IMG/VR virus record: IMGVR_UViG_3300022752_000142
Span: 1-41,489 of that record
DNA length: 41,489 bases
Reading direction: 5' to 3' (one strand)
DNA from: a virus
Positions within the stretch are counted from its first letter, which is position 1; the number at the start of each line of letters is the position of its first letter. This document shows, in pieces, positions 1 to 41,489 of the stretch. Below the pieces are notes generated by a model. It did not search any database. It saw only the letters and a list, made by a program, of their open reading frames with translations, and was not told the origin of the DNA. The position numbers were made by a program, and so were the translations under genes.

Positions 1-1007
1 AGTATTACCCCAGCATTGGCATAAATTGCCTCACCTATAAAATCGTTTCTAACTCGTATACTATCTAATCCTAATACATTACCTGCAACTATAACATTAT
101 CTGTAAATGTTTTAATTCCACTGATATTTTGATTAGTAGATAAATCTACATAACTTCCTCCGCCACCTCCGCCTTCAGTAATATTATAGGTTGCTGTCGA
201 ATTTTTGAAATATAATTGATCACCAGACGCAAATAAACGGTGAATACCTGTAACATTAAGATTTATTTCACTATTAGCTTTTAGTAAAATATTAGCTTGT
301 GTAGTTACATTACCAAAATTAAGTTCTAATGTTCCTGTTTGTTTATTACTATCGCCGGTTGGATTAAATACTCCAATGGTCAAAATATTTGCAGAATTAG
401 GAACAGTGCCGCCTTGTGAATTTCCATAAATAGCTATCAAGCCATTTTCTGTCAAATATAAGGTCGGGCCTCCCGCACCAATCCCTTTAATAAAGACATT
501 TGATGATGTTCTTAAGTTTCCTGATACAAAAGTATTCGAGGCAGATAATGATATATTATTAGCAGTAGCTGTTCTTTGTAGTCCTAATAATACGTTTCCA
601 TTTACTGAAAATTCAAGTTGGTCTGAGCTATTATTATATGAAATACTTGTGTCAGATGTATCATTTAAATCATCAGTAAAGTTGATAGTCGCACCTGTTG
701 ATTTATTCAATACAACTATTGCATTTGCTCTAACATTATCTGCTAATACGCTATTGCCGAGTAATCTTAAATCACCTGAAAGACCTACTGTATTTGCATT
801 AAATAAATAGAATCCTGTGCCCACATTCCCTGACCAAGTATATCCTGGTCTAGATGCAGAATCAGTAGTATTAGCTAAAAATTGCCCAGTGAAATATAAA
901 TTACTGAAATTTCCATTAATTTTTTGAAAAGCTGATCTTAATGGATCACCTGTACCGTCATTAGCAGCTGAACCTACAAAAATAGCGTTCGTATTACTAG
1001 ATTGCAT
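1..1007 (-). CDS. Fibre-like virion structural protein, N-terminal part (runs off window)
   Basis: An open frame begins with ATG at 1007 and continues to the window edge without a stop, giving about 335 residues. Residues 10-40 carry the pattern GSAANDGTGDPLRSAFQKIN, a signature often found at the N-terminus of T4-like aquatic phage structural or fibre proteins (family knowledge). The rest is beta-strand rich, low in Cys and rich in Asn, Ser, Thr and Gly, as expected of a trimeric fibre shaft, with a poly-Gly stretch near residue 275. It is the last gene seen in the minus-strand tail operon and has its own TATAAATA promoter 33 bp upstream. The C-terminal receptor-binding part, if any, lies outside the window. 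Confidence 0.6.
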   Translation of the reverse strand, partial: MQSSNTNAIFVGSAANDGTGDPLRSAFQKINGNFSNLYFTGQFLANTTDSASRPGYTWSGNVGTGFYLFNANTVGLSGDLRLLGNSVLADNVRANAIVVLNKSTGATINFTDDLNDTSDTSISYNNSSDQLEFSVNGNVLLGLQRTATANNISLSASNTFVSGNLRTSSNVFIKGIGAGGPTLYLTENGLIAIYGNSQGGTVPNSANILTIGVFNPTGDSNKQTGTLELNFGNVTTQANILLKANSEINLNVTGIHRLFASGDQLYFKNSTATYNITEGGGGGGSYVDLSTNQNISGIKTFTDNVIVAGNVLGLDSIRVRNDFIGEAIYANAGVI

Positions 1008-1039
1008 TTATCTAAACCTGAAAGTTATTTTATTCAAAA

Positions 1040-1047
1040 TATTTATA
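1040..1047 (-). promoter_or_regulatory. T4-type late promoter for the fibre-like gene
   Basis: The minus strand reads TATAAATA, the exact T4 late promoter core, 33 bp before the ATG at 1007. The motif contains the TAA stop codon of the preceding gene (1043-1045). Confidence 0.65.
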
Positions 1048-2698
1048 CCGTCCTTGCTATATATTTACTTATGTACGGTGCTACTGTGGTACTTGATGAG
1101 AAAAACTCTATTTTAATTTTAAATGCTTTAAAACTTGTATATGTGATACCTAAACTAGTATAGGACAATCCCGATAATTTTTGATAAAAATCTTGTACAT
1201 AACTAAATTTATCTGTAGTTTCAACTAAATTAGGATCAATTTTTCTTGGTAATTCTATCCATGAATTTAAATCAATATTTGAATCTCCTACACCCAATAA
1301 TTTACAATATACTTTAATACTTGTACCCGCTGGTTTATTAATTAGTGTTTCTAAACTTAATCCTGTAAATTCTTGTTGATCGTCTACAGTAATAGTTTTA
1401 GAATAATATGTAGATAAGGCAGTTGATGATGTAGACCCTAAAACTCTTTTATATACTAAAGTATTTAACGATTCTAAGTCAATTACTGGGCTAACATCAG
1501 GACTTTGATTAGTGAAAAATGTTTTAAGTTTTATATCTCCGGCCGCGGATGCAGTCTTTTGAGCATTGAAAAATATTTCATAATCGGTTTGAAGATCTCT
1601 ATAATTAACAAAACTTGCCCCCTCTTTGGTTTTAACTTGAAAAGAAATAGCGTTTTTATCAGCAATTTCAAAACGAGGAGCTCTTAATTTTAATACGTCA
1701 AAATACTGAGTAATTGATTCTGTTTTAGAAGAAAGTTCAAAATTTACAGAACCAGTATCAAATTTTGCTCTATTTAATACAAAACATATATCAGTATTTT
1801 TATTTGGTGTGCCTATATTATTGTAAGGAAATAAATTACCTACACCTGAAATTCTAGTTACTTTATTTGTATCACCATATTTTGTTGTACCGAATGTGCC
1901 GGAGAATAAAGAATATTCCGAAGTATCAGTCATTATACAAATAGCATACTCCTGCCCTTGTTTCAAATATATAGGATGTTTGAAAGTGAAAGTGGTATTT
2001 TTAGTAGAATCAATTCCTAAACTAGGTGTAGTTGGAACCAACACTGAATTAGGTAGCTTTCGTACATAAGAACCAGAAATAGCCGAACCAGTACTAGGTC
2101 TACCATTTTGTACTGATCTTAATTCAATAGAAACTGGAAAAGTATTACTTTTGGTATAGAAATATAAATCCAATGATGTAACAAATATACCAAATGGATA
2201 TGCCGCAGCATCGACATAAAAGGTTTGAAATAACGGGTCAACTGGTATTTGGGAACCAATTATAGATCTACCCAAACTTAAAGTATCAGTTCTTGTAGCA
2301 TCCGCTGACACTGAAAGAAATTGTTCCCCTCTTAGTACACCAAGATTATCACTCACTCTAAAAGTGGCGGTTGCAAAGGATTTACTATATGCAAAATTAG
2401 TGTTACTATCACCAAATTGCAATTCTAACGAACCAGTGGGAAAATTTAATACTGTATCACTAGGGATAACGATTTGCCCCGTAGCATCTCCAAAACTATC
2501 AGTCTCGATAGCAACACCAAAATTTCCACCCGTAGGTTTAGTATAACTACTAATGGGTTTGCCATTAATAAAAGAATAAAATTTTTGCTTAGGTGGAAGA
2601 TTTGTTAATTCAAAATCTATAACTACTGATTCAACTATAGCAGTTGAATCAAAAAATTCGTTTGGACCACCTGGATCTGAATCTGAACCGTCACTCAT
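1043..2698 (-). CDS. Virion structural protein, downstream companion of the DUF4815 protein
   Basis: 551 residues, no signal peptide or membrane segment, beta-rich. Residues 1-15 are acidic and Gly/Ser rich. The middle part (about 155-300) reads like a jelly-roll or carbohydrate-binding sandwich, with phrases such as DLYFYTKSNTFPVSIELR and YLKQGQEYAICIMTD. I recognise no enzyme motif. It starts 12 bp after the DUF4815 gene in the same operon, between baseplate genes and a fibre gene, so a baseplate-periphery or fibre-attachment role is inferred. It may correspond to a C-terminal region that other phages carry in one polypeptide with DUF4815, but I cannot test this here. Confidence 0.55.
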   Translation of the reverse strand: MSDGSDSDPGGPNEFFDSTAIVESVVIDFELTNLPPKQKFYSFINGKPISSYTKPTGGNFGVAIETDSFGDATGQIVIPSDTVLNFPTGSLELQFGDSNTNFAYSKSFATATFRVSDNLGVLRGEQFLSVSADATRTDTLSLGRSIIGSQIPVDPLFQTFYVDAAAYPFGIFVTSLDLYFYTKSNTFPVSIELRSVQNGRPSTGSAISGSYVRKLPNSVLVPTTPSLGIDSTKNTTFTFKHPIYLKQGQEYAICIMTDTSEYSLFSGTFGTTKYGDTNKVTRISGVGNLFPYNNIGTPNKNTDICFVLNRAKFDTGSVNFELSSKTESITQYFDVLKLRAPRFEIADKNAISFQVKTKEGASFVNYRDLQTDYEIFFNAQKTASAAGDIKLKTFFTNQSPDVSPVIDLESLNTLVYKRVLGSTSSTALSTYYSKTITVDDQQEFTGLSLETLINKPAGTSIKVYCKLLGVGDSNIDLNSWIELPRKIDPNLVETTDKFSYVQDFYQKLSGLSYTSLGITYTSFKAFKIKIEFFSSSTTVAPYISKYIARTV

Positions 2699-2710
2699 CT
2701 ATTATCCTTT

Positions 2711-5700
2711 CTATTCTTCTATATCTTTAATTCTAGATACTCTTAACCTTGAGAAATTTATTCCATCTGCAGGAGTACCATACGCAGTTTTTACCTCAAC
2801 TTGTAAAGCATTTTTTAATGTTTCCGCGTCTGAAGATAGATTAGTATTGATTACTGTAGATATATCTGCAGTAGATCCTGTAAGTGTTTGATTCAAGTTA
2901 TTAAATGAAATACTTGAATATGTGGGTAGTTGAGTTTGAGCAATCGAAGAATCCAAGCCATTTGTTAATGTTTGATTAATTAAAGGAGATGCTTGAGGTG
3001 TGATAATTAATCTACCTTGGAATGATTTAATTTCAGAAGGATTAATAGTCAGTGGGCCATCAGGTGAAGCTTCTAGATTTCTAATTATGGAATCCGTTGT
3101 ATAATTCATAGTAATAATATTAGAAGAATTAGTAATACTAGAAGTAGTATCTAATGTATAAGTTTGAGTATCCGCTTTCAATCCTGGACCTAAAGAGCCA
3201 GAATTCACATCGTAGGTTGCAGTTGTTAGCGTGGTATCTATAAATCTAGAGGGTACAGAATTAGTAAAAAAATCTTCTGTAAAATAACTCTTGACAGTAA
3301 AAGGTGTTCTATCAGGCGCATCATCAGTAATATATGTTACTTTATTACCAGCATTAACAACCTTAGATACTAATATAGTTAAATCATTGATTCTTCTTTC
3401 TAATGCTGCTATATCCTTCATAGTATATCTACGTCTAGGAATAAGATTTATTCTTATTTCATTTTTGTTAGTAGTATATGGGGCAATAGAAGCAACACCT
3501 AAAATTATTTCCTCTGAATCATCCAGATTTAAAATAGGAGCGGGTGCTGTAATTCCAGGTTTTCCAGGGTGTACTATAATTTTGCCATATTTATTCAATG
3601 TAATGGAATCAGTTCTTGGTACATAAAAAGATACATCAGCACTTAAAGGATATTCTGAATAATTCGCAGGAATGATAGCTGGATCTAGTACAAAATCCGT
3701 TTTATCATCGACTCTTCTAGGTCTAAAATCAATCACATCTGTTAGAGGTATATATCCACCATCTTCATTTTTATAGATAGGAATATTACTATATTCTATA
3801 CCTGCGTTTGTATAAGTATTTGCTACGATAGGCCCCGTGCCCGTGTGAGTAAAGTAATTAAAAATGACAGCCACATTACTAAAACTTGCGCTGTAACTAG
3901 TTAAATTTGCAACTCTGCCGTGGTCGTAATAACTATCTCTTTGTCCATTATCTAGTTCAAAATTGGATAATGGATCGGCTCCTAGAGGAGAAAAATTAGC
4001 AGAGTTGAAAGCAGCATCACCTGTCCCTGTTTGAGTAACGTTGCAGTAATAGATCACATTATTATGACCAACTACATTACCTTTTTTATAATCTGTAGCT
4101 GCAGCCCACATTCCTACAAATGTATTTGATGCAGGTAAAGTATTGGCGTATACCAAATTAAATACATCACTTTTTGTCAAAGAAACATATGCATTACCTA
4201 CATTGCCTGTTCTTAAAAAATCTAAAAGATTTATCTTACTAGTTAAAGTTTTAGTTCTATATGAAACGTCTCCGTATTGACCTCGAACTCTAACTGTATA
4301 AAGAACATCAGCTACACCATTAAATCCTGCATCCCCTGTATTAATAAGAAGTTGCTGCGATGTACTTAAAGAAGCTACTGCAGGAGTTAAATTATATTGA
4401 CCTTTTAAGGTAGTACCTGTAGCACCACTTACCACTGTCATTGTATAATTTGTATTTAATGTATCACCTGTTAAATTTCCTGCTCCTGTTGATCCAACGA
4501 AAAACTCATTACTAGATAAGGAAATTGTCGCACTGCCTGAGGCAAACGATTGATTTTTACTTGTTTTTCTATAATAGTATTCAAGAGAATTAGGATGAAC
4601 TCCTGCTACCCTAGAATTCAGCAGCCCGAAAAATGAATTTTTTCTTTCAGTATTAAAAAGTTGTGTGCCGTCAGTAACTCTAGCAAATGATTGATTATTT
4701 ACATTTGCTCTGAATACAAAATTACCACTTATATTTGCAGCAAAAGATCTTGCATTCGCGAAAGTATTAGTTTCCATATTAACTCTATGGAAATATAATT
4801 TGTAAACTTTACTGTTGCCTATAGATTTTTCTTCATCAAAATCTATAGATTTAATAGTAGCAGTACCTATTCTATTCTTTTGGTCGTAACTGCCATGTAT
4901 TTCAACATTTGCATAAATGTCCACATTCCCTGGATTAATAATACTATTTGCAAAATTTTCCACTAATGTATACTTACCAAATTTGGTAGCTATTGAACTT
5001 GCAGTTGTAACTTTAGTATCTCTTGCTTTACCTATTAAAAACTTTTGGGGCGAAACTTTAACTAAATTACCACCAATAAAATATGTTCCGCCTTTTGTCA
5101 CATATGTCACATTCGAAGAAGCAACGGAAAATTCTGTTTGAAACCCTAGTGGATTTACTGCATAATTTCCAGACTCAAGATAAGTTCTTTCTGCTAATTC
5201 TTTACTAATACCACTTTGTACAGATACTCTATTAACATACTGAGAATATTCGCCTAAATAGTTTTTAACTGGAATAAAATTATCATATAATCCTCTATCT
5301 GGATTATTATTAGTATCTAAATCAACTGCTACGTATGTTACATTTGCTTTTAATCTATCAGCACCAGGTGCAAAATAATTCGTTGAACCTACGGCAGGAT
5401 CTAATAACTCTGGATTATCTACATAATCCAAATTTTGAAATTCTAAATCTATACCTATACCTTTGTATGAACTTAAGTTGTACTTGTCTGCAACAATATT
5501 AGCAGAAGGAGTTTGTACAAAAAATCCGTTTTTATAGACTATACCTGAGGTAGCATTAACGTATAAAGGTATTTGGGTAGATTCTCTAATAAATTCTATA
5601 GTACCAGAGACCGTAGCACTAGCGGGTTTATTAAGTTCTAATTCAGTAGTAGATACTACCTTTGCTACATACAATCCTGTATCATAATCATTAATTAACA

Positions 5701-6313
5701 AGCTAGGATGATTAACATAATCACCTGCCTTAATAGTGGAAGTAGGTGTTGGTAAAGTAAGAACTTTTGAAAATTGATCTACAGATGCTGAAACACTAAC
5801 TATTGTGTTAGATAATGTATTAGTTTGATATACTCCAGAAATGAAATAAGAATTTATGGCAGCGTTTACTGTATTATGAAATCTCAGAGTTTCATTAGAT
5901 TTAGTAATTCCGTTTTTAGATCTACCTTGGTCCCCTGTTCCTATCCAATTAATTATAATTGTAGGAGGATCACCATCATTAGGAGAGTTAGCTTCAAAAA
6001 CTGATACTACTTTACCTACTACGTTAGAATTTGCTCCACCTACGTATAGATTTAAGTAATTAGATACAGTTGCTGTATTAGCTAATCTTATGGATCTAGC
6101 ATTAGGATTTTCTGTTATCGAAGCACCTTGTATAACTATACCGTCATCTACAATGTAATCACCAAGTGAAGAAATTTGATTTTGTAGTATAGTTTGTAAT
6201 TGAGTCAATTCCCTAGCTTGAACTGCTTGACCAGGTTTAAATAGAATACGATGAAAGCCATCCTCAGGATCATAATCATCGTAATATGGAGATAATTTTG
6301 TAATTACAGACAT
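2711..6313 (-). CDS. DUF4815-type baseplate/tail structural protein
   Basis: 1200 residues. The N-terminus (YYDDYDP, then a phrase like HRILFKPGQAVQARELTQLQ at about residues 21-40) is the hallmark of the DUF4815 family of T4-like aquatic phage virion proteins. The central part repeats short beta motifs. Residues about 733-775 look like an inserted carbohydrate-binding module of the CBM5/12 type (MWAAATDYKKGNVVGHNNVI followed by YYC). The part after 790 (FELDNGQRDSYYDHGR) returns to the family pattern. It follows the gp8-like gene by 10 bp and is presumably part of the outer baseplate linking to fibres. There is no catalytic motif. The exact T4 equivalent is uncertain, perhaps the gp9/gp10 position. 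Confidence 0.7.
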   Translation of the reverse strand: MSVITKLSPYYDDYDPEDGFHRILFKPGQAVQARELTQLQTILQNQISSLGDYIVDDGIVIQGASITENPNARSIRLANTATVSNYLNLYVGGANSNVVGKVVSVFEANSPNDGDPPTIIINWIGTGDQGRSKNGITKSNETLRFHNTVNAAINSYFISGVYQTNTLSNTIVSVSASVDQFSKVLTLPTPTSTIKAGDYVNHPSLLINDYDTGLYVAKVVSTTELELNKPASATVSGTIEFIRESTQIPLYVNATSGIVYKNGFFVQTPSANIVADKYNLSSYKGIGIDLEFQNLDYVDNPELLDPAVGSTNYFAPGADRLKANVTYVAVDLDTNNNPDRGLYDNFIPVKNYLGEYSQYVNRVSVQSGISKELAERTYLESGNYAVNPLGFQTEFSVASSNVTYVTKGGTYFIGGNLVKVSPQKFLIGKARDTKVTTASSIATKFGKYTLVENFANSIINPGNVDIYANVEIHGSYDQKNRIGTATIKSIDFDEEKSIGNSKVYKLYFHRVNMETNTFANARSFAANISGNFVFRANVNNQSFARVTDGTQLFNTERKNSFFGLLNSRVAGVHPNSLEYYYRKTSKNQSFASGSATISLSSNEFFVGSTGAGNLTGDTLNTNYTMTVVSGATGTTLKGQYNLTPAVASLSTSQQLLINTGDAGFNGVADVLYTVRVRGQYGDVSYRTKTLTSKINLLDFLRTGNVGNAYVSLTKSDVFNLVYANTLPASNTFVGMWAAATDYKKGNVVGHNNVIYYCNVTQTGTGDAAFNSANFSPLGADPLSNFELDNGQRDSYYDHGRVANLTSYSASFSNVAVIFNYFTHTGTGPIVANTYTNAGIEYSNIPIYKNEDGGYIPLTDVIDFRPRRVDDKTDFVLDPAIIPANYSEYPLSADVSFYVPRTDSITLNKYGKIIVHPGKPGITAPAPILNLDDSEEIILGVASIAPYTTNKNEIRINLIPRRRYTMKDIAALERRINDLTILVSKVVNAGNKVTYITDDAPDRTPFTVKSYFTEDFFTNSVPSRFIDTTLTTATYDVNSGSLGPGLKADTQTYTLDTTSSITNSSNIITMNYTTDSIIRNLEASPDGPLTINPSEIKSFQGRLIITPQASPLINQTLTNGLDSSIAQTQLPTYSSISFNNLNQTLTGSTADISTVINTNLSSDAETLKNALQVEVKTAYGTPADGINFSRLRVSRIKDIEE

Positions 6314-6323
6314 TTATTTCTTC

Positions 6324-8009
6324 TTAGAATTTAAATACAATGTTGAATGTTTCAGTTTGTGCGGGGTCTTTATTAATGACAGCCCTATTATCTACAAATA
6401 AAAATTGCCCACTGTCATGATAAACATCTGGCGAATTAATTGTTGATACTACACCTATGGCGCTTGAATGAGAACCTCTAATTCTTTCGCCAGGTAAAAA
6501 AGATGTAAAATTATTTGTTGAATCTTTGGATTGTATGTATCTAATATATTTATTATCACTTGATACAGAAACAACAAAAGCATTCGCTCCAGATATATTT
6601 CCTGTTATGTATTCATCTGCAACAAAAAATGTATTAGAATTACTTAGTAAATTAATAGAATAGTTACCATTAATTGTTGCTACAGTAGCAACAGAATCAG
6701 TATTTCTAATAATAGGATTTTTTAACAACCCAATTCTTCTGTAAGATCTTATTGGAAAATTGGTTTCACTATAAGCAAGATTAGTATATACCATTGCATA
6801 ATAAGCACCCAATTCATTTTTAGGATCATATCCATGACCACCATATGGACCAATTACCGCCCTACCTTTCGCTCCGCTACCTGCGTTTAGACCAACAATA
6901 GTAACATTTGCTATTCTATAATTATTTCCAGGGGTAATAATATTAAATCCTACTATAGAGTTACTAACAACATTAGCATTAGCTCTAGCAGTACCATCTC
7001 CATCGCCAGTTATGGTAACAACTACATCTGCAGTATTAATATAATTACTACCGCTGTTTATAACAACTATATTTTCTATAGCGCCGTCTTGAGCAGAATT
7101 CACTACGGTAGATTCAAAATCTACAGGCATATATGCATTAGTAATAAATTTAGCTTGATCTCCCGCATCTATAGTGTACATGTATTTCCATTTATAACCA
7201 TCAGCAGTTTTAAATGTAGTTGCGCTAGTACCCAAAGGTTCTATTGTTGATGAAACAGTGCTATTTGATATACATTTATAAACATTATATTCAGAATTAA
7301 GTACATAAAAAGCGTTACCCATTAGCTTGGGAATAGTATCATCATATTGCAAATAAGTTGTGCCTGAGGACCAACTATGTTTCGGTACCACTAACTTGAT
7401 ATCATTGGTATTTACTCTTTTAAGAGAAATAATTTCATCCCAGTAAAGATATTCTTTAGTTCCCAAATTAACTATATCAACGTTTCTATCCTCTCCAGGA
7501 ACAAAATAATTTAATTCGACATTTCTTCTAGTTAAAGTTCCATTGTCTATTGCACTTGCCCAATATTGTAGTTCTCCAGAATCTGCATCTCTCAAGTAAT
7601 AATTCAAAAATAGATTAGAAACAAATTCTGTATTAGACGCACTGGAAAAAACGCTTGCTATATTAAGATCAGGAATATATTCACTAGTCCATTTATTTGG
7701 CCTACCCGAGGTGAAGTAAAGAGAATTTATTACATTACCTTCACCTTGTAAAAAAGTTTCTATTTCTATTTGACGCCTCGAGGCAGCACCACTTGATAGT
7801 ACAGACAACCAATAAGCCAATCCTGGGGCATCAGGTGCTCTACCAAAATAGTATTCATAAAGTTCCGTCATAAAATCTGTATCAACACCTACGAATGTGC
7901 CAGCAATATTAATATCCTGAGGAACGTTTTTAGAAGTAATAACATCAAATTCATTAATAAATGATTCTGCTACGAATACTTTGTTTTTATTGGTTATAAA
8001 TGCTGCCAT
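6324..8009 (-). CDS. gp8: Baseplate wedge protein, gp8-like, with two DUF4214 domains
   Basis: 561 residues, against 334 for T4 gp8. The core after residue about 185 (EYLYWDEIISLKRVN, then TADGYKWKYMYTIDAGDQAK at about 270) matches the pattern of aquatic T4-like gp8 wedge proteins. The extra length is at the front: two copies of a helical module with the DUF4214 signature, at about 45-92 (YYFGRAPDAPGLAYWLSVL) and about 127-172 (YYLRDADSGELQYW). The gene lies between the gp7-like and DUF4815 genes, as expected for gp8. DUF4214 is normally seen in bacterial surface and secreted proteins, so its use here as a baseplate decoration is unusual. Confidence 0.7.
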   Translation of the reverse strand: MAAFITNKNKVFVAESFINEFDVITSKNVPQDINIAGTFVGVDTDFMTELYEYYFGRAPDAPGLAYWLSVLSSGAASRRQIEIETFLQGEGNVINSLYFTSGRPNKWTSEYIPDLNIASVFSSASNTEFVSNLFLNYYLRDADSGELQYWASAIDNGTLTRRNVELNYFVPGEDRNVDIVNLGTKEYLYWDEIISLKRVNTNDIKLVVPKHSWSSGTTYLQYDDTIPKLMGNAFYVLNSEYNVYKCISNSTVSSTIEPLGTSATTFKTADGYKWKYMYTIDAGDQAKFITNAYMPVDFESTVVNSAQDGAIENIVVINSGSNYINTADVVVTITGDGDGTARANANVVSNSIVGFNIITPGNNYRIANVTIVGLNAGSGAKGRAVIGPYGGHGYDPKNELGAYYAMVYTNLAYSETNFPIRSYRRIGLLKNPIIRNTDSVATVATINGNYSINLLSNSNTFFVADEYITGNISGANAFVVSVSSDNKYIRYIQSKDSTNNFTSFLPGERIRGSHSSAIGVVSTINSPDVYHDSGQFLFVDNRAVINKDPAQTETFNIVFKF

Positions 8010-8028
8010 GTGTAAATAAAAATATTTA

Positions 8029-11000
8029 TTAGGTTATAGTTGACTCTGTACCATTAACAGTTACTGATCCTCCGAAATCTACTAAATTATCAGCAATTGA
8101 TTCTATAGTATATTCAGAAAAAACACCTTTTCCTACCGGATGCACAAGAGATTTATTAACATCGAACCACAAATCCATGTCTAGATCTGTCTTTAAAGCA
8201 TACGAGAACGGTTGAAATTTTACAGGGTCGCTATCAGAAAGTCCTCGATCTCTACCTTGAAAAACTGCCATATCTGAAACAATACTTTGTCCATCACGCC
8301 AATTTCCTACATACGATCCAATAACACCTGTTGACACTATCAAATTCGCTGGTCCAGTGTAAGTTACATATAGGTAACCGCTTGTAATTACTGCATCATT
8401 AAATGTCAGATCAGAAGTATAATAAGTGTTATCAGATGTAATCGTAGTAGTATCAGAAGTAATAACTATACTAGTAGTACTAGGGCCCGCTGCTTGCACA
8501 GTAAATTCATTTTTCTTTTTAACAGTGAGTATCGTATAAGTTTGGTTAGTTCCATTCAAATAACTTTGAGAATTACCAGAAAATTTTATAGTAACATTAT
8601 CCCCCGGTACCAATCCATGATTAAATTGTAACTTAGCATATACCACATTACTCGTATCAGTATAATAATTTCCTCGGATTTTTACTACCGGTGTATAGAT
8701 ATCAGCAAAAGGCGAAGTAGATACTTTGTATGTAAGAAAATTTAGATTAGCATAAGTATAAACAGCAGGATCTAAATTACTTACAGCTTCTTTATTTCCT
8801 TCTATATAATTTCTGTCTATGTAAACTACATTAGAAGTTGGTATATTTTTATGTATCGGAGAAAAATCTGTACCTGCATTCATAAACTCTATACCATATT
8901 TTTGAGTTTTAGCATTTCCTTGCCTGGTGTCACCGATATAATTATCTATAATTAAAAGATTAGATGTGCCGTCAAACGCTATGCCAGATTTGCTCCAATA
9001 CTGAGGATTAATACTTATGCTAGTATTAGCACCATTATTGTATACTATACAATTGGCAATAGTAATATTATTTGAAAAGGGTTCTATTTTGATACCAGTT
9101 AATCCATTATTATAAAATACGCCTTTGGATACAAATATATTGTTACCCCTGAAATCTGTACCAGATTCAGAATTATTAAAACATTGAACATCCTGTATAA
9201 AAACGTTTTGAATATTTGCGGAATAATTTCCAAAAATTCCTACACTGCCCAATGCGCCTGACGGCCAATTGGGATACAATATTAATCCATTGTTATAAAA
9301 TCTTCCACCGTAAATATATACATTACTAGTGGCAAATGTCAATCCATCACCATCATTATAACTGCTCTCACAATTTAAATAATAATGATTGCCTATGTTT
9401 CCAGAAGTGTCACTGCCGTTCCAAAATCCAGATTGAAGATTACCACTAAATTCCACTTTACAATTTTTCGCTAAATTGTTCTGGGAATTAGAAAATCCTA
9501 TACCTATTCCATAAACATTAGAAACATGTACTCTATCTAAAATAATATTATTTGATAAGTAAGTTACTATACCATAATTTTCATCTAAACTACTTGTGGT
9601 ATTAGCATATTCTTTATTTCCTTCCACTTTTAAATTATAAAAATATACATTAGAATTCAAAACATTTCTAAAAACTAAATTAGTAAGTCTCGCAGGACTA
9701 CTCTGTTTTTTAACTATAGATGATATTCCATCGCCTATTATTGAAACGTTGGAAGGAACATTTAAGTAATTAGAAATTATATAAGTACCTGTAGGAATAT
9801 AAACATTTGCTCTACCTAATGTAGTTGCAAGTGTTCCTGCATTAGTAAGAGCAGTTTGAATGGCAGTTTCATCAATAGTAGTGCCGTCACCTGTTGCATT
9901 ATAAGGAGCAGATTTCACATTCAAAGATTTACTTCGATCAACTGGCGGTATAAAAAATTTTGACGGGATAGGAAATGAATTAGATTGAATAATATCAGGA
10001 ACTACAAAACCATTAGCTTTTGCTTCAAACCTAGACAATTTTATTTCTCGAATGGCTCCTAGTCTATTCAAATCACCTGTATCTTTAACTTTGGTAACGA
10101 TCCCTTTAGCATAATATCCTTTATCTTCCACTACAACAGTATCCCCAACCTTGTATCCGAAACCGCCATTTATGATACTTATTCCTGTTACAATATTTAA
10201 AATTCTTGCCTGAGGAGAAACAGTTTCTCCCACAACAAAAGTATCATATTCAACTTGTCTTTTAGTTAACGCTCTTTTATCAATTAAATCTGTCCAATAG
10301 TCTAATTCTATTGTGGCAGGGGTTCTTTCGAAATAGGTAGTATACAGTAAAGAAACAAAACTTCTATTATTACCAGAAAATGTTTTAGTTAAATTTTGAT
10401 CAGGGATATTAGTTTTTGATACAATTTTTACGCCAACTACTATTTCATTTGATAAAAATGTCCCAATAACTGATCCTCTTTGTAGTGTTAGTTCATACAC
10501 ATCCAAGTTATTTTCGTAATATTGTACTACATTTTCAACTATAGCTGTAGCACCAGAAGTTTGTCCTCGTATAGTAGTACTTTTCAAATCAAAAGTATTT
10601 CCACCTGTACTTACTACTTTCATCACAAGATTTTCTATCCATGATGAATTTGATGCTTTTAGTACTTTTTCAAAAGGATAAGATACCGATACATTCGCAT
10701 TATATAAAATTCTAAATAGATATTCAAAAGATCCTATGTTACCTTTAGATTTGAAAAAATCCCTTAGATATTTTATGACAATTTTCTTATTAGCAACTAT
10801 GGATAAAGGTAATTCAGGTCCATAGTTTAATAAAAACGTATTAATTAAATTATCAATAGTTTGATCTATGTCTCTATATTTTCTCGCATTTTGTATTAAT
10901 TCTTGAGCATTACTATCTTGCTCTAAAAATTTATAATATTTTTCTAAAAATGTCACAAACAAGGCATAGTCGCCTCTGACAAATTCAGGCAACTGAGAGA

Positions 11001-11040
11001 AAACTAGAGAGGATACTCTTTCTGTTATTCTATTAATCAT
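8029..11040 (-). CDS. gp7: Baseplate wedge initiator-like protein (gp7 position) with DUF4214 and pectate-lyase-like beta-helix
   Basis: 1003 residues, close to T4 gp7 (1032). The N-terminal 130 residues (EFVRGDYALFVTFLEKYYKF, and KSKGNIGSFEYLFRILYNA around 98-116) and the C-terminal end (FSYALKTDLDMDLW, then SLVHPVGKGVFSEY) are the conserved ends of the aquatic T4-like wedge protein at the gp7 position. Inserted between them are a DUF4214 module at about 226-272 (YFERTPATIELDYWTDLI) and, from about 377 to 740, a right-handed beta-helix of the Pectate_lyase_3 type. The helix opens with YNATGDGTTIDETAIQTAL and has repeated N-rich coils. The gene overlaps gp6 by 8 bp. Whether the helix has lyase activity cannot be judged. 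Confidence 0.65.
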   Translation of the reverse strand: MINRITERVSSLVFSQLPEFVRGDYALFVTFLEKYYKFLEQDSNAQELIQNARKYRDIDQTIDNLINTFLLNYGPELPLSIVANKKIVIKYLRDFFKSKGNIGSFEYLFRILYNANVSVSYPFEKVLKASNSSWIENLVMKVVSTGGNTFDLKSTTIRGQTSGATAIVENVVQYYENNLDVYELTLQRGSVIGTFLSNEIVVGVKIVSKTNIPDQNLTKTFSGNNRSFVSLLYTTYFERTPATIELDYWTDLIDKRALTKRQVEYDTFVVGETVSPQARILNIVTGISIINGGFGYKVGDTVVVEDKGYYAKGIVTKVKDTGDLNRLGAIREIKLSRFEAKANGFVVPDIIQSNSFPIPSKFFIPPVDRSKSLNVKSAPYNATGDGTTIDETAIQTALTNAGTLATTLGRANVYIPTGTYIISNYLNVPSNVSIIGDGISSIVKKQSSPARLTNLVFRNVLNSNVYFYNLKVEGNKEYANTTSSLDENYGIVTYLSNNIILDRVHVSNVYGIGIGFSNSQNNLAKNCKVEFSGNLQSGFWNGSDTSGNIGNHYYLNCESSYNDGDGLTFATSNVYIYGGRFYNNGLILYPNWPSGALGSVGIFGNYSANIQNVFIQDVQCFNNSESGTDFRGNNIFVSKGVFYNNGLTGIKIEPFSNNITIANCIVYNNGANTSISINPQYWSKSGIAFDGTSNLLIIDNYIGDTRQGNAKTQKYGIEFMNAGTDFSPIHKNIPTSNVVYIDRNYIEGNKEAVSNLDPAVYTYANLNFLTYKVSTSPFADIYTPVVKIRGNYYTDTSNVVYAKLQFNHGLVPGDNVTIKFSGNSQSYLNGTNQTYTILTVKKKNEFTVQAAGPSTTSIVITSDTTTITSDNTYYTSDLTFNDAVITSGYLYVTYTGPANLIVSTGVIGSYVGNWRDGQSIVSDMAVFQGRDRGLSDSDPVKFQPFSYALKTDLDMDLWFDVNKSLVHPVGKGVFSEYTIESIADNLVDFGGSVTVNGTESTIT

Positions 11041-12877
11041 TCTTTATTGAAAGAGAAATATCAAGACCTTTAAATCTGTTATTATTAGTATCTTGTGTTG
11101 AATTATCTAAGAGAAGAACTTGTTCTTTGTTGGAAAGAATATCATAAAATCCTGGTTGTATTTTAGCTGTAATTCTAAGATCACTTTGTCCTGCGTAATA
11201 TCCTTCAGGCGTAATGGAATCTATACTTAGATCGCCTGTAGCATAATTTATACTGCCTATATTTTCTAATAATTTTAAATCGGTATCATAATTATATAAA
11301 GAAATAACACCTACACCATCGTAGTCAGTTGAATTAATAGCAACATCTTTTAAATAACATTTCGTCGAAATAGCATTATTAGTAATATAGAAAACAGTTG
11401 ATGTTAAACTATTTGGTAAAATTCTATTACTAAATTTTAATTTGTAATTTAAAATATATGAATTTTCCTGCCCTAATGTCGGAGTAATTCTCAATTGAAG
11501 TTTCGGCACTAAATTGCAACTCAAAATAGCTGTGTCTATATCCAATATATCATTTAAAATTTTACCATGATAAAAATCATTGTCAAACTTTTGAAGATTC
11601 AATCTAAAATAATCTTCAATCGTCTGTTGAATTAATAGTGTTAAATTTGAACTTGAGAATGTAGTTAATTTAGAATTGTATTTTACATAAACTTCCAAAC
11701 CAACATGTATATAATTAGGATCAACAAATTCTGGCGTAATACCTACAACTTGTTTATTTTTTAGTAAATTATTTTTAATATCTTCTTTTACACTATCACT
11801 TATTGTGAAGCCGGAATAGGGTTTAAGTGAAATAATAACTTTACCATATTTAGGAGGAATATTATCCTCTCCTCCCCATACCGAAATAGATTCAGCATAT
11901 GGATAATATTGTCTTATTAAAGTCTCATAATCGTTTAAAGTTACTGCTCTATCCAAAGAAGAATAAGCTTTAGGCGCATTAAATTTAATTTCAGTTATGG
12001 ATTCTTTATTAGCACCACCTGTAGAATTACTAACTGTTGTAACAGTTACAGTACCACCATTAATTGTGCCGCTATATGAAAATGATTGATCTATTTCACT
12101 AGAAACATTTCCTATAGTTCCACTTGATACCAAGTAGTTGATTATAACAATATTACCAGCATTTAATTTTTTGCCTAGAATACCATCACCAAAATAAATT
12201 TCATATTTTTCTTTTGTATTTTCTTCAAGATAAAATACCTTGGAATACCCATCTAGATCAGTTATGTTGTCTACTTTAGTATATGTTTCTACAGTAAAAT
12301 CTGAAGCAGATGTTTGTACAGTGACAGATAAAGTATTCGTGTCTAGGTTAGCATTAGGTATTTCATATTTTTCTGTTGGTCCTGGATCTACAACAGTAAA
12401 TCTAAAACTATAAGCAATACCCTCTGTTATGGAAACATCATTAAAAGTGTAAACCCCATTTTCAGGATTAATAGTTTTAGCTTCAGTATTTAAAAAAGAA
12501 TAAGACGATCCATCAATTATTGTAGAAAAAGAAGTAAATTTAGGAAGTGTCAAAGAGCTTGGTGATCCTGAAGGACTATTTACAGTTATATCTACTACTG
12601 CGCTAGCTCCCTTTACTGATCTTGTTATATATCCTAGATGTTTAGCTATAGATACAGCAGATTCTCTTTTTACTGCAGAATCTAGAAACATTTCGTTGGC
12701 AAGCATATTTGCCAAGTAAGCATTGTAGTGAGTATTATATGCAAGTATATCTAACAGAATAGAAATACTTGAACCTTCGAAATCATAATCCGTAAATTCT
12801 GATTGAGATTTAAGATAATTTTTAAGATTAGTCTTGATAGCATCGAAGTCTAATTCTGCTATTCTGAGATTCGCCAT
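11033..12877 (-). CDS. gp6: Baseplate wedge subunit gp6 (baseplate J family)
   Basis: 614 residues, close to T4 gp6 (660). The N-terminus (LDFDAIKTNLKNYLKSQ, then DFEGSSISILLDILAYNTHY at about 28-48) and the following NEMFLDSAVKRESAVSIAKH are the conserved gp6 signature. The central domain has the baseplate J-like pattern (NDYETLIRQYYPYAESISVW). In T4-like phages gp6 forms the ring that joins wedges. It overlaps gp25 by one base (ATG at 12877) and gp7-like by 8 bp, a tight wedge operon. Confidence 0.92.
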   Translation of the reverse strand: MANLRIAELDFDAIKTNLKNYLKSQSEFTDYDFEGSSISILLDILAYNTHYNAYLANMLANEMFLDSAVKRESAVSIAKHLGYITRSVKGASAVVDITVNSPSGSPSSLTLPKFTSFSTIIDGSSYSFLNTEAKTINPENGVYTFNDVSITEGIAYSFRFTVVDPGPTEKYEIPNANLDTNTLSVTVQTSASDFTVETYTKVDNITDLDGYSKVFYLEENTKEKYEIYFGDGILGKKLNAGNIVIINYLVSSGTIGNVSSEIDQSFSYSGTINGGTVTVTTVSNSTGGANKESITEIKFNAPKAYSSLDRAVTLNDYETLIRQYYPYAESISVWGGEDNIPPKYGKVIISLKPYSGFTISDSVKEDIKNNLLKNKQVVGITPEFVDPNYIHVGLEVYVKYNSKLTTFSSSNLTLLIQQTIEDYFRLNLQKFDNDFYHGKILNDILDIDTAILSCNLVPKLQLRITPTLGQENSYILNYKLKFSNRILPNSLTSTVFYITNNAISTKCYLKDVAINSTDYDGVGVISLYNYDTDLKLLENIGSINYATGDLSIDSITPEGYYAGQSDLRITAKIQPGFYDILSNKEQVLLLDNSTQDTNNNRFKGLDISLSIKND

Positions 12878-13278
12878 TACCTTACTCTACTTATAAGTGT
12901 TTTAAATGTAACAGGATCTGGTGTATTAATTATTAAAAATTCAACTGTAATTTCAAAAGCATTCAAATCTTCTTTAGATGCTATTTCTAATCGAAGTATT
13001 TCAACTCTTGGTTCAAATTTTTTAATAGTATCCAAAATAGTTTGCCGCATTATTCTTTTGGAGATTGGATTCCAATTCTCAAACATTAAATAATGTACTT
13101 GACATCCTATTTCTGAATGAAATGGTCTTTCGTAATTCTTAGTCAATATTAGATTACGCAAAGAAGCTTTTATGGCTTCTTCGTTGTTCTTTTTAGTCAC
13201 GTCTGCAGTATCGGGATGCCTAGTGAAGAGCAGATTTAAATCTGTAAATTGCCTAACTTTTCTATTTATTGTTGCCAT
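12877..13278 (-). CDS. gp25: Baseplate wedge subunit gp25
   Basis: 133 residues, matching T4 gp25 (132) and the gpW/gp25 family. It shows the family landmarks KASLRNLILTKNYERPFHSE at about 38-57 (including the conserved ERPF), then GCQV and ILDTIKKFEPRVEI. gp25 contacts gp6 and starts sheath assembly at the baseplate. It sits directly before gp6, as in T4. Confidence 0.93.
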   Translation of the reverse strand: MATINRKVRQFTDLNLLFTRHPDTADVTKKNNEEAIKASLRNLILTKNYERPFHSEIGCQVHYLMFENWNPISKRIMRQTILDTIKKFEPRVEILRLEIASKEDLNAFEITVEFLIINTPDPVTFKTLISRVR

Positions 13279-13289
13279 TTAGATATTTA

Positions 13290-13580
13290 TTAATCGCAAA
13301 ATACTGTACTTGTTGCCCCTGCTACAACAGCATGAGTACCACACGATGAAAAATCTCCTATTCTAACTACAGATTTATCATTAATAAAAACAGAAGATGA
13401 ATATGCACTGACAACAGTAAAAGCAGAAGCCGAATGAGAACCGCTACCAGGATGCGGAGTTAAATCTCCCCTAACATTAATTTTATTATCTTCACAAAAT
13501 ACTGTACTATTATTAGTGCTACTTATAACGACGACATTATTTAGTTTATCAATAGTTGATCTGCATACCCCATTACTCAT
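13290..13580 (-). CDS. gp5.4: PAAR-type spike tip protein (gp5.4-like)
   Basis: 96 residues with the PAAR pattern: short glycine/serine repeats, a GDLTPHPGSGSHSASAF motif at about 34-50, then INDKSVVRIGDFSSCGTHAV. The Cys and His residues (C64, H41, H46, H67 region) are positioned to bind the single zinc ion of a conical PAAR tip. In T4 gp5.4 caps the gp5 spike. Here it follows the spike beta-helix gene by 26 bp, which fits that role. Confidence 0.88.
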   Translation of the reverse strand: MSNGVCRSTIDKLNNVVVISSTNNSTVFCEDNKINVRGDLTPHPGSGSHSASAFTVVSAYSSSVFINDKSVVRIGDFSSCGTHAVVAGATSTVFCD

Positions 13581-13606
13581 TAATTTTCCTAATTAATTAT
13601 TATTTA

Positions 13607-15955
13607 TTAGGCTAACTGAGCTAAACCATTACTATATAAGGCATGATTATTAAAAGTAGCTACCTGATTTCTGCGTTTATTAGAATTAACTGAAATATGA
13701 ATCCAAGGATTATTGGTGGATGACGAATATTCTAGTAAAAGTTGATCATAATTTAATACTTTTGCTAGAGCCTTTGCTATTTCAAAATATTCCTTTTTGG
13801 ATACATTTTTAAATTGAATATCTACTGCCATACCCAAAGGATGTTGTGAAGTACTAGATGATCCTGTTGATAATCTAAAACCTGAAGTAATAAACATATT
13901 TGGATACAATTTTAAAACTGGTTCACATATATTTAAAGCAACACCCTGCAAATTAAAAAGTATTTCACCAAATGTTAAACCTCTTTGAGATACAACCTTG
14001 GCTTTCGATACTGCTGTTTTAGTAGATAACATTGCAAGAGTAAAATTAGGTGAAAGCGAAAAATTATCTGGAGCATCTAATAATTTTTTCAACTCTGCAT
14101 TAGGTGAAATAAAGGTGGAATTATTTGAAGATGAGCTATCTGAATCGTTGGATATAACAACTTCCTCAAATTTTTCCTTAGGAATAATGCCTGCTTTAAT
14201 TGCCTCATCTTTGGCTTTTTTAATTTCAGATTCTGTAGATCCTGGTTCTTCAGCAGTCAATGCATACTGATCCCTCAACGTCAAGAATCCAGGGTCTGGA
14301 ATATCTATGTAATTTATATCTTTTCTTCCGAGCATCAATCCAATTGATGCACTATTAGCAGATAACGCAGTTTGAGATGTGGTAGCTTCTTCAGAATCGG
14401 CAGCCACATTAGACCCAGTACCATTTAAATCTATTCTATTACCAGTAAATCGAAGATTATCTGCAGATTTATAATTCTGTGCGCCTTCAGATTGTACAAA
14501 TAATTCATCATTATGTTTACCGTAGTATTTGTTGGATGAAAGGTAAGTGTCTCCTGTTACTTTGGTGTGCATATCCGAAGTTATCTCGCTGTAGTACGCA
14601 CCTAAATATTTTTGATACATATCTTCAGCTGTTATGAACATATTTCCAATAGCATTTGCATGCAAATCACCTACACTATTTATTCTTAGTGTCGCATTTG
14701 CCTTTAAATGTAATTGGTTATCCGCTTCTATAAAAACGTTAGCGCTTCTAATATTGAAACTTTCTACAGCAGACATATTAAAAGTGCCGCCTGCAGTAGC
14801 TGTTATATCATTATGGCAAGTTAAATTAGTGTCACCTTCTACCTCAATATTAGCATCATTGCCTACAAAAATATTACATTCACCGTTAATAGAAATGTCA
14901 GCTTTTCCTGCAATAGAAATATAGCCGTTTTTATCTACTATTTCATAATTGGATCCCATAGCCCTTTTAATAACTGATCCATTGGCATCTATTTCTATAA
15001 AAGTACCTGATCTATGATAGATATGTAATCTTTCTGCGCCCGGAGTATCATCTATTTCAATGATATGTCCTCTCTCAGTATTCGTCACTTTATTATAAGG
15101 GTATTCTCCTTTGTAGGGAGATTCGGGTTGAGACCAAGACATTCCATTGGGAAGTTTGGCTCCTATCATTCTATTTTTATTTTTAGTCTGTACAATAGTA
15201 CCTTGAACTTCGCCCCTAGCTAACTTATTTGTATCTGATCCATTGTAATCATTTGTCGGATATGTAGCAGTAGGATCAACAAAACCAGTTTGTAAAACTT
15301 GTAGTTTGTCTTTATTATCTTGATTTAAGACATTATAATTTTGAAGTGAGCCTAAAAGACTAGTAACTTGATTATTATTATATGATAAAGTATAATTTTG
15401 CAGGGCAATAGTAGGATCGGCGGTATTAAATAAACTACCTATATTACCGACTAAAGGTATAGTTACTACATTTTTATTAAAAAGACCTGAACTAAATGAA
15501 CTGATTGCCTGAGAAATACTGTTAGATAAAACAGGTTGCAAACTAAGTAAAATCTGTGATTTTAAATTTCCTAAACCTGCTATATTTTGAAATTGTGAAG
15601 AAGTATTAAACGAAATAAGACTACTAATTTTACTTGACACTAATGCATTTATTTGGCTATCTATAGTAGTAGATATAGCTGGAGAAATAATTCCGCTTAC
15701 ATAGCTAGCATTTCTATTTTGCGATACCAAATCTAAAGGATTATATGGTCCTACAGTATTCAAAGGAATAGAGTTAATAGCACTATTACTTTGCAAGGAT
15801 GTAGATAAAATTATTTCCTTTGCAATTTCTGTTGCTATATTACTAATGGATGTGGATAATCCATTATTTTGAACAAGATTTACATTATAAGTTTGTAGAG
15901 AACTACTTATAGCATTTACTAATGCGTTGGTAAGGGTTATTTCTAATGGATTCAT
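13607..15955 (-). CDS. Central spike beta-helix with C-terminal M15-type peptidase (gp5 C-terminal half)
   Basis: 782 residues. The first ~230 are Ser/Asn/Leu-rich and repetitive. From about 245 (ARGEVQGTIVQTKNKNRM, later GHIIEIDDTPGAERLHIYHR) the sequence matches the spike/VgrG-like part of gp5, followed by regular alternating beta repeats to about 520. The C-terminal ~160 residues form a Peptidase_M15-type domain: a TSGFRL motif, then SQHPLGMAVDI giving H705 and D712 as zinc ligands, E742 and the final WIHIS with H753. That family cleaves peptidoglycan peptide bonds. The start overlaps the stop of the OB-fold/muramidase gene by 4 bp. T4 gp5 makes both parts as one chain and cuts it proteolytically; here the parts are separate genes. 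Confidence 0.75.
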   Translation of the reverse strand: MNPLEITLTNALVNAISSSLQTYNVNLVQNNGLSTSISNIATEIAKEIILSTSLQSNSAINSIPLNTVGPYNPLDLVSQNRNASYVSGIISPAISTTIDSQINALVSSKISSLISFNTSSQFQNIAGLGNLKSQILLSLQPVLSNSISQAISSFSSGLFNKNVVTIPLVGNIGSLFNTADPTIALQNYTLSYNNNQVTSLLGSLQNYNVLNQDNKDKLQVLQTGFVDPTATYPTNDYNGSDTNKLARGEVQGTIVQTKNKNRMIGAKLPNGMSWSQPESPYKGEYPYNKVTNTERGHIIEIDDTPGAERLHIYHRSGTFIEIDANGSVIKRAMGSNYEIVDKNGYISIAGKADISINGECNIFVGNDANIEVEGDTNLTCHNDITATAGGTFNMSAVESFNIRSANVFIEADNQLHLKANATLRINSVGDLHANAIGNMFITAEDMYQKYLGAYYSEITSDMHTKVTGDTYLSSNKYYGKHNDELFVQSEGAQNYKSADNLRFTGNRIDLNGTGSNVAADSEEATTSQTALSANSASIGLMLGRKDINYIDIPDPGFLTLRDQYALTAEEPGSTESEIKKAKDEAIKAGIIPKEKFEEVVISNDSDSSSSNNSTFISPNAELKKLLDAPDNFSLSPNFTLAMLSTKTAVSKAKVVSQRGLTFGEILFNLQGVALNICEPVLKLYPNMFITSGFRLSTGSSSTSQHPLGMAVDIQFKNVSKKEYFEIAKALAKVLNYDQLLLEYSSSTNNPWIHISVNSNKRRNQVATFNNHALYSNGLAQLA

Positions 15956-17037
15956 GCAGTTATCAAACCTAATAAACTATTCTTTTCTTCTTCGTACCTA
16001 TTTCTTACACTATTTCTGATTTCTTGAGAACTTGACTTAAAGAGATTGTCTACATTCTTTATTTTGTAATTTGATACCAATTCTACTATATCTTTATCTG
16101 TAAGTTCAGCTTTATCTTTAAGGGGAACTGTAAAAACATCCGTTCTATTAGGACCTAGTTGTACAGAAGTTGACCAAATAAGATCTTGTACAGCAGGGCC
16201 AAAATTTCTCAAATCTAATTCGTTTCTTATCAAATTAGCAACCATAACATCATAGTAAACTTTTTGGATATAATCATGCTGATCTTTTTTAAATGCACTA
16301 GCTTCATTAGAAGCAATCTCTTTCCATTTAGAATCAAACGCTGGAGTTGCTGGTTCTAAATCTTGAAATCTATCTGAAAACTTTGAATTACTAATATAGT
16401 TTAAAACCGGAGAATTTTTACTTTTAGGTCTTGCTTTACCATTGGGCAATATTGAAGGTAAATAAGATGCTAATTGATAGGATCCATAAGATGCACCACC
16501 ATAATCTTCAGAACTTGCTCCGTTATAATCATTTATAATTCCTGGTCCTCTTCCCCCAGATTCAAATTTTTCAGATGTCTGTCCCAATACCCAACCCTCT
16601 ACTGCAGGAACTGCCGCCTTTATTGGAGTCCCTGAAGAATCCGTCACTATTTCCCCGTTTGAATCTCTTAAAAATCCATCATTCTTATTAACTAATGATT
16701 CTTTGTCCTCAGCACTTTTATAAACTGTAGATGATACAGATGTTGCAATAGTACCCAACATTGCTGGCTGTTGCATATCCTCCCCGTCAAGGAAAAATCC
16801 TAGTACCCATGTACCAGTGACAGGCCCTAAAGGTGTAGTTCCTATACCAGATATTCCTGCTGAAGTTATCGGTTGTATTGGAATAGCCCAGGGCAAATCT
16901 TCAGTAGGTAGTACTTCCTTATCTTCTGTATGGTATCCGAAAATTCTTACTCGGCATCTGCCTTGTTTTTCCGGATCCATTCTATCTTCTACAACACCTA
17001 TCCACCAATTGAATCCATCTTTATTAAAAATTTTCAT
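15952..17037 (-). CDS. gp5: Baseplate hub gp5 N-terminal half: OB fold plus muramidase domain
   Basis: 361 residues. Residues 1-110 are the gp5-type OB fold (WWIGVVEDRMDPEKQGRCRV, then GPVTGTWVLGFFLDGEDMQQ PAMLG). Residues about 150-345 match the lysozyme-like domain seen in VgrG3-type spike proteins. E159 in FESGGRGPG is the candidate catalytic Glu, and YGGASYGSYQLAS at about 179-191 is the second conserved block. The domain would cut murein glycan strands during injection. The ATG overlaps the previous stop by 4 bp, and the TGA overlaps the next ATG by 4 bp, so translation is probably coupled. Confidence 0.75.
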   Translation of the reverse strand: MKIFNKDGFNWWIGVVEDRMDPEKQGRCRVRIFGYHTEDKEVLPTEDLPWAIPIQPITSAGISGIGTTPLGPVTGTWVLGFFLDGEDMQQPAMLGTIATSVSSTVYKSAEDKESLVNKNDGFLRDSNGEIVTDSSGTPIKAAVPAVEGWVLGQTSEKFESGGRGPGIINDYNGASSEDYGGASYGSYQLASYLPSILPNGKARPKSKNSPVLNYISNSKFSDRFQDLEPATPAFDSKWKEIASNEASAFKKDQHDYIQKVYYDVMVANLIRNELDLRNFGPAVQDLIWSTSVQLGPNRTDVFTVPLKDKAELTDKDIVELVSNYKIKNVDNLFKSSSQEIRNSVRNRYEEEKNSLLGLITA

Positions 17038-18398
17038 CCTTCACGTCCTTTTTCAACAGACGAGGCAATACCATCTTTTATTACCTCACAAATCATATTA
17101 TGTTCATGTTTTGTTATCTTGTGATTAATAGCAGTTATAATATAATAACCAGAAAATAATTTATCTTCGTATTGTTTTTCGGTAGTGGACTCATCTACCG
17201 GTTGTAGACCAGGATAACTTAAATATAGTAATGATCCTACTTCTGCGTCAGTCCTACCACTTATAGTTATGTCCAATTTAAATTGTGTTAAATCCATAAG
17301 ATTAGATTTTCTATTTCCATAAACATCTTTTACTTTTTCACTTATATTATCTTTAAAGTCGTTAAATAATTTAGGTTGTACTGGATAATATGATATACTA
17401 ATAGCGGGATTAACTATTTCCTCATCTTGAGTTGTGCTAAAAAAAGGCACAGGTGCAGGATCAGCATGCTCATACTCAAAATACTTTTGAGTATGGTCGT
17501 AATCCACAATCTCATATTTTTTATTGTTGATATCTAATGCTATTAATCTATTAGACAAATACCCATTCATGTAATTTTGAAAATTGTCTATACCTTCTAT
17601 CTGTCTAAGCCCATTCACAATAAAAAATTCTCTTTCTATATCTGATCCTGCTTTTTTGTTATCTCTTATATTAGAAATTGACATACTGTAGGTACCCAAG
17701 TACAAGTTGTTCTTTCTAGCAGTATCAAATAGATATTCTATGGTAGTATAATAAAATGCTTTATTCGTTTCAAAAAATAAAAAATTACAAGCAGTACCTT
17801 CTTTTGGAATAGATTTAGATGCTAACCAATTTATAATTTTGAATGGAGTCCATCCAGGACTCACAAATTTAACACTATTAGAAGTTTCAACTAAAACTCT
17901 TAGTTCGCTGGATTTAATTTCATCTGTAGTATTATTAGCAGAATTAATTGTCCTATTCAACGAAACATAATTAGAGAATATCTCACCAACAACATCTGAT
18001 ACTACACCTTCGAATTTTTTAAATATAGGAAGATTAACATCAAACAAAGCTTCTGCGGAAATAAAATTTAAAGTATATACTTGCGTATTTTTATCTCTAG
18101 CTAAAATCCTATCTTTTATTCCATATATTCTAAAAGTTTTTTCTATTTTTTGTTCAAACGTCGGTGTAGAAATTTTCATTATTAAAAATTCTTGGCATAT
18201 AATAGGCAGATATTCAATTAAATTTCTACTATCAGATAGAGTAATACTGCCTCTCATCATAGGTGTAAAAATATCTTCATACAAATTTATTTCTATCAAA
18301 TAATCATCTAAGTCTAATAATATACCTTTAGAACTTAAAATTTGTATTTTTTCTATATAAACCGAACCGGCTCTTTCAATACCTTTAGAATCTTCCAT
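17034..18398 (-). CDS. gp27: Baseplate hub subunit, gp27-like
   Basis: 454 residues, T4 gp27 being 391. The N-terminus (IEKIQILSSKGILLDLDDYL) and the regular beta/alpha pattern with FISAEALFDVN, FVSPGWTPFKIINWLASKS and KFKLDI-type strands resemble the hub proteins that carry the gp5 OB fold (gp27/Mu gp44 fold). The assignment rests mainly on order: it lies between gp53 and gp5 and is translationally coupled to gp5 by an ATGA overlap. I see no enzyme motif. A structure prediction should show two tube-like barrel domains. Confidence 0.6.
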   Translation of the reverse strand: MEDSKGIERAGSVYIEKIQILSSKGILLDLDDYLIEINLYEDIFTPMMRGSITLSDSRNLIEYLPIICQEFLIMKISTPTFEQKIEKTFRIYGIKDRILARDKNTQVYTLNFISAEALFDVNLPIFKKFEGVVSDVVGEIFSNYVSLNRTINSANNTTDEIKSSELRVLVETSNSVKFVSPGWTPFKIINWLASKSIPKEGTACNFLFFETNKAFYYTTIEYLFDTARKNNLYLGTYSMSISNIRDNKKAGSDIEREFFIVNGLRQIEGIDNFQNYMNGYLSNRLIALDINNKKYEIVDYDHTQKYFEYEHADPAPVPFFSTTQDEEIVNPAISISYYPVQPKLFNDFKDNISEKVKDVYGNRKSNLMDLTQFKLDITISGRTDAEVGSLLYLSYPGLQPVDESTTEKQYEDKLFSGYYIITAINHKITKHEHNMICEVIKDGIASSVEKGREG

Positions 18399-18399
18399 A

Positions 18400-19143
18400 T
18401 TAAGGTCTTAATACTTGTTCTAATTCTTGTTCAATAGACGAAATGAAATTTCGTTTCAAAATTTTAATTCTTCGTTTACTTTCATTCAATTGTTCTTCAT
18501 ATTCAAAGTTAGACACCGAAGTTACACCTGTCCCCGAAGAATAAACAATATTACCTTTGGAATCTTCATAATGATGAATTTGGCCTAAATGATCTGAAAA
18601 TAATCTAATGTAACTATTTTTGGCTTCATTTGTGAATGTAACAGAAGCTCCATTATTAGTAACAGTAAAACTAGTTTTGCTACTTGCGATACTACTTACC
18701 TGATATGTACCGTTATTGCCTGTATTTACTGACCCCGAAATTACTATTTCATTATTTACAGAAAGCGTTTTTATAAAAGAAATAACATCTGTGGATTCAG
18801 ATGCAACCGTATTACCAGATAAAAATATTTCTTTAGATTCTATAGAATGATACTTGCTCTTACAATATTCAAAAAGATTATAATAATTTAAAGGCCAATC
18901 AAATCTAGGATCTATTATATCATTAGTTAAAAGAATTACCCAATGAAGTGTAGAGTTGCCATAGATTTTATCTGCTAATATTTCTGGTGTTTCCCCCTCT
19001 TTAATATCATAAAGATCAAAGGCAGAGTAATTACTTTTTAACTCATCTAAGGCTACTACTCTTCTAAAAATATCTTTAGTTAGTTGACCAGTAACATAAT
19101 CATCTAACGTATAAATCATGTAAGGGAATTTTTGAAAATACAT
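18400..19143 (-). CDS. gp53: Baseplate wedge subunit gp53 with a beta-rich insertion
   Basis: 247 residues, T4 gp53 being 196. Residues 1-95 are typical gp53 (MYFQKFPYMIYTLDD, YDIKEGETPEILADKIYGN, HWVILLTNDIIDPRFDWPLN). The C-terminal part (about 200-247, NESKRRIKILKRNFISSIEQ) also fits. Between them, about 105-175, lies a Ser/Thr/Val-rich beta segment (NEIVISGSVNTGNNGTYQV, later TVTNNGASVTF) that looks like a small Ig- or fibronectin-type surface domain and is absent from T4. The stop lies 1 bp before the gp27-like start. Confidence 0.85.
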   Translation of the reverse strand: MYFQKFPYMIYTLDDYVTGQLTKDIFRRVVALDELKSNYSAFDLYDIKEGETPEILADKIYGNSTLHWVILLTNDIIDPRFDWPLNYYNLFEYCKSKYHSIESKEIFLSGNTVASESTDVISFIKTLSVNNEIVISGSVNTGNNGTYQVSSIASSKTSFTVTNNGASVTFTNEAKNSYIRLFSDHLGQIHHYEDSKGNIVYSSGTGVTSVSNFEYEEQLNESKRRIKILKRNFISSIEQELEQVLRP

Positions 19144-20315
19144 TAGAAACCTGCTTTACTTTTTTCTCTTGTTATTACTTCTAGTTCTTTGAAACTAAGT
19201 ACCATGTTTATTTCTGTAGGCGCGCCATCAGTAAAACTAGAAAACCCTTCGCCGCTTCCGTATTCAACTTGCATATCAACTAATGCACAAGGAGCGAATC
19301 TGTGGAAAAAAACATTTTCTCTATCCTGGAAATAGTATCCAATTTGAAATTCTGAAGGATATATAAAAAATAATCTTTCAGGCGAAACCGATGGAAGCAT
19401 ATGCTCTTTAAATGTATTGATAATACTATATACATCTTCAGTTTCTTTATCACTTTTAGGTAAAAATCTATATTTAAAGTTAAATGTTCTAAAAGCAACA
19501 GATTCAAAAAGGACTTCTCTAAAAGGATTAGTTGTGACTTTGGCAGAGGATCTTAATAGATCCACTGTATTGATACCTGCTATTTGAGGTATTTTTGCTA
19601 CCGCCATAGCCACAGCGGGCATAACTTCAGAACTATTTGCTATCCCTGAGATAGCACCAGTTGCACTAGAAAATTTACCAAGAAATCCTGCTAGCGCCCC
19701 TAAATCCTTATTTGAATACTCTGCAGAATATCTAACTGTTGGTTTTTCTTCAAGATGTAAAGCTAATGCCTTTCGAAGCCTATACATCTTATCAGGTTGA
19801 GTAATAGAACTGCCTGTCCTAATTTGATTAGAAACCGCTCTACCTGCTTCTGCAGTAGCTAAAACAGTGCCTAATGCAGCAGCTCCGCCTATCACTGAGC
19901 CAGCTGCTCTAGCTCCAGCTGATCCAGACCTCCCACCTACACTAGAAATTGTACTGTAAATTTTTTTAGCACCAAACGCAGCTAATGCACCACCAGCAAT
20001 CAAACCAACAGATAAATCAAATGCTCTTCCAGATTCGTCAGGATTTAATTGTGCTCTGTTGTTTCTTATAATCTCACCTTCTAACGTATCATAACCATAT
20101 TGAACTTTAGACTTGCCTCTCACATTTATTTGAAATAAAACGTAATGTTGTAAATCTCTATCACCTAAATTATCAGGAAAATATCTAATATCAAGACTAT
20201 GCCTATCTTCAGAAAGTAAAGTACCTACCCCAGACACGTCAAGTCTATTAATTTGAGTAGTTATATCTGAGGATGTATCTACTGGTAATTCTGGTATAAT
20301 TCTCGGCTGTGTCAT
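19143..20315 (-). CDS. gp48: Baseplate tail tube cap, gp48-like
   Basis: 390 residues (T4 gp48 has 364). The C-terminal half (FKYRFLPKSDKETEDVYSII, then FFHRFAPCALVDMQVEYGSG at about 340-360) has the tail-tube fold signature shared by gp19, gp48 and gp54. The middle, about 105-165, is an Ala/Gly-rich low-complexity stretch. It is first in the minus-strand tail operon, 27 bp after a TATAAATA promoter. gp54 is the alternative identity, but the plus-strand gene at 21375 fits gp54 better by size. Confidence 0.65.
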   Translation of the reverse strand: MTQPRIIPELPVDTSSDITTQINRLDVSGVGTLLSEDRHSLDIRYFPDNLGDRDLQHYVLFQINVRGKSKVQYGYDTLEGEIIRNNRAQLNPDESGRAFDLSVGLIAGGALAAFGAKKIYSTISSVGGRSGSAGARAAGSVIGGAAALGTVLATAEAGRAVSNQIRTGSSITQPDKMYRLRKALALHLEEKPTVRYSAEYSNKDLGALAGFLGKFSSATGAISGIANSSEVMPAVAMAVAKIPQIAGINTVDLLRSSAKVTTNPFREVLFESVAFRTFNFKYRFLPKSDKETEDVYSIINTFKEHMLPSVSPERLFFIYPSEFQIGYYFQDRENVFFHRFAPCALVDMQVEYGSGEGFSSFTDGAPTEINMVLSFKELEVITREKSKAGF

Positions 20316-20322
20316 CTTTGTC

Positions 20323-20330
20323 TATAAATA
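20323..20330 (+). promoter_or_regulatory. T4-type late promoter for the gp4 to tape-measure operon
   Basis: Exact TATAAATA on the plus strand, 25 bp before the gp4 ATG at 20355. With T4 spacing its start site falls near 20336, the same place as that of the opposing promoter. Confidence 0.75.
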
Positions 20331-20341
20331 AGGTTATTATT

Positions 20342-20349
20342 TATTTATA
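20342..20349 (-). promoter_or_regulatory. T4-type late promoter for the gp48 to fibre operon
   Basis: Exact TATAAATA on the minus strand, 27 bp before the gp48-like ATG at 20315. It faces the plus-strand promoter at 20323-20330 across an 11 bp gap. Confidence 0.75.
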
Positions 20350-20354
20350 TCAAT

Positions 20355-20813
20355 ATGTATACCAATACTTATAAAGGCAAATTTAGACCTACAAATTCTA
20401 AAAAATACAATGGGGATATTTTCAATATTGTTTATAGGTCTCTGTGGGAATTGAGATTTATGAAATGGTGCGATACTAATCCATCAGTTCTAGAATGGGG
20501 GTCAGAAACTGTCGTAATACCCTATATATCGCCTTTGGATAGAAAAATTCATAGGTATTTTGTAGATTTTTATATTAGAGTAAAGGATAAAAACAACGTT
20601 GTTCAAAGATACCTTATAGAAATAAAACCCGAAAAATTCACCAAACCTCCTGCAATTCCTAAAAATAAAACCAAAAAATTTATAGATGAGGTATTTCAGT
20701 ATGGTGTAAATGAAGCAAAATGGAAAGCAGCGTTTGAATTCTGTGAGGATAGAAATTGGAAATTTTTAATATTGACTGAAAAAGATTTAGGTATCAGTAA
20801 AACAAATAAATAA
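20355..20813 (+). CDS. gp4: Head completion protein gp4
   Basis: 152 residues, the size of T4 gp4 (150). Conserved family phrases: YTNTYKGKFRPTNSKKY, SLWELRFMKWCDTNPSVLEW, then HRYFVDFYIRV and RYLIEIKP. The E, D and E-x-K arrangement is that of a restriction-endonuclease-like (TnsA-type) fold; the family acts in head completion before tail joining. It is the first gene of the plus-strand late operon. Confidence 0.9.
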   Translation: MYTNTYKGKFRPTNSKKYNGDIFNIVYRSLWELRFMKWCDTNPSVLEWGSETVVIPYISPLDRKIHRYFVDFYIRVKDKNNVVQRYLIEIKPEKFTKPPAIPKNKTKKFIDEVFQYGVNEAKWKAAFEFCEDRNWKFLILTEKDLGISKTNK

Positions 20814-20817
20814 TAAA

Positions 20818-21375
20818 ATGGCTAATATTTTTGATAACATAAGAAATAATGCAGGCGATTCTGCAAAGTCTTATACTTGGTATCAAGATCAAATAAAAAG
20901 ACTTGGTAGTACAAGACCAGAAAGCTTATTGAAAGGTAGCTCGTTAACAAGTACAATTATACCAGGTAAAATGTATTTATTTGCGTATGACCCCAAGTTT
21001 AAAAATGTTCTACCATACTACGATAAATTCCCTTTAGTATTTCCATTTAGAAAAGTAAAAGGGGGATTTTTCGGTATTAATATTCATTATCTACCCTATT
21101 TGGCTAGATTTAAACTTTTAGGGGCACTAACAGATTTAATTTCTAGTAATGAAAGTGATGATACCAAATTAAATTTATCATGGAGAATTTTAGTAGCGTC
21201 ATCTAAATTTTCTGCAGCACAAGCATGTGTTAAACATTATTTGACTCAACATATAGAAAGCAGATTCTTAAACATACCATATCAAGATTGGTTGACTGCA
21301 TCCCAACTACCCATAGAGAGATTTGTCGGTGCAGATAAATCACAAGTATGGAGAGATAGTAAAGCAAAATACTAA
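20818..21375 (+). CDS. Conserved T4-like phage protein, possibly gp2-like DNA end protector
   Basis: 185 residues, no membrane segment. The most distinctive block is PGKMYLFAYDPKFKNVLPYY DKFPLV around 50-75, followed by GGFFGINIHYLPYLARFKLL, a pattern I associate with a conserved protein of T4-like aquatic phages near gp4. T4 gp2, which protects packaged DNA ends, is also encoded beside gp4, but gp2 is longer (about 274) and I cannot confirm the link by sequence alone. It starts 4 bp after the gp4 stop, and its TAA precedes the next ATG with a 1 bp overlap. Confidence 0.5.
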   Translation: MANIFDNIRNNAGDSAKSYTWYQDQIKRLGSTRPESLLKGSSLTSTIIPGKMYLFAYDPKFKNVLPYYDKFPLVFPFRKVKGGFFGINIHYLPYLARFKLLGALTDLISSNESDDTKLNLSWRILVASSKFSAAQACVKHYLTQHIESRFLNIPYQDWLTASQLPIERFVGADKSQVWRDSKAKY

Positions 21376-22082
21376 TGGCACTAGCTGAATCAAATTTTAA
21401 TTTAGAAAACTTTAAAACTCAGGTTTTAGGAAAAGGTTTATCCAGAACCAATCGTTTTGAAGTTATCATATTACCACCTTTAAGTTTAGAAAAATATCAA
21501 GCTGAAATAGCATCCCTATTAGCTGATGCTACTAATCTTCCTCCAATTAATATGGAGATACAATCTCAAAAAATATTTGGGCCGAGATACTATAGGCCTA
21601 AATCCTACGAAATGGGTGGGGATGGTTTAATTATAAATTTTCTTGTGGACAAAGATATGGTAGTAAAAAGATTTTTCGAGGATTGGATAGATTTAGTTAT
21701 TGAACCCGAAACATATCTCGTAAAATATCAAAATAATTATTTAGGAAGAATTGAATTAAAACAACTAGACGAAAAAGAAGAAATTACATACAACGTAACC
21801 TTGATTGATGTTTTTCCAAGATCTATGAATATTATGGAACTTAATAATTCATCAAATGGTAATTTTCATAGATTAGCTATAACCTTTACCTATAGAAGAT
21901 GGACATCTAAACCTATAGGAGCGAAATCAGATGTTAGAACAATTGCACCTAATCCTTTTGTTAGAGAGGATATAGTTAGAAATAGAGAACAATCTTCTAA
22001 ATTAGATAACAACGTATCAACTGCTTCCAATCCAACTACTATTCTTGAGCCTAATACTGAGCAACCATATGTTGCATCATAG
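21375..22082 (+). CDS. gp54: Tail-tube-fold protein, probably baseplate tube initiator gp54
   Basis: 235 residues. The sequence has the gp19/gp48/gp54 tube fold pattern: an N-terminal LSRTNRFEVIILPPL, ADATNLPPINMEIQS, then YNVTLIDVFPRSMNIMELNN and LAITFTYRRWTS. Phage tube proteins are similar, so gp19 itself (163 residues) is the alternative; the longer C-terminal tail and the baseplate gene context favour gp54. It is followed 8 bp later by gp26. Confidence 0.6.
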   Translation: MALAESNFNLENFKTQVLGKGLSRTNRFEVIILPPLSLEKYQAEIASLLADATNLPPINMEIQSQKIFGPRYYRPKSYEMGGDGLIINFLVDKDMVVKRFFEDWIDLVIEPETYLVKYQNNYLGRIELKQLDEKEEITYNVTLIDVFPRSMNIMELNNSSNGNFHRLAITFTYRRWTSKPIGAKSDVRTIAPNPFVREDIVRNREQSSKLDNNVSTASNPTTILEPNTEQPYVAS

Positions 22083-22090
22083 GAGACTAT

Positions 22091-22789
22091 ATGCCTTTGC
22101 CAAAACTTGAGACGCCGACTTATACTACAGAATTACCATCAACAGGACAAAAAATTACATTTAGGCCTTTCTTAGTAAAAGAACATAAAATTTTACTTAC
22201 ATTAACAGCAGCAGATGAAGTAGAAATAGCAAGAGTAATTACTGATTTAGTTGATGCGTGTACATTTAAAAAATTAAAAATAAATGAATTGGCCAATTTT
22301 GATATTGAATATTTGTTTATGATTTTAAGAGCCAAATCTATAGGTGAAACTATGGATTTAGTTTTAACTTGTGAAAATTGCAATGAGAAGAATGATATAA
22401 CTGTAAATCTATTACATGCTAAAGTAGATAAGAACGAAAACCATAGTAATAAAATTAAATTAAATGATGAAATAAGTATAATCTTAAAATATCCGAAATT
22501 CGAGGACGTACTTAAATTATTTCAATCTGGTACAGAAGTAGATACATTTGAATTAGTAGTAAAAAGTATAAAAACAATTTATACTAAAGATGATGTATAT
22601 GAAGCATCTGAACAAACTTACGAAGAATTAAGCGATTTCGTAAATAGTATGTCTAAAGATCAATTTGAAAAGCTTGAAGATTTCTTTTTGACTATGCCGA
22701 AACTAAAACAGATAATAGAGAAAAATTGCGATAAGTGTGGGCATCCAAATAAAGTAATATTGGAGGGTCTACAAAATTTTTTCGTCTAG
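22091..22789 (+). CDS. gp26: Baseplate hub protein/tail chaperone gp26
   Basis: 232 residues (T4 gp26 has 208). The N-terminus (KLETPTYTTELPSTGQKITF RPFLVKEHKILL) is the T4_baseplate family pattern. Two CxxC pairs, CENC near residue 95 and CDKC near 217, could bind a zinc ion. A strong ribosome binding site (AGGAG) lies 5-6 bp before the ATG. The last codons contain an A4T6C run that is a good -1 slippery site. Slipping there would join gp26 to the gp51-like frame. Position directly before the tape measure is that of lambda G/GT-type chaperones. Confidence 0.85.
   Translation: MPLPKLETPTYTTELPSTGQKITFRPFLVKEHKILLTLTAADEVEIARVITDLVDACTFKKLKINELANFDIEYLFMILRAKSIGETMDLVLTCENCNEKNDITVNLLHAKVDKNENHSNKIKLNDEISIILKYPKFEDVLKLFQSGTEVDTFELVVKSIKTIYTKDDVYEASEQTYEELSDFVNSMSKDQFEKLEDFFLTMPKLKQIIEKNCDKCGHPNKVILEGLQNFFV
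22774..22783 (+). promoter_or_regulatory. Predicted -1 ribosomal frameshift site joining gp26 to the gp51-like frame
   Basis: In the gp26 frame the last codons are CAA AAT TTT TTC GTC TAG. Two overlapping heptamers are in the right phase for simultaneous -1 slippage: A AAT TTT (22774-22780) and T TTT TTC (22777-22783). After slipping, reading continues at CGT (22783) and stays open for 63 codons to the TAA at 22972-22974. No start codon with a ribosome binding site is visible at the front of that frame. Confidence 0.65.
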
Positions 22790-22974
22790 CTCTTTCGCAG
22801 GAAAGTCTTGTTAACTATTTCAAATTAAATTTTGCATTGATGCATCATCATAAGTATTCTTTATCAGAAATAGAAAATATGCTACCCTGGGAAAGAGAAA
22901 TATATGTAACCTTATTGACTCAATATGTCAATGAGGAAAATGAAAAAATAAAATTAAGTAAAACTAAAAGCTAA
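22783..22974 (+). CDS. gp51: gp51-like tail assembly protein, read by -1 frameshift from gp26
   Basis: 63 codons in the -1 frame relative to gp26, encoding a helical peptide that includes NYFKLNFALMHHHKYSLSEI and then ENMLPWEREIYVTLLTQYV. This resembles the T-like or gp51-like tail chaperone extension found after gp26 in T4-like phages. With the slip at 22780 the fusion would be about 294 residues. The only internal ATG in frame, at 22840, lacks a ribosome binding site and would start in the middle of the conserved block. It ends 10 bp before the tape-measure ATG. Confidence 0.65.
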   Translation, partial: RLALSQESLVNYFKLNFALMHHHKYSLSEIENMLPWEREIYVTLLTQYVNEENEKIKLSKTKS

Positions 22975-22984
22975 TGGATACCAA

Positions 22985-24784
22985 ATGGCATTAGAAAAAT
23001 TAAGAGAATCCTTGAAAAAAGATAATGTAGATCCTGTCACTAAAAAAATTATAAACGAAATAAAACAAAGTAGTATTTCGTCATCTACTTTACTTAAGAA
23101 AGAACTTAATGATCTTGAAAAAGGAATAACCAACGTTAATGCTAATCTAGAAAAAATCTTTAAAGCTTTAACCAATTCCCCTTTAGTAAAAAATAATAAA
23201 CCGGGACAATCTTCGCCCGCTATGACTAATAAAGGTGAAATAGTATATGTCACTAATCCACAGGATAGAAGATTATTAAGACAAACAATAGGTAATCAAC
23301 CTTTAAATTTTAGAGATGTATTTACTTCTTTTGCTAGTAAAGATCAAAAAAATCGTTCATATCTATTTCAGTCTGGTGAACAGGCAAGAGCAAGAGAAGA
23401 TCTTAAGATCAAACTTGCCAAGAATCAAATTACTAAAAATGAATTTGATTTAGAAAACGAAAAAATAGGTACTACTGCAGGTTTGAATCCTATTAATTTT
23501 ATCAAAGATTTTGGTGAGGGATTGAAGGACATTTTTAATTTTTTCACCAATAAAAATAAATTAATGGTGGAAACAAATGGTGATTCCGATAGAACAGAAA
23601 AAACTATTACAGAAAGAAAATTAAAACTATCAGATTTAACTAATTCAGATGTAGTGGATAAAGGGATATCAATTAAATTACTGACAGAAGTAATCAAAAT
23701 AAGAAAAATTTTGGAGAAAAGAGATAGACCTACTACAACAAGAACAAGATTAAACAGACCAGAAATTATAGATATAGGTAAAGAAAATCTTCTAGAATTG
23801 CCATATAATTCTAGAAGATTAGAAAGCAATAAAAAACAAGAAGTAAAAATTACTAGATTAAGACCAGATTTTACTCAAAAAAATATACCAGGTTACACTG
23901 GTGGTCAAATGCAAGGAAATATAAAAGGTATTTATAATTCTAGAAGATTAGAAAACAATAAAAAACAAGAAGTAAAAATTACTAGATTAGGGCCAGATTT
24001 TACTCAAAAAAATATACCAGGTTACACTGGTGGTCAAATGCAAAGAAATATAAAAGATATTGTCCAGACTAAGAAAGAACCACCTGCATTACCTTTACTG
24101 GCAGGTCCTAATCAATCGGTAGTTTCTAAACCTTCTTTACCTATGGAAGTTACTAAAAAGACTGATGATATTATAGATGTTGAACCAAAAGAAGTTTCTG
24201 AAACTAATATTAATATGGGCGGCGCAGCAGGGGCAGTGGGTGCTTCAGGAGCAGCTACTGCTGCTAGTAAAGTTTCCAAATTTAAGAATTTTATTAAAGG
24301 TGCAGGAAAAGTTGCTATGACAGGTTTAAGAACTGTAGGCAAGCTTGCATTACCGGTAACTGCTGCATTGGGTGCAATGGACGCAACTGCTGGTTATATG
24401 AATGCGACTGAAAATTTAGATATACAAAACAGAGAAGCTACACTTGGAGAAAAATTATCTTCAGCGGCAGGAAGTGCTATTTCTGGCCTATCTTTCGGAC
24501 TACTAGATTCTAAAGATATTTCTAAAAAAATAAAAGAGATAACTGGTGCTGGTCCCGATATTACTCCTGCTAATTTACAGGAAAATAATTTATCATCGGC
24601 ATCACAACAAAATGAAGAACTAAAAAGATCAAGTAACGGAATAGGTAATATGGTAGTAAACAATATTACTCAAACATCTGATAATCAATCACCTATTCAA
24701 GCACCTTCAGCAACCCCTAGAGGCGGGTTACCTTCGTCATTAGAACAGTATATTAAAACTAGAGCATCATATGGTATAGCGTAA
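22985..24784 (+). CDS. gp29: Tail tape measure protein, gp29-like
   Basis: 599 residues (T4 gp29 has 590). The N-terminal half is highly charged and helical (KLRESLKKDNVDPVTKKIIN and onward), the C-terminal half has an Ala/Gly-rich hydrophobic stretch at about 410-475 (GGAAGAVGASGAATAAS, then GLRTVGKLALPVTAALGAM) as in tape measures. A 43-residue tandem repeat occupies about 274-359. It follows the gp26/gp51 chaperone genes and ends at a strong terminator, as tape measures do in many phages. T4 gp29 sets tail length and sits in the tube. Confidence 0.8.
   Translation: MALEKLRESLKKDNVDPVTKKIINEIKQSSISSSTLLKKELNDLEKGITNVNANLEKIFKALTNSPLVKNNKPGQSSPAMTNKGEIVYVTNPQDRRLLRQTIGNQPLNFRDVFTSFASKDQKNRSYLFQSGEQARAREDLKIKLAKNQITKNEFDLENEKIGTTAGLNPINFIKDFGEGLKDIFNFFTNKNKLMVETNGDSDRTEKTITERKLKLSDLTNSDVVDKGISIKLLTEVIKIRKILEKRDRPTTTRTRLNRPEIIDIGKENLLELPYNSRRLESNKKQEVKITRLRPDFTQKNIPGYTGGQMQGNIKGIYNSRRLENNKKQEVKITRLGPDFTQKNIPGYTGGQMQRNIKDIVQTKKEPPALPLLAGPNQSVVSKPSLPMEVTKKTDDIIDVEPKEVSETNINMGGAAGAVGASGAATAASKVSKFKNFIKGAGKVAMTGLRTVGKLALPVTAALGAMDATAGYMNATENLDIQNREATLGEKLSSAAGSAISGLSFGLLDSKDISKKIKEITGAGPDITPANLQENNLSSASQQNEELKRSSNGIGNMVVNNITQTSDNQSPIQAPSATPRGGLPSSLEQYIKTRASYGIA
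23804..24061 (+). repeat. Tandem duplication of 129 bp in the tape measure gene
   Basis: Two direct, adjacent 129 bp copies (23804-23932 and 23933-24061) differ at 5 positions, all A/G. Each encodes 43 residues beginning YNSRRLE and containing NIPGYTGGQMQ. The frame is kept. Confidence 0.9.
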
Positions 24785-24808
24785 AAAAGGGGCTAGAGCC
24801 CCTTTTTT
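24783..24808. terminator. Bidirectional intrinsic terminator
   Basis: A GGGGC/GCCCC hairpin (with the loop TAGA or closely similar) is flanked by six A on the left and six T on the right, so it can stop transcripts from both strands. It lies between the convergent tape-measure and secreted-protein genes. Confidence 0.85.
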
Positions 24809-24818
24809 GTGAACACAA

Positions 24819-25049
24819 TTACTTCTTGGCTGGTTCTGCCGCTGGTTTACCATCTTTACCAACTGGTTTAACCTTTGGCTTGTCGCCGTCTTTCTTGGCT
24901 TCATCTTTTTTAGTCTCATCCTTCTTAGGCTCTTCCTTCTTAGCTTCAGCTTTGGGAGGTTCAGCTTTTTTGGCTTCTTCCTTCTTAGCGTCAGCTGCAT
25001 ACGCAAAAGTAAAACCAAGTGCTGCTAAAAGTGCGATTAAAGTTTTCAT
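24819..25049 (-). CDS. Small secreted or periplasmic Lys/Glu/Pro-rich protein
   Basis: 76 residues. Residues 1-18 are a clear Sec signal peptide (MKTLIALLAALGFTFAYAAD) with a signal peptidase I site after AYA. The mature part is nearly all K, E, A, P and D in repeating AKKEE, PKAEA and KKDE units, with no Cys or aromatic residue. A good ribosome binding site (AAGGAA) lies upstream of the ATG. The gene follows gp32 after a 92 bp gap. Similar K/E/A-rich small exported proteins are common in betaproteobacteria. Function unknown; the low-complexity composition makes family assignment unsafe. Confidence 0.7.
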   Translation of the reverse strand: MKTLIALLAALGFTFAYAADAKKEEAKKAEPPKAEAKKEEPKKDETKKDEAKKDGDKPKVKPVGKDGKPAAEPAKK

Positions 25050-25141
25050 TTTGTTTCCTTAGTTAAAATTGACAATTTGTCATCCTTCAGTCGATCCAAG
25101 GCCACTATATTTTAAGTGACGGGAGTCGAATCCAGCTAGGA

Positions 25142-26071
25142 CTAGTCGTCGTTTGCTAGTTTAGCGAAGTACGAAATTGACTCCTCATCATCATCGAAAT
25201 CCAAGTCCTTAGCTGGGGCATTAGATTTAGTAACAACTTGAGTCTTAGGAGGACGTACTTCTTCTCCTTCGGACGTTGGATCATCCAAGTCCACATTTTC
25301 TGCTTTTTTGCTGCCTGATGCTACACCTGTAGCAAGCACCATATTTAATTTAGCTTTAAGATCTTCATATGACTTAAAATTCTTCGGATCCAAGAAATCC
25401 ATCAAAGAATGTTGCATACTCCACAATGCATCAATTTTATCATCATCATTAGATACAGGAGTAGTACTTTCAAATTCGGATTTGTCATAATTTCTGTACC
25501 CCTCAACGTTTCTAATTTTTAAACGAAAATTAGCTCCATCCCAGAAGTCAAACACGTTGATAGGTTTCTCATCCTCAAATTGAGGTTCAGCTTTATCTTT
25601 AATTTTTTCCCAAATTTTCTTGCCATATTTGAAAAGAAATACCTTACCTTCATTTTCAGGATGAGCAGGATCCTTAACAACTAGAATATTTGAGATGTAT
25701 GTTAAGCGGCGTTTCTGTTTACGAGCAATCTCTTTATTTGCTTCAACTCCAGAATTCCAAAGTTCAGTATTATAGTCAGACACAGGATCGTTTTTGCCGA
25801 TAGTGGTCAAAGAGTTTTCAATATACCATTTTCCGCCTGGACCTTGAAAACCATGATTCCAGATTTGTACAAACGGCAAATCTTCATTTTTGGGAGCAGG
25901 TAAAAATCTAATTACCGCATATCCATTACCCGATTTGTCTACTTCAGGTTGCCAAAAACGATTATCCTCTGATCGATTTTGAGTGGGATTAGAGATTTTT
26001 TCAACCTCTTTCATTAAAGCATCAAACCCACCACGAGATTTACGAAGTTCTGCTAAAGATGTGAAAGCCAT
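25142..26071 (-). CDS. gp32: Single-stranded DNA-binding protein gp32
   Basis: 309 residues (T4 gp32 has 301). N-terminal LAELRKSRGGFDAL corresponds to the basic cooperativity region. The core has the gp32 pattern NRFWQPEVDKSGNGYAVIRF LP, NHGFQGPGGKWYIEN, then RRLTYISNILVVKDP. The C-terminus is acidic (DLDFDDDEESISYFAKLAND), as in the T4 domain that binds gp59 and other partners. Unlike T4, the protein has no Cys, so the H-C-C-C zinc site of T4 gp32 is missing and replaced by an IENSLTTIGKNDPVSDYN segment. A ribosome binding site (AAGGAG) and a sigma70 promoter at 26190-26218 lie upstream. Confidence 0.93.
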   Translation of the reverse strand: MAFTSLAELRKSRGGFDALMKEVEKISNPTQNRSEDNRFWQPEVDKSGNGYAVIRFLPAPKNEDLPFVQIWNHGFQGPGGKWYIENSLTTIGKNDPVSDYNTELWNSGVEANKEIARKQKRRLTYISNILVVKDPAHPENEGKVFLFKYGKKIWEKIKDKAEPQFEDEKPINVFDFWDGANFRLKIRNVEGYRNYDKSEFESTTPVSNDDDKIDALWSMQHSLMDFLDPKNFKSYEDLKAKLNMVLATGVASGSKKAENVDLDDPTSEGEEVRPPKTQVVTKSNAPAKDLDFDDDEESISYFAKLANDD

Positions 26072-26105
26072 TTATTTCTCCTTATTGCGACTGTATAGCG
26101 TTGTA

Positions 26106-26291
26106 TTAGCGTTTTTTAATTTTAGAGTTACTAAAAGCATAATCATAAAAATCATCAAACGCATCATCAGTAATTTTAGATGATGCCATATTATATAATA
26201 AATTTCTGTGCTTGTCAATACGATGTTTGCCTTTTTCAATCTTTTTAAGTTTAATTTCTCGGTCAAACTCATCACGTTTTGTCTTGCTCAT
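26106..26291 (-). CDS. Small hypothetical protein between gp59 cluster and gp32
   Basis: 61 residues, strongly charged: a basic N-terminal half (SKTKRDEFDREIKLKKIEKG) and an acidic segment DDAFDDFYDYAF. The start at 26291 has a modest AGGAGC site 14 bp upstream. The sigma70 promoter for gp32 lies inside this frame at 26190-26218, and a second ATG just after it (26188) would give a 27-residue product, so the true start is uncertain. No family recognised. Confidence 0.5.
   Translation of the reverse strand: MSKTKRDEFDREIKLKKIEKGKHRIDKHRNLLYNMASSKITDDAFDDFYDYAFSNSKIKKR
26190..26218 (-). promoter_or_regulatory. Perfect sigma70 promoter upstream of gp32
   Basis: On the minus strand TTGACA (26213-26218), a 17 bp spacer and TATAAT (26190-26195). 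Its transcript would begin about 110 bp before the gp32 ATG. It lies inside the 61-residue frame. Confidence 0.8.
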
Positions 26292-26307
26292 TCTTAAATT
26301 TTAGCTC

Positions 26308-26535
26308 CTAAGCTGTATTATCATCTTCTCGATGTGAAACTACTAGATACGGCCACTGCGAAATTCTTTTAGTTATTTCTTGTTGGTTATATGCTAGTTT
26401 AACTATAAATTTTTGAGTTTCTTTTAAAGACTCAGTTAATTTATCTATTTGGTCCTCTAGAGAGGCCACATTCTTTTCCATATTAATTATCTTTTGGGCA
26501 TAGATGTCCAAATCTTGTTCTAAAAATTCTTCCAT
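26308..26535 (-). CDS. Small coiled-coil protein between gp59 and gp32
   Basis: 75 residues. Residues about 10-60 have heptad spacing of hydrophobics (IINMEKNVASLEDQIDKLTE SLKE), predicting a coiled coil, so an oligomeric or partner-binding role is possible. The frame overlaps the gp59 C-terminus by 53 bp, suggesting translational coupling. I do not recognise a family; its place in the gp33-gp59-gp32 cluster suggests replication or transcription. Confidence 0.6.
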   Translation of the reverse strand: MEEFLEQDLDIYAQKIINMEKNVASLEDQIDKLTESLKETQKFIVKLAYNQQEITKRISQWPYLVVSHREDDNTA

Positions 26536-27106
26536 ATTTTTCCGTATCTATTTTGAGAAAAGGTTTATACTTTTCGATCAATCTTGAAATATCTGGCCAT
26601 AAAATATCATCATTTATTTCTTTGTTTAGTGTATCTTTAAAATTTAAAGATTTATCAAGAATAACCAATGTTTCTATATTAATAGTTTTTCTTAGGTATG
26701 CTTTTATTATATATGGATGCTGACCTTTTGAGGAAGTAAATATATCCTTAATTTCTATATTATTATCTTCGATTTCTTGAGTCAATTTATCCAAATCATT
26801 TTCAAAGTTATATTGTAATGCTTCTAATCTTTTTTTCCATTCTAAATATCTTTCATTAGCTTCAGAATCGAAAACGCCTCCCCACCTATCTCCGGAAACA
26901 AAATTAGAAACTAAAAAATTTACTACCTCTTCATCAGTATATTTTTTTGCTATTTTACTTATACCATATAAATCTTTTCTCTTAAGAAAAGCATTTCTTG
27001 TTGCCTTTACCTTTCCCTTTTGTTTGATTACATCATATTTATCCGTAGTAAAATGTAATTTTAATGCTAAATAAAATTTATAAACTTCAAATGCGTCCAT
27101 TATCAT
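26483..27106 (-). CDS. gp59: Replicative helicase loader gp59
   Basis: 207 residues (T4 gp59 has 217). The N-terminus (MIMDAFEVYKFYLALKLHF, then KYDVIKQKGKVKATRNAFLK RKDLYGISK) aligns with the T4 gp59 pattern VYKLYLMIKQH...KYDVIK. The helical C-terminal half includes ETLVILDKSLNFKD, as T4's FETFILLDSFLN. gp59 loads gp41 helicase onto gp32-coated forks. The ATG overlaps the gp33 stop by 4 bp (ATGA). Confidence 0.85.
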   Translation of the reverse strand: MIMDAFEVYKFYLALKLHFTTDKYDVIKQKGKVKATRNAFLKRKDLYGISKIAKKYTDEEVVNFLVSNFVSGDRWGGVFDSEANERYLEWKKRLEALQYNFENDLDKLTQEIEDNNIEIKDIFTSSKGQHPYIIKAYLRKTINIETLVILDKSLNFKDTLNKEINDDILWPDISRLIEKYKPFLKIDTEKYGRIFRTRFGHLCPKDN

Positions 27107-27354
27107 AAAGGAAGCTTTCCTCTTTTCTTTAAGAAATTTTGCTCTTCTGCCTCTAACTGTATCTTTTCCTTTAGTGATTTATTCACTAATCCTGCAATGT
27201 TTTCAATGTCTATATCAATTTCCTCACAATACGAAATAACTGCTTCCATATAACCTATTTTTGTATCTTGAACTTTCTTTTCAATATACAAAGAAAATTC
27301 ATTAGGTGATCTAAATTTTTTGGTTATAATTAAACTATCTGTTATGGGATCCAT
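27103..27354 (-). CDS. gp33: Late promoter transcription accessory protein, gp33-like
   Basis: 83 residues when started at the ATG at 27354, which has an AGGAAA ribosome binding site; an upstream TTG in the same frame belongs to the promoter -35 box. The sequence (MDPITDSLIITKKFRSPNEF, then GYMEAVISYCEEIDID, SLKEKIQLEAEEQNFLKKRG KLPL) matches the short gp33-type coactivator of aquatic T4-like phages. In T4 gp33 binds the RNA polymerase beta flap and the sliding clamp to activate late promoters. Its position before gp59 and gp32 equals that in T4, and a perfect sigma70 promoter precedes it. Confidence 0.75.
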   Translation of the reverse strand: MDPITDSLIITKKFRSPNEFSLYIEKKVQDTKIGYMEAVISYCEEIDIDIENIAGLVNKSLKEKIQLEAEEQNFLKKRGKLPL

Positions 27355-27364
27355 CTTATTTCCT

Positions 27365-27393
27365 ATTATAATGTAAATTATTTTTCTTGTCAA
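27365..27393 (-). promoter_or_regulatory. Perfect sigma70 promoter of the gp33-gp59 cluster
   Basis: Minus strand TTGACA (27388-27393), 17 bp, TATAAT (27365-27370), 11 bp before the gp33 ATG. Start of transcription would be near or just upstream of the ribosome binding site, so the leader is very short. Confidence 0.85.
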
Positions 27394-27395
27394 TA

Positions 27396-27731
27396 CTATT
27401 TGAATAAAATTAATGAGAGCATAACAGCATGTACGATAAATCCAAATCCAATGGTAATTACCATTAACATATCTTTCAAAATAGCTGCTCTAACAAAGTA
27501 TAAAGCTAAACCTCCCCAAATAAACAATACTAATTCTATTGGCGGAGTTTTATCAGATAAACCTGCCATTAGCGCGATGAGAGGTGGAATAGTTGCAGCA
27601 TGCACCATAAGAATACCAACCCATGTAATAGTTTCTGCTGTGGCTTGTGTTAAGTTATTCTTACAGTAATCAATTACTTTATGTAAATCAAATTTTGGAA
27701 TATGGATTTTGTTAGTTTTAATTGGATTCAT
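27396..27731 (-). CDS. Small inner membrane protein, unknown
   Basis: 111 residues with three hydrophobic segments at about 34-58 (ETITWVGILMVHAATIPPL), 67-88 (IELVLFIWGGLALYFVRAAI) and 90-110 (MLMVITIGFGFIVHAVMLSL). The N-terminal 30 residues are soluble and basic. It sits between the SleB-type hydrolase and gp33; the stop is 2 bp from the gp33 -35 box. Neighbourhood of a cell-wall hydrolase allows a holin-like guess, but the pattern gives no proof. Confidence 0.6.
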   Translation of the reverse strand: MNPIKTNKIHIPKFDLHKVIDYCKNNLTQATAETITWVGILMVHAATIPPLIALMAGLSDKTPPIELVLFIWGGLALYFVRAAILKDMLMVITIGFGFIVHAVMLSLILFK

Positions 27732-27735
27732 TTTA

Positions 27736-28266
27736 TTACTTGTAAAAAATATGGTTTCCGATAACTGCTATCTTTTCTTTACGCCATTTTGGATTTACAT
27801 AATTAGCATGATAGTACATAGCATCATTTAAAATGTCTAAACGAAAACCTTCTAGTAATACTTTCTTTGCTACAGCATAACATTCTGTGTATGCCTCTTG
27901 AGATAAAAGTTTCTTTCTAGCTTGAGGTTCACAATACCAACTAAATTGGCATACTACTTTTTCCATGAAAACATTCTTTTGATAAACTACTTTACATATA
28001 TCACTTGGAAAAATACCAGACTCCGATCTGTTAATAGTAACTTGAGCTACAGCCACTTTACCCTCAAATGATTCTTTAGCAGCTTCAAAGTAAATGTTTC
28101 TAGCCAAACATTCAAGTTGGCGCTCACGTTCTGCCATTGTAGTATATTTGGTTTGTACTTTATTTGTTTTTAAAGTTTCTAGCTTGTAGTCAATAAATTT
28201 CATAAACAAGTTGCCAACAACCACAGCAGCAAGACAAGTTAGAAAAATTTTAACTATTTTATCCAT
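27736..28266 (-). CDS. SleB/CwlJ-type cell wall hydrolase
   Basis: 176 residues. Residues 5-25 form an uncleaved membrane anchor or signal-arrest-release segment (IVKIFLTCLAAVVVGNLF). From about 48 on the protein matches the Hydrolase_2 family: LECLARNIYFEAAKESFEGK with E61 as candidate catalytic Glu, VAVAQVTINRSESGIFPSDI, CQFSWYC and the final AMYYHANYVNPKW. The family are muramidase-like lytic enzymes. A perfect hairpin sits just upstream of the ATG. This is one of two dedicated lysis-type enzymes in the window. A 30-residue block of it (67-96) recurs at the end of the FkbM gene. Confidence 0.85.
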   Translation of the reverse strand: MDKIVKIFLTCLAAVVVGNLFMKFIDYKLETLKTNKVQTKYTTMAERERQLECLARNIYFEAAKESFEGKVAVAQVTINRSESGIFPSDICKVVYQKNVFMEKVVCQFSWYCEPQARKKLLSQEAYTECYAVAKKVLLEGFRLDILNDAMYYHANYVNPKWRKEKIAVIGNHIFYK

Positions 28267-28281
28267 GAGAACTCCTACGTA

Positions 28282-28298
28282 GGGGAGGTAACCTCCCC
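28282..28298. other. Perfect hairpin in the leader of the SleB-type gene
   Basis: GGGGAGG-TAA-CCTCCCC, a 7 bp GC-rich stem with a 3 bp loop, between the 88-residue gene and the hydrolase. It is not followed by a T run on either strand, so it is more likely an RNA stability or translation-control element than a terminator. Confidence 0.5.
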
Positions 28299-28305
28299 GT
28301 TCAGA

Positions 28306-28572
28306 TTACTTCTTGGTTGGTTTTTCTACCGCTTGAATCTGAGATACAAATCCATTAAGCGTTGCTGCTTTGGCAATTACTTCTGCTTCAGACGGATATG
28401 CTGGGAGATCTGGTTGTTGTGGTAGAGGTTCACCACGTTGTCTTGCATTTTCGCAAGCTGTCTGCCAGTTGTTTTCGGATACTGCACGCCGAGCAAAATA
28501 ATCTTCGCCAAGCATGTCTTTGGACAATCTTAATAATTCTAAACGAATTTCAAAAGGTGTCATATTAGCCAT
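28306..28572 (-). CDS. Small conserved T4-like phage protein, unknown
   Basis: 88 residues from the ATG at 28572, which has a strong AAGGAG site; an upstream ATG in frame has none. The N-terminus MANMTPFEIRLELLRLSKDM followed by LGEDYFARR is a pattern I recognise from aquatic T4-like phages (MTPxEIRLELLKxAKDML). The middle is Pro/Gln-rich (GEPLPQQPDLPAYPSEAEVI), suggesting a flexible linker. Function not known. Confidence 0.75.
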   Translation of the reverse strand: MANMTPFEIRLELLRLSKDMLGEDYFARRAVSENNWQTACENARQRGEPLPQQPDLPAYPSEAEVIAKAATLNGFVSQIQAVEKPTKK

Positions 28573-28644
28573 TTTACTTCTCCTTGTGTTTGTGTGTAAA
28601 AAAGGTGCTGTGAAACAATCCAATACAATAAAGGGCAGGAAACG

Positions 28645-28662
28645 AAAACCATTAGAAAATGG
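28645..28662 (-). terminator. Weak terminator-like hairpin after the tmRNA coding piece
   Basis: On the minus strand CCATT-TTCT-AATGG followed by TTTT. The stem is only 5 bp, so it may instead mark the 3' processing end of the tmRNA precursor. Confidence 0.4.
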
Positions 28663-28865
28663 AAAATGGACTTGGTACTATCCAACCACTTCTGTTACCG
28701 AGCAGGTTGGGACCATCTCTGAGTCTAAGTTGAACCTATGCGGCTAAACGAACCTCAAACGCACTATCATTTGCTGCGTCTATTTGCTTTTGCTAGGATT
28801 ACGTCCTTCGCCTATCGAGTTGTCCACTTACTTACTATTTGCCCCGTCGAAACTTGTTCAGGCCC
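28663..28865 (-). ncRNA. ssrA: tmRNA coding piece with tag reading frame
   Basis: Begins GGGCCTGAACAAGTTTCGAC at 28865. A pseudoknot-like region and AATAGAC precede the frame GCA GCA AAT GAT AGT GCG ..., stop TAG at 28736-28738. By comparison with E. coli (AATAGTC-GCA) the resume codon is probably the GCA at 28775-28777, giving A-ANDSAFEVRLAA; starting at the next GCA gives ANDSAFEVRLAA. After the stop a long hairpin (CCAACC/GGTTGG with an extending TGGT/ACCA) resembles a downstream pseudoknot or helix 5. The LAA end fits a ClpXP degron. The 3' end is approximate. Confidence 0.82.
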
Positions 28866-28917
28866 ACCAAATAATCTCTCAGCCGACCTTACGGTATTCT
28901 ACGGAGAGAGACCATTA

Positions 28918-28985
28918 GGTGGACCTGGGCGGTACTGCCCCGCCGTCCGCAGCACTTTTCTGCTTGCTTCATACAACTATATCAA
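28918..28985 (-). ncRNA. ssrA: tmRNA acceptor piece
   Basis: On the minus strand: AGTTGT (28973-28978, P2 strand), then GGACG, a perfect 5 bp T-stem GGCGG/CCGCC (28928-28944) with loop GGCAGTA, the acceptor strand CAGGTCC (28921-28927), discriminator A and CC. The next base is T, so the final A of CCA would be added after processing. The T loop lacks the TTC of ordinary tRNAs. The 5' end is not defined by sequence and is placed just after the FkbM stop. Confidence 0.8.
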
Positions 28986-28988
28986 TAT

Positions 28989-29081
28989 TTATTGGTATAT
29001 TATTTTACATATATCTCTAGGATACATACCTGTTCTATTGCCATCTATGTGTAATTGTGCAATATTAACTTTTTCTTTAAA
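28989..29081 (-). pseudogene. Fragment of a SleB-type hydrolase fused to the FkbM gene
   Basis: Residues 224-253 of the FkbM protein (FKEKVNIAQLHIDGNRTGMY then PRDICKIIYQ, stop) match hydrolase residues 67-96 at 14 of 30 positions without a gap, including PxDICK and YQ. The hydrolase continues after YQ; here a stop follows. Confidence 0.65.
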
Positions 29082-29750
29082 TAAAAAGTCTATAGGATTG
29101 GAGGATTCTAAATTTTTTATTTTTCGCGCTATCTCAGGATTAATAACATCTTTATGTATCCACCAATCTTCATAAGGATGACTTTGGTGAACTAAAGTAT
29201 TATTAATTATTAATTCATAACCATAATGTTCAAGTATTTGAATTGATTTATTCTTTACCTCTACACTTTTAGGTCCGCTATACAAATCATGCTCAAAAGT
29301 AATAATTCCAAACTTGTAAGTATCCAGGGGCATTTTTTCTAAACATTTCAATGTATTACTTGCAGGATCAATATCCAGTTGAAGGTAATCTATATTAGTT
29401 AATTCACCAAATCTATTTTTAAGTAATTCACTATAATCTAAAGTTAAAGCATCTGAACATAAAAACATATCAGTAGGTCTAATATCTGCCCATTCTGCTC
29501 TAAAATCATCCAATTCAATACTTATTCCATACCAATTAAAAAGTTTTGATAATAAGTAAGTATTATTAAAATGAGTTGGTTGCCTGCAACCTATTTCTAA
29601 AAATGTACCATTTTTCTTACCATTTGTACATGTTAAAATAAAAATATCTTGTAAGGCTTCACTGTATGAACATCGAATGTCTTCGAAATCAGGAAAATCG
29701 AATCTTAGTTTATTACTAGATGAGAAATTATGGTATGGAGTATTATTCAT
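28989..29750 (-). CDS. FkbM-type methyltransferase with a SleB-like C-terminal remnant
   Basis: 253 residues. Residues about 25-215 match the FkbM family of SAM-dependent methyltransferases: SYSEALQDIFILTC, NGTFLEIGCRQPTHFNNTYL (SAM motif I around 50), WYGISIELDD, then IDYLQLDIDPAS and FGIITFEHDLYSG. FkbM enzymes often O-methylate sugars, so a role in modifying surface glycans or phage adhesin glycans is possible. The last 30 residues do not belong to FkbM; they align without gaps to residues 67-96 of the SleB-type hydrolase. The gene is followed directly by the tmRNA. It lies in the operon of the 29932-29960 promoter. Confidence 0.75.
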   Translation of the reverse strand: MNNTPYHNFSSSNKLRFDFPDFEDIRCSYSEALQDIFILTCTNGKKNGTFLEIGCRQPTHFNNTYLLSKLFNWYGISIELDDFRAEWADIRPTDMFLCSDALTLDYSELLKNRFGELTNIDYLQLDIDPASNTLKCLEKMPLDTYKFGIITFEHDLYSGPKSVEVKNKSIQILEHYGYELIINNTLVHQSHPYEDWWIHKDVINPEIARKIKNLESSNPIDFLFKEKVNIAQLHIDGNRTGMYPRDICKIIYQ

Positions 29751-29758
29751 AATACTAG

Positions 29759-29911
29759 CTATTCAAAACCCTTGATGCTGATGTCATTACAGATGCAATG
29801 CGACCAATATCCTGTAGCTGATTTACTGTATAACCAGCATTCTGGTGTAAAGCCCGGTGCTCTTACACCAACGATATTTAACGGATGAATTTTATCACCT
29901 ACGGTCTTCAT
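29759..29911 (-). CDS. 50-residue protein with AhpC-like N-terminus
   Basis: Starts at the ATG at 29911 with a strong AAGGAG site and follows a perfect sigma70 promoter, so expression is likely. The first residues, MKTVGDKIHPLNIVGV, look like the N-terminal strand of AhpC-type peroxiredoxins (MKTxGDKxxxFxVTGV), but the peroxidatic Cys region is absent. The rest has three Cys (ECWLYSK, then HCIC). It may be a trimmed peroxiredoxin segment or a chance match. The stop is 8 bp before the FkbM ATG. Confidence 0.65.
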   Translation of the reverse strand: MKTVGDKIHPLNIVGVRAPGFTPECWLYSKSATGYWSHCICNDISIKGFE

Positions 29912-29931
29912 TTACTACTCCTTAAAATTAA

Positions 29932-29960
29932 ATTATAATTGAAATATACTAGCCTGTCAA
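29932..29960 (-). promoter_or_regulatory. Perfect sigma70 promoter before the small ORF, FkbM and tmRNA
   Basis: Minus strand TTGACA (29955-29960), 17 bp, TATAAT (29932-29937). The TGA stop of the exonuclease gene lies inside the -35 box. It starts about 20 bp before the 29911 ATG. Confidence 0.85.
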
Positions 29961-30625
29961 GCACTAGTTAACCTTTCGTATTCGTTTCTATACAACAACA
30001 AATACTTTACCCAATTATCCCTCTTTTCAAAAAATACTTGAGGGTAATCATTTTCGACAGATATAATTATCACTAATCTATTAATTGGAACACCTGTCAT
30101 TTCTTCATACATTATTGAATAAGCAGCGCATTGCATAAAGTATGAATGAATATGATCTTTTTCTTTTCTTCTTGATGAAGTTTTAAAATCTATTACTGCT
30201 AATTTACCTTTATACTCACCTATACAATCAACTGTACCAGATAAACGTAAATGATTAGAATACATTTGTTGTTCTTGACAATGTACATTGTCTATATTTT
30301 CTAATATTGGTTGAATTGATAGAAAGTTTTTTAGATCAAATGGATTTTGTATGTCGCAATCTTCATTATTAATATACTTTTCAACAATATTATGTAATCG
30401 AGTACCTCTTCCTGCTGCTGCTTTAGATATTCTGTTGGCTTCGGCTTCACCAACCTTTTTTCGCCATTCTATAAGTCCTTCTTTATTATGCAATGAAAGA
30501 ATAGTAGTTACCGAAGGATATTTGTTACCCTCCGGTGTTACATAATATCTGGTGCCATCTGGTCTTGTTACTCTTTCTAATTTAGGTATGGGCTTCTTCG
30601 TCCCTACATGATTAAATTGCTTCAC
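29957..30625 (-). CDS. PD-(D/E)XK exonuclease, RecB/Cas4-like
   Basis: 222 residues. Catalytic signature: GRGTRLHNIVEKY around 72-84, then LSGTVDCIGEYKGKLAVIDF KTS around 130-152, giving the D and D-x-K core. This is the PDDEXK_1 family, used for recombination or DNA degradation. The start is GTG at 30625 with an AAGGAT site 6 bp upstream; no better ATG exists. It begins 2 bp after the GH19 stop and is the last gene of the late operon. Confidence 0.85.
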   Translation of the reverse strand: MKQFNHVGTKKPIPKLERVTRPDGTRYYVTPEGNKYPSVTTILSLHNKEGLIEWRKKVGEAEANRISKAAAGRGTRLHNIVEKYINNEDCDIQNPFDLKNFLSIQPILENIDNVHCQEQQMYSNHLRLSGTVDCIGEYKGKLAVIDFKTSSRRKEKDHIHSYFMQCAAYSIMYEEMTGVPINRLVIIISVENDYPQVFFEKRDNWVKYLLLYRNEYERLTSA

Positions 30626-30627
30626 GT

Positions 30628-31260
30628 TTATCCTTGTAATACCTCAATGGCATGATTATAATGTTTAACACGATCTTCTAACCCAATGAACCCACCATTG
30701 ATACGTTTAGTCATCATTCTTAAATCTTGAGCATCAGCTAATTCATTTAATTTATTGGCAGTCCAGAACCAGCATGCAGAATGAAGCGCATAATATGGTT
30801 GGGTCAATACATCAGGATTTTGTAATAATGTATCATCCTCAAACATAGCCATACTACATCTTTGATAATTAGATTTACCGGTAAGTTGAATCAATCCCCT
30901 GCCTCTATATCTATAGCCTTCGCCTGATGCTTCAGACCCATTACCCATTCTATTTGCATAAACACGGTTAGCAATTTTTTCAGGTTGTCTGTGGTATTGT
31001 TGTGCAATCTCAGCAGATGGGAAATATTTTGGGAAAACTTTTCTTAAACCATCAGCAGAATAATTTAAATTCTCCGATAAGATAGTGAATCCGCCAGATT
31101 CATGAGCACATTGCGCTATAAATGCAGCTGTTCTAGCTATATCATTTATCTCATACTGAGGCAACACATCAACTAATGATTCATACCATTCACTTAAATT
31201 TTTGACACGAGGTATAAGATGTTGTAGTTGTTCCTCAGTAAAATCGAAATCAAATGACAT
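30628..31260 (-). CDS. Endolysin, GH19-type (chitinase-like muramidase)
   Basis: 210 residues, covering one GH19 domain with no signal peptide. Candidate catalytic Glu are E54 (AAFIAQCAHESGGF) and a Glu in NGSEASGEGYRYRGRG around 110-114, followed by GLIQLTGKSNY, the conserved GRGxIQLTG block. GH19 endolysins cut murein beta-1,4 bonds and need a holin to reach the wall. The ATG overlaps the iscU stop (ATGTCATTTGA), so it is coupled to the Fe-S genes. Confidence 0.9.
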   Translation of the reverse strand: MSFDFDFTEEQLQHLIPRVKNLSEWYESLVDVLPQYEINDIARTAAFIAQCAHESGGFTILSENLNYSADGLRKVFPKYFPSAEIAQQYHRQPEKIANRVYANRMGNGSEASGEGYRYRGRGLIQLTGKSNYQRCSMAMFEDDTLLQNPDVLTQPYYALHSACWFWTANKLNELADAQDLRMMTKRINGGFIGLEDRVKHYNHAIEVLQG

Positions 31261-31636
31261 TGTTTTTCTCCTTAAAATCTTTTATAGCAGCCTTGATCGC
31301 ATCCTCTGCCAATATGGAGCAGTGTATTTTAACGGGTGGTAACGCAAGTTCTTCTGCAATTTGAGTATTGCGAATAGTGCCGGCTTCGTCGAGACTCTTA
31401 CCCTTGACCCATTCCGTAACGAGCGAACTAGACGCAATCGCTGAACCACATCCATATGTTTTAAATTTAGCATCCGTAATGATTCCATTTTCATCTACCT
31501 GTATTTGTAGTTTCATTACATCACCACACGCTGGTGCGCCAACCATGCCTGTACCTATTCTTTTCACTTCTTTAGCAAAAGAGCCAACATTACGAGGATT
31601 TTCGTAGTGATCTAGTACTTGAGATGAGTAAGCCAT
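31250..31636 (-). CDS. iscU: Iron-sulfur cluster scaffold IscU
   Basis: 128 residues from the ATG at 31636, the same length as E. coli IscU; a longer upstream frame exists but its extra residues do not belong to the family. All functional residues are present: C37, D39 (APACGDVM), C63 (KTYGCGSAIASSS), H105 and C106, and the HscA-binding LPPVK motif before them. IscU receives sulfur from IscS and iron to build 2Fe-2S clusters and passes them on with HscA/HscB. The sequence looks like beta/gamma-proteobacterial IscU, suggesting capture from a host. IscS, HscA and Fdx are not in the window, so host partners would be used. It starts 4 bp after the A-type carrier stop. Confidence 0.95.
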   Translation of the reverse strand: MAYSSQVLDHYENPRNVGSFAKEVKRIGTGMVGAPACGDVMKLQIQVDENGIITDAKFKTYGCGSAIASSSLVTEWVKGKSLDEAGTIRNTQIAEELALPPVKIHCSILAEDAIKAAIKDFKEKNNVI

Positions 31637-31640
31637 TTTT

Positions 31641-31961
31641 TTATGCAGCGAAGGATGAGCCACAACCACAAGTAGTTGTAGCATTAGGATTTTTGATTAC
31701 AAACTGTGCAGATGCTATATCTTTTTTATAATCTATTTCGGCTCCGTCCAGATAAGACATGGACATAGCATCGACCAATACTTTTATCCCGTCTTTTTCT
31801 AATACAAAATCATCGTCGCCTTGTCTTTCATCAAATGTAAAACCATATTGAAATCCCGAACAACCTCCGCCCTGAATAAAAACTCTTAAAGGAGATGTTT
31901 CGTTTTCTTCTAATTGAACTTGTCTAATCTGATTGAAAGCTTTATCTGTTACAGTTAACAT
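31641..31961 (-). CDS. erpA: A-type Fe-S carrier protein (ErpA/IscA family)
   Basis: 106 residues. Cluster ligands are C34 ([11 protein letters not shown]), C98 and C100 (TTCGCGSSF). The [16 protein letters not shown] segment and the CGCGSSF end favour ErpA over IscA, but the family members are hard to separate without a tree. It transfers Fe-S clusters from IscU to apo-enzymes. The ATG overlaps the Bax-inhibitor stop (TAATG), and IscU follows 4 bp later, so the pair is co-translated. Confidence 0.93.
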
Positions 31962-32650
31962 TACTCTCTTTTCTCCCCAAATAGATTAAGAAGACTTAAA
32001 AAGATATTAATAAAATTTAGATATAAACTAAGTGCCCCAATTACTTCTACGTTACGACTATCACCAAACATAATCATTTCACGTATCTTTTGGGTGTCGT
32101 AAGCAGTTAATCCCAAAAAGATAATGATAGCAAGACTGCTAATAACCATGCTGAATACACTACTACCAATGAAAATGTTGACAATACTGGCAAGAATAAT
32201 AGCGATAAGACCAACAAACATAAACTTTCCGAGACTATCCAAGCTCTTTTTTGTAAAGTATCCATAAAAACTCATTACTCCAAATAAAATTGCAGCACTC
32301 ATAAATGCTGTAACAATTGATCCTAGTTTATATACTACAAATATAGTAGCGAAACTAAGTCCCATAATCATAGAAAATCCAACCAACATTAACTGAGCCA
32401 ATTCTCTGGATGGATTAGAATTCAAGGCAAAACTAAATCCCATAACTGCTGCTAAGGGCAAAAAGATAGTTACCCATTTCATCCAACCAGTAAAAAAGAA
32501 TGCCATTAGCGCAGGAACACTGCTTATGGCAAGCGCTGTAAGCATACTTACCAAAGTAGCCAGTGCCATGTGTTTATAAACACCAGCCATTTTTGAATTT
32601 ATTTCGCTAGCTCCCAGATACCCAGGAGCCATATAAGTAGTTGTACTCAT
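31961..32650 (-). CDS. Bax inhibitor-1/YccA family membrane protein
   Basis: 229 residues with seven hydrophobic segments between about 27 and 222 and the family ending [20 protein letters not shown] followed by [20 protein letters not shown]. The family (TMBIM, bacterial YccA/YbhL) forms pH-sensitive calcium leak or protease-modulating membrane proteins; YccA of E. coli restrains FtsH. In a phage it might keep the membrane or FtsH-controlled proteins stable until lysis; that is inference. It overlaps the preceding small gene by TAATG. Confidence 0.9.
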
Positions 32651-32796
32651 TAGTCTATCCTTGTGTAGTTGAGAATATTGCCTGCACCATATTGAGCTTC
32701 GCCAAGCATTTTGGCCTCATAATCATTGTTTGCCCAAATAATAGTTTCCGCTGTTTGTAAACTATTTAATCTTACCCATAATTTATATTTGTACAT
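32650..32796 (-). CDS. Small conserved phage protein, 48 residues
   Basis: MYKYKLWVRLNSLQTAETII and then NDYEAKMLGEAQYGAGNILN YTRID. The pattern YAAKxLAEAQYGxGNVLNYTRI is one I associate with small proteins of T4-like aquatic phages. It predicts a beta-beta-alpha-beta mini-fold. It sits in a chain of overlapping starts and stops (TAATG with the next gene), 2 bp after the 230-residue gene. Function unknown. Confidence 0.7.
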   Translation of the reverse strand: MYKYKLWVRLNSLQTAETIIWANNDYEAKMLGEAQYGAGNILNYTRID

Positions 32797-32798
32797 TT

Positions 32799-33491
32799 TT
32801 ACACCGTTGTAAATTTAAAACTAAGTACTGGGACATATCCACTAACTTCTGTAAAAGTAGCAGAACCACCTAATTGAGTGGGTATACCTGTAGTAGGACC
32901 ATCATTCCATCTGCCCCAATAAAATTTATTGAAAACTGTAACTATAGGATTTACCCCAACAAGTGCAGTTCTATTAGATGCTAACGATTTGAATATTCTA
33001 TAAAAAGGGCCGCCTACCATACCTAACAAAAAATATCTATTAGCAGATACCGAAAATAAAGTGTTTATAGAACGCTCATTTAACACATCCGCAGTATAGT
33101 TAACACTGCCTGCTGTAGAAATAACTGAATCTGCGCTAAAACTACCTAAAGTATCATTAGCTGTGGACGAAGATGCTCTTAAACTTATTGTATTTGAACC
33201 ACCTTGATATGGAACGAATCCCCATTTATTGGAAGCTACAGTTAATTGAATTGCTTGATGTGCATAAAATAATTGCCAAACTAATTGATTAGTATTATAA
33301 CCGCCTCCAAATAATCCGGGTCCACCTGTAATAGCTAAATCAGAATCAGTCGCTGTTTGACTTGTCCATGAATCAAAATAGGTTTCGCTAGTCCAATTAA
33401 ATGTAGATCCTAAGTCAACGTTTCCAGAAGGTATTGATAATACTGGTGCAAAAATATTTACGCCTGATAAGTTTGTACCAAAAACGTTCAT
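32799..33491 (-). CDS. Beta-rich virion-like protein, unknown
   Basis: 230 residues, no Cys, no signal peptide, rich in Ser, Thr, Asn and aromatic residues (FNWTSETYFDSWTSQTATDS, later FYWGRWNDGPTTG). The composition resembles receptor-binding head domains of phage fibres. It is overlapped by one base with the 130-residue gene, which together with the glycine-rich adhesin upstream suggests a cell-attachment module. I recognise no family. Confidence 0.6.
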   Translation of the reverse strand: MNVFGTNLSGVNIFAPVLSIPSGNVDLGSTFNWTSETYFDSWTSQTATDSDLAITGGPGLFGGGYNTNQLVWQLFYAHQAIQLTVASNKWGFVPYQGGSNTISLRASSSTANDTLGSFSADSVISTAGSVNYTADVLNERSINTLFSVSANRYFLLGMVGGPFYRIFKSLASNRTALVGVNPIVTVFNKFYWGRWNDGPTTGIPTQLGGSATFTEVSGYVPVLSFKFTTV

Positions 33492-33883
33492 TATAGAGTT
33501 TGGTCACTTCCCTCATTTATATCAAATACTTTCCAAGACAAACTAGGTTCATCCCAATAGACAGGCTGACCATCACCATCTAACATTGGAACGGGTGCGA
33601 TCCAAGTGCAGGTATTTTCATCTAAAACCCAAGAAGGAAAAGGCTTGGGGGGAATAAAGGCATCTAGTACAGGATCATATGTATATCCTATACCGGCATA
33701 ATTTTTTCTAAAAGGAGTTCCGCCGTTCCTATGCTCATTGGCGAAAGTATTATAACTTGTACGTTTTGCCTTATAGTATTCCTCCCAGTCCATAGGCATA
33801 TCTTGGTAAAGTTCATTCTCATCTTTACCTACAAAAACTTGAATTACAATATTATTTTCGTCTAAAACTGCATAGTGTGCCAT
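33491..33883 (-). CDS. Conserved phage protein of fibre regions, unknown
   Basis: 130 residues. The pattern AHYAVLDENNIVIQVFVG, then RTSYNTFANEHRNGGTPFRK NYAGIGYTYD and FIPPKPFPSWVLDENTCTW, is widespread in aquatic phages next to tail-fibre genes. The end is Trp/Pro-rich. It may be a fibre accessory or adhesin-capping protein, but its function is unproved. It shares one base with the following gene and starts 18 bp after the 2OG oxygenase gene. Confidence 0.75.
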   Translation of the reverse strand: MAHYAVLDENNIVIQVFVGKDENELYQDMPMDWEEYYKAKRTSYNTFANEHRNGGTPFRKNYAGIGYTYDPVLDAFIPPKPFPSWVLDENTCTWIAPVPMLDGDGQPVYWDEPSLSWKVFDINEGSDQTL

Positions 33884-33901
33884 ATCCTACCTATTAAATT
33901 A

Positions 33902-34468
33902 TTACCAAACCCAAGAAACAAATGAATATCTTGTTCCTTTAGTTACTGGTGCTACTCTATGAGGGTATAAAAAATTACTAGGAAAAACTATTACAGAACC
34001 TGCGGGAAAATCTATTATTTCATTCTCCCACATTATAAACTCTCCGCCTTTGTAGTTATCGTTTAAGCATCCGACAATACTTAATGTTGGAATGCCTTTT
34101 CTTTGGCCATCAAACATACTATGTATATGGTCGCAATGCATATGCATTTCAGTGTCTGTATCATACTTATTAAATCTAACACTAGTATAACCTGACCAAG
34201 AATTATACCAAGGATAATTGAATTCTTCTATATATTTTTTTATGGTGAACCATAACTTATCTTGTATAATCTTTTTTTCATCAGATTCATCATGTGAAAT
34301 AGACAACTCATTACTAAATTGTATATTTTTATCATTTATATAATCATAAAAGGTATGAGTCGTCCAATTGAATTTTTTTATTTTTTTAACAGTTTTTTTA
34401 CAAAAATCTAAATCAAATTCATTAGTGTATATTTTTAAATAATCTTTCAAATTCATAGGCATTGTCAT
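33902..34468 (-). CDS. 2OG-Fe(II) oxygenase, prolyl-hydroxylase-like
   Basis: 188 residues. Iron ligands HxD at MHCDH (around 114-118) and H at YPHRVAPV; R in KGTRYSFVSWVW would bind 2-oxoglutarate. GGEFIMWENEIIDFPAGSVI VFPS is the usual double-stranded beta-helix core. The family hydroxylates proteins or small molecules; the target is unknown, though the neighbouring glycine/proline-containing adhesin is a possible substrate. The ATG overlaps the upstream oxygenase stop by 4 bp. Confidence 0.85.
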   Translation of the reverse strand: MTMPMNLKDYLKIYTNEFDLDFCKKTVKKIKKFNWTTHTFYDYINDKNIQFSNELSISHDESDEKKIIQDKLWFTIKKYIEEFNYPWYNSWSGYTSVRFNKYDTDTEMHMHCDHIHSMFDGQRKGIPTLSIVGCLNDNYKGGEFIMWENEIIDFPAGSVIVFPSNFLYPHRVAPVTKGTRYSFVSWVW

Positions 34469-35064
34469 AAATATAATCCTGTCATATCTAAATTTTCACC
34501 AATTTGCCCTACAGGAAAAGTATTGAAGGATAAACTAACTCTTAAATTATCACCTTGTTTAGATTCAACACAATGTGTAAAACTAGAAGGAAATAAAATT
34601 AATTTTCCTGTTTTAACCGAAAACCACCAAGTTTTTGAATTGTACATATTCCAGTTTTTCGGGCGAATATCTATTTGTTCATATTTATTTTTAAAAAATA
34701 CTATTTTATCTAATTCTTCATTTGCATCTATGTAAAAAACTCCTGATACTAATGAATTTGGATGTTCATGTTTGTGATGGTACTCTCCAGGTTTAGTATA
34801 GTTTAACCATGATTGAGTTATTCTTAGTTTTACATCGTGTAAAGGACAATATATTTCTTGAAAATATTTATCTACACATGATTGTACAAAAATATTTAAT
34901 TGTTTAACTTTTGAATTTTGTAATATTAAAAAATCTTTACTTGTTGTATTTCCAGTATTTGGTCGAGTCTCTTGATTCATCAGAAATGATAATTCTGATT
35001 TCTTAAAATTTCTGTCTAAATCAAAAAATGCCAAAGGTATTGGAAACATATTTTGTATTTCCAT
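34465..35064 (-). CDS. 2OG-Fe(II) oxygenase, TIGR02466/2OG-FeII_Oxy_5 type
   Basis: 199 residues. The pattern SWLNYTKPGEYHHKHEHPNS LVSGVFYID, then KLILFPSSFTHCVESKQGDN LRVSLSFNT is the signature of this family, with H in EHP, H in FTHC and R in LRVS as metal and cosubstrate ligands. Members are common in aquatic T4-like phages, often in pairs near tail genes. It is between the adhesin and the second oxygenase, with a 4 bp overlap, so the two enzymes are translated together. Confidence 0.88.
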   Translation of the reverse strand: MEIQNMFPIPLAFFDLDRNFKKSELSFLMNQETRPNTGNTTSKDFLILQNSKVKQLNIFVQSCVDKYFQEIYCPLHDVKLRITQSWLNYTKPGEYHHKHEHPNSLVSGVFYIDANEELDKIVFFKNKYEQIDIRPKNWNMYNSKTWWFSVKTGKLILFPSSFTHCVESKQGDNLRVSLSFNTFPVGQIGENLDMTGLYL

Positions 35065-35075
35065 ATCAAATCACC

Positions 35076-35966
35076 TTAACTAATTGTTACTGTATCGGTT
35101 GGTCCTGCTGCTGTAACTCTATAAATCGTATAACCAGGTGAGGCAGTTGTATTAGCAGTGCTTGTTACACCTGCAGAAAATGTAGCTGTTTTAGGAGTAG
35201 GTAAAGTGAAAATAATAACGCCTGAGCCCCCGGAACCACCTAGACCTCCACCTCCGCCACCGGTATTAATTACACCCGAAGTGCCAGGAAATACTGGAAC
35301 TGCTGCCCCGTCTCCGCCCGAAACGCCCGGAGTTCCAGGCCCTCCTATGCCGCCCGTTGGGACTCCGCGACCACCACCCCCGCCCGCATAAACCACTGAC
35401 ACACCAGTAATGGGGTTAGCTAAGCCTAAACCACCTGAACCACCGAAGGCATCAACATCAGTACCTCCATTACCACCTACACCCCCTGCTCCACCACCAC
35501 CGCCACCACCTGCGGCGGTTGGACTACCGGCAGTGCCCCCATTATTGCCTTGAGAGGGAGAAGTTGCTGGTGTATTACCTGCGCCCCCAGCTCCGCCTGC
35601 TGGGTTGCCTCCACCTCCAGAGCCTCCACTACCTCCTGCCCCCGCAAGGCCTAGACCACCCCGTCCACCGCCTGCGGATGTAATAGATAAAGCGGAAAAT
35701 ATAGAAGAGCCTCCTTGAGTACCGCTTCCTCCGCCTGCGCCAACAGTGATAGGGTAACTACCAGCATTTACAGAAACGTTTGAACCTATGCGATACCCGC
35801 CAGCACCACCACCGCCACTAGTAAAGGAAAAAGGAGAAGGTGAAGGGTTTCCCCCGCCGCCGCCACCACCAACCACTAAATAAGTTACCGGTATAGGTGG
35901 AGGTGGAAAACTCACTCTTTTTAAATTTCTAATAACTTTAAGGTTTTTAAGTACAATGTCAGTCAT
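35076..35966 (-). CDS. Glycine-rich adhesin (polyglycine II type)
   Basis: 296 residues, more than a third Gly. After a basic N-terminus (VLKNLKVIRNLKRVSF), residues 28-70 (YLVVGGGGGGG, then GGAGGYRIGSNVSVNAGSYP ITVGAGGG) and repeated GG-rich blocks to about 250 fit the glycine-rich domains of phage tip adhesins such as Salmonella phage S16 gp38, which pack as polyglycine II helices. The C-terminus (TLPTPKTATFSAG... VTIS) is beta-rich. It would bind the host receptor. The gene is markedly GC-richer than its surroundings because of Gly and Pro codons. It is the first gene behind a TATAAATA promoter. Confidence 0.75.
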   Translation of the reverse strand: MTDIVLKNLKVIRNLKRVSFPPPPIPVTYLVVGGGGGGGNPSPSPFSFTSGGGGAGGYRIGSNVSVNAGSYPITVGAGGGSGTQGGSSIFSALSITSAGGGRGGLGLAGAGGSGGSGGGGNPAGGAGGAGNTPATSPSQGNNGGTAGSPTAAGGGGGGGAGGVGGNGGTDVDAFGGSGGLGLANPITGVSVVYAGGGGGRGVPTGGIGGPGTPGVSGGDGAAVPVFPGTSGVINTGGGGGGLGGSGGSGVIIFTLPTPKTATFSAGVTSTANTTASPGYTIYRVTAAGPTDTVTIS

Positions 35967-35990
35967 GTAAAGCTCCGAGGACTTTAAAGA

Positions 35991-35998
35991 TATTTATA
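35991..35998 (-). promoter_or_regulatory. T4-type late promoter of the adhesin-oxygenase-Isc-lysis operon
   Basis: Exact TATAAATA on the minus strand, 25 bp before the adhesin ATG at 35966. The TAA in the motif is the stop of phoH (35994-35996). Confidence 0.75.
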
Positions 35999-36740
35999 TT
36001 CCTCCATACTGTTCCTCATAATTTAATCTGGCTAAAATATACTCTTTAACTAAATTAGATCTTACTATATCTTCTACACCAAACTCAAATATTTTAAAAG
36101 AAGGCATCATGTCTGCAATAACCATAAATTTTTTGAGACCAGACATATCTGTTTTCTTATATAAATCTGTTTGCCTAAAATCTCCACAAAAAATTATTTT
36201 TGATCTTTCACCTATTCTAGTGAATATTGAGTTAAGTTCCATGTCTGTCATATTTTGACATTCATCTACAATAATAATAGAATTGTCTAAGGTAATACCT
36301 CTGACAAATGACGTTATCAAAAATTGTATTGCTCCTTGTTCATTTAATCTTTGATATGCATCGTGTCGACCAAATAAATCATAACAAATATCTATATAGG
36401 GCTCAGTGTATACTTCTGTTTTTTCTTTTTCGTCTCCAGGCAAATGTCCTATCTCTCTACTAGGTACTGCTGATCTAACTATAACTACTTTTTCGAAAGG
36501 ATTGGATTTATCAAGAACCTCCTCTAATGCGTGATATAATGCGATAAATGTTTTTCCTGTTCCTGCCACACCATGTAATAGCATAGCATTTGATTTACTA
36601 TAATGTTCAAAAAATCTCCTTTGATTTTCTGTCAATGGCTCAATTACTTTTAACTGATCTAATCTTATCTTTAGTTTATTATTTACTAAAGTAATTTGAG
36701 GTTCAAGCGTTTGTAATTGATTTTGTTTTTGTTTTGCCAT
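35994..36740 (-). CDS. phoH: PhoH-like ATPase
   Basis: 248 residues, a single PhoH domain with Walker A GVAGTGKT around 58-65 and Walker B IIIVDECQN around 156-164, plus the family phrases RSAVPSREIGHLPGDEKEK and GDFRQTDLY. PhoH proteins are NTPases or helicase-like proteins tied to RNA; they are frequent in aquatic T4-like phages and have an unknown role in infection. The ATG is preceded by GAGGG, and a GC-rich hairpin lies upstream. Confidence 0.93.
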   Translation of the reverse strand: MAKQKQNQLQTLEPQITLVNNKLKIRLDQLKVIEPLTENQRRFFEHYSKSNAMLLHGVAGTGKTFIALYHALEEVLDKSNPFEKVVIVRSAVPSREIGHLPGDEKEKTEVYTEPYIDICYDLFGRHDAYQRLNEQGAIQFLITSFVRGITLDNSIIIVDECQNMTDMELNSIFTRIGERSKIIFCGDFRQTDLYKKTDMSGLKKFMVIADMMPSFKIFEFGVEDIVRSNLVKEYILARLNYEEQYGGI

Positions 36741-36762
36741 GTAGCCCTCTTAAAAAGTAAGT

Positions 36763-36790
36763 GAGGGCAACAGCGTTAACTATTGCCCTC
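36763..36790 (-). terminator. Hairpin between the zinc-ribbon gene and phoH, possible terminator
   Basis: GAGGGCAA and TTGCCCTC form an 8 bp stem with a 12 bp loop. On the minus strand it is followed by ACTTACTTTTT, so it may stop or attenuate read-through from the gene upstream. Confidence 0.5.
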
Positions 36791-36814
36791 CAGGAGATAA
36801 AAAAGAAAAGTCAT

Positions 36815-37075
36815 TTATCGTCTAGATAATTTGTTCGCCAAGTTACTTCGATAGTTATTGCTATGTATCTTAGACAGAACTTCTCTAAAACCATCGTCCA
36901 CCGTTCTGACCCCTAGACGAACCGAGTCTCCTATTGCGGCGGAGGACGATTGAAAATGAGATTGGTTATTTTTAGATTTACATTCTGGACACTCTTGATT
37001 TGTTCTTTCAGTCATAGAACAATACACATTAAATACGTGGCCACAATCATCACACTTTAGATCATAAAATGGCAT
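36815..37075 (-). CDS. FmdB-type zinc-ribbon protein
   Basis: 86 residues from the ATG at 37075. MPFYDLKCDDCGHVFNVYCS and the later CPECKSKN give two CxxC pairs, the FmdB/regulatory zinc-ribbon pattern (MPxYxYxCxxCG...). The C-terminus is basic (SNLANKLSRR). The function is probably nucleic acid or partner binding. It overlaps the previous gene by 14 bp. Confidence 0.8.
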   Translation of the reverse strand: MPFYDLKCDDCGHVFNVYCSMTERTNQECPECKSKNNQSHFQSSSAAIGDSVRLGVRTVDDGFREVLSKIHSNNYRSNLANKLSRR

Positions 37076-37613
37076 TAGGCACCTGCATAAAATTTGGTAT
37101 AGGTCGTTTTTTCCATGATGCCAAATGCTGCTTGGCACCTACGTAATAATTTATATATGATCTGATGCTATCTCCAGACACTTTATATTGATCAGGCATA
37201 GCAGGGGTTGGCTCAGTAAAAGGACCTTTAGGAATATTCATCGGATAAGGATAAAAATGTGTCATCAATCTTTCTGCTGAATGATGTTTACCATATCTAT
37301 GGGTATATTCTTGTAGGAGGTAAAACCAAAGCCTGTACAACCATTTATAATTTTCATTAGATGCTCTAGTCCAAATACCCGAAGGATGGAGAATATGGCT
37401 TGCCTTCCATAACATATTTTCTCGTTCATCTGGTAATAACCAACGTTTAATATTTCTATTGTTGGCAGTCTTACCATAATATTCTTTGCCGTCTAGTACT
37501 CTATGGGCAGTAGACATTAGCTGCCCATATTCTAGAATCATTTTTACAACATGCTTGTCATTATGTAGTTTAGCACACTCTGCGGGATCAGAGTGCAGAT
37601 AAAAAATATTCAC
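37062..37613 (-). CDS. Conserved T4-like phage protein, unknown
   Basis: 183 residues. NDKHVVKMILEYGQLMSTAH (around 18-37) and the end YINYYVGAKQHLASWKKRPI PNFM are conserved in a family I know only as hypothetical proteins of aquatic T4-like phages. Rich in His, Trp and Tyr. A distant link to nucleotide-modifying or DNA glycosylase-like enzymes cannot be supported. An internal sigma70 promoter at 37722-37750 would drive this gene. The ATG overlaps the previous stop by 4 bp. Confidence 0.75.
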   Translation of the reverse strand: MNIFYLHSDPAECAKLHNDKHVVKMILEYGQLMSTAHRVLDGKEYYGKTANNRNIKRWLLPDERENMLWKASHILHPSGIWTRASNENYKWLYRLWFYLLQEYTHRYGKHHSAERLMTHFYPYPMNIPKGPFTEPTPAMPDQYKVSGDSIRSYINYYVGAKQHLASWKKRPIPNFMQVPNAIL

Positions 37614-37894
37614 ATATACTCCCTTAAAGGAATTTCTTCAACATTGGATAAAATTTTAGTTATAAGTTTTTCGGCTGTGAAAGAAAATAATTTACTTTCC
37701 TTAGCTTCTCTTAATGAGTTAATTATAATAATAGGATCAGTTTTTGTCAAGTTATCTTGACAAACTTTATAATGTAAATTACTAAAATGATTAACTACTA
37801 GAATAGTTATTTCTATTTCCTCATCTGTATACAGAGGAATTTTGTAACCTTTAGTAAAATTAATATCAGGAAATTTTAATATTTTGGCCGGCAT
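37610..37894 (-). CDS. Small hypothetical protein
   Basis: 94 residues with a mixed alpha/beta pattern (YTDEEIEITILVVNHFSNLH, then PIIIINSLREAKESKLFSFT), no Cys pattern and no membrane segment. The ATG lies 19 bp after a TATAAATA late promoter; a perfect sigma70 promoter is embedded in its coding sequence. No family recognised. Codon use is like that of the neighbours. Confidence 0.65.
   Translation of the reverse strand: MPAKILKFPDINFTKGYKIPLYTDEEIEITILVVNHFSNLHYKVCQDNLTKTDPIIIINSLREAKESKLFSFTAEKLITKILSNVEEIPLREYM
37722..37750 (-). promoter_or_regulatory. Perfect sigma70 promoter inside the 94-residue gene
   Basis: Minus strand TTGACA (37745-37750), 17 bp, TATAAT (37722-37727), about 110 bp before the ATG at 37613. 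The -35 box belongs to an inverted repeat TTGTCAAG/CTTGACAA (37744-37763 region). Confidence 0.75.
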
Positions 37895-37912
37895 TTTTTG
37901 CGAGTATATTTG

Positions 37913-37920
37913 TATTTATA
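37913..37920 (-). promoter_or_regulatory. T4-type late promoter
   Basis: Exact TATAAATA on the minus strand in the 39 bp gap, 19 bp before the ATG at 37894. The short distance leaves a very short leader. Confidence 0.65.
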
Positions 37921-37933
37921 TCTCGCATGCCTT

Positions 37934-38560
37934 TTAGTCCCATAATCCTCGATAGTATTTACCAAATAGACGAAGCCCGTTTTCGATGCGTTTTTCATGC
38001 GCATCCAAACCTTCTCTATCAACTTTGATAGCCTCCATATGATCTTTAAAATTATCAAATTTTTCTGTTGGATGCGTAAAAAATTGTTTAGTACTATCTT
38101 CCATAGCAATTTGCTCAAAGGTCCAGATTAATTCATCCATGACCCAATCCCAACGCTTAAAATGATTTTCATCTACGTCATAATCATTTTCTTTAGGGGG
38201 AGCAGTAGTGGATTTAAGATGTTCAGGGACATCCTCATCATCAACTTGGGGAGCACCATGTTTGGTTGCATGAAGTTGTTTAATCATGGGGACAATAATC
38301 ATTGCAAGGGTATGATCCATACCCCACGTGTCCCATTTATCAATATGAATTTTGATATTACGTTGTCTTTTGCTTTGAACCCACTCACAGAAATCATTTA
38401 CCCAAGTAGATGCCAACCACTCTGATAACTTATCATGTAGGCGATAATCCCAACGTTTTTCTAGTTCATCGCTTGGATATTTCTCGTGCCAAAAGAACAA
38501 AGCATCGACAATTTGATATGGACCGATCCAATTTTTATATGGACCTATTTTTACTTTCAT
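37934..38560 (-). CDS. Conserved T4-like phage protein, unknown
   Basis: 208 residues, unusually rich in Trp, His and acidic residues. N-terminus MKVKIGPYKNWIGPYQIVDA LFFW, then TWGMDHTLAMIIVPMIKQLH and an acidic linker. The end GLRLFGKYYRGLWD is also distinctive. I know the pattern as a hypothetical protein family of aquatic T4-like phages but no function. It is overlapped by 4 bp with the previous gene and followed by a late promoter. Confidence 0.75.
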   Translation of the reverse strand: MKVKIGPYKNWIGPYQIVDALFFWHEKYPSDELEKRWDYRLHDKLSEWLASTWVNDFCEWVQSKRQRNIKIHIDKWDTWGMDHTLAMIIVPMIKQLHATKHGAPQVDDEDVPEHLKSTTAPPKENDYDVDENHFKRWDWVMDELIWTFEQIAMEDSTKQFFTHPTEKFDNFKDHMEAIKVDREGLDAHEKRIENGLRLFGKYYRGLWD

Positions 38561-38871
38561 TTTTGTATAGCTACTCTAAGTAATTGAACTTGATCTGAAG
38601 GCGCAATGTAAACATGAGCCATATATTGAGTTTCATATGTTTTTGGATCTACAAATTTTGTAAACTTTATAAAATTATCTTGAATCAGTTTATCCGCAAT
38701 AAATCTTGATAATTTTTCTTTTATTTCTTCAGCTGGATTATCACTAGTTATTGTGGCCAAAGCAGGTTGAGTATATCTAGCAGCTAATAGTTTACCTTGA
38801 ATAGGTATGTCTTTATATGTATAACTTATCTCAGAATAATCATCCTTATACTGATTTGGCCAATTCATCAT
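38557..38871 (-). CDS. Hypothetical protein
   Basis: 104 residues, alpha/beta, starting MMNWPNQYKDDYSEISYTYK with the first or second ATG. A helix around 47-65 (PAEEIKEKLSRFIADKLIQD) is followed by two strands. It overlaps the upstream gene by 26 bp and the next by 4 bp, so it is part of a coupled chain leading from DNA ligase. No family recognised. Confidence 0.6.
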   Translation of the reverse strand: MMNWPNQYKDDYSEISYTYKDIPIQGKLLAARYTQPALATITSDNPAEEIKEKLSRFIADKLIQDNFIKFTKFVDPKTYETQYMAHVYIAPSDQVQLLRVAIQK

Positions 38872-39277
38872 TTACTTCTCCTCTGAATACTCTACATTTC
38901 CAATGTCCATAGTCTGTTTGTGACAACGTATAGGTTAAATTCTTTAAGCCTTTTAATTTATCAATAGAAGATATTTGAAGATTTGCTATTAAATATGGAT
39001 CCTCTACATCACCGATTGCGAATTCATGTAAAAACTCTCCATGAGATTTTTCTTCTTCCTTTTTAGGATCCCTTAATAATTTCCATGTATCATTAAAAGC
39101 CTCAGATAAACTATTATCAATTAATTCAAATTGATCTGATAATTCGTATAAAACTGTTTTTATTTCATCCTTCGACATTTCCTCAGCAGAAATACTTAAT
39201 GCCTTAAGCATTTTAATTCTAGTATGTAATTCCATGAGATTAGTTTCAAGAGTAGAAAGTGGTCTTTGTAATTTCAT
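38846..39277 (-). CDS. Hypothetical protein downstream of DNA ligase
   Basis: 143 residues. The N-terminal 75 residues are helical with coiled-coil character (STLETNLMELHTRIKMLKAL, later LYELSDQFELIDNSLSEAFN); the C-terminal end is beta-rich (LTYTLSQTDYGHWKCRVF). It overlaps the ligase stop by 4 bp. No known family; the location suggests a replication-linked role, as inference only. Confidence 0.6.
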   Translation of the reverse strand: MKLQRPLSTLETNLMELHTRIKMLKALSISAEEMSKDEIKTVLYELSDQFELIDNSLSEAFNDTWKLLRDPKKEEEKSHGEFLHEFAIGDVEDPYLIANLQISSIDKLKGLKNLTYTLSQTDYGHWKCRVFRGEVNDELAKSV

Positions 39278-40605
39278 TTAATCCTCTTACTATCATCAGC
39301 AACATTTTTATCTTCGCGTAATTCAATAAAAGTCGGCAAGAATAAACTTTCTACGTTGCCACCTTTGTCCTGAATACGAGCATTATATTTGACTGTGGCG
39401 ATCTTTCCTACAGTATAGTCAACCGTAAACATATCTCGTTGTTCATCGGAATACCCTGAACCAACATTTACTCGAATCGCACCATCCGCTGATTCACAAA
39501 TTAATGCGCCAAGACGATTTTTATTCTTACCAGTACCTTTTTCCCAACCAACAATCATTAGATCGCATTCAAGTTCTGCTTTAAATTTAACTTGATCTTT
39601 ACTTCGTTTGTCTTCCCAAATACCATGCATGGACTTAAGAATAATACCTTCTTGCCCTTCATCCAAAAACTTATTAAATAACTTATCTGCAGTATATTGA
39701 TTATCTACTACAATAGTTTCCACAATGTTAATTAGATTCTTAAGAGCAGACTTTTTTTGAAACTTAGCATGTTTATCAACTAATTCGCTGAAACGAGTCT
39801 TGTATGGAACATTGTATTTGCCTTCGAGAAAACCATTAATAGGAATCACATCCCATAAAGTAGCACGAACCATCTCGCCTTCTTTTTGAGACTGGGTACC
39901 TTTAATTGCTTTGGTAAGAATACCATTGCCTGTTTTACGATCAAGTGGTTTGCCTGCACTATCAACAACTAAAAGCTCACCATCAAATACACAATCAATA
40001 CCGTAAACTTCTGCAAAGTGAATAAATGCTTTACCAAATAAATCTGAAGCAATATCTAATTGTCTACCATTGCGACTTCTAAATTCTACTTTTCCACCAC
40101 GGACGATAGCGTTGAAGCGCATGCCATCCAACTTAAGCTGGACATAGGACGGGAATCCAATTTTATCGACAAGCTTCTGTTCGAATCCAGAAGCCAACAT
40201 GACTGGGTAGGTTTTGATAAGACCCGGCCAGATTTTGTTGATAGTGGGTTCACCGACTCCGCAACGAAGGTCTTGTTTGATGATCCTCTCAATAACGCTG
40301 GCATCTTTTTCATTTAGCGATTCCAAAATATAGGTTAGGTGTTCAATGGCGGCGTTGCCTGTCTTTTTACGAGTAGCGAATTCTTTTTCAAGTTCATTCA
40401 TTGCCCAATATAAGGTCGGAACAGGGATATAGACTTTGGATTGATATACTGGGATTTTTCGAATATAAAAACTAATCATCGGATCATATGCTAAACGAAA
40501 TGCATTTTTAAGTACATCGTTGCCAGCATGTTGCTGAAGAATCGCTTCTTTGGCCAGACGTGAACTATCTGCAGCAAGAGCTTCTAGAATTTCAAATACA
40601 GTCAT
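39274..40605 (-). CDS. gp30: ATP-dependent DNA ligase, gp30-type
   Basis: 443 residues (T4 ligase has 487). Motif I VQLKLDGMRFN gives the adenylated Lys at K158. Later motifs are visible: FDGELLVVD (III/IIIa), EGIILKSMHGIW (IV), and QVKFKAELECDLMIVGW (V), followed by an OB-type end. An N-terminal helical domain (1-140) contains RIIKQDLRCGVGEPTINKIW P. The enzyme seals nicks in replication and repair using ATP. It begins 11 bp after the small gene at 40617 in the cluster read from the sigma70 promoter at 40776-40804. Confidence 0.95.
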   Translation of the reverse strand: MTVFEILEALAADSSRLAKEAILQQHAGNDVLKNAFRLAYDPMISFYIRKIPVYQSKVYIPVPTLYWAMNELEKEFATRKKTGNAAIEHLTYILESLNEKDASVIERIIKQDLRCGVGEPTINKIWPGLIKTYPVMLASGFEQKLVDKIGFPSYVQLKLDGMRFNAIVRGGKVEFRSRNGRQLDIASDLFGKAFIHFAEVYGIDCVFDGELLVVDSAGKPLDRKTGNGILTKAIKGTQSQKEGEMVRATLWDVIPINGFLEGKYNVPYKTRFSELVDKHAKFQKKSALKNLINIVETIVVDNQYTADKLFNKFLDEGQEGIILKSMHGIWEDKRSKDQVKFKAELECDLMIVGWEKGTGKNKNRLGALICESADGAIRVNVGSGYSDEQRDMFTVDYTVGKIATVKYNARIQDKGGNVESLFLPTFIELREDKNVADDSKRIK

Positions 40606-40616
40606 CTTATTACCTA

Positions 40617-40757
40617 TTAAGAATAAAATACGTTGGCTTGTTTATCATTCTTCATTTTGCGCTTATACGCAGTCTTGTCCTCTACGATACGAGGACGATA
40701 CTTTGGCGTACGAAGGTCTTTTGCTATAGGATTACGTCTTTTTCCGGTTTTCATCAT
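40617..40757 (-). CDS. Small basic protein before DNA ligase
   Basis: 46 residues when started at the ATGATG at 40752-40757, which is directly behind GGAGAAG; a longer frame would begin inside the promoter. The sequence (MKTGKRRNPIAKDLRTPKYR PRIVEDKTAYKRK) follows a pattern RNPxAKxLRTPxxRxRVVxxK known from small basic T4-like phage proteins of unknown role. More than a third of residues are Lys or Arg, so nucleic acid binding is likely. Confidence 0.75.
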   Translation of the reverse strand: MMKTGKRRNPIAKDLRTPKYRPRIVEDKTAYKRKMKNDKQANVFYS

Positions 40758-40775
40758 CTTCTCCACTATTTCATT

Positions 40776-40804
40776 ATTATATAGTAAAATGATAGCCGTG
40801 TCAA
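40776..40804 (-). promoter_or_regulatory. Perfect sigma70 promoter of the small protein-ligase operon
   Basis: Minus strand TTGACA (40799-40804), 17 bp, TATAAT (40776-40781), about 19 bp before the start codon. Confidence 0.85.
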
Positions 40805-40834
40805 CCGAAGGGGTATACATTATTTGCTTATTTT

Positions 40835-41026
40835 TTAAGCATGGAATGGTTGGATTTCAGTATTCACACCAAACGTTACAGATGCAAACGTGTGGTGCTC
40901 TTGTAAAATTTTATCTTTTTCTTGTTCCAATCTAGTTAGAGAATCATACACTCCAACAATTAAATTTTTTCTTACCCGGCCCTTTTTATCGTTCCATTTC
41001 GCTTCCAAAATATACAAATTTTTCAT
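40835..41026 (-). CDS. Hypothetical protein, 63 residues
   Basis: MKNLYILEAKWNDKKGRVRK then NLIVGVYDSLTRLEQEKDKI: a small beta-beta-alpha protein, basic at the front, acidic helix in the middle. The ATG overlaps the previous stop by 4 bp. No family recognised. Confidence 0.6.
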   Translation of the reverse strand: MKNLYILEAKWNDKKGRVRKNLIVGVYDSLTRLEQEKDKILQEHHTFASVTFGVNTEIQPFHA

Positions 41027-41364
41027 TTAATCATATCCTCTAAGGTAATGGAATCACCTGGTTGAACTTCAGTAATAGGTTCCCATGTGGTAGCAGTGTC
41101 TGAAAATAAGTCTTGAATTTGAATTATACTATTGTTATTAAATGGATTATTGCCACTTGCATTTGGAGGTATTATATTATAATGCCCATATTGGTTAGTA
41201 TTAAAACTATAACTAACTGATGTAGGAGAAGAATTGCTACTAGGAGCATTCACCATTTTTAAAAAATTATCAACTGCTAATTCCAAATTTTCTTTAAAAT
41301 GGATATTAGTATCCTCATACAAGAATTTTTTCTGCCCATTATCAAACTCAATTCTAAACCTCAT
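41023..41364 (-). CDS. Hypothetical protein, 113 residues
   Basis: N-terminal half alpha/beta (RFRIEFDNGQKKFLYEDTNI, then KENLELAVDNFLKMV), middle Ser/Asn-rich and flexible, end acidic (PITEVQPGDSITLEDMIK). It overlaps genes on both sides by 4 bp. No family recognised. Confidence 0.6.
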   Translation of the reverse strand: MRFRIEFDNGQKKFLYEDTNIHFKENLELAVDNFLKMVNAPSSNSSPTSVSYSFNTNQYGHYNIIPPNASGNNPFNNNSIIQIQDLFSDTATTWEPITEVQPGDSITLEDMIK

Positions 41365-41489
41365 GCTACTTCCTTCATAGTAGTGCTGTTCGTAATTGTT
41401 TCATACAATGTTTCAAATTCTTCGTGTTCTTCAATTTCAGAAGTAAAGTTTTGCTTATGATATACCTTCGCCATACGACGAAAAGTTTT
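41361..41489 (-). CDS. C-terminal end of a hypothetical protein (5' end beyond window)
   Basis: The frame reads in from the window edge (KTFRRMAKVYHKQNFTSEIE) and stops at TGA 41361-41363, overlapping the next ATG by 4 bp. Only 42 residues are visible. An internal ATG at 41474 could be the start of a short protein of 37 residues, but I see no clear ribosome binding site before it. Confidence 0.45.
   Translation of the reverse strand, partial: KTFRRMAKVYHKQNFTSEIEEHEEFETLYETITNSTTMKEVA

Follow-up and report, generated by a model that had tools for sequence, protein, structure and literature searches.

In all likelihood, the gp26-like gene of this uncultured phage encodes a tail assembly chaperone, and a -1 frameshift on the heptamer T_TTT_TTC near its end would yield a long form of 294 residues beside the short form. 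The window, by which we mean the whole stretch of DNA analyzed here, is a 41,489-base record of an uncultured virus with a T4-like gene content. A frameshift at the end of gp26 had been proposed in a preliminary description of the window, and it is now supported by a slip site present at 240/240 junctions in relatives, by a pN/pS of 0.40 in the -1 frame and by an open -1 frame in 113/113 clusters. The features concerned are as follows.

22091–22789, + strand: gp26-like gene, short tail assembly chaperone form (TAC-N), 232 aa (PF12322, phrog_150, AlphaFold2)
22762–22767, + strand: Shine-Dalgarno-like GGAGGG, proposed frameshift stimulator (duplex energy, codon bias, spacing)
22774–22780, + strand: A_AAT_TTT heptamer in -1 phase, unconserved and probably incidental (45/203 distinct junctions)
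22777–22783, + strand: T_TTT_TTC slippery heptamer, conserved -1 slip site (240/240 intact relative junctions)
22783–22974, + strand: gp51 domain (TAC-C) in the -1 frame, 63 codons plus TAA (phrog_634; open in 113/113 clusters; pN/pS)
22985–24784, + strand: 599-aa protein, putative tape measure protein (position, length, hydrophobic stretch)

The slip site and proposed stimulatory elements

Read directly from the sequence, gp26 ends in the codons GGT CTA CAA AAT TTT TTC GTC TAG, and its stop codon occupies 22787–22789. The two overlapping -1 heptamers that had been described in phase at this point are both there, A_AAT_TTT at 22774–22780 and T_TTT_TTC at 22777–22783. TTTTTTC is found 28 times in this AT-rich window against an expectation of 24.6, so that the heptamer by itself occurs at chance frequency, and elsewhere in the window other long -1 frames are open beyond a stop. 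For these reasons the case for frameshifting rests on conservation.

Scans of viral contigs and named phages yielded 240 junctions at which both genes, gp26 and gp51, are intact; 203 of these are distinct, and clustering at 80% identity leaves 113 clusters. At all 240 intact junctions gp51 lies in the -1 frame relative to gp26, and at all 240 an in-phase TTTTTT(C/T/G) stands 5' of the gp26 stop, mostly one codon away from it. The heptamer T_TTT_TT(C/T/G), which has the X_XXY_YYZ form of programmed -1 frameshift sites, is thus conserved throughout. An identical junction with the slip site is seen in one further contig (L252), which is not among the 240 and in which gp26 is broken elsewhere. Codon 229, which precedes the TTT, is AAT, AGT, TCT, GAT, CAT or GCT, so that its third base is invariably T despite a variable amino acid (N, S, D, H or A). 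Codon 230 is TTT, never TTC, in 113/113 clusters, compared with 959 of 1,277 (75%) for the other phenylalanines of gp26. The log10 probability for the invariant T positions is -34.8, a figure that treats the clusters as independent and so overstates the case. The preliminary description had suggested checking relatives for conservation of the whole A4T6C run; the T_TTT_TTC part of it is kept, as T_TTT_TT(C/T/G) at 240/240 junctions, but the A4 part is not. Given that A_AAT_TTT is present at only 45 of the 203 distinct junctions, the working slip site would be T_TTT_TTC at 22777–22783.

Two explanations that do not involve the ribosome can be weighed at this point. Homopolymer sequencing errors are common, and an error in sequencing or assembly could have split a continuous gp26-gp51 gene in one genome. 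This reading is refuted by conservation, as a like arrangement recurs across 240 contigs and is also seen in finished genomes, those of KVP40 and S-SM1 among them, and we assign it a negligible probability. Transcriptional slippage on the homopolymer T run, which would produce mRNAs one base longer or shorter, is also very improbable. Bacterial polymerase slippage usually needs longer T runs than those here, where the run is exactly 6 in 92 of the 113 clusters and at most 8, and the phase of the run relative to the codons, which matters to ribosomes alone, is fixed.

A candidate stimulator of ribosomal frameshifting lies immediately upstream. GGAGG (22762–22766) sits 10 nt 5' of the slip site in the window, and Shine-Dalgarno spacings of 9–14 nt are known to stimulate -1 frameshifting (PMC5009743). 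Complementarity to the 16S rRNA 3' end reaches its maximum just upstream of the slip site, where at that spacing the duplex energy beats a synonymous-codon null across the 113 clusters with |z| of about 8, an upper estimate, as are all the Shine-Dalgarno z values, because the clusters are related. Glutamate 225 is encoded by GAG in 50/80 cases, compared with 25% elsewhere, and GAG GGN is over-used here relative to other E-G dipeptides (p = 1.6e-4). As judged from these codon patterns, the Shine-Dalgarno-like site is kept by synonymous codon choice, and a 5' Shine-Dalgarno stimulator, a common but not obligatory companion of -1 frameshifting, is thus represented here by both synonymous constraint and a 10-nt spacing.

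A 3' stem-loop or pseudoknot is likewise a common, non-obligatory stimulator of programmed -1 frameshifting. Downstream of the slip site, an Rfam search for RNA elements returned no conserved element, alifold applied to the relatives gave no conserved stem or pseudoknot, and the paired positions in pairing profiles were little different from the null. Immediately 3' of the slip, the mean folding energy is a little lower than the null (z about -1.3), with a conserved stem absent.

The -1 frame and the gp51 domain

Past the slip site the -1 frame reads RLALSQESLVNYFKLNFALMHHHKYSLSEIENMLPWEREIYVTLLTQYVNEENEKIKLSKTKS and is open until TAA at 22972–22974, which gives a predicted fusion of 231 + 63 = 294 residues. 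From the upstream stop to the conserved domain, the -1 frame of the window contains no ATG, GTG or TTG, and its first ATG is the 20th codon past the slip, within the conserved domain. The earlier claim of an open 63-codon frame lacking a usable start is therefore confirmed for the window. Its extension to relatives holds in part: the -1 frame has no ATG until about 10 codons past the slip in 77 of 113 clusters, but some relatives have an ATG that overlaps the gp26 stop. Over 50 codons, stops are absent from the -1 frame in 113/113 clusters, whereas every cluster has stops in the 0 and +1 frames. In the -1 frame, pN/pS is 0.40 from the slip site up to the first conserved ATG, and beyond that ATG it is 0.26. 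The other frames give 0.84 or higher, and 1.1–1.3 when set against the 0.40 segment. The -1 frame thus codes for protein and is selected right from the slip site, as in programmed -1 frameshifting.

These observations bear on the alternative that ribosomes reinitiate past the gp26 stop, at an internal ATG or a rare start, and make gp51 as a short protein of its own. Many relatives have gp51 annotated as a separate gene in databases, and the ATG that overlaps the gp26 stop in KVP40, Stenotrophomonas phage Marzo and rhizobial phages would suit such an arrangement. In the window and most relatives, however, no ATG precedes the 20th codon, which is inside the conserved domain, and purifying selection acts on the -1 frame in the segment 5' of the first ATG. 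Furthermore, the Shine-Dalgarno-like site is positioned for the slip site and not for any gp51 start, and reinitiation leaves the invariant phase of the T6 run unexplained. Because the -1 frame is stop-free, has a pN/pS of 0.40 before the first conserved ATG and contains no ATG until about 10 codons past the slip in 77/113 clusters, a separate gp51 start in this clade is unlikely, and we consider independent expression of gp51 quite improbable. We propose instead that the gp51 domain is very probably expressed only as the C-terminus of the 294-aa gp26-gp51 fusion (TAC-NC).

The gp51 domain matches phrog_634, annotated as "baseplate hub assembly catalyst", with an E value of 7.3e-27, and it is predicted to form three helices. 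A structure search with the gp51 model returned matches to generic helical folds only, with Z below 5. A Pfam match to Stealth_CR2 (E 0.004) was far below the cut-off and was taken as chance.

Identity of gp26 and the downstream gene

The family assignment of gp26 is firm (Pfam T4_baseplate PF12322, E 8.5e-60; phrog_150, E 1.1e-66), and the phrog_634 match places the gp51 domain in the corresponding T4 family. The phrog_150 profile reaches into the gp51 domain, an indication that fused proteins belong to this family. AlphaFold2 models gp26 with confidence (pLDDT 89.5). For residues 1–84 of the model, the best PDB match is 2ob9, the HK97 tail assembly chaperone (Z 7.1, rmsd 4.2, 83 aligned); YqbN 3klu (Z 6.7) and a PICI-like ORF19 (5.0) come next, and the other matches listed score 4.4 or less. 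The resemblance to HK97 is moderate, at a Z below 8, and comes from a second structure aligner; a Foldseek search of the gp26 model against the PDB gave nothing significant, and no PDB relatives of gp26 or gp51 turned up by sequence. A TAC-N fold is thus indicated at a moderate level for the predicted N-domain of gp26. On the basis of this HK97-like N-domain, and of T4 gp51 being a gp26 paralogue plus a C-domain, we interpret gp26 as TAC-N and the 294-residue fusion as TAC-NC, which supports the earlier suggestion that gp26 and gp51 are tail assembly chaperones. Two products, of 232 and 294 aa, are predicted from the gp26 gene, and at the level of sequence they would have a common N-terminus.

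We envisage that most ribosomes would stop at the TAG at 22787 and release the 232-aa short form. A minority would be paused or held by the Shine-Dalgarno-like GGAGG 10 nt upstream and would move one base back on T_TTT_TTC (22777–22783), where two Phe tRNAs could re-pair on TTT TTT. The slipped ribosomes would then read the helical gp51 domain in the -1 frame, reach the TAA at 22972 and release the 294-aa long form. If lambda gpG/gpGT is a guide, the putative tape measure protein encoded at 22985–24784 would be coated by many copies of the short form and few of the long one, and the gp51 domain may recruit parts of the tail tube or hub.

The gene directly 3' of gp51 encodes a protein of 599 aa, a length near that of T4 gp29 (590 aa), and it shows no match to the T4 gp29 family or to tape measure families. 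Its position, its length and a hydrophobic stretch suggest that it is the tape measure protein. Within this gene, positions 23804–24061 comprise two tandem 129-bp units of 43 codons that are in frame and match at 96%; such tandem duplications could change tail length. Two other loci in the window, both on the - strand, are recorded here for their own sake. A small predicted secreted protein without a Pfam match is encoded at 24819–25049; its N-terminus is signal-like, and repeats rich in Lys, Glu and Ala come after it. Three consecutive host-like genes at 31250–32650 encode a NifU_N/IscU-type scaffold, an Fe-S_biosyn (IscA-type) protein and a Bax1-I family membrane protein.

It is also conceivable that the frameshift is real and that its products serve baseplate hub assembly and not the tape measure protein. 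In T4, gp26 is by tradition classed as a protein of the baseplate hub or as a hub chaperone, which counts against the tail assembly chaperone reading, and gp26 and gp51 are termed hub assembly factors in the T4 literature (PMC3004832). We find this function rather unlikely, given the location of gp26 and gp51 just upstream of the putative tape measure gene and the resemblance of the gp26 N-domain to the HK97 chaperone. The two readings overlap, since the T4 hub also contains the tape measure protein gp29.

Relation to known systems and distribution in T4-like phages

Several characterized systems resemble the tail assembly chaperone arrangement that we propose for the window. Lambda gpG/gpGT likewise combines a short form with a -1 frameshifted long form just upstream of the tape measure gene; it uses another slip sequence, and its product ratio and binding have been measured. 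P2, which has a contractile tail, is closer in slip class: its gene E is annotated with a -1 frameshift giving gpE/gpE+E', and T_TTT_TTG stands at the corresponding place just upstream of the tape measure gene. Comparison of the gp51 domain with the P2 E' extension by hhalign detected no sequence similarity. Escherichia coli dnaX shares an internal Shine-Dalgarno stimulator in the 9–14 nt range (PMC5009743) but differs in having an A_AAA_AAG site and a defined 3' stem-loop, where the window is without a conserved stem.

In T4 itself, gp26 and gp51 are encoded by two separate, neighboring and divergently transcribed genes, with no slip site. Residues 7–185 of T4 gp51 match gp26 (hhalign 95%, E 3e-8), the C-terminus of T4 gp51 matches the -1 frame domain of the window, and T4 gp51 fits the gp26-family profile phrog_150 over its whole length. 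T4 gene 51 (L085, 4480–5229) is therefore a full-length gp26 paralogue plus the gp51 C-domain, that is, the long form as a gene of its own. The preliminary description had equated the -1 frame product with gp51; the equivalence extends to the C-domain of T4 gp51, but T4 gp51 as a whole joins this piece to a gp26 paralogue.

Beyond the window, Kyanoviridae (S-SM1, ME01, Mosig, Melnitz-2) carry the slip site, as do KVP40, Ceceduovirus P19, Sinorhizobium phage phiM7, Stenotrophomonas phages DLP6 and Marzo, Xanthomonas phage X1 and rhizobial Pootjesviridae. In KVP40 (L083), Marzo (L259), RHph_I9 and Atu_ph04 (loci including L093 and L089), the site is accompanied by an ATG overlapping the gp26 stop (TAATG or TGATG), so that both the fusion and a free gp51 could arise. 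The T_TTT_TTN slip site was not found at the gp26 end in the Ackermannviridae examined and their relatives (L094, L257, L258, L092, L261), in which a gp51-like domain comes next, in the -1 frame. The gp26 end reads TAATG in Dickeya phage Ds9CZ and Vibrio K397/144E46.1, and TAATT in Salmonella GG32 and Klebsiella Croc_ER14; these two lack the ATG, and their gp51 annotation begins later or is missing. A gp51 with its own ATG and ribosome binding site and no slippery run, which had been named as evidence against frameshifting, appears only in distant lineages, namely the T4 type and some Ackermannviridae with TAATG.

The accessible text of a 2016 review describes G-T frameshifting as widely conserved "except T4". 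More recently, poly-T -1 signals have been noted in the TAC-N genes of T4-like phages, as relayed in the accessible part of one citing paper (PMC12846349), and a short gene with a longer fused gene in some T4-like phages, as relayed in that of another (PMC10274946); a third likewise cites the 2022 idea of tail chaperone frameshifting in these phages (PMC10885494). The principle was thus already known, as T4-like tail assembly chaperones were published in 2022. The lambda-style strategy suggested earlier for this T4-like phage is accordingly supported in the window and is, as far as these excerpts convey, not new. Vladimirov, Gautam and Davidson (Virology 2022, 566:9-15) reportedly identified the tail assembly chaperone genes of T4-like phages. 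From what is accessible of that work, the idea is identical and the genes are very probably the same; our window differs in coming from an uncultured phage, and the internal Shine-Dalgarno constraint was measured in the present analysis. The accessible text mentions neither the internal Shine-Dalgarno constraint nor the HK97-like fold, and both may be in Vladimirov et al. 2022.

The present analysis pinpoints a precise, testable slip site and stimulator, and it implies that the gp51 gene as annotated in T4-like relatives is the tail of a frameshift fusion, often with a false start. The analysis also favors the view in which T4 gp26 and gp51, long a puzzle, correspond to the lambda G/GT chaperones. 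More broadly, we hypothesize, giving the scheme an even chance of being correct, that in Kyanoviridae-like and several other T4-like phages a dnaX-like internal Shine-Dalgarno element acts on T_TTT_TTC with no fixed RNA structure and sets the short-to-long ratio of gp26, that gene duplication took the place of the frameshift in the T4 lineage, and that some Ackermannviridae use a stop-start overlap. If this is true, a single chaperone pair would have three ways to its two forms: frameshifting, gene duplication and stop-start overlap.

Follow-up and report, generated by a model that had tools for sequence, protein, structure and literature searches.

A circularly permuted tmRNA gene on a T4-like phage contig

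Two-piece tmRNAs and the gene in the window

The two-piece tmRNA of bacteria was reportedly described in Caulobacter by Keiler, Shapiro and Williams in 2000, its processing and function being shown there. Among phages, an ARAGORN-based survey of 2022 found tmRNA in 402 of 18,146 genomes, the 133 unique structures including 53 of the two-piece type, 50 of which came from marine or aquatic phages, and reported a permuted tmRNA for Melnitz among others (PMC9004378), and the tmRNA database of 2025 contains phage sequences as well (PMC11915505). Permuted tmRNAs of phages are therefore already published, which settles a question left by a first-pass annotation of the DNA treated here, and the gene presented below is one more of its kind.

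The window, i.e., the whole contig of 41,489 bases that was analysed, holds on its minus strand, at about 28978-28680, a complete circularly permuted tmRNA gene (ssrA) of the two-piece type, recognized far beyond chance. The Rfam model RF04321 (tmRNA_permuted) matches positions 28978-28736 (minus strand) over its full length (model 1-213 of 213) with 108.3 bits and an E-value of 2.3e-20, the curated cut-off being 47 bits, and RF01849 (alpha_tmRNA) matches 29023-28680 on the same strand with 59.5 bits, above its cut-off of 50 (cmscan). The first-pass annotation had proposed a phage with its own permuted tmRNA at this place, naming Rfam covariance models and ARAGORN as checks. The former bear the proposal out; the latter missed the gene, reporting no tmRNA in the window at default settings and noise alone at relaxed thresholds. 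Run on trimmed copies, ARAGORN also missed 7 of 23 RF04321 matches in related phages, although Rfam accepts them, so that the standard tRNA/tmRNA finder overlooks this gene and those of roughly one in three tested relatives, and surveys based on it probably undercount the permuted tmRNAs of phages. Matches to RF04321 are present in 23 of 50 related virus records and in four of four isolate genomes; HTVC008M and Synechococcus phage BUCT-ZZ01 carry one. This confirms that T4-like phages from aquatic habitats commonly have the permuted tmRNA as an accessory gene. For the relatives L113, L123 and L143, the scoring model is beta_tmRNA. The match in HTVC008M lies at 145161-145370 (90.6 bits), ARAGORN reading its tag as ANFNEYALAA.

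Parts, fold and conserved pairing

On the minus strand, an acceptor/T-arm piece (28978-28920) comes first and is separated by 54 nt from a coding piece (28865-28680), a layout from which a two-piece state of the RNA would follow. Every element named in the first-pass annotation lies where it had been placed. The acceptor piece begins with AGTTGT (28973-28978), whose pairing with ACAACT (28818-28823) had been suggested as P2 and is kept in the relatives (81% of cells in 36 distinct relatives, against 36-38% when the strands are slid by one or two columns). The T-arm (28928-28944) follows, with a 5-bp stem, GGCGG (28940-28944) and CCGCC (28928-28932), and the loop GGCAGTA, which is of the alphaproteobacterial GGCRGUA type (GGCgGUA being the alpha_tmRNA consensus in the RF01849 alignment). 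After it stand the acceptor 3' strand CAGGTCC (28921-28927) and the discriminator A (28920), which together make up 28920-28927, and then CC and a T. The intervening segment (28866-28919) measures 54 nt including that CC, and the spacer of about 52 bp in the earlier annotation corresponds to the 52 nt after it, up to GGGCCTG (28859-28865). With this acceptor 5' strand, joined to the D-loop analogue AACAAGTTTCGAC (28846-28865 for both), the coding piece begins, and the pairing of GGGCCTG with CAGGTCC across the two pieces comprises all seven of the predicted pairs, the third being G3-U70, the alanine identity pair, shared by every one of the 31 distinct phage types listed. Across the relatives, pairing figures for the acceptor and the T-stem are biased, because the parser demanded pairing there.

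In the coding piece, GTTTCGACGGGG and the tag frame are both present, as had been read before. The PK1 region (28793-28819) is betaproteobacteria-like in sequence, a similar motif occurring in tmRNA genes of Alcaligenaceae, and a scan with its core recovered 37 virus contig stretches in which it is conserved. The tag frame (28736-28777) opens with a GCA resume codon straight after AATAGAC and reads GCA...GCC GCA TAG, i.e., an intact AANDSAFEVRLAA-stop with an alanine resume codon and the ending LAA. Towards the 3' end, a hairpin/pseudoknot candidate, CCAACC...CGGTAACAGAA...GGTTGG (28682-28710), aligns to the 3' end of alpha_tmRNA (GGCAACAGAA) and is near-identical in the relative L120.

The two loops of the tRNA-like part change together. 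In 31 distinct phage tmRNA types, G55 in the T-loop (GGCRGUR or UGCRANU) goes with a D-loop AG in 11 of 11 cases and U55 with a D-loop GG in 20 of 20 (Fisher p 1.2e-8, with kinship among the types ignored; the numbering 18/19/55 follows the tRNA convention as assigned in this analysis). All nine of the listed bacterial types, which come almost entirely from Alcaligenaceae, are U55/GG, and the window is G55/AG, as is the alpha_tmRNA consensus, even though its PK1 resembles that of betaproteobacterial tmRNA. Since positions 55 and 18 flank the intervening segment on opposite sides, their joint change speaks for selection acting on the fold as assembled. Could the gene be, nonetheless, a captured tmRNA decaying in the phage, a relic without function? 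Its encoded CCA has been lost by one base, the acceptor end reading CC-T where nearly all relatives have CCA (a position that tmRNA genes do not always encode; PMC11915505), and no RF04321 gene was found in some related contigs, though many of these are fragments. However, the tag, the acceptor, the T-stem and P2 are all intact in the window, the body from D-loop to PK1 is identical to that of the relative L084 in 88 of 88 nt, the locus is maintained in diverged isolates, and the fit of the window to a strict D-loop/T-loop covariation appears to argue against decay as well. A relic is, in consequence, very unlikely, and we consider it probable that the window carries a functional, phage-encoded permuted ssrA gene whose predicted two-piece RNA would rescue stalled ribosomes by means of the host SmpB.

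Probable mosaic structure and intervening segments

Judged by sequence identity, the window tmRNA appears to be a mosaic, whose body, intervening segment, and tag with 3' end match three different phages. Besides the identical D-loop-to-PK1 half, the acceptor/T-arm half of L084 is 97% identical to that of the window, whereas its tag, 3' end and intervening segment show background identity. The intervening segment of the window shows 94% identity to the one in L113 and L144 and about 50% (background) to the one in L083 and L084; the T-loop of L113 and L144 is TTCGATT, in contrast to GGCAGTA in the window. The tag and 3' end, for their part, match L120 in 93 of 100 positions. A degenerate scan of virus contigs for the window tag found none, because its nearest copy, that of L120, which surfaced through the PK1 scan, reads GCG AAT GAT AAC, with Asn in place of Ser; the L120 contig stops 103 nt before the PK1 core, within its intervening segment. 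Likewise, L113 and L144 have an identical intervening segment and different tags, and the ANDDYFYQDLKLAA tag family was found on many different tmRNA bodies. As regards a bacterial source, the pattern GGCRGTACCGCCCAGGTCCACC is absent from the bacterial genomes searched, so that the exact T-arm/acceptor was traced to no bacterial donor, and searching one Alcaligenaceae genome and one 'Alteromonadales' MAG with the DNA of the whole gene gave no match.

Several module combinations recur across contigs of separate metagenomes, an argument against assembly chimeras as a general cause; this recurrence does not cover the window itself, whose mosaic junction might in principle have arisen by chimeric assembly, its body module being common to more than one phage. 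On balance, we lean towards the view that ssrA is modular and recombining in these T4-like aquatic phages, with the tRNA-like body, the intervening segment, and the tag with the 3' pseudoknot swapped independently while the T-loop and D-loop stay matched to each other, and with small genes finding a niche in the intervening segment; the window would be one such mosaic, from at least three sources. No description of module exchange, phage-wide loop covariation or segment-nested genes was found in the literature searched, which covered few subscription journals, and their novelty is not established.

The variety of tags bears on another reading, in which the phage RNA is a decoy or an interfering tmRNA that competes for SmpB or AlaRS with the host's own tmRNA, or diverts tagging, instead of adding rescue capacity. 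Tags that end in LAA are like many bacterial ones. A pure decoy would need no tag, and the gene in the window, whose tag ends in LAA, and nearly all of its relatives retain a complete tag, a resume codon and a stop. Nevertheless, these phages differ widely in their tags and exchange them, and the tag-less form of phage DS6A reportedly inhibits the E. coli tmRNA (cited in PMC11915505). Taken together, interference is an unlikely role, and rescue is the one preferred here. Tag swaps on near-identical bodies are in any case a natural experiment, which can be taken up in culture with Melnitz or Mosig, for instance, on whether rescue alone matters or a particular fate of the tagged protein.

Intervening segments differ widely elsewhere; their lengths were taken from the stricter of two parses, the looser one being wrong for L091, L122, L130, L132, L139, L140 and L142. 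In L175, L176, L177, L178, L179, L186 and L211 (also L108/L109), a segment of 456-458 nt holds an ORF of 146-155 aa. The 146-aa ORF, which begins 15 nt inside the segment, encodes a homologue of staphylococcal nuclease (PF00565, E 2.6e-12); the protein of L211 is about 60% identical, in the same nested arrangement, and the nuclease gene also occurs on other contigs, without a tmRNA match. Shorter ORFs were read in L127/L133/L141 (60 aa), L123/L128 (32 aa, hydrophobic), L149, i.e., Melnitz (54-58 aa), and L163 (37 aa, read by eye); shuffle tests favour those of L127 (0.018) and L149 (0.006) and not those of L123/L128 (0.43 and 0.14). At the other extreme, the segment of L097, L112 and L143 is just 7 nt long, with no CC after the discriminator, and, judged by gp32 (86%), the L112/L097 contig is the nearest one to the window.

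Locus, proposed function and known systems

The contig carries T4-like baseplate genes, gp32, gp33, gp59, PhoH and DNA ligase and is a fragment, of 41 kb, of a T4-like phage, which is presumably lytic, as the first-pass annotation called it. Its gp32 is 54% identical to that of cyanophages and of Pelagibacter phage HTVC008M. With the baseplate wedge proteins of HTVC008M and Melnitz, its own shows 38-39% identity. The tmRNA sits, all on the minus strand, between a PD-(D/E)XK nuclease (29957-30625) and the genes for a gp33-like late-transcription coactivator (27103-27393; PF16805, E 1.6e-22), a gp59-like helicase loader (26483-27106; PF08993/PF08994) and a gp32-like single-strand DNA-binding protein (25142-26071; phrog_224, E 2.2e-117), in synteny with Melnitz and Mosig. 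An 88-aa ORF, an endolysin and a 111-aa ORF lie between tmRNA and gp33, and upstream, on the same strand, an ORF of 253 aa (28989-29750), with no match in PHROG or Pfam, has its stop codon ending 10 nt before P2. The same phage also encodes a NifU-like N-terminal domain (31250-31684), a Bax1-I family protein (31961-32650) and a TnsA-like endonuclease domain (20355-20813). In DNA similarity searches, the locus gave no match among INPHARED phages and chance-level matches alone among plasmids. Integration often takes place at tmRNA genes (PMC11915505), and the gene could be taken for a fragment of a host tmRNA that an integrase left behind at its attachment site; this is hardly credible for a complete gene in a T4-like genome, with no integrase among the annotated neighbours and a fixed locus beside gp33 in separate isolates.

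There is no clear promoter directly upstream of the window tmRNA. The late-promoter motif TAAATA occurs upstream in 7 of 35 cases against 1.2 expected, the stretch searched excluding the window's own AATAAATA, and the upstream regions of several relatives look sigma-70-like by eye; the authors of Melnitz placed its tmRNA behind an early promoter (PMC9004378). In the proposed mechanism, transcription would yield a precursor that starts with the acceptor/T-arm piece, tRNA-processing enzymes of the host would remove the 54-nt intervening segment, and the 3' end would be completed to CCA, the acceptor stem and P2 holding the two pieces together. The host AlaRS would then charge the tmRNA through G3-U70 and, with the host SmpB, it would rescue ribosomes stalled during infection, the stalled products being tagged with AANDSAFEVRLAA for host proteases. 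No SmpB gene was found in 19 phage records (control genomes were positive in 10 of 14), which fits a dependence on the host SmpB. From the sequence, rescue with the host SmpB during infection is the most likely function, and rescue late in infection or redirected proteolysis may be what benefits the phage.

The closest relatives by layout are Mosig (a Pelagibacter phage, MT647606) and Melnitz (a Methylophilales phage, MZ577097), whose annotated SsrA has, as in the window, a PD-(D/E)XK nuclease upstream and gp33 and then gp59 downstream, and Melnitz also has the T-loop GGCAGTA in common with it. Unlike them, however, the window has another body, with its betaproteobacteria-like PK1, another intervening segment, three small genes from tmRNA to gp33 and the 253-aa ORF before the tmRNA, and the tags differ (GEDNFALAA in Mosig, ANDNYVPVDYALAA in Melnitz and AANDSAFEVRLAA in the window). 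The gene order of the Caulobacter two-piece tmRNA, i.e., acceptor piece, intervening segment and coding piece, is that of the window, although processing and function were demonstrated in Caulobacter, whereas the window has a phage gene known from its sequence and without an encoded CCA. With respect to the Rfam families RF04321 and RF01849, the window likewise combines a GGCRGUA T-loop with an AG in the D-loop, both matching the alpha consensus, and it departs from RF01849 in a PK1 and a body that are like the betaproteobacterial type.
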